Of a DNA stretch of 37,829 bases, positions 1 through 37,829 are shown one piece after another. This stretch comes from an uncultured Bacteroidota bacterium (GTDB taxonomy: Bacteria; Bacteroidota; Bacteroidia; Bacteroidales; P3). The number at the start of each line of letters is the position of its first letter. Positions within the stretch are counted from its first letter, which is position 1. The notes under the pieces were generated by a model. The model saw only the letters and a list, made by a program, of their open reading frames with translations, was not told the DNA's origin and searched no databases. A program made the position numbers and the translations under genes. The stretch spans positions 1-37,829 of the forward strand of contig CACYZN010000011.1 of the NCBI GenBank assembly GCA_902778925.1, read 5' to 3'.

Positions 1-963
1 CCCTACCACGTTACCCACTACGGCCTGCGGCAGCGGGCAGTCGACGATGGTGCCGTGGTCGGGGTCGGTGCCGGCGGCACAGTAGCTGAGCTGCCACGAC
101 GTGTGGTTGGGCAGGGTGTCCCACTGCACGAAGAGGGTCTGGTCGGCAATCCACTGCTGCCTGAAGTCGCGCACCATGCCGCAGGTGTCGCACGGCCGCT
201 CCACGATGGGCATCAGGCACAGGACAAGATGCCCAAGTGTTTGATGCCATGGCGCATCGGGTGGGTCGCTTTTCAGCTTATACCGAATAGTATTCAAAGG
301 CATCCTATGAATTCCATAGCGGCAATTGATGTGTTCCTCTCTTAACCTAACCGGATAATAATCATATCTACATTCATATTCTTCCCAATCGTAAAAATGA
401 GTAAATCCTATACAGAAAGAGTCGGTCATCACCACTGGCTCTTCAAAATATACTTCATATGTGCTATAATATCTCACATAATCATCATACGACGATGGTT
501 CTTGATTACAATGAATCTCCCCCTCAAGAAAAAGCATCTTCATCTTTCGCACAAAATCAGAGACGCTTATAGTATCGCTTTTAAGCAGTTGCATATTTCC
601 ACCAACAGGTTTATACAGACTTAGCTCAAAAGACAAAGTATCCGGGGTCGCTCCTAACGAAGCGGTATCCATAACTGCGGCGATGCCAACAATTTTTGTC
701 GAATCAGAAATCTCATATTGCGCTGCAAGCGTCCTAATCAATGCTGGCATGGAGATTATTGAATTATAATATCCAGTATATCGAAGAGAAGACCAATTAC
801 GCACGCACAGCATACTATCATGCCAACACACTTCAGCGCTATCGTCGACCCATTGGTACATATAATGATGATAAAACTCTGGGATGGTGTCTATTTCCTC
901 TTGGGCAACAACCACTGGGCGGCAGGCAATCAAGCACAGCAACAGAACAATGTATTTCTTCAT
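1..963 (-). CDS. Secreted protein of unknown function, C-terminus cut by window edge
   Basis: An open frame runs from ATG at 963 to the window edge with no stop (321 codons visible). It begins with a signal peptide (MKK, hydrophobic stretch, VVVAQ at about residues 17-21), so the product is exported. The middle is rich in Tyr, Asp and Glu. The last 50 or so visible residues (QTLFVQWDTLPNHTSWQLSY) resemble a fibronectin type III-like strand pattern common in secreted Bacteroidetes proteins. The promoter at 1087-1117 supports this strand and leaves a leader of about 120 nt. Base composition is odd: codons from about 270 to 960 are AT-rich (many TAT, GAT, GAA, AGA), whereas the part from about 260 down to 1 is strongly GC-rich like the neighbours. 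Function is unknown. The frame and signal peptide are clear; the fn3 assignment is tentative. Confidence 0.8.
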   Translation of the reverse strand, partial: MKKYIVLLLCLIACRPVVVAQEEIDTIPEFYHHYMYQWVDDSAEVCWHDSMLCVRNWSSLRYTGYYNSIISMPALIRTLAAQYEISDSTKIVGIAAVMDTASLGATPDTLSFELSLYKPVGGNMQLLKSDTISVSDFVRKMKMLFLEGEIHCNQEPSSYDDYVRYYSTYEVYFEEPVVMTDSFCIGFTHFYDWEEYECRYDYYPVRLREEHINCRYGIHRMPLNTIRYKLKSDPPDAPWHQTLGHLVLCLMPIVERPCDTCGMVRDFRQQWIADQTLFVQWDTLPNHTSWQLSYCAAGTDPDHGTIVDCPLPQAVVGNVVG

Positions 964-976
964 GGCACTATTTGTT

Positions 977-1048
977 TTATGGCATGTTATCAATGGCGGC
1001 CACCTCGGCAAGCAGATGGACTATTGTATGGCTAAGACGCTTTTTCAT
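977..1048 (-). CDS. Possible 23-residue leader ORF
   Basis: Inside the leader of the gene starting at 963 lies ATG (1048-1046), 22 more codons and TAA (979-977), encoding a short peptide starting MKKRLSHTIVHLL. It is in a different frame from the downstream gene and ends 13 nt before its start. No convincing ribosome binding site is visible. It could be a regulatory leader peptide or chance. Confidence 0.2.
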   Translation of the reverse strand: MKKRLSHTIVHLLAEVAAIDNMP

Positions 1049-1086
1049 AACGCTTTGCATATTTAATGGTCGATGATACACTGCTG

Positions 1087-1117
1087 CAAATATACATCTT
1101 TTTTCCAATTCTGCAAA
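1087..1117 (-). promoter_or_regulatory. Bacteroidetes-type promoter for the secreted protein gene
   Basis: On the minus strand TTTG (complement of 1114-1117), 19 bases, then TATATTTG (complement of 1087-1094). This matches the Bacteroidetes primary sigma factor consensus exactly. Confidence 0.75.
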
Positions 1118-1202
1118 ATCCCTCCTATCATTTCTCACTTCTCACCTTCCCCTCTCACCTTTCACCTCTTCCCCACCCCCTCCGGTAGCCTTCCGGTAGG
1201 GT

Positions 1203-1290
1203 CGTTCTTATGTCGTTCTTATGTATATCTTATGTTGTATTTATGTTTAAAACATAAGAAATACATAAGAAATACATAAGAAGTACAAGC
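1203..1290 (-). repeat. 11-bp phased palindromic array, copy A (inverted, one arm short)
   Basis: The left arm has four 11-bp units (1203-1246), the centre is 1247-1251, and the right arm has three units ACATAAGAAAT/AAT/AGT (1252-1284) followed by a remnant ACAAG. Read as reverse complement it aligns unit for unit with copies C and D, so it sits in the opposite orientation and lacks one outer unit. CCGG motifs and a pyrimidine-rich tract lie to its left. Confidence 0.9.
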
Positions 1291-1458
1291 TGGTTGTCAG
1301 CCGGTTGCAAAAGGGACAATTCCGGCACCAAATCTTAATTTCTTTAGGTTTTAAGTTAAACTGCGTTAAAACGGCCGTCGGACAGGCTGCGGACGGGTGC
1401 GGCTTTCGATTTTCAATTGTCGATTCCCGATTTCCTTTTTATGCTGTGGGGGCGCTTT

Positions 1459-1492
1459 TTTGCTTACGGTTACGGAATTATTTGTATATTTG
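1459..1492 (+). promoter_or_regulatory. Promoter of the seven-gene operon
   Basis: TTTG at 1459-1462 and TATATTTG at 1485-1492, spaced 22 bases (19 is usual). The -7 box ends 15 nt before ATG 1508, which decides that start against a longer in-frame upstream ATG at 1397. Confidence 0.7.
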
Positions 1493-1507
1493 CAGGCCAT
1501 TAGGGAA

Positions 1508-2749
1508 ATGATAGAATATCGGAAAAGCATATTAGACAACGGGTTGACGGTGCTGACGCACGAGGCGTGGGACACGCCGCTGGCGGCGGTGAACCTGCTG
1601 TACGGCGTCGGGTCGCGCAACGAGGATCCCCGCCGCACGGGCTTCGCCCACCTCTTCGAGCACCTGATGTTCGGCGGCACGGAGCGCGTGCCCGACTTCG
1701 ACGGGGTGCTGAGCCGCATCGGAGGCGAGAGCAACGCTGCCACCAACTGCGACTATACCGACTACTACATCACCCTGCCGGCCGGCGACCTGGGGACGGC
1801 CCTGATGCTGGAGGCCGACCGCATGGCGAGCCTCGACATCACACAACGCGCCCTCGAGGTGCAGCAGCACGTGGTGACCGAGGAGTACCGCCAGCGCTAC
1901 ATGAACCAGCCCTACGGCGACGTGTGGCTGCTGCTGCGTCCGCTGTGCTACAAGGTGCATCCCTACCGCTGGGCCACCATAGGGGCCGACATACGCCATG
2001 TGGCCGAGGCCACGCTGGCCGACGTGCGGGCTTTCCACGACCGCTGGTACCGTCCGTCGGGCGCGGTGCTGGCCATAGCGGCCCCGCTGCCGCACGACGA
2101 GCAGCTGCGCCAGGCGCGGCAGGCCTTCGGGGCGGTGGCCGCCGGGCATCCGGTCGAGGCACAGCCCTTGCCGGCCGAGCCGGAGCAGACCGCAGCCCGC
2201 GAGCTGCGGGTGCGGCGGCCGGTGCCCGACAGCAAGGTGTACGTGGCCTGGCCCATGGGCGACCACGACGACCCCCTCTTCCGCGCCTGCGACCTGATGA
2301 CCGACATACTGGGCACGGGCACCAGCAGCCGCCTGCACCAGCGGCTGGTGCGCGCCGAGGGCCTCTTCAGCGACGTCGACGCCTGCATCAGCGGCGACCA
2401 AGGCCCCGGCCTGGTGGTGCTGAGCGGCACGGTGGCCGACGGCATAGACCCGCGGCGCGCCGCCGACGCGCTGCAGGCCGAAGCGCGCCGCCTGGCCGAC
2501 GAAGGCCCCTCGGAGCACGAGCTGCAGAAGGTGATAAACCGCTACGAGAACACCTTCGTCTTCGGCCAATACAAGGCCGCCGACCGCGCCTACGGCCTGG
2601 CCTACTACACCTGGCTGGGCGACACCGACCTGGTGAACCGCGAGCCCGACCTGTACCGCCGCGTCGACACCGCCACCCTGCAGCAGGCCGCCCGCAGCGT
2701 ATTTGTAGACCACCACGAGAACCGACTCTATTATGAAGCTGACAGATAA
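1508..2749 (+). CDS. M16 family zinc metallopeptidase (pitrilysin-like)
   Basis: The 413-residue protein belongs to the M16 (inverzincin) family, which cleaves peptides or processes proteins. The inverted zinc motif HLFEH is at residues 48-52, followed by the distal glutamate region TEEYR (E125/E126) that supplies the third zinc ligand. The length fits a single M16 repeat pair, as in the bacterial processing-peptidase-like subgroup. No signal peptide is seen from the chosen start, so a cytoplasmic location is likely. The start is set by the promoter just upstream. The 3' end overlaps the next gene by 17 nt, implying translational coupling. It is the first gene of an operon reaching lspA. Substrate is unknown; family membership is very secure. 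Confidence 0.93.
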   Translation: MIEYRKSILDNGLTVLTHEAWDTPLAAVNLLYGVGSRNEDPRRTGFAHLFEHLMFGGTERVPDFDGVLSRIGGESNAATNCDYTDYYITLPAGDLGTALMLEADRMASLDITQRALEVQQHVVTEEYRQRYMNQPYGDVWLLLRPLCYKVHPYRWATIGADIRHVAEATLADVRAFHDRWYRPSGAVLAIAAPLPHDEQLRQARQAFGAVAAGHPVEAQPLPAEPEQTAARELRVRRPVPDSKVYVAWPMGDHDDPLFRACDLMTDILGTGTSSRLHQRLVRAEGLFSDVDACISGDQGPGLVVLSGTVADGIDPRRAADALQAEARRLADEGPSEHELQKVINRYENTFVFGQYKAADRAYGLAYYTWLGDTDLVNREPDLYRRVDTATLQQAARSVFVDHHENRLYYEADR

Positions 2750-3698
2750 GATAGTGGACCTGTACTGGCGTGTGGCACGCTGGTCTGTGGAATACGACTG
2801 GCAAGGGCTGGTCCGCCGCATAGCACGGTGGGGCTACCACGCCATGCACAAGCTGGTGTTCGAATGGCTCATGCCCAAGAAATACCGCGGTCTGAAGAAA
2901 CGCGAGATATTCGAAATAATATTCAAGAGCGACACCCCCGCCGGCAAGCGCTTCGACGTGTGGCTGCTGGTGGCCATAGTGGCCAACATAGCGGTGCTGG
3001 TGATCGACAGCCTCTTCGGCTCGACGAGCACCATGACCTCGAGGGCCGAGCTCTCGTACTCGTTCTGGATCATCAAGGTGCTGGAGTGGGGCTTCACCCT
3101 GCTCTTCACCGTCGAGTACTACCTGCGCATCTACTGCCTGAAGCATCCGATGAAGTATGTGCTCTCGTTCTGGGGCGTCATCGACTTCCTGAGCATCTTC
3201 CCCGCCTACCTCAGCCTGCTCTTCCCCGCCACCCAGGCCCTGTCGGTGCTCAGGCTGCTGCGAGTGATGCGCATATTCCGCATCTTCAAGATGGAGCGCT
3301 TCCAGATAGAGGCCTTCCGCCTGCTGTCGGCCATGCGCAACAGTGCCATCAAGATACTCATCTTCATGCTCTTCGTGCTGGTGGCGGCAGTGATACTGGG
3401 CACATTGATGTACTCGTTCGAGGCCGACCACAACGACCAGTTCGACAGTGTGCTCACCGGCATCTACTGGGCCGTGGTGACCATCACCACGGTGGGCTAC
3501 GGCGACGTGGCGCCGGTGACCATGGCAGGCCGCTTCCTGGCCGTGCTCGTCATGCTGCTCGGCTACTCCATCATAGCCGTGCCCACCGGCATAGTGGCCG
3601 GCGAGACCATACGCGAGCACCGGCGCCCCATGCGCAACCTGAACGACCGCGTGATGAAGCAATACGACAACGAAGAGGAAGAAGCCATCAAGAATTGA
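2733..3698 (+). CDS. Voltage-gated-type potassium channel
   Basis: The 321-residue membrane protein has the six-segment Kv-type channel architecture. An S4-like helix carries regularly spaced arginines (LRLLRVMRIFRIFK), and the potassium selectivity filter TTVGYGD is at residues 252-258, followed by a final hydrophobic helix and a short charged tail. The first 55 or so residues precede the usual start of the channel domain (KKREIFEIIF); an internal start such as ATG at residue 37 is possible, but the overlap with the peptidase gene favours the upstream one. It should conduct K+ across the inner membrane, probably affecting membrane potential. Its position between a peptidase and an outer-membrane receptor suggests operon convenience rather than a known pathway. 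Only 2 nt separate it from the next gene. Confidence 0.95.
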   Translation: MKLTDKIVDLYWRVARWSVEYDWQGLVRRIARWGYHAMHKLVFEWLMPKKYRGLKKREIFEIIFKSDTPAGKRFDVWLLVAIVANIAVLVIDSLFGSTSTMTSRAELSYSFWIIKVLEWGFTLLFTVEYYLRIYCLKHPMKYVLSFWGVIDFLSIFPAYLSLLFPATQALSVLRLLRVMRIFRIFKMERFQIEAFRLLSAMRNSAIKILIFMLFVLVAAVILGTLMYSFEADHNDQFDSVLTGIYWAVVTITTVGYGDVAPVTMAGRFLAVLVMLLGYSIIAVPTGIVAGETIREHRRPMRNLNDRVMKQYDNEEEEAIKN

Positions 3699-3700
3699 CT

Positions 3701-6076
3701 ATGAAAAAGGCAATCACCATACTGTTGCTGCTGCTGCCGTTGTGTGCCACCGCCCAGACGCTGAGCGGCACCGTGACCGACCGTGCCACGGGCGAGACCC
3801 TGATAGGCGCCACGGTGCTCGACGCCACCACCGGCAAAGGCACCGTCACCAACGCCCACGGGCGCTACTCGCTCACCCTGAAAGGGAGCACCTCGGCACA
3901 CCTGAGAGTGAGCTTCGTGGGCTACAAGGTGTTCGAGCGCGACATAACGCTCGACGGCGACCACACCGTCAACGCACAGCTCGAGGCAGCCCTCGTGCTC
4001 AAAGAAGTAGAGGTCACCGCCGACCGCATCAGCCGCACCAAGGTGAGCCAGATGAGCGCCATCGAGGTGCCGGTGGAGCAGATCAAGCTGGTGCCCGTCA
4101 TCTTCGGCGAGACCGACGTGCTCAAGGCCATACAGCTGCTGCCCGGCGTGCAGAGCGGCACCGAGGGCATGAGCGGCATCTACGTGCGTGGCGGCGGCCC
4201 GGACCAAAACCTCTTCCTGCTCGACGGCATACCGCTCTACAACGTCAACCACCTGGGCGGCTTCTTCTCGGCCTTCAACGGCGACGCCATCAAGAACGTA
4301 ACCCTCTACAAGGGGTCGTTCCCCAGCCACTTCGCGGGCCGCATCTCGAGCGTGCTCGACATCACCACCAACAACGGCAACGACAAGGAGTGGCACGGCA
4401 GTGGCTCGGTGGGCCTCATCTCGGCCAAGGTCAACGTCGAAGGCCCCATAGTGAAAGAGCAGACCACACTGAGCCTCTCGCTGCGCCGCACCTACGGCGA
4501 CCTGCTCATAATGCCCCTCGTCAAGGCCGCCACCCTCAGCGAAGGCATACGCGGCGCCTCGGCAGGCTACTACTTCTACGACCTCAACGGCAAGCTGACC
4601 CACCGCTTCAGCGACCGCTCGCGTCTCTACGCCACCTGGTACAGCGGCGACGATGCCGCCTACATAGGCTTCAACGAAACCGAGAACCCCCTGGAGCACT
4701 ACGGGATGAAGTTCGGCTACAACTGGGGCAACCTGGCCACCGCCGTGCGCTGGAACTACGAACTCACACCCAAGCTCTTCATGAACCTCACAGGGTCGTT
4801 CACCCGCTACCGCCAGAAGCTCGGCATAGGCATCGAAGAAGAGACACTCGAATACGGCACCCTGGTGTCCAACGAAGCCGAGCTCTCCGTGCGCTCGGGC
4901 ATCGCCGACGTGACGGTGCGGGCCGACTTCGACTACTCGCCCCTGCCCGAGCACGCCATCAAGTTCGGCGCCACCGCCGTCAACCACCACTTCACCCCGC
5001 AGGTGCAAGGCACCCATATCACCGTCACCGGCATCCAACCCGTGGACACCACCTACGGCGAGCAGAGCATCAACGCGCAGGAGATGAACCTCTACTTCGG
5101 CGACGACTGGAGCATCGCCGAGCCGCTGAAAGTGAACATCGGCGCAGTGCTGAGCGGATTCCTCGTGGAGGGGCGCTTCTACCCCTCGGTGCAACCCCGC
5201 CTGAGCAGCCGCCTTCTGCTGAGCGACGACCTCTCGTTCAAGGCTGGCTACAGCTATATGACGCAATACCTGCACCTGCTCAGCACCAGCAACATCAGCC
5301 TGCCCACCGACCTGTGGGTGCCCGTCACCGCCCGCATCGAGCCCATGAACAGCCACCAGGTGGCGGCAGGCATCTTCTACGACTGGCGGTCACTGCTGGA
5401 CATCAGCGTGGAGGGTTACTATAAGTGGATGAACAACCTGCTGGAGTACAAGCCGGGGAGCACCTTCTTCGGCTCGAGCGAAGGCTGGGAGAACATGGTC
5501 TGCATGGGACGCGGCTGGGCCTACGGCGTGGAGTTCCTGGTGCAGAAGAGCGTGGGCGACATCACAGGCTGGATAGGCTACACATGGAGCCGCACGATGC
5601 GCCAGTTCGACCGGCCCGGCGAGGAGCTGAACGGCGGCCGGGTATTCCCCGCCAAGTACGACCGCATCCACGACCTGAGCATCACCCTGCAATACAAGCC
5701 GGACAACACCTTTGACGCCGGCGTCACATGGGTCTACAGCACCGGCAACACCGCCACCATAGCCATGCAGGAGGTGGAGATGGACGCGGGCCAATACTGG
5801 TCGGAGCAGATGCGCGTGGTCGACGAGCGCAACAACTTCCGCCTGCCCGCCTACCACCGCATGGACGTTAGCGTGAACTTCCACAAGCAGAAGAAGCACG
5901 GCGTGCGCACCTGGAGCATCAGCGTGTACAACCTCTACAACCGGCAGAATCCCTTTATAATATATCCCAGAAGCGTGCAGCGAGACGACGGCCACGGCAC
6001 CACCTACAGCACGGTGCTCATGCAGCGCTCGCTGTTCCCCATCATGCCTTCCATATCGTACATCTACAAATTCTGA
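3701..6076 (+). CDS. TonB-dependent outer-membrane receptor with carboxypeptidase-regulatory-like domain
   Basis: The 791-residue protein starts with a signal peptide ending ATAQ (residue 19). A CarboxypepD_reg-like beta-sandwich follows at roughly 20-105 (LSGTVTDRATGETLIGATV). Then comes the plug domain (about 115-230), with the typical segments LPGVQSG, IYVRGGGPDQN and LLDGIPLYN, and a long beta-barrel to a terminal aromatic (YIYKF). Such receptors import a ligand with energy from TonB-ExbBD. It is followed 5 nt later by a DUF4249 lipoprotein, the usual partner of this receptor subclass. The ligand cannot be deduced. A true SusC would be longer and followed by SusD, which is absent. The start was chosen for the signal peptide and the 2-nt gap to the channel gene. 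Confidence 0.95.
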   Translation: MKKAITILLLLLPLCATAQTLSGTVTDRATGETLIGATVLDATTGKGTVTNAHGRYSLTLKGSTSAHLRVSFVGYKVFERDITLDGDHTVNAQLEAALVLKEVEVTADRISRTKVSQMSAIEVPVEQIKLVPVIFGETDVLKAIQLLPGVQSGTEGMSGIYVRGGGPDQNLFLLDGIPLYNVNHLGGFFSAFNGDAIKNVTLYKGSFPSHFAGRISSVLDITTNNGNDKEWHGSGSVGLISAKVNVEGPIVKEQTTLSLSLRRTYGDLLIMPLVKAATLSEGIRGASAGYYFYDLNGKLTHRFSDRSRLYATWYSGDDAAYIGFNETENPLEHYGMKFGYNWGNLATAVRWNYELTPKLFMNLTGSFTRYRQKLGIGIEEETLEYGTLVSNEAELSVRSGIADVTVRADFDYSPLPEHAIKFGATAVNHHFTPQVQGTHITVTGIQPVDTTYGEQSINAQEMNLYFGDDWSIAEPLKVNIGAVLSGFLVEGRFYPSVQPRLSSRLLLSDDLSFKAGYSYMTQYLHLLSTSNISLPTDLWVPVTARIEPMNSHQVAAGIFYDWRSLLDISVEGYYKWMNNLLEYKPGSTFFGSSEGWENMVCMGRGWAYGVEFLVQKSVGDITGWIGYTWSRTMRQFDRPGEELNGGRVFPAKYDRIHDLSITLQYKPDNTFDAGVTWVYSTGNTATIAMQEVEMDAGQYWSEQMRVVDERNNFRLPAYHRMDVSVNFHKQKKHGVRTWSISVYNLYNRQNPFIIYPRSVQRDDGHGTTYSTVLMQRSLFPIMPSISYIYKF

Positions 6077-6081
6077 GAGCC

Positions 6082-7101
6082 ATGAGACACTGCATATTCC
6101 CCACCCTTGCGGCCCTGGTCATGCTACTGGCCGCCTGCGAGAAACAGATAGACATCGATGTCGATGCCCGGCAACCCGAAGTGGTGGTGCGGGCGCTTGG
6201 TGAGACGGGCGAGCCGCTGGCCGTGCGCCTTACCTACAGCCGTCCAGTGTTCGGCACCTTCTATGTGCCCAACGGCGAGGGCTACTTCAAGGAGATTGCC
6301 GACGCAACCGTAAGCCTCAGCGTCGACGGCTCGCCCCACAGCGGGGTCAATGTCGACGGCGGCAACTACACCTTCGCCTACCAGCCGCAAGCCGGCGACC
6401 ATCTGGTGCTCAGCGTCGCGGTGCCTGGACACAAGACTGTCACCGCCGAAGCCGTCGTGCCACAGATACCGGCGGTGAGCGGCATCGGTGTATCACACGG
6501 CACCGACCAGGAGAGGGGCATACGCAACAACACCATTGCCTTCACCCTCGCCGACCCGGCATCCAGCACCGACTACTACTCGGTGCGGCTGCGCTGCCAC
6601 GAGACATCGATCTACACAAAGTACGACGCCGACAGCAACATAGTATGGACCGACACCACGAGGAACGAATACTACTGCGACTTCAAATGCACCGACTACA
6701 CCGTAATCTCGAGCACCGGCATCGACGTCATCGACCCGGAGGACCCCGACGCCGCCAACACCTACGTGGGCGACGAGATGCTCTTCTCCGACGCCAACAT
6801 AAACGGCAACCAGCACCAATTCAAGCTGGAGCCGTATGGTTACTACGAATACGAAGACTACGACAACTACTACGGCTACGATACCATCGAGCGCTACATG
6901 AACTCGAGGGACTACTACCTCGAAGTCTCGGCAATCTCTCGCGACACCTACATGTACCTGCAATCGGTCGATGCCTACGACTACGACGAGGTGCTCGCGC
7001 TCTTCAGCGAGCCGGTGCAGATACACTCCAACGTGAGCGGCGGCATAGGCATCTTCGGCATCCGCACGAAGGTTTCTTTCAAATTGCAGCTCAATGACTA
7101 A
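6082..7101 (+). CDS. DUF4249 family lipoprotein
   Basis: The 339-residue protein has a lipoprotein signal with lipobox LAAC; Cys19 should be lipidated. The mature part begins with a beta-rich region typical of DUF4249 (EVVVRALGETGEPLAVRLTY) and ends with a tyrosine- and aspartate-rich segment. DUF4249 proteins are regularly encoded directly after carboxypeptidase-regulatory-domain TonB receptors in Bacteroidetes, as here, so it probably acts at the outer membrane as an accessory to that receptor; this role is inferred from context. Its stop overlaps the start of the dehydrogenase gene by 8 nt. Confidence 0.88.
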   Translation: MRHCIFPTLAALVMLLAACEKQIDIDVDARQPEVVVRALGETGEPLAVRLTYSRPVFGTFYVPNGEGYFKEIADATVSLSVDGSPHSGVNVDGGNYTFAYQPQAGDHLVLSVAVPGHKTVTAEAVVPQIPAVSGIGVSHGTDQERGIRNNTIAFTLADPASSTDYYSVRLRCHETSIYTKYDADSNIVWTDTTRNEYYCDFKCTDYTVISSTGIDVIDPEDPDAANTYVGDEMLFSDANINGNQHQFKLEPYGYYEYEDYDNYYGYDTIERYMNSRDYYLEVSAISRDTYMYLQSVDAYDYDEVLALFSEPVQIHSNVSGGIGIFGIRTKVSFKLQLND

Positions 7102-8038
7102 GGTGCTCATATCCGACCGCACCCATCCGGTGCTCGAGGCCAAGCTGCGCGACGCCGGCTTCGATGTGAGCGTCGAGCCCGACCACGACTACAGCGGCCT
7201 CGTGGCTGCCGCCCAGGGGTGCGACGGCCTGGTGGTGCGCAGCAAGGTGCACATCGACCGCGCCTTCATCGACCGCGTGCCGTCGCTGCGCTGCATAGGG
7301 CGCGTGGGGGCCGGCATGGAGACCATCGACGTGGACTATGCCGAGCGCCATGGCATACGCTGCCTGAACAGTCCCGAGGGCAACCGCGACGCCGTGGGCG
7401 AGCATGCCGTGGGACTGCTGCTGGCGCTGCTCGACAACATAGCGCGCGCCGACGCCGAGGTGCGCCAAGGCCTGTGGCGGCGCGAAGCCAACCGCGGCCT
7501 GGAGCTCGGCAGCCTCACCGTGGGCATAATCGGATTCGGCAACATGGGCCAGGCCTTCGCCCGGCGCCTGCAGGGCTTCGGATGCCCCATAGTGGTCTAC
7601 GACAAATACAAGGACCTCAAGGACCTTAAGGACTTTATAAACATCAAACCCGTCACACTGGAGCAGCTGCAGGCCGAGGCCGACGTGGTCTCGTTCCACG
7701 TGCCGCTGACCGACGAGACCCGCCACTACCTCTCGGCCGACTTCCTGACCCGCATGGCCAAGCCCTGCTTTGTGGTCAACACCTCGCGCGGAGCCGTGGT
7801 CGACACCGAGGCCCTGGCTGACGCCCTCGACAGCGGCCGAGTGCGCGGCGCCGCCCTCGACGTGCTGGAATACGAGAACATGGCCGCCGACACGCTGGGC
7901 GACGTGCCCGAGGCGCTGCGCCGCCTGATGCGGTCGCCCCACACCGTGCTCACCCCACACGTGGCCGGCTGGACCGTCGAGTCGAAGTACAAGCTGGCCG
8001 CCGTGCTGGCCGACAAAATAATAGAGACCCTGCGATGA
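7094..8038 (+). CDS. D-isomer-specific 2-hydroxyacid dehydrogenase (SerA-like)
   Basis: The 314-residue protein has the full fold of NAD-dependent D-2-hydroxyacid dehydrogenases: a split catalytic domain, the dinucleotide motif GFGNMG at residues 147-152, the arginine motif NTSRGAVVD, an acidic residue in ALDVLEYEN, and the catalytic histidine in TPHVAGWT. It resembles 3-phosphoglycerate dehydrogenase without the C-terminal ACT domain, so either serine biosynthesis or another 2-hydroxyacid is possible. After the first Rossmann strands it contains KDLKDLKDF, encoded by three copies of a 9-nt repeat (7610-7636), which looks like an in-frame expansion. The start overlaps the previous gene by 8 nt and the stop overlaps the next start (ATGA). 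Confidence 0.9.
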   Translation: MTKVLISDRTHPVLEAKLRDAGFDVSVEPDHDYSGLVAAAQGCDGLVVRSKVHIDRAFIDRVPSLRCIGRVGAGMETIDVDYAERHGIRCLNSPEGNRDAVGEHAVGLLLALLDNIARADAEVRQGLWRREANRGLELGSLTVGIIGFGNMGQAFARRLQGFGCPIVVYDKYKDLKDLKDFINIKPVTLEQLQAEADVVSFHVPLTDETRHYLSADFLTRMAKPCFVVNTSRGAVVDTEALADALDSGRVRGAALDVLEYENMAADTLGDVPEALRRLMRSPHTVLTPHVAGWTVESKYKLAAVLADKIIETLR

Positions 8039-8577
8039 TAATAGTACAGAACAGCATAGTGAGCGACGACGTGGCCGACCAGCGATTCGGCTGCCCCCTG
8101 GGCACCTGCCGCGGCGCCTGCTGCGTCGACGGCGACAGCGGAGCCCCGCTGCTGGAAAGCGAGGTGGCCGAGCTGCAACGGGTGCTGCCCGACGCCCTGC
8201 CGCTGCTCACCCCCGAGGGACGCCAAGCCATCGAGGACCAAGGGGTGGCAGTGCGCGACGCCGAAGGCGACCTCGGCACCCCACTGGTCGACGGCAAGGC
8301 CTGCGCCTACGCCATCTACACCGCCGACGGCACGGCCCTGTGCGCCCTGCAACGCCTCTACAAGCCCGTCTCGTGCCACCTCTACCCCATACGCGTCGAG
8401 GACTACGGCGAGTTCACCGCCGTGAACTACCACCAGTGGGACATCTGCCGCGCCGCCCGCGGCCACGGCGACCCGCTCTACATAGCCCTGCGCGAACCCC
8501 TCGTGCGGCGCTTCGGACAGGCATGGTACGACGAACTGGTCGAACAGATAAACCTACGCAATAACGATGAACGATAG
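8035..8577 (+). CDS. DUF3109 family cysteine-rich protein
   Basis: The 180-residue protein matches the DUF3109 family of Bacteroidetes, whose function is unknown. Conserved cysteines cluster near the N-terminus (GCPLGTCRGACC: C20, C25, C29, C30), with further cysteines in CAYAIY, LCALQ, SCHLYPIR and WDICR. This resembles the zinc- or iron-chelating Cys-rich YkgJ-type arrangement, so metal binding is likely but inferred. There is no signal peptide. It overlaps the upstream dehydrogenase by 4 nt and lspA by 11 nt. Confidence 0.85.
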   Translation: MIIVQNSIVSDDVADQRFGCPLGTCRGACCVDGDSGAPLLESEVAELQRVLPDALPLLTPEGRQAIEDQGVAVRDAEGDLGTPLVDGKACAYAIYTADGTALCALQRLYKPVSCHLYPIRVEDYGEFTAVNYHQWDICRAARGHGDPLYIALREPLVRRFGQAWYDELVEQINLRNNDER

Positions 8578-9220
8578 AAAGAAACAAACCCGGCTGGCAG
8601 TGCTCCTCATTGCCGGCATCATAGTGGTCGACCAGATAGTGAAACTGCTGGTGAAGACCCACATGCAGATAGGCGAAGAATACAACGTGCTCGGCACGTG
8701 GTTCCGCATACACTTCATCGAAAACCAAGGCTTCGCCTTTGGCATGGCCTTGGGCGGCACCGTCGGCAAGGTGGTGCTCACCCTGGTGCGCCTCGTGGCC
8801 TCGGGCTTCATAGCGTGGCTACTGGTGCGCGGCGTGCGGCGCGGCATGCGCACCTCGCTGCTGGCATGCGCCTCGCTGATACTGGCCGGCGCCGTGGGCA
8901 ACCTGATAGACAGCTGCTTCTACGGCGTCATCTTCAACGAGAGCTACTACAACGTGGCCACCCTCTTCCCGCCCGAAGGCGGCTACGCCCCACTGCTGCA
9001 GGGACGTGTGGTAGACATGTTCTACTTCCCACTGTTCCAATTCAATTGGCCCGAATGGATGCCTTTCGTGGGCGGACAGCACTTCGAATTCTTCAATGCC
9101 ATATTCAATGTGGCCGATTCCGCCATCACAATCGGCATCACCTGGTTCATCATAGACCAAATTTTCATAGCGCCAAAGAGCTCTAAATCAGACACAATAG
9201 AGGAAGCCCCGGAAAAATAA
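8567..9220 (+). CDS. lspA: Lipoprotein signal peptidase II
   Basis: LspA is the inner-membrane aspartyl protease that removes the signal peptide of diacylated prolipoproteins. The 217-residue sequence has four hydrophobic helices and the family motifs: ENQGFAFG, GRVVDMF with catalytic Asp150, and NVADSAI with catalytic Asp184. It is longer than E. coli LspA because of an insertion (about residues 115-145) between helix 3 and the first aspartate, which is common in Bacteroidetes. It is the last gene of the operon; the upstream DUF4249 lipoprotein would be one of its substrates. The start lies inside the preceding gene. Confidence 0.96.
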   Translation: MNDRKKQTRLAVLLIAGIIVVDQIVKLLVKTHMQIGEEYNVLGTWFRIHFIENQGFAFGMALGGTVGKVVLTLVRLVASGFIAWLLVRGVRRGMRTSLLACASLILAGAVGNLIDSCFYGVIFNESYYNVATLFPPEGGYAPLLQGRVVDMFYFPLFQFNWPEWMPFVGGQHFEFFNAIFNVADSAITIGITWFIIDQIFIAPKSSKSDTIEEAPEK

Positions 9221-9230
9221 CTAAAAAAAA

Positions 9231-9262
9231 TTTGGCCAGTTTCTAAAAAGTATGTACTTTTG
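9231..9262 (+). promoter_or_regulatory. Promoter of tRNA-Phe
   Basis: TTTG at 9231-9234, 20 bases, TACTTTTG at 9255-9262; the tRNA begins 19 nt downstream. Confidence 0.75.
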
Positions 9263-9280
9263 CAGCCGAATTCGAGAGTT

Positions 9281-9356
9281 GGCGTCGTAGCTCAGTTGGT
9301 AGAGCGAAGGACTGAAAATCCTTGCGTCACTGGTTCAAATCCAGTCGATGCCACCA
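9281..9356 (+). tRNA. tRNA-Phe (GAA)
   Basis: A complete cloverleaf: acceptor GGCGTCG/CGATGCC (one G-U), anticodon loop CTGAAAA giving GAA, T-loop TTCAAAT. CCA is encoded (9354-9356), unlike the other tRNAs in this window. Confidence 0.97.
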
Positions 9357-9363
9357 CCCTCCC

Positions 9364-9399
9364 AGAAGGAACACCGCCGGTGTTCCTTCTGTTTTTTTT
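9364..9399 (+). terminator. Intrinsic terminator after tRNA-Phe
   Basis: A perfect 12-bp stem AGAAGGAACACC/GGTGTTCCTTCT with a 3-nt loop, followed after one G by eight T. Confidence 0.9.
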
Positions 9400-9491
9400 G
9401 CCCCTACGCCAGGCACCACGCCACATTTCGCCCAAATCCCCACCCCGTTTTACCCCCTTCCCCGCTCCTTCCGCACCTCTTCCCCTCCGGT

Positions 9492-9595
9492 CGTTGTACT
9501 ATCGTTGTACTATTGTTGTACTATCATTGTACTATCGTTCTTATGTTTTCAATAGTACAACGATAGTACAACAATAGTACAACGATAGTACAACG
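9492..9595 (+). repeat. 11-bp phased palindromic array, copy B (variant 11-mer)
   Basis: The left arm is four units of NNTTGTACTAT (9492-9535). The 16-nt centre (9536-9551) contains TTCTTATGTTTT. The right arm is four units of ATAGTACAANN (9552-9595). The arms pair at 43 of 44 positions. The centre is the same as in copies C and D, but the outer units differ. CCGG flanks both ends (9487-9490 and 9602-9605). Confidence 0.95.
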
Positions 9596-9727
9596 AGGCT
9601 ACCGGATGGGGAGAGGATGGGGCGCGAAGGGGGGACAGGGGTGGGCACGATGGGTGTATTTTTTTTATATGGCACACAATAATGGCGGCAAAGATGCGTT
9701 ATGAGAGACAATAGAAAAGCATAGAGT

Positions 9728-10507
9728 ATGAGAATGAACAAGATAATGGTGGCTCTGATGTTGTGTGCCGCCAGCCTGACCGCCGCCGCACAGAGCGGCC
9801 ACGACCTGCAGGACGACGAGCTGCACGGTGCCGTGAAGCGCATCGACGCCAAGATGTACGAAGCACGCTACGGCCTCGACGACCAGCTGGAGAAGGGCGA
9901 CCAGCTGGAGCACCTCATCACCGAATACAACCAGAAAGAGCAACGCCGCCAGCAGGTGTACCTCTCGGTGGCCGAGGATATTATATTCCGCACCCGCTAC
10001 AAGCACGACGGCTTCGGGCTCACCACCCTCGAGCACGTGGTCGACAACCAGGACCGTGTGATAGGGCGCACCTACTACGTCTACGACCAAGACCACACGC
10101 TGACCGAGGTCTATGTGGAGGACGCCGAACGCCAGGTGGAGAGCCGCCTGCAGCTGAGCCACGACGGCATGGGCCGCATCAGCCAGCGCAGCTACAACGA
10201 CCACCTGAACAACGTGTTCAAACGCGAAGTGTACACCTACAACAACGACGGCACGCTGCGCAAAGCCGTGGTCTACGACCGGTCGAAACAGAAGATTCAG
10301 GAGAAGCGCTGGGAATACGACGAGCAAGGCTATCCCACGAGCTACACACTGTACGACTACACCGAGGAGGAGCCGGAGCTCACCATCACCCTCTACCGCC
10401 GCCAGTACGACTCGCACGGCAACTGGATCAGCTGCACCGAGTACGAGCTGCTGGGCGACCGCATGCTCCCGACCTTCACCACAATAAGAACAATCGAGTA
10501 CTTCTAA
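9728..10507 (+). CDS. Secreted protein with YD-repeat-like strands, unknown function
   Basis: The 259-residue protein has a signal peptide (MRMNKIMVALML, cleavage near TAAAQ, about residue 22), so it is exported. After a charged helical segment the mature part is a run of short beta-hairpin motifs with Tyr-Asp pairs (YYVYDQDHTLTEVYV, YTYNNDGTLRKAVVYD, WEYDEQGYPTSYTLYD). These resemble YD/RHS-type repeats found in many small Bacteroidetes secreted proteins. It is far too short for a polymorphic toxin shell and has no toxin-like C-terminus. The stop overlaps the era start by one nucleotide (TAATG), so the two are translationally coupled. Function unknown. Confidence 0.85.
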   Translation: MRMNKIMVALMLCAASLTAAAQSGHDLQDDELHGAVKRIDAKMYEARYGLDDQLEKGDQLEHLITEYNQKEQRRQQVYLSVAEDIIFRTRYKHDGFGLTTLEHVVDNQDRVIGRTYYVYDQDHTLTEVYVEDAERQVESRLQLSHDGMGRISQRSYNDHLNNVFKREVYTYNNDGTLRKAVVYDRSKQKIQEKRWEYDEQGYPTSYTLYDYTEEEPELTITLYRRQYDSHGNWISCTEYELLGDRMLPTFTTIRTIEYF

Positions 10508-11388
10508 TGCACAAGGCCGGCTACGTAAATATTATCGGCAACCCCAACGTGGGCAAGTCGACCCTCATGAACGCTCTCGTCGGAGAGCGTTTAAGCATCA
10601 TAACCAGCAAGGCCCAGACCACACGCAAGCGCGTGATGGGCATAGTGAACGGCGACGATTTCCAGATAGTCTACACCGACACCCCCGGCATCGTGAACCC
10701 GCACAACAAGCTGCACGAGCAGATGATGGGCTACGTGGGCACTGCCCTGCAGGATGCCGACCTCTTCCTGCTCGTCACCGAGGTGGGCGTGCCACCCAAA
10801 AACCGCCATGTACTGGACCGCATAGCCGCCTCCGAGACACCGGTGATAGTGGTGGTCAACAAGATAGACACCTCGGACCAGGACACCGTGCAACGGCAGA
10901 TTGCACTGTGGCAAAACGAGATACCGCGCGCCACCGTGCTGCCCTGCTCGGCCACCGAAGGCTTCGGCACCGACGCCATATTCGACTGCATCATGCAGTC
11001 GCTGCCCGAGCACCCCGCCTACTTCCCAAAAGACGAGCTGACCGACCGCTCGATGCGCTTCTTCGTAAGCGAGATAGTGCGCGAGAAGATACTGCTCTAC
11101 TACCAGAAAGAGATACCCTACAGCTGCGAGGTGGTGGTGGAGAGCTACCGCGAAAACGACGGCATCGACAACATCGAATGCATCATCTATGTCGAACGCG
11201 AAAGCCAGAAAGCCATACTCATAGGTCACCAGGGCAAGGCCATCAAGAAGCTCGGCACCGAAGCCCGTCGCGACATCGAGGAGTTCACCGGCAAACGCTG
11301 CTTCCTGGCCCTGCATGTGAAAGTGCTAAAAGACTGGCGCAACAGCGACCGTGCCCTGCGCAGCTTCGGCTACTCGCTCGACGACTGA
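10507..11388 (+). CDS. era: GTPase Era
   Basis: Era is an essential GTPase that binds the 3' end of 16S rRNA and assists 30S assembly. The 293-residue sequence has the P-loop GNPNVGKST at residues 11-19, the switch region QTTRKR, G3 DTPG, G4 NKID, and a C-terminal KH domain with the GxxG-type loop (IGHQGKAIKKLG). The length is normal for the family. It starts within the stop codon of the preceding gene. Transcription probably comes from upstream of 9728, since no promoter is visible closer. Confidence 0.97.
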   Translation: MHKAGYVNIIGNPNVGKSTLMNALVGERLSIITSKAQTTRKRVMGIVNGDDFQIVYTDTPGIVNPHNKLHEQMMGYVGTALQDADLFLLVTEVGVPPKNRHVLDRIAASETPVIVVVNKIDTSDQDTVQRQIALWQNEIPRATVLPCSATEGFGTDAIFDCIMQSLPEHPAYFPKDELTDRSMRFFVSEIVREKILLYYQKEIPYSCEVVVESYRENDGIDNIECIIYVERESQKAILIGHQGKAIKKLGTEARRDIEEFTGKRCFLALHVKVLKDWRNSDRALRSFGYSLDD

Positions 11389-11414
11389 TTTCTGCCGCCT
11401 GCGACAACTTTTTA

Positions 11415-11445
11415 TTTGGCATGTCGGGATTATTTATTATATTTG
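11415..11445 (+). promoter_or_regulatory. Promoter of the methylmalonyl-CoA mutase gene
   Basis: TTTG at 11415-11418, exactly 19 bases, TATATTTG at 11438-11445, 42 nt before the ATG. Confidence 0.85.
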
Positions 11446-11487
11446 CAAAACGAACCAACCTTAGAGTAACGATATAAGCATCTGATA

Positions 11488-13641
<2,154 letters not shown>

Positions 13642-13652
13642 AGCTTGTTACA

Positions 13653-14753
13653 ATGAAGAAGTTTTTAACCACCACTATGCTCCTTGCCATCGCCTCGATG
13701 GCAGGAGCATTTGATTTTAGCGCCACCGTCAGCGGTGGCAAGACGCTGTACTTCACCATCACATCGACATCGGCCATGACGGTCAAGGTCGACAACCCCA
13801 ACTGGGACACGCTCACCAAGCCGTCTGGCTACCTGGCCATACCCGCCACCGTGAGCCACGGCAACAGTACCTACAGCGTCACCGAGATTGCCGGTAGCGC
13901 CTTTGCTCACTGCAGCGAGTTGACCCACGTATCCCTGGCCGAGGGCATCACCACCATCGGAAGCCGTGCCTTCCTGGCGTGCTCGGCGCTCGACACCATT
14001 GAACTACCATCCACGCTCAGCGTAATATCGAATATGGCGTTCAACGGAACCGGATATGCTGCGAAACAAAGCAACTGGGTCGACAACAACAAGATGCTTT
14101 ATATTGGCAACTATTTGATTCAGGTGCGCAACGACAGCCAGGATACAGCCACCGTGCGCGAAGGAACAATCGGCATTGCCGGTATGGCAGTGTACAACTG
14201 CATACACCTCGGCGGCATCAGCCTGCCTTCAACACTGACATTCATCGGCTCGCTGGCTTTCAGCGACTGCGACGCGCTACACACCGTGCACCTGCTTGGC
14301 ACACAACCTCCTGCCCTAGCAGACGACAGCTTCAACAACACCTCAGACCTGAACATCATCGTGCCCTGTGGCAGCCTAAACAACTACACATCCAGCAGTC
14401 TGTGGGCACAACTTGCCATCGTCGAGGATACGTGCGGCGATAACCCGGGACCAGGTCCCGGCCCCGGTCCCGGCCCTAACCCCTTCCCACACCCCATTCC
14501 CCACCCCTTTCCTTTCCCCATCGGCATCGATGACAATGCAGAGCTGCCAACTATCGAGGTTGCCACTACAACAGAAGGACTGCGTATCGCTGGGACAGAG
14601 GGTATCGAGTTTCAAGTGAGCGATATGATGGGACGCAATATAGCAACCGTCACCTCAACCACAAACAATATTCTGGTGCCACTCCCGGCAACCGGCGTTT
14701 ACGTGGTGTATGCCAACGGCATGCTACCGCGGAAAGTAGTCTATTGTAAATAA
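13653..14753 (+). CDS. BspA-like leucine-rich repeat protein with putative type IX secretion tail
   Basis: The 366-residue protein has a signal peptide (cleavage near MAGAF, residues 16-20). The body carries LRR_5 (BspA/TpLRR) repeats with the pattern IGSRAFLACSALDTIELPST. A Pro-Gly-rich spacer follows (about residues 265-291), encoded by GC-rich repeats at about 14446-14523. The C-terminal domain ends GVYVVYANGMLPRKVVYCK, which fits type A sorting tails of the type IX secretion system. It should be exported and possibly surface-attached; BspA-like proteins can bind host matrix proteins, but no partner can be named here. It lies 11 nt after the mutase gene, probably co-transcribed, and its last 13 nt overlap the convergent LysE gene. 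Confidence 0.88.
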   Translation: MKKFLTTTMLLAIASMAGAFDFSATVSGGKTLYFTITSTSAMTVKVDNPNWDTLTKPSGYLAIPATVSHGNSTYSVTEIAGSAFAHCSELTHVSLAEGITTIGSRAFLACSALDTIELPSTLSVISNMAFNGTGYAAKQSNWVDNNKMLYIGNYLIQVRNDSQDTATVREGTIGIAGMAVYNCIHLGGISLPSTLTFIGSLAFSDCDALHTVHLLGTQPPALADDSFNNTSDLNIIVPCGSLNNYTSSSLWAQLAIVEDTCGDNPGPGPGPGPGPNPFPHPIPHPFPFPIGIDDNAELPTIEVATTTEGLRIAGTEGIEFQVSDMMGRNIATVTSTTNNILVPLPATGVYVVYANGMLPRKVVYCK

Positions 14754-15505
14754 AGGGTATCTGCCCGTTTCGACGAATCCTTCACCATGTGGTTGTGGAG
14801 GGTCTGGATGATGCGCGTGCTTTGCGGCGCATGCTCCTGCTCTCGTTCACGAGCCTTGGGACTGGTCTGATAGACGACCATCGACGCAATCATATATACG
14901 CCAAATATCATCAGTATCACACCGGTAGCCTTATTGAAGAAGTTGAGTCTGCGCACAGTGAACCACATCTGCAGCAACGAGGCAAGACGACATTTAAGGA
15001 TATCGCACCCCGTAGTAGCCAATAGCAGACCTGCAAAAAAGATATAGCGCTCGGTGGGCTGAAGCTGCACCTCGGCCGAAAGGACCGTGATTACAGAAAT
15101 CCAGTATATCCAAATGAAGGGGTTAAGGATATTGAGGAGAAAGCCATGCAGTATAAGGTGCCACGTTCGGGTGTCCTCGTCGTCGCGGAAGCGCAACCGG
15201 CTTTTCTTATCCTTGGGAGCCATAGCCTTCTTGCGGAAGGTGTATATACCCATTATAATTATGCCCACACCCCCAATGCTGGCCACGTAAATATTATGCA
15301 TTGTGGCCACCATATCGAGATTTTTGAGCACAGTGAGCATAAGGAACACCACCACAATATCGCTCAGACTGACTCCTATAACGAACGAAATAGCGCGCTT
15401 AAAACCATGTTGTATACTACTCTGTATGAGGCCAAAGAAAGCAGGCCCAAAGCTAAAGAAGAGCGAGAGCGCAATGCCGCAGAGTATACCTATTAGTAGT
15501 TCCAT
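14741..15505 (-). CDS. LysE family amino-acid exporter-like membrane protein
   Basis: The 254-residue integral membrane protein has about six hydrophobic segments. The first (ELLIGILCGIALSLFFSFGP) and the segment NILNPFIWIYWISV are typical of the LysE/RhtB translocator family, which exports amino acids or similar small molecules. The ATG at 15505 was chosen because the promoter box lies at 15525-15532; an upstream in-frame ATG at 15553 would sit inside the promoter. The C-terminal tail is charged and cytoplasmic. The stop lies inside the 3' end of the convergent LRR gene (13-nt overlap). Substrate unknown. Confidence 0.88.
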   Translation of the reverse strand: MELLIGILCGIALSLFFSFGPAFFGLIQSSIQHGFKRAISFVIGVSLSDIVVVFLMLTVLKNLDMVATMHNIYVASIGGVGIIIMGIYTFRKKAMAPKDKKSRLRFRDDEDTRTWHLILHGFLLNILNPFIWIYWISVITVLSAEVQLQPTERYIFFAGLLLATTGCDILKCRLASLLQMWFTVRRLNFFNKATGVILMIFGVYMIASMVVYQTSPKAREREQEHAPQSTRIIQTLHNHMVKDSSKRADTLYLQ

Positions 15506-15524
15506 CGGTTTCTTTTTCAGTGTG

Positions 15525-15554
15525 CAAAGATACAACTTTTTTTTGACACACAAA
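15525..15554 (-). promoter_or_regulatory. Promoter of the LysE-type gene
   Basis: Complement strand TTTG (15551-15554), 18 bases, TATCTTTG (15525-15532). Confidence 0.75.
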
Positions 15555-15578
15555 AAAAAACCTTCCCCTGGGGGAAGG
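15552..15578 (-). terminator. Intrinsic terminator of the rpmF operon
   Basis: An 8-bp stem CCTTCCCC/GGGGAAGG at 15561-15578 with nine A on the plus-strand left side (U-run for minus-strand transcripts), 32 nt after the rpmF stop. Confidence 0.85.
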
Positions 15579-15609
15579 TCAAAAGTCTTGCATCACTATT
15601 CCGTCGCGT

Positions 15610-15795
15610 TTACTCCTCTGCGTTCTTTTCGATAGCGAGTTTGCCGCGATAGTAGCCGCACTCGGGGCATACATGGTGATACATTACCTGTGCGCCACAG
15701 TTGCTGCAAGTGGTCAACTGGGCTGTTTCCAACGCATCGTGCGTTCTTCTCTTGGCCGTTCTGGTCTGCGAGAATCTGTGTTTTGGATGTGGCAT
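15610..15795 (-). CDS. rpmF: 50S ribosomal protein L32
   Basis: L32 is a small zinc-ribbon protein of the large ribosomal subunit. The 61-residue product starts MPHPKHRFSQTRTAKRR and has intact CxxC pairs (C30/C33 and C43/C46), so it is the zinc-binding form. It follows the DUF177 gene by 14 nt, the conserved pairing. Downstream there is a terminator rather than the plsX-fabH genes found after rpmF in many bacteria. Confidence 0.97.
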   Translation of the reverse strand: MPHPKHRFSQTRTAKRRTHDALETAQLTTCSNCGAQVMYHHVCPECGYYRGKLAIEKNAEE

Positions 15796-15809
15796 ATTAT
15801 TACTTTTTT

Positions 15810-16358
15810 TTATTTATTTATTTCGTTCTTAGTCTCACCCTCGTCATTCAACATCTCTTTCAGTGCGCTCCACCGCGGATCTGTACCTTCGGTCTGTCGA
15901 GCTGCCAATTCTTCCTCCGAGGTCAAATAGCATACCATATTGGGGTCGCATTCACCTTCGGGATGCATATGCTGCAGCGGTATTCGCACTGCCACATATT
16001 CGTAGAGCCATTGTTCAAGGTCAATCTCATAGGCGTCTTCGGGTAGAACCACCACATCTTCGTCATCACACACTTCGGTATCGCTGAACCTCACACACAA
16101 AGCCTCTTCACCCTCTATCGGCACCTTCATCTCGCCCAAGCATCGGTCGCACCATGTTTCCACTTCGCCTTGAAGCTCGAAGTTAAACATGAGCAAATGC
16201 TCTTTTCGCTCCATCTTGGCCTTAATTTCAACACTTCCACCACGAATTTCGTCGTTTTTACGCTCTGCGAAGAAAGCATCGTCTAGCACAAAAGCATACT
16301 CGTACCGCCCTGGTTTCAAGCCGCTAAAGCGAATAGTAGTGTCGTCTCCTTGGCTCAT
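15810..16358 (-). CDS. DUF177 (YceD) family protein, probable 50S-related factor
   Basis: The 182-residue protein of the DUF177/YceD family is encoded directly before rpmF, as in most bacteria; the family is linked to 23S rRNA or large-subunit maturation. Visible family features are the acidic body, the CDRCLGEM motif (CxxC) in the middle, and the C-terminal pattern DPRWSALKEML. A second cysteine pair (CDPNMVC) lies near residue 140. The ATG at 16358 was chosen because the promoter -7 box is at 16381-16388; an in-frame ATG at 16391 would lie upstream of transcription. Confidence 0.92.
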   Translation of the reverse strand: MSQGDDTTIRFSGLKPGRYEYAFVLDDAFFAERKNDEIRGGSVEIKAKMERKEHLLMFNFELQGEVETWCDRCLGEMKVPIEGEEALCVRFSDTEVCDDEDVVVLPEDAYEIDLEQWLYEYVAVRIPLQHMHPEGECDPNMVCYLTSEEELAARQTEGTDPRWSALKEMLNDEGETKNEINK

Positions 16359-16380
16359 ATTCTCACTCTTATTGAGTTTG

Positions 16381-16411
16381 CAAAGATACACACTTTTTTG
16401 AATACGGCAAA
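16381..16411 (-). promoter_or_regulatory. Promoter of the DUF177-rpmF operon
   Basis: Complement strand TTTG (16408-16411), 19 bases, TATCTTTG (16381-16388). Confidence 0.85.
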
Positions 16412-16472
16412 ATTATTTAGTATTTTTTGAAAAAAAAATGCACCTACCACTGCCATATTTGTGGCAAAGAAA

Positions 16473-17261
16473 TCAGTCCAGAACGAAATCGGTAGTGGGG
16501 CCAAAATCGTAGCCATCGACCACGACTCGATTCTTGGTCGTGCGGCCTAGGAAGCAACAGTTGAGGCGAGCCTCATCCATCTTGAGCAGGAACTGGTCGT
16601 CCTGATCCTCCCGCAAAGCCACAACATAACGTCCTTTAGCTTCGCCGAAAAGAAAAGCATCGAGGCGCACTTCGCGTGGCACCAAGATGTCGTAACCCAT
16701 AGGAGCCACGAAACGCAGCAACGAGCAGAAAAGGCCACCTACAGACACTTCGCGGCTGCTGGCAAGAAGTCCGCCAGACTCTAGAGCCCCGACTATGAGT
16801 TCCACGTACTGGCACTCGTCGTCACTGCCAGAAGCCACCATGGGCATATCTACCAGATGCAGACATTTTCGGGCATACTCGCCGTCGGCGAACTCAGAAC
16901 TGACATTGCCGACCATATAGAGCAAGCTGCCTGTACCAAACGACGACTGCTTCTTTTCTACACGCAGGTCAGCACAGAGGGTGTGGGCCAATTCCAAGCA
17001 CTCCTTCACTCTTGGCTCGCGCACGGCCTTATGGTCGGCGCTGCCGGAATAAAGATACTCATCACGCTGCACAGTATGACGTTGACCACGCAACCACCCA
17101 TAAAGACTTTGCTGTCGGCCATTACTCTCCCACATAGCCAACAGCGTCGAAAGTTCTTCTATAGTAGGTATACGGCCGACGATGTCGAGTACCTCGTCGT
17201 AGGCTTCACGCGAGATACCCATTGCTTCGGCCTGTTCATAGCCGATTTGCTGTTCATTCAT
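16473..17261 (-). CDS. Shrunken PurL-like protein (linker plus C-terminal AIRS_C-like domain)
   Basis: The 262-residue protein resembles two separate parts of FGAM synthase (PurL). Residues 14-52 match the N-terminal linker domain (MGISREAYDEVLDIVGR, then PTIEEL and MW), but the family signature MWSEHC is replaced by MWESNG, so the conserved His and Cys are lost. Residues 105-262 match the last AIRS_C domain: GSLLYMVG, GALESGGLLASS, a degenerate SDGG (SREVSVGG), and FGEAKGRYVV near 205-214. The intervening ATP- and FGAR-binding regions are absent, since true PurL has at least 700 residues. It is therefore unlikely to be an active FGAM synthase; a regulatory or nucleotide-sensing role is possible. 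Its start overlaps the phosphatase gene by 8 nt. PurL origin is read from motifs and needs a profile search. Confidence 0.7.
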   Translation of the reverse strand: MNEQQIGYEQAEAMGISREAYDEVLDIVGRIPTIEELSTLLAMWESNGRQQSLYGWLRGQRHTVQRDEYLYSGSADHKAVREPRVKECLELAHTLCADLRVEKKQSSFGTGSLLYMVGNVSSEFADGEYARKCLHLVDMPMVASGSDDECQYVELIVGALESGGLLASSREVSVGGLFCSLLRFVAPMGYDILVPREVRLDAFLFGEAKGRYVVALREDQDDQFLLKMDEARLNCCFLGRTTKNRVVVDGYDFGPTTDFVLD

Positions 17262-17712
17262 TGGTTTTCAACTCGTCGAAGACAGCTGTACAACCGGCGT
17301 AGATGTCGTTCCACGCAGTCCTGAAGTCGCGCGTGTACCACGGGTCGGCGATGTCGCGTGGATGGTCGGTATGGTCGAGCAGACGGCTCACTTTACCCTC
17401 CACATCCTCGCCCACAATAGTGCCTATCGCAGCGATATTACTGTCTTCCATGCCGATAATCATGTCGTACTTTTTGTAGTCATCGGCCGTCAACTGGCGT
17501 GCCGTCTTACCCGGGCAGCCAATGCCATGCTTGGCCAGTTCTTGGCGAGCCATAGGATATACAGGGTTGCCTATCTCCTCGGTGCTCGTGGCCGCCGAGG
17601 CGATCTCGAATTCCTCTTCTAAGCCGGCGGTACGCACCAACTTCTTCATAATGAACTCCGCCATTGGGCTGCGGCATATATTGCCATGGCAAACAAAAAG
17701 TATCCGTTTCAT
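17254..17712 (-). CDS. Low-molecular-weight protein-tyrosine phosphatase
   Basis: The 152-residue enzyme hydrolyses phosphotyrosine on proteins. The N-terminal P-loop is CHGNICRS, with nucleophile Cys8 and Arg14, and the general acid lies in the late DPWY motif. The length is normal. In many bacteria this family acts with a tyrosine kinase controlling capsule export (Wzb/Wzc), but no polysaccharide genes are nearby; here it is translationally coupled to a PurL-like protein. The promoter -7 box ends only 4 nt before the ATG, so the mRNA is probably leaderless. Confidence 0.95.
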   Translation of the reverse strand: MKRILFVCHGNICRSPMAEFIMKKLVRTAGLEEEFEIASAATSTEEIGNPVYPMARQELAKHGIGCPGKTARQLTADDYKKYDMIIGMEDSNIAAIGTIVGEDVEGKVSRLLDHTDHPRDIADPWYTRDFRTAWNDIYAGCTAVFDELKTNE

Positions 17713-17716
17713 GCTG

Positions 17717-17748
17717 CAAAGATACGCAAACTTTTCAATATGGCCAAA
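17717..17748 (-). promoter_or_regulatory. Promoter adjoining the phosphatase start codon
   Basis: Complement strand TTTG (17745-17748), 20 bases, TATCTTTG (17717-17724), then CAGC and ATG. Transcription should start at or within a few bases of the ATG. Confidence 0.8.
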
Positions 17749-17768
17749 TTTATTTTATGTCGCACACC

Positions 17769-18167
17769 TCAACGGCGGTCAAATCGGTAGCTCCACTCCT
17801 CGCCAGTGAAGGTTGTATATACAAGCAGCAGCTCGGTTTCGTTGGCATTCATGCTGTAGTCCAGGTCATAACTCTCGGTATACGAACCATCTTCGTCCGA
17901 CTCGGTACGCCACATATGCAGACTCCTGCCGTCGCGGATATTATACTGCCAGGTGCCGCTGTAAGTGAAAGGATATGTCGAGTAACTACCGTCGAACACC
18001 CGCATCGCATCGCCGTCGAATGTCAACGCCAGTCGATGACCCTCACTCATCCCGTCCACATGCAGCATCCAGTGGCTGCCGGGCAGGTAACTGACTTCGT
18101 AGTCCTCGCAACTGCAAAACAGCATCGTCGCTGCCGCAAAGAGACCAATTATCAAATACTTTCTCAT
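17769..18167 (-). CDS. Small lipoprotein of unknown function
   Basis: The 132-residue product has a lipoprotein signal (MRKYLIIGLFAAATMLFCSC) with Cys20 as the likely lipidation site. The mature part is short, beta-rich and acidic (GTWQYNIRDG, EEWSYRFDRR), reminiscent of lipocalin-like small lipoproteins in Bacteroidetes. It stands alone between the phosphatase gene and the rplS terminator. A -7-like box TACCTTTG (complement 18193-18200) lies 25 nt upstream, but its -33 partner is weak. Function unknown. Confidence 0.85.
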   Translation of the reverse strand: MRKYLIIGLFAAATMLFCSCEDYEVSYLPGSHWMLHVDGMSEGHRLALTFDGDAMRVFDGSYSTYPFTYSGTWQYNIRDGRSLHMWRTESDEDGSYTESYDLDYSMNANETELLLVYTTFTGEEWSYRFDRR

Positions 18168-18244
18168 GGCATTATCGTTTTATTTCACAATGCAAAGGTA
18201 AGGATTAAAACTCAGGAAAAACCCCAAGCCCACACGTATTTTTC

Positions 18245-18279
18245 AAAAAAGAAGCACCTGCTCGCATGAGCAGGTGCTT
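18245..18279 (-). terminator. Intrinsic terminator after rplS
   Basis: A perfect 12-bp stem AAGCACCTGCTC/GAGCAGGTGCTT with loop GCAT (18252-18279), with an A-run at 18245-18250 (U-run on the minus strand). Confidence 0.9.
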
Positions 18280-18314
18280 TCTGGGTCCGGAACCGTATCG
18301 CCAAAGGGTGTCGC

Positions 18315-18668
18315 TTAGTGGCGGCGCTCTTTGATACGGGCTTTCTTACCGGTGAGGTCGCGCAGGTAGAAGATACGTGCACGGCGCACAGCACCATGCT
18401 TGTTGACGTCGATCTTCTCGATGAACGGGCTTGCGAAGGGGAAGATACGCTCCACTCCGACGCCGTTAGCGATCTTGCGGACAGTAAAGGTCTCGGTAGC
18501 TCCGCTTCCACTGCGCTGCAGCACAACGCCCTGGAAGTTCTGGATTCTCTCTTTGTTTCCTTCCTTAATCTTGTAGTGTACGGTGATTGTATCGCCAGCC
18601 TTAAACTCGGGGAACTCCTTGCGTTCGACAAGGTTCTCGACAAACTGCATCAATTCATTTTTTCCCAT
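18315..18668 (-). CDS. rplS: 50S ribosomal protein L19
   Basis: L19 lies at the interface of the ribosomal subunits. The 117-residue sequence carries the family features [22 protein letters not shown] and the C-terminal [18 protein letters not shown]. It follows rplT by 27 nt with no promoter, so it is the last gene of the infC operon. In many bacteria rplS is grouped with trmD-rimM instead. It is followed by a strong terminator. Confidence 0.97.
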
Positions 18669-18695
18669 GACAATAGTTGCTTTAGTGGTTAAACC

Positions 18696-19043
18696 TTATT
18701 TCTTTACCATCTTTACAACTGCGGTGAAGGCCTCGGGATGGTTCATAGCGAGGTCGGCAAGCACCTTGCGGTTGAGTTCGATGTTGTTTTTGTGAAGTTC
18801 GCCCATAAAGACGGAGTACGAGATACCGTTGATGCGGCAACCGGCGTTGATACGGTTGATCCACAGCGAGCGGAACTCGCGCTTCTTGTTCTTACGGTCA
18901 CGGTAGGCGTAGGTCTGTCCCTTCTCCCACTTGTTTTTGGCGACTGTCCATACGTTTTTACCTCTGCCCCAATAACCTTTGGTGCGGTTGAGGATTTTCT
19001 TTCTGCGTGCCCTGGAGGCAACTGCATTGACTGATCTTGGCAT
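18696..19043 (-). CDS. rplT: 50S ribosomal protein L20
   Basis: L20 is an early assembly protein of the large subunit. The 115-residue sequence starts [19 protein letters not shown] and has the conserved GYWGRGKN and [12 protein letters not shown] segments. It is in the classic order infC-rpmI-rplT. L20 represses this operon translationally in other bacteria; the 78-nt gap upstream contains a structured segment (19061-19104) that could serve this role. Confidence 0.98.
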
Positions 19044-19060
19044 AGTTTAATTTGTTTTTC

Positions 19061-19104
19061 GTTTAGGCGTCCTGCCCGCTGGCAGGCTCTTGCAGGCTCT
19101 AAAC
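19061..19104 (-). promoter_or_regulatory. Structured leader between rpmI and rplT
   Basis: Outer stem GTTTAG/CTAAAC encloses an inner hairpin CCTGCC/GGCAGG and an imperfect tandem GCAGGCTCT. The structure is 18 nt upstream of the rplT start and is a candidate L20 target, by position only. Confidence 0.4.
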
Positions 19105-19121
19105 AATGGTTAATAACTCCG

Positions 19122-19316
19122 TTAAGCTAAAAGCATTCTTTTGACGCGCTTCTCGTCGTCGCGGCTCACGAGGGTCGTGTGGTCGAGGTTGCGCTTCTGG
19201 GTCGTCTCCTTTTTGGTCAGGATGTGGCTGTGGTAAGCATGCTTTCTCTTGATCTTGCCGGTGCCGGTGAAAGTGAAACGCTTCTTGGCAGCGGACTTGG
19301 TTTTCATTGTTGGCAT
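19122..19316 (-). CDS. rpmI: 50S ribosomal protein L35
   Basis: The 64-residue basic protein starts [14 protein letters not shown], the standard L35 N-terminus, and contains [11 protein letters not shown]. It lies between infC (48-nt gap) and rplT. The first ATG fits the usual family length; the second (residue 4) is possible. Confidence 0.96.
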
Positions 19317-19364
19317 TACTTTACTGTTTTTTTAAGTTAGACTATATTGATACGGTTAGGACTT

Positions 19365-19937
19365 TCACTTCTTGGGAGCGATAATCATAAGCATACGCTT
19401 GCCCTCGAGGCGGGGCATCTGCTCGGGTTTGCCGTACTCCAACAGGGCCTCGGCGAACTTCAGCAGCTGCTGTTCGCCTTGCTCCTTGTAGACGATGCTG
19501 CGGCCACGGAAGAAGACGTCGACCTTCACCTTGTTGCCTTCTTTGAGGAAGCGTATGGCGTGGTTGAGCTTGAACTCGAAGTCGTGGTCGTCGGTCTGCG
19601 GACTGAGGCGTATTTCCTTGATCACGATCTTGGTCGAGTTGGCCTTGCGCTCTTTCTCGCGACGTTTCTGCTCGTAGAGGAACTTCTGGTACTCTATGAT
19701 TTTGCACACCGGCGGGTTGGCCGAGGGCGAAATCATCACCAGGTCCAGGCCCTCGTCGTAGGCGCGGCGCAGCGCATCTTTGGTGTTGAGGATTACGGGT
19801 TCCATCCCGTCGCCCACCACACGTACCATGGGCACGTTGATGCGCTCGTTGATGAGGTGTTCGGGTTCTTTCTTCACGGGACCCCGGCCTCGGTTGCCGC
19901 TGGGAGCGGGAGTGTTGGGTTTGAATGGCGTTGCTAT
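19365..19937 (-). CDS. infC: Translation initiation factor IF-3, probable ATA start
   Basis: IF-3 binds the 30S subunit and checks start codon and initiator tRNA. The body is clear (HLINERINVPMVRVVGD, NPPVCKIIEYQKFLYEQ, RFLKEGNKVKVDVFFRG). No ATG exists near the N-terminus. An in-frame GTG at 19877 would give 170 residues. I prefer ATA at 19937 (190 residues): AGGAG is centred 9 nt upstream, an in-frame TAG lies 5 codons before, and the added residues are the Pro/Arg-rich tail seen in other Bacteroidetes IF-3. A non-standard start fits known infC autoregulation (E. coli infC uses AUU). Its own promoter lies at 20018-20048. Confidence 0.9.
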   Translation of the reverse strand: MATPFKPNTPAPSGNRGRGPVKKEPEHLINERINVPMVRVVGDGMEPVILNTKDALRRAYDEGLDLVMISPSANPPVCKIIEYQKFLYEQKRREKERKANSTKIVIKEIRLSPQTDDHDFEFKLNHAIRFLKEGNKVKVDVFFRGRSIVYKEQGEQQLLKFAEALLEYGKPEQMPRLEGKRMLMIIAPKK

Positions 19938-19946
19938 AACTTGGTT

Positions 19947-19951
19947 CTCCT
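19947..19951 (-). promoter_or_regulatory. Ribosome binding site supporting the ATA start of infC
   Basis: AGGAG on the minus strand, 9 nt before ATA (19937-19935). Strong Shine-Dalgarno sequences are rare in front of the other genes in this window. Confidence 0.6.
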
Positions 19952-20017
19952 ATTTTAGGGTATAACTGCTTGTTTCTGCTGTTCTTATATATTTTGTCCT
20001 TTATACAATTCGGAGTG

Positions 20018-20048
20018 CAAAAATACAACTTTTTATTATACTGACAAA
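20018..20048 (-). promoter_or_regulatory. Promoter of infC-rpmI-rplT-rplS
   Basis: Complement strand TTTG (20045-20048), 19 bases, TATTTTTG (20018-20025). It lies directly after the thrS stop and separates thrS from the ribosomal genes transcriptionally, leaving a leader of about 75 nt. Confidence 0.8.
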
Positions 20049-20053
20049 AATAA

Positions 20054-21997
20054 TTACGCTTCAGGCGAGAGAGCTTTGGTATCTATGTCCCTACGAATCT
20101 CGGCGATGAAGTCGGCCAGCTTGGCGGCGCCCTTGTCGCCGGCCTTGCGGTTCCAGACGGAGACGACGTTCTCGTCCTGCTCCTTCTGACCCACGATGAG
20201 GGCGTAGGGTATGCGCTGCAGGCGCAGGTCGCGCAGCTTGTAGCCAATCTTCTCCGAGCGCTCGTCGACCGACGAACGCACTCCGGCCTTGACCAGCTCT
20301 TTGTTCACGGCGTTGGCGTAGTCCAGGAATTTCTCCGAGATGGGGAGCACGCGCACCTGCTCGGGCATGAGCCAGGTGGGCAGCGCGCCCTCGTACTTCT
20401 CAATCAGCCATGCCAGCGTGCGCTCGTAGCAGCCCAGGCTGGTGCGGTGGATGACGTTGGGGCGCACCTTGTTGCCGTTCTGGTCAATGTAGAACATGTC
20501 GTAGCGCGGAGCCAACAGGGCGTCCCACTGCACGGTGATCATGGTGTCTTCCTTGCCGTAGACGTTCTTGGCGTTGATGTCGACCTTGGGGCCGTAGAAG
20601 GCAGCCTCGTCGTCGTCCTCGACGAAGGGGATGTTCAGCTCGTTGAGGATGTTGCGTATGTGCTGCTGACTGTCTTCCCACTCTGCGGCGGTGCCGATGT
20701 ACTTCTTCGTGTTGTTGGGATCCCACTTGGAGAGGTGGTAGGTCACATCGTCCTGCAGACCGAGGGTCGTCAGGCAGTATTTGGCCAGAGCGAGACACTT
20801 CTTGAACTCCTCGACCATTTGGTCGGGGCGCACGATGAGGTGGCCTTCCGAGATGGTGAACTGGCGCACGCGCGTCAGGCCGTGCATCTCGCCGCTGTCC
20901 TCGTTGCGGAACAGGGTCGAGGTCTCGCTGTAGCGCTTGGGAAGGTCACGGTACGACTTGGGGCTCGACTTATAGACGAAGTACTGGAACGGGCAGGTCA
21001 TGGGGCGCAGTGCCATCACTTCGGGGTCTTCCACGTCGCCGATGACGAACATTCCGTCGCGGTAGTGCTGCCAGTGGCCGGAAATCTCGTAGAGGTCCTT
21101 CTTGGCCATCAGCGGGGTCTTGGTGCGGATGTAGCCCCACTCGTTGTCCTCGAGGTCCTCGATCCAGCGCTGCAGGGTCTGTATGATTTTGGCGCCCTTG
21201 GGCAGCATCAGCGGCAGGCCCTGGCCGATGACGTCGACCACGGTGAAGAGTTCCAGTTCGCGGCCCAGCTTGTTGTGGTCGCGGTTCTTGATGTTCTCCA
21301 GGTATTCCATGTGGGCCTCGAGGTCTTCCTTGCTGAAGAAGGACACGCCGAAGATGCGGGTGAGCGACTTGCCGTTGCGGTCGCCGCGCCAGTAGGTGTT
21401 CGAGTTGGCGATGAGCTTGAAGCCCTTGATGGGGCGGGTGTTGAGCAGATGCGGACCCGAGCAGAGGTCGACGAAGTCGTCCTGGCTGTAGATGGTGATG
21501 CGGGCATCGGGGGCGATGGCGTCGAGCAGTTCAAGCTTGTAGGGCTCGTTCTTCTCTTCAAAAATCTTGCGGGCCTCGTCGCGGCTCACTATCTTGCGTT
21601 CCAGGCGAGTGGCTTTCTTGATGATGGACTTCATCTCCTTCTCGATGGCGTCGAGGTCCTCGCGGTTGAACGGGCGGAAGTCGAAGTCGTAGAAGAAGCC
21701 CTTGTCGGTCGAGGGACCGATGGTGAGCTTGGCCTCGGGGAAGAGGTGCTTCACGGCCTCGGCCATGATATGTGCAGTGGTGTGGCGCAATATCGGAAGC
21801 GACTCGGGAGCGTTCTTGTCGAGCAGCTCAATCTCGCAGTCGTTCTCGACGATGTCTCTCAAATCCACCACCTTGCCGTCGATTTTTGCAGCACAAAAAT
21901 CGTTCAACTGTTCTGGCTTTACCTGCAGTATCAGGTCGATGATAGAGCATGGCGAAGCCACTTCAACCATTCCTAATGGCTTGATATTTATGTTCAT
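20054..21997 (-). CDS. thrS: Threonyl-tRNA synthetase
   Basis: The 647-residue class II synthetase charges tRNA-Thr. Visible domains are the N-terminal TGS domain (about 1-62), the editing domain with HTTAHIMAEAV and the CSGPHL segment (about 63-240), the catalytic core with the zinc cysteine in RPMTCPFQ, motif 2 (FRNEDSGEMHGLTRVRQF), motif 3 (HRTSLGCYERTLAWL), and the anticodon-binding domain. Motif 2 and 3 wording departs from the E. coli form, which I believe is usual in Bacteroidetes. No T-box is visible in the short leader. It precedes infC, the common gene order, but a promoter between them allows independent expression. Confidence 0.98.
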   Translation of the reverse strand: MNINIKPLGMVEVASPCSIIDLILQVKPEQLNDFCAAKIDGKVVDLRDIVENDCEIELLDKNAPESLPILRHTTAHIMAEAVKHLFPEAKLTIGPSTDKGFFYDFDFRPFNREDLDAIEKEMKSIIKKATRLERKIVSRDEARKIFEEKNEPYKLELLDAIAPDARITIYSQDDFVDLCSGPHLLNTRPIKGFKLIANSNTYWRGDRNGKSLTRIFGVSFFSKEDLEAHMEYLENIKNRDHNKLGRELELFTVVDVIGQGLPLMLPKGAKIIQTLQRWIEDLEDNEWGYIRTKTPLMAKKDLYEISGHWQHYRDGMFVIGDVEDPEVMALRPMTCPFQYFVYKSSPKSYRDLPKRYSETSTLFRNEDSGEMHGLTRVRQFTISEGHLIVRPDQMVEEFKKCLALAKYCLTTLGLQDDVTYHLSKWDPNNTKKYIGTAAEWEDSQQHIRNILNELNIPFVEDDDEAAFYGPKVDINAKNVYGKEDTMITVQWDALLAPRYDMFYIDQNGNKVRPNVIHRTSLGCYERTLAWLIEKYEGALPTWLMPEQVRVLPISEKFLDYANAVNKELVKAGVRSSVDERSEKIGYKLRDLRLQRIPYALIVGQKEQDENVVSVWNRKAGDKGAAKLADFIAEIRRDIDTKALSPEA

Positions 21998-22039
21998 ATC
22001 TTGATATTTATTTTATTCTTTCGACAATGTTTCAAACTG

Positions 22040-22070
22040 CAAAGATACAACTTTTCCCGAAACTGACAAA
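22040..22070 (-). promoter_or_regulatory. Promoter of thrS
   Basis: Complement strand TTTG (22067-22070), 19 bases, TATCTTTG (22040-22047), 42 nt before the ATG. Confidence 0.85.
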
Positions 22071-22242
22071 ATTTATTTTACTTAAAAAAATCTACCGCAC
22101 CCCCTGCCACGGCGACGGGGCCTGTTTTTCCCCTGTTTTCCGCCCCCGCTTCCCCGTTTTTCCACCTTCGCCCCTCGCACCCCGTTTTCGCCCCCTCTCC
22201 TTTCTCGCTGAAAACCAACTCCTCCGGCCATCCTCTCCGCTT

Positions 22243-22355
22243 CCCCTCCGGTACTTCTTATGTACTTCTTATGTATTTCTTATGTATTTCTTATGTTTTA
22301 AACATAAATACGACATAAGATATACATAAGAACGATATAAGAACGACCGGAGGGG
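22243..22355 (+). repeat. 11-bp phased palindromic array, copy C (best-flanked copy)
   Basis: CCCCTCCGG (22243-22251) and CCGGAGGGG (22347-22355) form the outer inverted repeat. Inside are four left units AYTTCTTATGT (22253-22296), centre TTTAA (22297-22301) and four right units (22302-22345). The core TTCTTATGT is conserved in nearly all units, while the two remaining positions vary between arms. Confidence 0.95.
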
Positions 22356-22400
22356 AAGGCTTGGGGAGGGGGTGGCGAGGGGAAAAAGATGAAGATTTAT

Positions 22401-22431
22401 TTTGTCGGTTTCGGAAAAGTGTGTATCTTTG
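22401..22431 (+). promoter_or_regulatory. Promoter of the TM1266-hydG operon
   Basis: TTTG at 22401-22404, 19 bases, TATCTTTG at 22424-22431, 40 nt before the ATG. Confidence 0.85.
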
Positions 22432-22471
22432 CCGCCGAAACCGATTGTCTAATCCAAAAGCCTAACACCTG

Positions 22472-22714
22472 ATGGAAAAGCGAATAGGTACTATAACTAT
22501 ACTGATAAAAGACCGTCTGCAATCTGCAGAAATCAACCGGCTGCTGTCCGAGCATGCCGACATTATCCTTTGCCGACAAGGTTTGCCTTTCCACGACCGC
22601 AGCGTGGCCGTCATCTCGCTCATTGTCGAGGGCACGATGGCCCAGATCAACGGCCTCACCGGCCCCTTGGGGCGCCTGCAAGGCGTCGCCAGCAAGGCCG
22701 TGGTGACAGGCTAG
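22472..22714 (+). CDS. TM1266-family putative regulator of the iron-only hydrogenase system
   Basis: The 80-residue protein matches the TM1266 family, small ferredoxin-like/ACT-like folded proteins encoded beside [FeFe]-hydrogenase maturation genes. Matching segments are MEKRIGTITILIKDR at the start, ADIILCRQGLPFHDRSVAVI in the middle, and LTGPLGRLQGVASKAV at the end. A transcriptional or metabolic regulatory role has been proposed for the family but is not established. The next gene, 53 nt downstream, is hydG, which supports the assignment. Confidence 0.88.
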   Translation: MEKRIGTITILIKDRLQSAEINRLLSEHADIILCRQGLPFHDRSVAVISLIVEGTMAQINGLTGPLGRLQGVASKAVVTG

Positions 22715-22767
22715 CGAGAACCCCGAATCTCAAAGACAAAAATATTAATCCAAAACACACAATAGCC

Positions 22768-24198
22768 ATGAGAAACCAAAATTTCATAGACCGCGACAAA
22801 CTGTACGGCATGATAGACCAGCCAGCGCCCTCGGACAGCGAGCTGAACGACATCCTGAACAAGGCCCGCCAGCTGAAAGGCCTGAACCTGCAGGATGTGG
22901 CGCACCTGCTGAACGTCAAAGACGAAGCCGGCATCCGCAAGATACTCGACACCGCCGAGTACTGCAAGGAGGAGATCTACGGCCGCCGCCTGGTGCTGTT
23001 CGCGCCCATCTACACGGGCAACGCCTGTGTGAACAACTGCGTCTACTGCGGCTTCCGTCGCGACAACAAGGCGCTGAAGCGCAAGATACTGACCCTCGAC
23101 GAAATCGAGACCGAGACGCTGCACCTGCTGCGCATGGGCCACAAGCGCGCCCTGCTCATCTGCGGCGAGAGCCCGCGAAACGACGCCAACTACATGGTCG
23201 AGGCCATACGCCGCACCTACGCCGCCCGCGACGAGAAGGGCAGCACCATACGCCGCATCAACGTCGAGCTGGCACCCATGAGCGTCGAGGACTACGCCAA
23301 GCTCAAGGCCGAGAAGATAGGCACCTACGTCTGCTTCCAGGAGACCTACGACCCGGTCGAATACGCCAAGTTCCACCCTGCCGGCACCCCCAAGGCCGAC
23401 TACCTCTACCGCCTCACCTGCATGGACCGTGCCATGGAAGGCGGCATCAACGACGTGGGCATCGGCGCCCTGTTCGGACTGGTCGACTACCGCTTCGAAA
23501 TCCTCGCCATCATGGAGCATGCCCGCCACCTCGAGGAGGACTATGGCTGCGGCCCCCACACCGTCAGCTTCCCCCGCATCGAGCCCGCCGAAGGCACCCC
23601 CTTCAGCCAGCGCGAGAACATACCCCACCCCGTCAGCGACCCCGACTTCATGAAGATTATCGCCATCATACGCATCGCCATGCCCTACACCGGCATCATC
23701 ATCAGCACCCGCGAGCGGCCCGAGCTGCGCGACCAGCTGGTGCGCTACGGCGTCAGCCAGATCAGCGCCGCCAGCGAGACCAATCCTGGCGGCTACGACG
23801 AGGAAGGCGACAAGACCGAGGCCAAGCCCTACGAGAAGACCGGCAACACCGGCGCACAGTTCACCCTGGGCGACCACCGCTCGCTCGACGAGGTCATCTC
23901 CATGATGATCGACGGCGGATACATACCCTCCTTCTGCACCGGCTGCTACCGCAAAGGCCGCGTCGGAGCCGACTTCATGGACCTCGCCAAGCCCGGCCTC
24001 ATCAAGGAGTACTGCAAGCCCAACGCCATGTTCACCTTCCGCGAATACCTCGAGGACTACGCCAGCCCCGCCACCAAGGAGAAAGGCCTGCGCCTGCTCA
24101 AGGAACTCACACAGACCTTCAGCAAGGAGGAACTCAAGAAGCGCGTCGAAGGCAACCTGTGCAAGATAGGCGACGGCGAACGCGACCTCTACTTCTAA
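22768..24198 (+). CDS. hydG: [FeFe]-hydrogenase H-cluster radical SAM maturase HydG
   Basis: HydG cleaves tyrosine by radical SAM chemistry to give the CO and CN ligands of the H-cluster, releasing p-cresol. The 476-residue protein has the SAM-cluster motif CVNNCVYC (Cys87, Cys91, Cys94) and the C-terminal auxiliary-cluster motif CX2CX22C exactly (Cys390, Cys393, Cys416), which separates HydG from the related tyrosine lyase ThiH. It ends in a charged, aromatic tail. HydE, HydF and the hydrogenase itself are not in the window. The start ATGAGAAACC was chosen for family length; longer in-frame extension is possible but unlikely. Confidence 0.97.
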   Translation: MRNQNFIDRDKLYGMIDQPAPSDSELNDILNKARQLKGLNLQDVAHLLNVKDEAGIRKILDTAEYCKEEIYGRRLVLFAPIYTGNACVNNCVYCGFRRDNKALKRKILTLDEIETETLHLLRMGHKRALLICGESPRNDANYMVEAIRRTYAARDEKGSTIRRINVELAPMSVEDYAKLKAEKIGTYVCFQETYDPVEYAKFHPAGTPKADYLYRLTCMDRAMEGGINDVGIGALFGLVDYRFEILAIMEHARHLEEDYGCGPHTVSFPRIEPAEGTPFSQRENIPHPVSDPDFMKIIAIIRIAMPYTGIIISTRERPELRDQLVRYGVSQISAASETNPGGYDEEGDKTEAKPYEKTGNTGAQFTLGDHRSLDEVISMMIDGGYIPSFCTGCYRKGRVGADFMDLAKPGLIKEYCKPNAMFTFREYLEDYASPATKEKGLRLLKELTQTFSKEELKKRVEGNLCKIGDGERDLYF

Positions 24199-24229
24199 CA
24201 GACTCAACAGCACCCTGTTGATAAAAGCC

Positions 24230-24275
24230 GCTGCAAAGATGCGCCCAACCAACAAAAAGGGCGTATCTTTGCAGC
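24230..24275. promoter_or_regulatory. Inverted repeat overlapping a -7 promoter box
   Basis: Arms at 24230-24246 and 24259-24275 (17 bp, one mismatch) around a 12-nt loop. The right arm contains TATCTTTG (24264-24271), the likely -7 box for the gene at 24317. It may be an operator, or the end of the hydG transcript may fold here. Confidence 0.55.
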
Positions 24276-24316
24276 GTCATTTTAAAACTAATATTAACCT
24301 ATTAAAACAAAAGACA

Positions 24317-25045
24317 ATGAAAAAAGCACTTTTAACCCTCGCCCTCGCTGCATTTGCATTTGCAGCCAACGCACAGTGGATCATTGGCGGTCAGATCGAC
24401 TTCAGCACCGCTGGCGGTACCGCCAACGTGGAGCCCACAGCCGTCACAAACGCTTTTAGCTATCCTGCCACCAAAAGCATCGACCTGACGTTCAACCCCA
24501 CCATCAGCTATGTGCTCAACGACAACATGCAGGTCGGTTTGAGCCTGAGCTACACCTACAGCACCACCACGAACTACCCCAATACCGTGGCCTACTACAA
24601 CAACAAAGAGGAGTGGACAAAAACCACGGCCAGCACCTTTGGCTTTGCTCCCTACTTCCGCTACTACTTCGCCCAATTCAACAAGTTCAACTTCTTCTGC
24701 GAGGCCGCACTCGGCGTCAATATCACACCTCGCTCGACGACCCACGTCTACACCAACTACCTCGCCACCGTCGACAACGAGACCAAGGCCAACTGGAGCA
24801 ACACCTCGATCGGCCTCACCATCGTCCCCGGTGTCAACTATCGCATCAACGACAACTGGTCGGCCGACTGCTACATCGACCTTGCCGGTCTGTACTTCAC
24901 CCACAACAGCAGAAAGATCTTTACTGGCGACAAACTCGACGAGACCCGCAACACCAACAACTTTGGTCTGTTGGCCGACGCTTCCGCCCAGAGACTGAAC
25001 GCCCAGTTCGGCAACATCCGCATCGGCATCAACTACCACTTCTAA
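24317..25045 (+). CDS. Outer-membrane beta-barrel protein
   Basis: The 242-residue protein has a clear signal peptide (MKKALLTLALAAFAFAANAQ, cleavage after residue 20). The mature chain alternates aromatic and polar residues in about eight strands (PTISYVLNDNMQVGLSLSY, FAPYFRYYFAQF, GLTIVPGVNYRINDNW) and ends in GINYHF, the terminal aromatic pattern of barrel proteins recognised by BamA. It resembles the OMP_b-brl / opacity-like family; cargo is unknown. Codon and base composition is a little less GC-rich than hydG. A leader of about 40 nt follows the palindromic promoter. It shares a terminator with convergent luxS. Confidence 0.88.
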   Translation: MKKALLTLALAAFAFAANAQWIIGGQIDFSTAGGTANVEPTAVTNAFSYPATKSIDLTFNPTISYVLNDNMQVGLSLSYTYSTTTNYPNTVAYYNNKEEWTKTTASTFGFAPYFRYYFAQFNKFNFFCEAALGVNITPRSTTHVYTNYLATVDNETKANWSNTSIGLTIVPGVNYRINDNWSADCYIDLAGLYFTHNSRKIFTGDKLDETRNTNNFGLLADASAQRLNAQFGNIRIGINYHF

Positions 25046-25064
25046 ACCATAGTTGAACTGCCTA

Positions 25065-25106
25065 AAAAAGGCAAGGGGAACCCTCTCGGGTTCCCCTTGC
25101 CTTTTT
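25065..25106. terminator. Bidirectional terminator between the barrel gene and luxS
   Basis: A perfect 19-bp stem (25065-25083 / 25088-25106) with loop TCTC. A5 on the left and T5 on the right make it functional in both directions. Confidence 0.92.
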
Positions 25107-25127
25107 ATCGTCTTCGCAGCACTCTTT

Positions 25128-25622
25128 CTAGGCGTCGGCAAACTGCTTGCCGTCGGACAGGACAACCTGCAACTTGGTGTACTCGCAGTGGAAGTCGTTG
25201 CGCAGACGGTCGAGGTAGCGGCGGCTCTCCCAGTGGCACATGGGCAGGTCGTGCAGCAGACAGTTGCCGCAGGTCTCAGGCGTCGTGGCAGGCACCTCGG
25301 TCTGGGTCAGTATCCACTCCAGACACTCGATGGTCAAGCGGCGCATGTCCTCGACGCTGTAGCTGCCGGTCATGATGACGTACATTCCAGTGAGGCACCC
25401 CATGGGGCCGACATAGACCACGTCGTCCTTGGCCTCGGAGTTGCGGAACCAGGTAGCCATCAGGTGCTCCATGCTGTGCATGGCCGACGGGGCCACGGCG
25501 GGTTCGCGGTTGGGCTCGGTGATGCGCAGGTCGAAAGTGGTGAAGCCCTTGTCGATACGCGACACATAGATACCGGGCTTCAGGTGGGTATGGTCGATGG
25601 TAAAGCTTTGTATTACTTCCAT
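25128..25622 (-). CDS. luxS: S-ribosylhomocysteine lyase LuxS
   Basis: LuxS cleaves S-ribosylhomocysteine to homocysteine and DPD, the precursor of autoinducer-2. The 164-residue protein has the metal-site motif HSMEH (His49, Glu52 as base, His53), the third ligand Cys118 in TCGNC, and the active-site Cys76 in GPMGC. The residue after Cys76 is Leu where Arg or Gln is common, and the usual HxLEH has Met. It sits 4 nt after the nucleosidase gene that makes its substrate, giving a complete SAH-recycling module. Autoinducer signalling itself cannot be inferred. Confidence 0.97.
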   Translation of the reverse strand: MEVIQSFTIDHTHLKPGIYVSRIDKGFTTFDLRITEPNREPAVAPSAMHSMEHLMATWFRNSEAKDDVVYVGPMGCLTGMYVIMTGSYSVEDMRRLTIECLEWILTQTEVPATTPETCGNCLLHDLPMCHWESRRYLDRLRNDFHCEYTKLQVVLSDGKQFADA

Positions 25623-25626
25623 GGCA

Positions 25627-26301
25627 CTACAGGGTTTCTAAGAATTTCTTGACAAAACGGAACGAGGTGTCGCACATCGAGCCGAGAAAGTCGACCCACT
25701 GTGTCTGATGGTCGTCGGTGCGGCCGGGGGTGTCGCTGATGACGCGCAGGCTGAGGAAGGGCACCTCGGTCAGGTAGCAGGTCTGGGCTATGGCGGCGCT
25801 CTCCATGTCGCAGGCCAGGCCGTCGACGAAGTTGCGCTTTATGGTGTTCTGCCGCTCGCGGTCGGTGATGAATTGGTCGCCGGTACAGATGAGGCCGGTA
25901 ATCAGCCGCTCGTCCGGGCCGTGCTTGACGGTGAGCGCATGGTCGAGGAGGTGCTGGTCGGCGTCGTAGCGGGCGGGCAACCCCTGCACCTGGCCAAGGG
26001 GGCAGACGCCTCCAGAGGAGATGCCTCCACAGTCTACATCATGGTAGACACACTGGGTGGCTGCCAGAATGTCGCCTATTCTCATCTGTGGGTCGATACC
26101 GCCGGCCAGGCCGGTGCTGAGGATGGCATCGGGGTGGTGCTCCTGGATGAGGCGCATGGTACCCACGGCGGCATTCACCTTGCCGATGCCGCACTGCCAA
26201 AGCACTATCTCGTTATCTCCCAAGCGGCCGCGGTCGCCTCCTATGGCATCGTGCATCTGCCGATACTCGATGTCCATCGCTATAATAACTCCTATCTTCA
26301 T
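25627..26301 (-). CDS. mtnN: 5'-methylthioadenosine/S-adenosylhomocysteine nucleosidase
   Basis: The enzyme removes adenine from SAH and MTA, yielding S-ribosylhomocysteine for LuxS. The 224-residue sequence shows MKIGVIIAMDIEY at the N-terminus, GIGKVNAA, STGLAGGID, ICTGDQFI, the substrate-binding CDMESAAIAQ (Met-Glu ribose contacts) and RVISDTPG with the catalytic Asp. The length is normal. It is the first gene of the mtnN-luxS operon. The -7 box TATCTTTG lies 40 nt upstream at 26342-26349. Confidence 0.97.
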   Translation of the reverse strand: MKIGVIIAMDIEYRQMHDAIGGDRGRLGDNEIVLWQCGIGKVNAAVGTMRLIQEHHPDAILSTGLAGGIDPQMRIGDILAATQCVYHDVDCGGISSGGVCPLGQVQGLPARYDADQHLLDHALTVKHGPDERLITGLICTGDQFITDRERQNTIKRNFVDGLACDMESAAIAQTCYLTEVPFLSLRVISDTPGRTDDHQTQWVDFLGSMCDTSFRFVKKFLETL

Positions 26302-26341
26302 GTCTTGCTTGTTTCTATATTTGTTTCTGTCTTTTACCGTG

Positions 26342-26349
26342 CAAAGATA
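26342..26349 (-). promoter_or_regulatory. -7 box for mtnN-luxS
   Basis: TATCTTTG on the minus strand. No good TTTG partner is visible at the usual distance, so the promoter may be weaker or regulated. Confidence 0.55.
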
Positions 26350-26436
26350 GTACTTTTTTCGCTAATGGACGCTTTGGACATAATATTTTTATTTAACAAG
26401 CGTTATGATAAGCAATTACAATAACAGTCAACTACT

Positions 26437-27672
26437 ATGAAACGCTGGTTTAGAGTATTTATCATATCGGTTTTTGCCATAGCCGCAGTGAGTCTGGTGC
26501 TGATACAGTTTGTACAGACCCGCCGCACCTTCTCCATAAGCGACAACATGTTCAACGTGAGTGTGAGCAACGCCATGGACGAAGCCATACAGCAGCTGAA
26601 CGGCGAGATGAACAACGCGACGGCCCACTCGACACCGGCGTTCAACTACCAGGATCTGGACTCCATCATCTACGAGTCGCTGCTCATCAACGGCATAGAC
26701 CTGCACCCCACGGTGGGGCTGTACGACGGCTCGCAAGGCTCGTTCCTCTACAGCACCGACCCCAACCGAGAAGACGAACTGGAGCTCTCGCCCTACCGCT
26801 ATAGCTTCCAACCGGCCGGGGTGGTGTCGGCCAACAAATATTTCATCATACTCGGGTTCCCAAAAGCTGAACTATTCCTGCAACACAACACCGACATCTA
26901 TGTGTACATGACGCTGTTCCTGATTGTCGTCATTGCCACCATGTTCTTCATCTCGCTACGCACCATTTCCAACCAGCGCAAGCTGGACCAGATGAAGAGC
27001 GAGTTCATAAACAACATGACGCACGAAATCAAGACGCCCATCTCCACCATAGGACTGGCATGCGAAATGCTGCGCGACGACACAGTGTCGCAAGACGCCG
27101 AGTCGCGAGCCAACTTCATAGGCATCATCGCCGACGAGAACCAACGCATGCGGGTACTGGTGGAAACGATACTGCAGAGTGCCAAGATGAGCAACAAGAA
27201 CTTCAGCATCAACCCCAAGCCCATCGACATCAACAAGATTGTGGAGCATGTGATGCAGAGTTTCAAGCTCACCATCAACAACCGCAACGGCCGTATAGAC
27301 ACCATCCTCAATGCCGAGCCGCCCACCATCGTGGCCGACGAGCTACACATCACAAACCTGCTATACAACCTGGTAGACAACGGCATCAAGTACTCCACAA
27401 ACGAACCCCATATCGTCATCGAAACCGAGCGGCAGAACGGTCGTTTCATACTGCGGGTGAAGGACCACGGCATAGGTATCTCGAAAGCCGACCAACGGCA
27501 CGTCTTCGAGAAGTTCTACCGCGTGTCTACAGGAAATGTCCACAACGTAAAGGGATTTGGCATAGGCCTGAACTATGTGGCACAGGTCGTGCGGCTACAC
27601 CACGGCGAGATTAAGCTCGACAGTGAGCAAGGTGCCGGCTCGACATTCACCATCAGTCTACCATTGGACTAG
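26437..27672 (+). CDS. Membrane sensor histidine kinase, RprX-like, without adjacent regulator
   Basis: The 411-residue kinase has two transmembrane segments (about 7-26 and 152-172) enclosing a periplasmic sensor domain of about 125 residues. A dimerisation domain follows with H-box NNMTHEIKTPIS (phosphorylated His196), then a HATPase domain with the N box (NLVDNGIKYS), DHGIGIS, and G2-like GFGIGLNYV. The layout resembles RprX of Bacteroides. Its signal is unknown. No response regulator gene is adjacent: luxS-mtnN lies upstream on the other strand and a protease gene follows convergently. ATG 26437 gives a standard N-terminal anchor. Confidence 0.95.
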   Translation: MKRWFRVFIISVFAIAAVSLVLIQFVQTRRTFSISDNMFNVSVSNAMDEAIQQLNGEMNNATAHSTPAFNYQDLDSIIYESLLINGIDLHPTVGLYDGSQGSFLYSTDPNREDELELSPYRYSFQPAGVVSANKYFIILGFPKAELFLQHNTDIYVYMTLFLIVVIATMFFISLRTISNQRKLDQMKSEFINNMTHEIKTPISTIGLACEMLRDDTVSQDAESRANFIGIIADENQRMRVLVETILQSAKMSNKNFSINPKPIDINKIVEHVMQSFKLTINNRNGRIDTILNAEPPTIVADELHITNLLYNLVDNGIKYSTNEPHIVIETERQNGRFILRVKDHGIGISKADQRHVFEKFYRVSTGNVHNVKGFGIGLNYVAQVVRLHHGEIKLDSEQGAGSTFTISLPLD

Positions 27673-27731
27673 CCATAAAGAAAGCCCCCTGCTGCCTTGC
27701 AACAGGGAGCTTATTGTTTTGGGTTGTCTTG

Positions 27732-29261
27732 CTACTGGACTATGAACTTGCCAGCAGCACCGTTGATGCGGTAGACATAGATGCCGGCAGGCAGGTTGTT
27801 CACCTTCACCTCGACGCGGCCATTACCGGCCTCAAGCTTGCGGGTCTCAACCACCTTGCCGTCGACACTCATTATCGTCATCTCGGTTGCATTGTCGATT
27901 CTATAGGGCAGCACGACACTGTAGGTGGCAGGGTTGGGATAAGCCGGCAAAAGCTCCGCTCCCTCGACATTGTCGATACCCTCGATGGTGCTGATGTTGA
28001 AGTCGACCGAATCCTGCGGAGGCACCATACCGGTGATATGCTCCTGCAGTAACTTAAAGTTGTAGCCCTGGCTAGGGATGTACATATTATTGGCAAGCAA
28101 ACGGTACCAGCCATTGCCAACGCCACCCCAACCCCAGTTCATATAGTACAGCGAGTCGTTATTCTCCTGATAGCCGCAGCATATCCAAGCATGTCCGCCG
28201 GCATCGCGGCCACTACCCGACGACGACTGACCTCCCATGTAAACAGGACGGTTGCGGCGCAGGTCTTGGCGCAGTTTCTTGAAGAAGGTGGTCTCGGTTA
28301 CAGCACCATTGTACGGGGGATAATTAAGATACTGGGCGTATTGTCCGGTGAACGATGCACGACGATAGGTCATGACGCCTTTCTTATATTTGAAGTAGCG
28401 CCGCATGGCATCGGGCACATCCTGCGAGAGGGCACCGCTACCTTGAGGTCTGTATTTCATCTCAACAGCGACACCGAGCATATAGCCAAGCTTCGACACC
28501 TCACGGCGCTTTGCGATTGGCGTATTAAGTGAGAGGTTGTTCGGCATCATGGAATAGTCGAACGATACAGTATCGTAATCCACGCTGAACTCATGGGTAA
28601 CATTGTTGATTGTATCTTCGAACGAATACGACTTAACGCCGGTAGGCTGCACCGGGTAGGTGTAATAATGGCATATCTGGGCCAATGCTGTAGCGACACA
28701 TCCAACAGGGCAATACTTGTAGTTCACCACTGGGCTGTACATATTGTAATCCCTACCATAGTCGCCGCCCTGATCCCAGGTCTCGTTCATCAGGATTACG
28801 ACCTCGTCGTCATCCTTTGCACTAGGTATCTCTTTTCCATTGAGCAGGGCGTCCCATTCCGAAAGGTCGGCGAACTTGCCGTTGTCGTTATTCTGTATCA
28901 TGGAGACAAACTCGGCATAGTCGTTCATAAAATAGACCATCGGGGTCGGAATCAAGGACTCCTCAATGCTTCCGCAGCCGGAATATGCAGCCACAGCACT
29001 TGTGGCGGTCGTGCCGCCAACCAATACCCATCCCGAGCGTCCCACGTTGAACAGGTAGCATGCCGGAATACCAAGGGTGGGGTTGTCCACCTTGCAAACC
29101 AAGGTCAACGACGAAGCATCGACATTTCCGACGTTGGTATTATAGCGCATGAACCATGCACCCGCCGTTTTAGCCATCTCTTCTGTCACATTACGGCTGT
29201 AAGCAGTGCCGGCCATAAGGGTAAAAGTGAGGACTAACAATAAGGAAACTAACTTTTTCAT
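27732..29261 (-). CDS. C10 family cysteine protease (streptopain/interpain-like) with type IX secretion tail
   Basis: The 509-residue secreted protease belongs to family C10, which includes streptococcal SpeB, Prevotella interpain A and Porphyromonas PrtT. It has a signal peptide (residues 1-22), a propeptide (about 23-150) and a catalytic domain with nucleophile Cys188 (CPVGCVATALAQ), His357 (GGHAWICCGY) and the MNWGWGG motif. A C-terminal sorting domain starts near LLPAYPNPAT and ends GIYVYRINGAAGKFIVQ, typical of type IX secretion cargo. All catalytic residues are intact, so it should be active after propeptide removal. It has its own promoter (29301-29334) and is a candidate nutrient-acquisition or virulence enzyme. 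Confidence 0.95.
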   Translation of the reverse strand: MKKLVSLLLVLTFTLMAGTAYSRNVTEEMAKTAGAWFMRYNTNVGNVDASSLTLVCKVDNPTLGIPACYLFNVGRSGWVLVGGTTATSAVAAYSGCGSIEESLIPTPMVYFMNDYAEFVSMIQNNDNGKFADLSEWDALLNGKEIPSAKDDDEVVILMNETWDQGGDYGRDYNMYSPVVNYKYCPVGCVATALAQICHYYTYPVQPTGVKSYSFEDTINNVTHEFSVDYDTVSFDYSMMPNNLSLNTPIAKRREVSKLGYMLGVAVEMKYRPQGSGALSQDVPDAMRRYFKYKKGVMTYRRASFTGQYAQYLNYPPYNGAVTETTFFKKLRQDLRRNRPVYMGGQSSSGSGRDAGGHAWICCGYQENNDSLYYMNWGWGGVGNGWYRLLANNMYIPSQGYNFKLLQEHITGMVPPQDSVDFNISTIEGIDNVEGAELLPAYPNPATYSVVLPYRIDNATEMTIMSVDGKVVETRKLEAGNGRVEVKVNNLPAGIYVYRINGAAGKFIVQ

Positions 29262-29300
29262 CTTGTCATTATCATTTGTTTCTGTTTATTTTTCGCGCTG

Positions 29301-29334
29301 CAAAGATACACCTTTTTCCCAATATACAGACAAA
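29301..29334 (-). promoter_or_regulatory. Promoter of the C10 protease gene
   Basis: Complement strand TTTG (29331-29334), 22 bases, TATCTTTG (29301-29308). Confidence 0.65.
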
Positions 29335-29397
29335 AAAATGTGCCTTGCAACTACTGTTTTGTACCATTTCGCCATAACTTATTGCGAAATAGAAACA

Positions 29398-29429
29398 AAA
29401 AAGGCCGTGACAACAGTCACAGCCTTTTT
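29398..29429 (-). terminator. Terminator of the rpsF-rpsR-rplI operon
   Basis: Stem AAAAAGGCCGTGAC/GTCACAGCCTTTTT with one internal mismatch and a 4-nt loop, 20 nt after the rplI stop. The A/T flanks make it potentially bidirectional. Confidence 0.85.
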
Positions 29430-29449
29430 CCTTTAATTGCCCGATTGGT

Positions 29450-29893
29450 TTATTCGGCAACAACTTCGAGGTTCAGCTCAGCTTTGATGTCTTTGTAGAC
29501 GTTCACCTTGGCAGTGTAGTTGCCGACGGTCTTGATGGCGTCGACGACGATGCTCTTGCGGTCCACGTCGTAGTTGTGCTGTTCCTTCAGGGCTTCGGCA
29601 ATCATGATGTTGTTGATACCGCCGAAGAGCTGACCATTCTCGCCAACCTTGACGATAAGTTTCACCACCTTGCCGTTGAGGGCAGCCTGCTGGGTCTCGG
29701 CGTTCTTGCGCATAGCCTCTTCCTTGTGGGCGCGCTGACGCAGGTTCTCAGCATGTATCTTCTTGTTTACCGGGGTGGCAATAATTGCCATACCTTTGGG
29801 AAGAAGATAGTTGTTGGCATAGCCATTCTTCACATTGACGATTTCGTCCTTGTAGCCAAGGTTGGCCACGTCTTGCTTAAGTATGATTTCCAT
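29450..29893 (-). CDS. rplI: 50S ribosomal protein L9
   Basis: The 147-residue protein has the L9 N-terminal domain MEIILKQDVANLGYKDEIVNVKNGYANNYL-type signature (residues 1-30; first part MEIILKQDVANLG), a long charged connecting helix and a C-terminal RNA-binding domain. It is the last gene of the rpsF-rpsR-rplI operon, 18 nt after rpsR. Confidence 0.97.
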   Translation of the reverse strand: MEIILKQDVANLGYKDEIVNVKNGYANNYLLPKGMAIIATPVNKKIHAENLRQRAHKEEAMRKNAETQQAALNGKVVKLIVKVGENGQLFGGINNIMIAEALKEQHNYDVDRKSIVVDAIKTVGNYTAKVNVYKDIKAELNLEVVAE

Positions 29894-29911
29894 CTATCTA
29901 TCCTCCTTTAT

Positions 29912-30178
29912 TTATTTAAGACAATCGGCCACGTAGGGCATCAGGGCGATATGGCGGGCGCGCTTGATGGCCTGGGCCACCTTCTTCTGGTACTTGTTCG
30001 AGGTGCCGGTGATACGGCGGGGCAGTATCTTACCCTGCTCGTTGACGAACTTCAGCAGGAAGTCGGCGTCTTTATAATCTATATATTTTATACCGAGCTT
30101 TTTGAAACGGCAGTATTTCTTGCGCTGCGTCTCGACTGCAATCGGGGTCAGGTATTTGATTTCACTTTCGTTAGCCAT
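29912..30178 (-). CDS. rpsR: 30S ribosomal protein S18
   Basis: The 88-residue protein has the S18 signature [20 protein letters not shown] and the basic [20 protein letters not shown]18 pairs with S6 on the platform of the small subunit, and the genes are adjacent here (28-nt gap). The single cysteine near the start (KYCRF) is the zinc-independent form. Confidence 0.97.
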
Positions 30179-30206
30179 AGTACTGTTTCTTTACGTTGTT
30201 AAACAC

Positions 30207-30578
30207 TTATGCCTCTTTCACTTCGGTGGCAGGAGCTTCGGCAGCGGCCTTCTTGGCGTTGCGCTTCTTCTCGTTGTAGGCCACAGCGTGCTTGTCAAGG
30301 CTGACTGTCAGGAAGCGGAGCAGACGCTCGTCGCGCTTGTAGGCGATCTCGAGGTCGTTGATGACGCTACCTTCGGCCTTGAACTCTATAAGATAATAGA
30401 AGCCGGTGGTCTTTTTGCGGATTGGGTAGGCCAGCTTGCGCATACCCCAGTTGTTCTCGTACACAATTTCTGCGCCCTTCGAGGTGAGCAGGTCGGTGTA
30501 CTTCTTTACCGTTTCCTTCATCTGTTCTTCAGACAAAACGGGAGTTGCAATGAAAACGGTTTCGTACTGTTTTACCAT
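30207..30578 (-). CDS. rpsF: 30S ribosomal protein S6
   Basis: The 123-residue protein shows the S6 fold pattern QYETVFIATPVLSEEQ and NNWGMRKLAYPIRKKTTGFY, with an Ala/Lys/Glu-rich C-terminal tail. It is the first gene of the operon. No TAnnTTTG promoter is visible between it and the upstream tRNA-Thr, only that operon's terminator-like hairpin, so it may depend on read-through or an unrecognised promoter. I do not see the CCG-containing S6:S18 leader motif. Confidence 0.97.
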   Translation of the reverse strand: MVKQYETVFIATPVLSEEQMKETVKKYTDLLTSKGAEIVYENNWGMRKLAYPIRKKTTGFYYLIEFKAEGSVINDLEIAYKRDERLLRFLTVSLDKHAVAYNEKKRNAKKAAAEAPATEVKEA

Positions 30579-30604
30579 TACTTGTTTTTGTTTTGATTGA
30601 TTAA

Positions 30605-30638
30605 TAATAAAAAAAGCAGAACACCATGTTCTGCTTTT
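30605..30638 (-). terminator. Terminator-like hairpin between tRNA-Thr and rpsF
   Basis: A perfect 12-bp stem AAAAGCAGAACA/TGTTCTGCTTTT with loop CCA (30612-30638), with further A on the left (U-run on the minus strand). It may attenuate rather than end transcription into rpsF. Confidence 0.8.
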
Positions 30639-30651
30639 CGTTCTTTCTTTG

Positions 30652-30724
<73 letters not shown>

Positions 30725-30785
30725 GGTCGTGTGCGAGCTTGTCGAGCAAACCAACGCACCACTGGCGGTTTCGGCGGTTCTGTAG

Positions 30786-30859
30786 TCGGGGTGAGAAGAC
30801 TCGAACTTCCGGCCTCCACGTCCCGAACGTGGCGCGCTAGCCAACTGCGCTACACCCCG
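30786..30859 (-). tRNA. tRNA-Pro (CGG)
   Basis: Acceptor CGGGGTG/CACCCCG beginning with C1 as usual for tRNA-Pro, anticodon stem CCACG/CGTGG with loop TTCGGGA giving CGG. CCA is not encoded. Confidence 0.95.
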
Positions 30860-30865
30860 CGATAG

Positions 30866-30919
30866 TGTCCTGGCAGGGATTCGAAGAGTCAATTGCTCTA
30901 CCAGCTGAGCTACCAAGAC
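30866..30919 (-). pseudogene. Broken tRNA, probably tRNA-Lys (CTT), 19-nt internal deletion
   Basis: The 54-nt sequence has an intact acceptor stem (GTCTTGG/CCAGGAC with A73), intact D arm (TAGCTCAGCTGGTAGAGC) and the 5' half of an anticodon stem and loop (ATTGACTCTT). It then jumps directly to the T-loop and 3' T stem (CGAATCCCTG). The 3' half of the anticodon arm, the variable loop and the 5' T stem are missing, so no cloverleaf can form. The residual loop CTCTT points to anticodon CTT (Lys). Confidence 0.8.
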
Positions 30920-31033
30920 ATTTTTCTCTTTCGCTTGTGTTCCGGCAACTTCATCGGCCATCCCTCAGGACAGCGTTGAACATGGACTTTGATGTTGCCA
31001 ACATCATTTCAAACTACTCTCTCTTTTGTTTTG

Positions 31034-31106
<73 letters not shown>

Positions 31107-31116
31107 GTTGCCTTAG

Positions 31117-31199
31117 TACTCCGGGTGGGACTTGAACCCACACGCCCTTGCGGGCAAGGGATTTTAAGTCCCTCGTGTCTACCATTCCACCACCAGAGC
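31117..31199 (-). tRNA. tRNA-Leu (TAA)
   Basis: A class II tRNA with a long variable arm (TGCCCGCAAGGGCG). Acceptor GCTCTGG/CCGGAGT, A73; anticodon loop TTAAAAT giving TAA. It lies between the two tRNA-Gly copies. Confidence 0.95.
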
Positions 31200-31226
31200 C
31201 TCTCTCTCTGATTTAGGAGTCTTTTG

Positions 31227-31299
<73 letters not shown>

Positions 31300-31336
31300 A
31301 TCACGGACGCTTCCTTTTTTCTCTCGAAAGCGGGTG

Positions 31337-31367
31337 CAAAAGTACAAACATTTTTGAAACTGACAAA
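31337..31367 (-). promoter_or_regulatory. Promoter of the tRNA operon
   Basis: Complement strand TTTG (31364-31367), 19 bases, TACTTTTG (31337-31344). It lies 8 nt after the mutS stop. Confidence 0.85.
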
Positions 31368-31375
31368 ATATTTTT

Positions 31376-34018
31376 TCACTTTTGCGAAACAATTTTCTTT
31401 ATCTCGTTGAGCTTCAGCAGCGCCTCGAGCGGCGTAAGTGTGTCTATATCAATATCGAGCAGCTTATCTTTTATCTCCAATAGCGTCGGGTCGTCGAGCT
31501 GTATAAAACTGAGTTGGTAGCCACCCGGCGCGCCCTCTTTTTTGTCCTCGGCGGACTGTTTTTTCGGTTTTTTGCCCCCCTCGACTGTTGTACTCCCATC
31601 GTTTTTTGCTTCAAGTTGCTGTAGCATAACGTCGGCCCTGTTCACCACCTGTGGTGGCATGCCTGCCAGACGGGCCACATGTATGCCGAAGCTGTGCTCG
31701 CTGCCTCCGGGCACCAGCTTGCGCAGGAAGATGACGCGGCCGTCGATCTCCTTCACACTGACGTGGTAGTTCTTGATGCGCTCGTACTGGCTTTCCATGT
31801 CTATCAGCTCGTGATAGTGGGTGGCGAACATCACCTTGGGACGGGCCTTGCCGTTGCTGTGCAGGTATTCGGTGATGGCCCAGGCGATGGATATGCCGTC
31901 GTAGGTCGATGTGCCGCGTCCTATCTCGTCGAGCAGCACCAGGCTGCGGTCGCTCACGTTGTTCAGAATGCTGGCGGTCTCGTTCATCTCGACCATGAAG
32001 GTCGACTCGCCGCTGCTGATGTTGTCGCTGGCGCCGACACGGGTGAACACCTTGTCGACGATGCCTATCGTGGCTTTCTGGGCCGGACAGTAGCAGCCCA
32101 TCTGCGCCATGAGCACTATCAGGGCCGTCTGCCGAAGCAGGGCCGACTTACCGCTCATGTTGGGGCCGGTGATGATCATTATCTGCTGTTCCTTGCTGTC
32201 GAGCGTCACGCTGTTGCTCACATACTGCTCGCCGGCTGCCATCTGGGTCTCTATCACGGGGTGACGACCTTCCACAATCTCTATGCGGTCACTCTCGTCG
32301 AGCTGCGGCCTGCAGTAGTTGCCGGCCAGAGCGGTCTCGGCAAAGCTGTTCAGACAGTCGAGGTTGGCCACCAGCTGTGCGTCGTACTGTATCGGTTGCA
32401 CATACTCGGTCACCGCAGCGGCGAGCTGCACAAACAGCTGCTGCTCGAGGGCCAGTATCTTCTCCTCGGCGCCCAGTATCTGGTCTTCGTATTCCTTCAG
32501 CTCGGGGGTGATGTAGCGCTCGGCATTGGTCAGGGTCTGCTTCCTGGTCCAGTTGTCAGGCACCTTGTCCTTGTGGGTGTTGTAGACTTCGAAGTAGTAG
32601 CCGAATATGTTGTTGAAACCTATCTTGAGCGACGGTATGCCAGTGTGTTCGCTCTCCTGGCGTTGCAGGTTGGTCAGGTATTCCTTGCCCGAGCCTGCCA
32701 TGGAGCGCAGGCGGTCCAGCTCGTCGTCCACCCCGCTGGCTATCACGCCGCCTTTCTCGACCTTGGCGGGCGGTTCCGGCACCACCTCGCGGCCTATGCG
32801 TTCGCCGAGCAGGGTGCACGGGTTCAGTTGCTCGGCCATACGTGCCAGGGCATCGCTGCCGCTGTCCGAGCAAATACGCTTCACCTCGCCCACGGCCTCG
32901 AGCGAGCGCTTCAGCTGTCGCATCTCGCGCGGGCTGATGCGACCCACGGCCGCCTTGGTGATGAGGCGTTCCAGGTCGCCTATGGCCTTCACCTGGGCCG
33001 CCAGCGCCTGCCTCAGGTCGCCGTCGCGCACCAACACGTCCACCACGTTCAGTCTCTCTTCTATCGGAGCCACCTCTTTCAGCGGCATCAGTATCCAGCG
33101 GCGCATCAGACGGCTGCCCATGGGCGTCAGCGTGCGGTCCACCACGCCGAGCAGCGTGCAGGCGTTGTCGTTGGCCGACGCCACCAGCTCGAGGTTGCGC
33201 ACAGTGAAGCGGTCGAGCCACACGTAGCGGTCCCGCTCCACGCGGCTCAGCCGGGTTATGTTCTGCGTGCGGTCGTGCTGCGTGTCCTGCAGGTAGTACA
33301 GTGCCGCCCCGGCGGCTATGATGCCCATGTCCAGATCCTCGACGCCGAAGCCTTTCAGGCTCGTGGTACCGAACTGCCGTTGCAGCAGCTCGCGCGCAAA
33401 GTCGGGTGCGAAGACCCAGTCGTCGAAGGTGTTGCAGTAGTAGCGCTCCGAGAAGTGCTCCTGGAACCAGCGCTGCTTCTTGCGTTGCAGCACCACCTCC
33501 GAGGGCTTGAAGCTCGACAGCAGTTTGTCGATATAGGCCAGGTCGCCCTGCGCCACGTAGAACTCGCCGGTCGACACATCGAGGAAGCTCACCCCGTGCA
33601 CCTTGTCGGTCAGATGCAGGCCGCACAGGAAGTTGTTCTCCTTCACCTCTAGCACCATGTCGTTGTAGGCCACGCCGGGCGACACCAGCTCGGTGATGCC
33701 GCGCTTCACCAGCCCCTTGGCCGTCTTGGGGTCTTCCAGCTGCTCGCAGATGGCCACCCGCAGACCGGCCTTGACCAGCCGCGGCAGATACTGCTCCAGC
33801 GCGTGATGGGGCACACCGGCCAGGTCGGTATACTCGCCGCCGCCGGCCATCTTGCGCGTCAGCGTGAGGCCCAGCACCCGCGACGCCGTACGCGCGTCTT
33901 CGCCAAAGGTCTCGTAGAAGTCGCCCACACGGAACAGCAGCACCGCGTCGGGAAACTTCTTCTTCAACTCGGCATGCTGCCGCATCAGCGGCGACTCGCT
34001 ATCGTTCTTCTTGGCCAT
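31376..34018 (-). CDS. mutS: DNA mismatch repair protein MutS
   Basis: MutS binds mismatches and recruits MutL in an ATP-dependent way. The 880-residue protein has the N-terminal mismatch-recognition domain with GDFYETFGEDA (the Phe-x-Glu wedge), connector and lever domains, and the ABC-type ATPase with Walker A TGPNMSGKSALLRQ, signature SSGESTFMVEM, Walker B LLDEIGRGTSTYDG and the ATHYHEL loop. The C-terminal part carries a Lys/Glu-rich linker and a short dimer/tetramer segment. ATG 34018 (MAKKNDSES) was chosen because the promoter box at 34052-34059 would lie inside a longer frame starting at 34084. Confidence 0.97.
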   Translation of the reverse strand: MAKKNDSESPLMRQHAELKKKFPDAVLLFRVGDFYETFGEDARTASRVLGLTLTRKMAGGGEYTDLAGVPHHALEQYLPRLVKAGLRVAICEQLEDPKTAKGLVKRGITELVSPGVAYNDMVLEVKENNFLCGLHLTDKVHGVSFLDVSTGEFYVAQGDLAYIDKLLSSFKPSEVVLQRKKQRWFQEHFSERYYCNTFDDWVFAPDFARELLQRQFGTTSLKGFGVEDLDMGIIAAGAALYYLQDTQHDRTQNITRLSRVERDRYVWLDRFTVRNLELVASANDNACTLLGVVDRTLTPMGSRLMRRWILMPLKEVAPIEERLNVVDVLVRDGDLRQALAAQVKAIGDLERLITKAAVGRISPREMRQLKRSLEAVGEVKRICSDSGSDALARMAEQLNPCTLLGERIGREVVPEPPAKVEKGGVIASGVDDELDRLRSMAGSGKEYLTNLQRQESEHTGIPSLKIGFNNIFGYYFEVYNTHKDKVPDNWTRKQTLTNAERYITPELKEYEDQILGAEEKILALEQQLFVQLAAAVTEYVQPIQYDAQLVANLDCLNSFAETALAGNYCRPQLDESDRIEIVEGRHPVIETQMAAGEQYVSNSVTLDSKEQQIMIITGPNMSGKSALLRQTALIVLMAQMGCYCPAQKATIGIVDKVFTRVGASDNISSGESTFMVEMNETASILNNVSDRSLVLLDEIGRGTSTYDGISIAWAITEYLHSNGKARPKVMFATHYHELIDMESQYERIKNYHVSVKEIDGRVIFLRKLVPGGSEHSFGIHVARLAGMPPQVVNRADVMLQQLEAKNDGSTTVEGGKKPKKQSAEDKKEGAPGGYQLSFIQLDDPTLLEIKDKLLDIDIDTLTPLEALLKLNEIKKIVSQK

Positions 34019-34051
34019 CCTGTGCTGCAAACTAGGTTCAGAAACGGAATG

Positions 34052-34085
34052 CAAAAGTACACAAAAATCCTCAACCGCCGCCAAA
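34052..34085 (-). promoter_or_regulatory. Promoter of mutS
   Basis: Complement strand TACTTTTG (34052-34059); TTTG partner at 34082-34085 with 22-base spacing. Spacing is longer than ideal. Confidence 0.6.
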
Positions 34086-34273
34086 AAAGTTACGCCCCCA
34101 AAAGTAAAAAGTTAAAAGCCAAAGCACAAGCCCCCTTTCAATTTCCAATTCTCAATTATCACCACCCCACCCCTGCTCTCACCTTTCACCGTTACGATGA
34201 ATTTCGAACTTAGCCTTTCACTTCCCTTCGCCACCTCTCACTCCCTTTCACTCCCTAAACTTTCCCCTTTCAC

Positions 34274-34308
34274 CTCTCCACTCTCCACTCTCCACTCTCC
34301 ACTCTCCA
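34274..34308. repeat. Five-copy 7-bp tandem repeat CTCTCCA
   Basis: Five perfect copies of CTCTCCA in the pyrimidine tract just before palindrome copy D. Confidence 0.95.
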
Positions 34309-34319
34309 CTCCGAGCCAT

Positions 34320-34427
34320 CCCCTCCGGTACTTCTTATGTATTTCTTATGTACTTCTTATGTATTTCTTATGTTTTAAACATAAATACAACATAAGAAAT
34401 ACATAAGAACGACATAAGAACGACCGG
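34320..34427 (+). repeat. 11-bp phased palindromic array, copy D
   Basis: CCCCTCCGG (34320-34328), four left units AYTTCTTATGT (34330-34373), centre TTTAA (34374-34378), four right units ACATAARNNNN (34379-34422), then ACCGG. Same orientation as copy C, with only a few differences. Confidence 0.95.
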
Positions 34428-34493
34428 ACCAGCCGAGGGCGCCGCATCGCCCCACCTCGAGCCAGTTGTAGCACGGCGATGCGCCACAACACA

Positions 34494-34539
34494 AAAAAGA
34501 AGAGGAGCATACCCTCGGTCGACTAAGGTATGCTCCTCT
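34494..34539 (-). terminator. Terminator of sdaA
   Basis: A 13-bp stem AGAGGAGCATACC/GGTATGCTCCTCT (34501-34513 / 34527-34539) with an A-rich left flank, i.e. a U-run on the minus strand, 22 nt after the sdaA stop. Confidence 0.85.
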
Positions 34540-34561
34540 TTCTACCCAAACACGCTGCAAC

Positions 34562-35767
34562 CTAATCGCTCAGGGCGAGGCCGCCGAGCGAGGTCTCCTT
34601 GTAGAGGCTGGGAAGGTCGTGGCCGGTGAGCTTCATGGTGCGGACCACCTTGTCGAAGCTGATGATGTGACGGCCGTCGCTCATCATGGCGTAGATGTTG
34701 ATGTCCAGCGCACGCAGGGCCGCCATGGCGTTGCGCTCGATGCAGGGTATCTGTACGAGGCCGCACAGCGGGTCGCAGGTGAGGCCCAGGTTGTGTTCCA
34801 TAGCCATCTCGGCAGCGTACTCTATCTGCTTGGGGCTTCCGCCGAAGAGCTGGTTGCTGGCCACGGCAGCCATGACGCAGGCGCTGCCCACCTCGGCTTG
34901 GCAGCCCGCTTCGGCGCCGCTGATGGTGGCGTTGGTCTTGATGACGTTGGCAAAGAGGCCGGCGGTGGCCATGGCGCGCAGTATCTCGCGGTCGGTGAAG
35001 CCGTGGGCGGTCTTCAGGTGGTAGAGCACGGCGGGCAACACGCCGCTGCTGCCGCAGGTGGGAGCGGTGACGATGCGGGCGCCACAGGCGTTCTGCTCGC
35101 TGGTGGCCAGGGCGTAGGCTATGACCAGGGCGCGGCTCTGCAGCGAAGGCTTGAAGCCGCTGGCGCGCACATGGTACTGGTGGGCCTTGCTGCGCAGGTG
35201 CAGGCCTCCGGCGATGACGCGGTCGTCCTGCAGGCCGTCCTGTATGGTCTGCTGCATCTGCTGCCACATCTCCTCGAGGTACATCCACAGCGAGCCGTCC
35301 TCGCACTGCTCCACATACTCCCAGAACGAGAGGCCTTCGCGGTCTATGTACTCCATGATTTCCTTCATGGTGTTGTGGGGATATACCTCGCCCTCGGGGG
35401 TGATGCCCAGCGGCACCTCGCCCTCCTCGGTGGCCAGGTAGCCGCCGCCGATGCTGTAGACCAGCCAGTGGTCGACGACTCGGCCGTCGTCACCCAACGC
35501 CTCGAAAAACATGCCGTTGGTGTGGAAGGGCTTCACCACATCGGCCCGCCATACTATGTCGACATGCTTGGGGGCCAGGCCGCGGGTGATGGCCATGTCG
35601 GTGTGGTGGCCCTTGCCGGTGGCGGCCAGCGAGCCATAGAGGGTGACGCGGTAGGCCACGGCTTGGGGCGTGCGCCCACGGAAGAGCTCGGCGGCCTTGT
35701 GCGGCCCCATGGTGTGGCTGCTGCTCGGACCCAGGCCGCACTTGTATATCTTCTTGATTGTTTCCAT
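34562..35767 (-). CDS. sdaA: L-serine ammonia-lyase, iron-sulfur dependent, single chain
   Basis: The enzyme converts L-serine to pyruvate and ammonia using an oxygen-sensitive [4Fe-4S] cluster. The 401-residue protein joins the beta-type domain (GPSSSHTMGPHKAAELF at the N-terminus) and the alpha-type domain in one chain. Cluster and active-site segments include APTCGSSG, GAEAGCQAEVG and LTCDPLCGLVQIPC, which provide the conserved cysteines. It lies 60 nt downstream of rplY, with a GC-rich hairpin in the gap (35782-35805), and is the last gene before a terminator. Together with the window's other genes it suggests an anaerobic, amino-acid-using organism. Confidence 0.96.
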   Translation of the reverse strand: METIKKIYKCGLGPSSSHTMGPHKAAELFRGRTPQAVAYRVTLYGSLAATGKGHHTDMAITRGLAPKHVDIVWRADVVKPFHTNGMFFEALGDDGRVVDHWLVYSIGGGYLATEEGEVPLGITPEGEVYPHNTMKEIMEYIDREGLSFWEYVEQCEDGSLWMYLEEMWQQMQQTIQDGLQDDRVIAGGLHLRSKAHQYHVRASGFKPSLQSRALVIAYALATSEQNACGARIVTAPTCGSSGVLPAVLYHLKTAHGFTDREILRAMATAGLFANVIKTNATISGAEAGCQAEVGSACVMAAVASNQLFGGSPKQIEYAAEMAMEHNLGLTCDPLCGLVQIPCIERNAMAALRALDINIYAMMSDGRHIISFDKVVRTMKLTGHDLPSLYKETSLGGLALSD

Positions 35768-35781
35768 CGTGCTATAAAGTT

Positions 35782-35805
35782 AAGGGCGGACCGTAGCCCG
35801 CCCTT
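35782..35805 (-). promoter_or_regulatory. GC-rich hairpin between rplY and sdaA
   Basis: Stem AAGGGCGG/CCGCCCTT with an 8-nt loop and no U-run. It could be a processing or attenuation element, or stabilise the 3' end of the rplY message. Confidence 0.4.
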
Positions 35806-35827
35806 TGCAATCTTTCTGTCGGTAGAC

Positions 35828-36415
35828 TTACTCGGCAGCGGCCTCGCCTTCGCCGTCGTCGGCAGTGGCGCTGGCACGGGTGCTGAGGACGTTGACCACC
35901 TCGGCGCTCTTGGGGTTGAGGATGGCATAGTTCTCGCAGGCGATGTCCTGCACGCGGATGCGCTGGTTGACATCGAGGTTGGTGATGTCGAGGAGGACCT
36001 CGCTGGGCATGTTGGCGGGCAGAGCCTTCACGTTGAGGCGTTTCTGCTTATAGGCCAGCTTGCCGCCTTTCATGACGCCCTTGCTGGTACCGGTGGTGTG
36101 CACGGGGATGGACATCACGACGGGCTTGTCGTCGGTCAGCTCGTAGAAGTCGGCGTGGTAGACGATCTCGGTCACGGGGTGGAAGTCGATGTCCTTCAGC
36201 ATGGCCATGTGGTCGGTGCCGTTGATGGTGATCTTCTGGAAGCAGGGCTCGGGGTTGAACAGAATGCGCTGGAAGGCAGTCTGGTCTACGCTGAACAGAA
36301 TCTGCTCGCCTTTACCATACATGACACAAGGCACTTTGGCGTCGCGACGCAGAGCCTTAGCATCCTTTTTCCCTACGTTCTCGCGGAGAGAACCGCTCAT
36401 TGATACTACTCTCAT
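35828..36415 (-). CDS. rplY: 50S ribosomal protein L25 (long, CTC type)
   Basis: L25 binds 5S rRNA. The 195-residue form has the N-terminal L25 domain (GSLRENVGKKDAKALRR, PCVMYGKGE) and the C-terminal CTC/TL5 beta domain (VHTTGTSKGVMKGG), then an acidic alanine-rich tail. The ATG at 36415 aligns with the usual Bacteroidetes N-terminus, which has about seven residues before GSLR; a second ATG at residue 6 is less likely. It follows prs by about 108 nt, a gene pair seen in many bacteria. Confidence 0.95.
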   Translation of the reverse strand: MRVVSMSGSLRENVGKKDAKALRRDAKVPCVMYGKGEQILFSVDQTAFQRILFNPEPCFQKITINGTDHMAMLKDIDFHPVTEIVYHADFYELTDDKPVVMSIPVHTTGTSKGVMKGGKLAYKQKRLNVKALPANMPSEVLLDITNLDVNQRIRVQDIACENYAILNPKSAEVVNVLSTRASATADDGEGEAAAE

Positions 36416-36523
36416 TGTTTTAATGTGTTAATTTGTTAATATGATATTTGTTAATCTATTTGTCAATGTGCCGGCTGCGCAAGCTACTAACGCATTTACG
36501 CATTGACACATTCACGCATTCTT
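36416..36523. other. AT-rich degenerate repeat region between prs and rplY
   Basis: Contains repeated TTAATNTGTTAAT-like motifs (36420-36470) and CGCATTnACGCATTGACACATT-like motifs (36490-36520). The two blocks are partly reverse-complementary around a GC-rich centre (GCCGGCTGCGC). No gene or canonical promoter seen. Confidence 0.5.
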
Positions 36524-37510
36524 TTATTCATTCATGCGACGTATGACGCCTTTGTGGTGCAAGGTGGTCTCGTACAGGTTGTCGAGGCTCTCGTAGTTCA
36601 CCACGCGGCGTATTGCCTCGGCCAGCAGCCAGTCGCAGCTGAGCACGTGTATCTTGTCGGACGGGCGCTTCAGGGGAATGGTGTCGGTCACCACCAGCTC
36701 CTCGAGCTCGGAGGCCTCGACCTTCTCGATGGCGTTGCCGCTGAGCACGGGGTGGGTAATCATGGCGCGCACGCTCTTGGCGCCACTGGCCTTGATGATG
36801 CCGGCGGCCTTGCAGATGGTGGAGCCAGTGTCTATGATGTCGTCGAGCAGTATTACGTGCTTGCCCTCGACATCGCCTATGAGGCGCATCTCGCCAATCT
36901 CGTTGGGCTTGTTGCGGTGCTTGTAGCAAATCACAAAGCTATTGTTTAGGGTCTTGGCATACATGCCGGCGCGCTTGCTGCCGCCCATGTCGGGGCTGGC
37001 GAACATCACGTCCTCGATGTTGAATTTCTCACGTATGTAAGGCATGAAGAGCGACGAACCATAGAGGTGGTCGACGGGCAGGGTGAAGAAGCCCTGTATC
37101 TGGTCGGCGTGGAGGTCCATGGTGATGACGCGGTCGACGCCGGCGGTGGTAATCATGTCGGCTATGAGCCTCGATGCTATGGGCACGTGGGGCTTGTCCT
37201 TGCGGTCCTGACGGGCAAAGCCATAATAAGGTATCACTGCCACGATCTTCTGGGCCGAAGCACGCTTGGCGGCATCGATCATCATAAGGAGTTCGAAGAG
37301 GTTGTCGGTAGGAGGAAGTGTGCTCTGGATGATAAAGACTATACCACCGCGGATAGTTTCCTCGTAGGAGGGTTGGAATTCACCGTCGGCATACTGAAAA
37401 ACGGTCGAGTTTCCCAGGGGGATGCCATAGATTTCGGCCACTCGGCGGGCGAGGTCCTGTGTGGCGCGTCCGGCGAAAATGAACACCTTGTCTGAACTTT
37501 TATTGCTCAT
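36524..37510 (-). CDS. prs: Ribose-phosphate pyrophosphokinase
   Basis: The enzyme makes PRPP from ribose 5-phosphate and ATP for purine, pyrimidine, His and Trp synthesis. The 328-residue sequence shows YADGEFQPSYEETIRG, the ATP-binding FARQDRKDKPHVPI flexible loop, MDLHADQIQGFF and the PRPP loop LLDDIIDTGSTICKAAG. The length is slightly above the usual 310-320. A consensus promoter lies at 37577-37607, leaving a leader of about 60 nt. Confidence 0.97.
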   Translation of the reverse strand: MSNKSSDKVFIFAGRATQDLARRVAEIYGIPLGNSTVFQYADGEFQPSYEETIRGGIVFIIQSTLPPTDNLFELLMMIDAAKRASAQKIVAVIPYYGFARQDRKDKPHVPIASRLIADMITTAGVDRVITMDLHADQIQGFFTLPVDHLYGSSLFMPYIREKFNIEDVMFASPDMGGSKRAGMYAKTLNNSFVICYKHRNKPNEIGEMRLIGDVEGKHVILLDDIIDTGSTICKAAGIIKASGAKSVRAMITHPVLSGNAIEKVEASELEELVVTDTIPLKRPSDKIHVLSCDWLLAEAIRRVVNYESLDNLYETTLHHKGVIRRMNE

Positions 37511-37576
37511 TACCTTGTTGATTTATAGATGTTTTATATAGCTTTCGGACTTGTTTTCCTGCTTCAAATCCGTTTG

Positions 37577-37607
37577 CAAAAATACACTTTTTCTCTTGAC
37601 TGACAAA
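37577..37607 (-). promoter_or_regulatory. Promoter of prs
   Basis: Complement strand TTTG (37604-37607), 19 bases, TATTTTTG (37577-37584). Its -33 box is only 7 bp from that of the divergent tRNA promoter. Confidence 0.85.
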
Positions 37608-37614
37608 AAAATAT

Positions 37615-37645
37615 TTTGCCACTTGAAAAAAAGTGTGTACTTTTG
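37615..37645 (+). promoter_or_regulatory. Promoter of tRNA-Leu (CAA)
   Basis: TTTG at 37615-37618, 19 bases, TACTTTTG at 37638-37645; the tRNA begins 86 nt downstream. Confidence 0.8.
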
Positions 37646-37697
37646 CAGCCGATTTGGAAAGCCATTTCATGATTTATGAGAGATGAATTTGAAGTTT

Positions 37698-37727
37698 CAT
37701 AATTCGTAATTCATAATTCAAAATTGA
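37698..37727. repeat. AATTC-type short repeats before tRNA-Leu
   Basis: A run of ATAATTC, GTAATTC, ATAATTC, AAAATTG. Similar motifs occur near 1405-1430 and 34138-34160. Confidence 0.6.
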
Positions 37728-37730
37728 TTT

Positions 37731-37813
37731 GCCCTGGTGGTGGAATGGTAGACACGGTAGACTCAAAATCTGCTGCTCGCAAGGGCGTGAGGGTTCAAGT
37801 CCCTCCCGGGGTA
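37731..37813 (+). tRNA. tRNA-Leu (CAA)
   Basis: A class II tRNA: acceptor GCCCTGG/CCGGGGT with A73, anticodon loop CTCAAAA giving CAA, variable arm TGCTCGCAAGGGCG, T-loop TTCAAGT. CCA is not encoded. Confidence 0.95.
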
Positions 37814-37829
37814 CAAAACGGCGGTCGCA

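Follow-up and report, generated by a model that had tools for sequence, protein, structure and literature searches.

What are the long palindromes that stand between the genes of this uncultured gut bacterium, and what keeps them there? The window (the whole stretch of DNA that was analysed, 37,829 nt) holds four of them, which an earlier note, made from the letters, had placed to within a few bases of the extents found here (1205–1287, 9453–9634, 22240–22358 and 34324–34428). Tandem Repeats Finder and a de novo palindrome script bear out the 11-bp period that it described. The note's single shared design stands as a plan common to all four and fails for the building blocks, because the copy at 9492 is made of another unit, TTGTACTAT+NN. 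All four copies lie outside the genes called here and carry CCGG in their flanks, again as described, and no T-run directly follows any of the hairpins. The remark that no transposase is nearby holds as well: among nine window proteins scanned, none matches a transposase family and one is without any match. An Rfam scan of the window returned tRNAs only, and a search of a phage collection with the thrS region gave no match. Five tRNA genes are clustered on the minus strand at 30651–31299.

The copy at 22240–22358 (unstranded, like the other three) is A-type: its unit is TTCTTATGT+NN, its centre TTTTAAA, and it has an outer TTCCCCTCCGG layer. It lies upstream of both of its divergent neighbours, thrS (minus) and a short called ORF at 22472–22714 (plus) that precedes a radical-SAM/BATS gene (plus). 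On the thrS side stands a degenerate leader, CTGAAAACCA (22208–22217, plus), assigned with the help of the column consensus of aligned copies. Promoter-like sites of the form TAnnTTTG, after the Bacteroidetes −7 motif, point away from the copy, one to its right at 22424–22431 (plus) and one leftward, for thrS, at 22040–22047 (minus). Folded as DNA, the 22243 copy, the one of the four on which the fold was run, reaches −37.4 kcal/mol vs −8.7 ± 2.5 for shuffles (z −11.4), and none of 200 shuffles folds as well. The copy at 1205–1287 is A-type in reverse orientation and lies upstream of an M16 peptidase gene (plus), in a gap called divergent whose left gene is about 1 kb away; on its gene-start side is a CTG-N5-CAG leader (1290–1300, minus; CTGGTTGTCAG on the plus strand). 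Another A-type copy, at 34324–34428, lies upstream of mutS (minus), which has promoter-like TAnnTTTG sites at 34052–34059 (minus) and 34099–34106; on the other side of this copy is the end of the next called gene, for serine dehydratase (minus). The B-type copy at 9491–9596 has arms of TTGTACTAT+NN and, in its loop, a single A unit, TTCTTATG, at 9538, and its GC-rich outer arms extend to 9453–9634. It occupies a codirectional gap, with a tRNA-Phe/SPase II gene on one side and a gene at 9734 on the other, and a T-run lies about 60 bases to its right. Tandem repeats of 7–8 bp are also frequent between genes in this genome and its relatives (e.g. CTCTCCA at 34274–34311), and some of them adjoin 11-bp elements.

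Genome-wide, four copies is an undercount. The window's genome (G000), that of an uncultured gut bacterium, is a 2.23-Mb draft in 54 contigs, 93% complete. It contains 114 A-type TTCTTATGT palindrome cores (61 forward and 53 reverse at up to 3 mismatches; control 0), 580 matches to two tandem A units (2 mismatches; control 1) and 156 matches to two units of a second, B-type family, TTGTACTAT (1 mismatch; control 0). The stretches taken from it total 812 kb including the window, about 36% of the genome; contigs C1, C2, most of C8 and one C4 stretch were tiled, and many other stretches, as in the draft G007, were picked for holding copies, which inflates densities in both. They hold 71 copies (64 A, six B and one mosaic), 70 of which could be placed between genes called with a home-made dicodon finder. 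None of the 70 lies within a called gene, which is the strictly intergenic location that the earlier note had named as support for a chromosomal role. At one locus (L056 2711–2860), two A-type centres 56 bp apart share a gap, resembling a tandem duplication of the central half, and at another (L045 4651–4763) a mosaic palindrome has A-type units outside and a TTCAACTAT-like unit inside. In the G007 draft, 8 of 18 copies (L064, L101, L106, L109, L113, L115, L116 and L117) lie 59–224 bases from a contig end, as if the assembly breaks there.

Most palindromes are 60–150 bp long by the extents that the script reports (range about 60–180 bp). Aligned on their centres, the A copies follow a common plan in 11-bp register: from the outside in, a CTGANAAYCAG-like leader, one or two spacer units, TTCCYCTCCGG-like outer units, three or four A units and the 7-bp centre, beyond which comes a rough mirror image. 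Some copies, though not all, have a GTAG tag, which arises at their outermost A unit. Information falls from about 2 bits per base at the centre to about 0.2–0.3 at 95 bases either side, and mean pairwise identity among 63 copies is 0.913 in the core (a value inflated by finding the copies through that core), 0.41 and 0.40 in the flanks and 0.27 farther out. This gradient suggests that the core may be younger than its setting. Within the A unit (417 units gathered at up to 3 mismatches to a seed), positions 1–9 have entropies of at most 0.34 bit, and positions 10 and 11 of 1.31 and 1.37 bits. Nine nearly fixed bases and two free ones support the proposal that each unit spans one helical turn, as does the dominance of period 11 among the intergenic arrays of the sampled genus genomes. 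In G007 units variability is likewise highest at the two spacer positions, although positions 4–5 vary too; B-type units vary most at position 10 (1.29) and the units of G029 family I at positions 11 (1.02) and 5 (0.93). The 9+2 division loses its sharpness in G029 family II, G012 and G056. Correction from arm to arm within a copy was rejected, as left and right spacers agree no more than expected (18 matches observed vs 19.3 expected for L3/R3; 37 vs 37.2 for L2/R2).

How far does the period extend? Across the 812 kb of G000, 146 period-11 arrays are intergenic and none genic, with 0–2 intergenic arrays at each of periods 9, 10 and 12–18. Period 11 likewise tops the range 10–18 in G007 (31 intergenic, 0 genic), in the named relatives (15/0), in a further set of relatives (11/0) and in G056 (7/0 in 41 kb of stretches picked for hits). 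Larger samples of five relatives gave, at this period, 25/0 in G029, 17/0 in G012, 9/0 in G001, 6/0 in G002 and 5/1 in G016. Other Bacteroidales loci show no clear peak (574 kb; 6/0 at period 11 vs 5/0 at period 10), and loci L171–L198, mostly of Firmicutes plus five Bacteroidales MAGs, held no period-11 array in 454 kb. The nearest relatives in a ThrS search are uncultured Bacteroidales MAGs, mostly from rumen (RUG061, RUG13693, RUG156 and others; 84–95% ThrS identity), followed at 77% by horse-faeces MAGs, three of four labelled Paludibacteraceae. ThrS itself comes in two types within one genus, at about 66–95% and 39–43% identity to the window's, and an 11-bp array (L200 1062–1125) likewise lies upstream of thrS in G029, a gene of the second type (C1:41416).

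The same design is found in relatives, which disposes of the outcome that these four copies are all there is. The units are species-specific: TTCTTATATNN in G007, TTCTTCGATTG in G029, TTCTTCAGTAG in L119 and G023, TTGTACGATAC in L128 and GTGAGACGGAG in L146. A stricter script run on all genomes yielded 64 unit groups, 24 of which differ by more than 3 of 11 bases in any rotation. Several unrelated units coexist in G012, as A and B do in G000, and some species have tandem arrays without a palindrome. A mirrored TTCTTNNNT pattern matched 201 times in 7 of 38 genus genomes (G023 80, G000 68, G029 39, G008 9, G012 2, G016 2, G011 1; control 0; overlapping same-site matches counted separately), and among 198 order-level genomes in one, G000 itself. 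An IMG/VR viral contig matching the A pattern (L263 940–995) carries an AT-rich period-11 run of ACACATAAGAA and was judged a different element.

The main rule, absent from the earlier note, is that the elements sit upstream of promoters, above all between divergent genes. The 70 placed copies in G000 fall between divergent genes in 42 cases, codirectional in 25 and convergent in three; counted by gene pair, a copy is held by 41/71 divergent, 25/476 codirectional and 3/63 convergent pairs (odds ratio 24.7, divergent vs codirectional). Because most codirectional gaps are short operon gaps, we repeated the comparison with element-free gaps below 100 bp dropped, and the bias persists (41/67 divergent vs 25/126 codirectional, p 1e-8; 3/16 convergent). 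A divergent gap contains two promoters, so that part of the bias simply reflects a preference for DNA upstream of promoters. Divergent, codirectional and convergent pairs with an array number 13/20, 7/163 and 3/21 in G029, 6/9, 9/110 and 1/10 in G012, and 3/12, 6/84 and 0/11 in G001. The divergent bias is absent from G002 (0/8, 3/87 and 1/8) and G016 (0/8, 1/134 and 3/7), and 11 of 18 G007 copies could be placed (4 divergent, 5 codirectional, 2 convergent). Around A copies, TAnnTTTGC sites point away on both sides, 50–350 bp from the centre, and cluster 50–250 bp to its right and 100–350 bp to its left; array-to-promoter spacing is loose. An element in a divergent gap should lie outside the transcripts of both neighbours.

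The elements are also oriented. With B-type copies oriented by a crude rule, the left-hand gene is transcribed away from the element in 58 of 69 oriented copies and the right-hand gene in 49 of 69; among codirectional copies alone the bias (17/25, p 0.11) is not significant. Between array and gene start there is often a partner motif, CTG-N5-CAG, which lies within 100 bp of the array in 23/90 cases in G000, 16/25 in G029, 2/6 in G016, 2/9 in G001 and 1/4 in G002, and is rare beside the arrays of the named relatives (2/19), G012 (1/17) and G007 (1/29). Near arrays there are 25 such motifs in G000 vs one each for N4 and N6 controls, and 18 in G029 vs none for either. Its density near arrays is 1.52/kb vs 0.31/kb in other intergenic DNA in G000, and 3.95 vs 0.22 in G029, neither genome having an excess of the N4 or N6 controls there; in G012 the N6 control exceeds the motif. 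The gene beyond the motif starts there in 22/25 cases in G000 and 17/18 in G029.

Do species keep the arrays in the same places? To answer this we took reciprocal-best pairs of genes from different species, 410 pairs in 69 orthogroups, in which each gene has an upstream gap of 120 bp or more. A period-11 array lies upstream of both genes in 49 pairs, of one in 121 and of neither in 240; the same counts are 0, 17 and 393 at period 10 and 0, 0 and 410 at period 12. Weighted by orthogroup, sharing is 16.57 vs 8.60 ± 1.94 in permutations stratified by genome (with small samples pooled), by gap class and by divergence class, and none of 2000 was as high. The permutation set lacks G018, G021 and G027. 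Some orthogroups, two of L119/L120 among them, seem to flank a single gap from either side, which the permutation ignores. It replaced an earlier tally (13/23 vs 6/37) dominated by thrS. The 49 shared pairs are spread over 21 orthogroups, and thrS alone supplies 21 of the pairs. Shared arrays are seen at mutS (3/3), at a gene with members in G000, G029 and G012 (3/3) and at thrS (7/15), a count from a flag that misses short arrays, L119 being scored without one at thrS despite a palindrome there. Even in the best rotation, the units of 35 of the 49 shared pairs disagree at 4 or more of their 11 bases, as do those of random pairs; eight pairs differ at 2 or fewer, including L126/L131 with a common unit. 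Orthologous genes thus share an upstream array more than chance would have it, mostly with unrelated units.

The nuclease SbcCD is described as removing hairpins and cruciforms (PMC6265447). SbcD (TIGR00619) scores above cut-off in 15 of 38 genus genomes, and the same 15 have SbcC-like hits on the same contigs (E < 1e-29), none of them at the curated sbcC cut-off. No SbcD above cut-off was found in G000, G001, G002, G004, G007, G008, G009, G012, G014, G023 or G029; G000 has one partial 21-bit match to the profile and, at 93% completeness, gene absence there is not proof. SbcD-negative genomes hold 66 period-11 palindromes in 812 kb (G000), 17 in 321 kb (G007), 12 in 260 kb (G029), 6 in 177 kb (G012), 2 in 140 kb (G002) and 0 in 140 kb (G001), and four 20-kb SbcD-negative samples hold none. 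Six SbcD-positive genomes have none in 658 kb. Among genomes sampled for at least 90 kb, palindromes occur in 5/6 SbcD-negative vs 0/4 SbcD-positive ones (one-sided p 0.024). Three of the 201 pattern matches lie in SbcD-positive G016 and G011. The 14 placed period-11 arrays of the SbcD-positive G016, G018, G021 and G027 are non-palindromic by script and show no divergent bias (6 convergent, 5 codirectional, 3 divergent). SbcCD absence goes with palindrome richness, as a correlation drawn without a tree and not an absolute one.

How are these regularities best read? The reading that we favour, with a little less than even confidence, is a cooperative protein-binding array upstream of promoters, homogenised within species, the protein being proposed here; a binding array was already among the roles that the earlier note offered. 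On this reading the elements are chromosomal arrays that work at the DNA level: each helical turn offers one short site, and the run of sites is often mirrored to form a palindrome. A putative cooperative DNA-binding protein may fill consecutive sites on one face of the helix, along both arms towards the centre, where the mirrored arms would bring the two runs of sites together. Once occupied, the array would influence the architecture of the promoter region or insulate it, chiefly between back-to-back promoters, and the central units would be homogenised within each genome by recombination between copies. A nearly fixed nonamer and a free spacer per turn are the pattern expected if a protein reads the same face at each turn, the promoter-upstream address speaks for a role in architecture or insulation, and copies that agree at the centre and have diverged in their flanks are in keeping with recombination among them. 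We infer both the binding protein and its effect. The tolerance of long palindromes would follow from the loss of SbcCD. Given the unrelated units within G000 and within G012, a single specificity cannot suffice for all of them. The idea that gene conversion is driven by SbcCD cutting the centre fell with the failure to find SbcCD in G000.

A selfish dispersed repeat, MITE-like or REP-like, spread by an unknown enzyme and tolerated mainly upstream of promoters, seems to us rather unlikely. Invasion of the centres of older arrays would give nested layers, and by eye a G029 family I palindrome does sit within an outer unit resembling the array unit of G002; family I is moreover fairly uniform, about 104 bp long, with CCGTCTG...CAGACGG ends. 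An exact 26-base core at at least 100 places in G000 (among the matches listed), units that are species-specific, and truncated arms and an adjacent double copy (L056) among the A copies point the same way. One transposed unit should have a single age, however, and core and flank identities are uncorrelated (0.07). The flanks of G000 copies and of G029 family II fade gradually, and no target duplications were seen in the G000 or G029 alignments. Species also share positions beyond the control for divergence and gap length. A profile search for Y1/RAYT (PF01797), which 27 of the 38 genus genomes have, gave no match in G000 or G029; a RAYT-moved REP was rejected on the result for G000. The shared positions and the missing Y1/RAYT gene likewise weaken the earlier note's suggestion of a non-autonomous repeat maintained in trans.

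A third reading, which we consider improbable, makes each copy a topological element: as a cruciform or as the tip of a plectoneme, it would take up negative supercoiling from between divergent promoters. The 11 bp would be the pitch of underwound DNA, so that the letters are free and the period is not. The hairpin potential of the 22243 copy (z −11.4) and the loss of SbcCD from palindrome-rich genomes fit it, and also leave plausible the cruciform boundary that the earlier note had offered; the divergent-gap bias in G000, G029 and G012 agrees too. A repeat of about 11 bp is described as commonly tied to negatively supercoiled DNA (PMC4132750) and plectonemes as tied to sites upstream of promoters (PMC6301789), although the supercoiling reading of genomic periods is disputed (PMC7537859). 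Topology has no need, however, for a fixed nonamer with free spacers or for a sequence-specific CTG-N5-CAG, and some species have the arrays without the palindrome. Nor are the units selected for roll amplitude, which, with the roll values used, falls at percentiles 0.49 and 0.52 of permutations (n = 24); selection for DNA curvature was rejected on this result.

An RNA-level hairpin, as terminator or mRNA 3′ stabiliser, is highly improbable: the fold of the 22243 copy is strong and the codirectional copies (25/70) could be transcribed, but divergent gaps account for 42 of the 70, and promoter-like sites face outward on either side of the element. Convergent pairs rarely have a copy (3 of 63). 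The missing T-run directly after the four window copies, with the mainly divergent location, led us to reject an intrinsic terminator.

The earlier note's observation is thus confirmed and its interpretation partly supported. Beyond the protein-binding array itself, we tentatively entertain, as possible and short of probable, a genus-wide chromosomal promoter-spacer system that would conserve its position, its 11-bp phasing and, in several species, CTG-N5-CAG, with the unit letters rewritten per species, at many loci together, like eukaryotic centromere satellites and their binding proteins. It would amount to a bacterial DNA dialect that evolves fast and retains its architectural function, and loss of SbcCD may have released its palindromic form.

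Among known families, the closest in style is BrickBuilt, whose host Porphyromonas gingivalis belongs, like the organism here, to the Bacteroidales. This minisatellite-MITE has a 23-nt unit, 19 copies and IS-like terminal inverted repeats; it resembles our elements as a tandem minisatellite with leader and tail in intergenic DNA and, by its description, differs in having neither an 11-bp palindrome nor a change of unit letters at shared places (PMC4596501). REP/BIME elements (GTAG and CGTC families) are similar as high-copy, family-specific intergenic palindromes, often paired into larger hairpins; as described, REPs measure 20–40 bp and are found downstream of coding regions, for the most part in codirectional or convergent gaps, and those of the GTAG family are tied to RAYT transposases (PMC3733652). 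The arrays here, in contrast, are about 60–180 bp, 11-bp periodic and mainly in divergent gaps, in a host in which RAYT/Y1 was not found. ParR of plasmid R1 is reported to need at least two 11-bp parC repeats, ParR proteins binding direct repeats around which the DNA wraps (PMC9426499). Those iterons are direct repeats of a plasmid centromere with a par operon, whereas here more than 100 chromosomal copies have inverted arms. DNA uptake sequences of the Neisseria type are short repeats with species-specific dialects, sometimes inverted; they are single sites across genes and spacers, unlike tandem arrays that lie almost only in spacers. Searches of open-access PMC text turned up no paper about palindromic arrays of 11-bp units from Bacteroidales.

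Palindromes scattered through bacterial genomes are usually put down to transposon debris or terminators. The class described here has a strict helical period, a promoter-upstream address that species share with its sequence mostly replaced, and a link to an absent hairpin-cutting nuclease. The link to SbcCD bears on the factors that keep long palindromes in check in natural genomes. Should the array prove to be a binding platform, an unknown global DNA-binding factor of these Bacteroidales would come to light, together with a bacterial example of satellites that evolve in concert while their positions are constrained.
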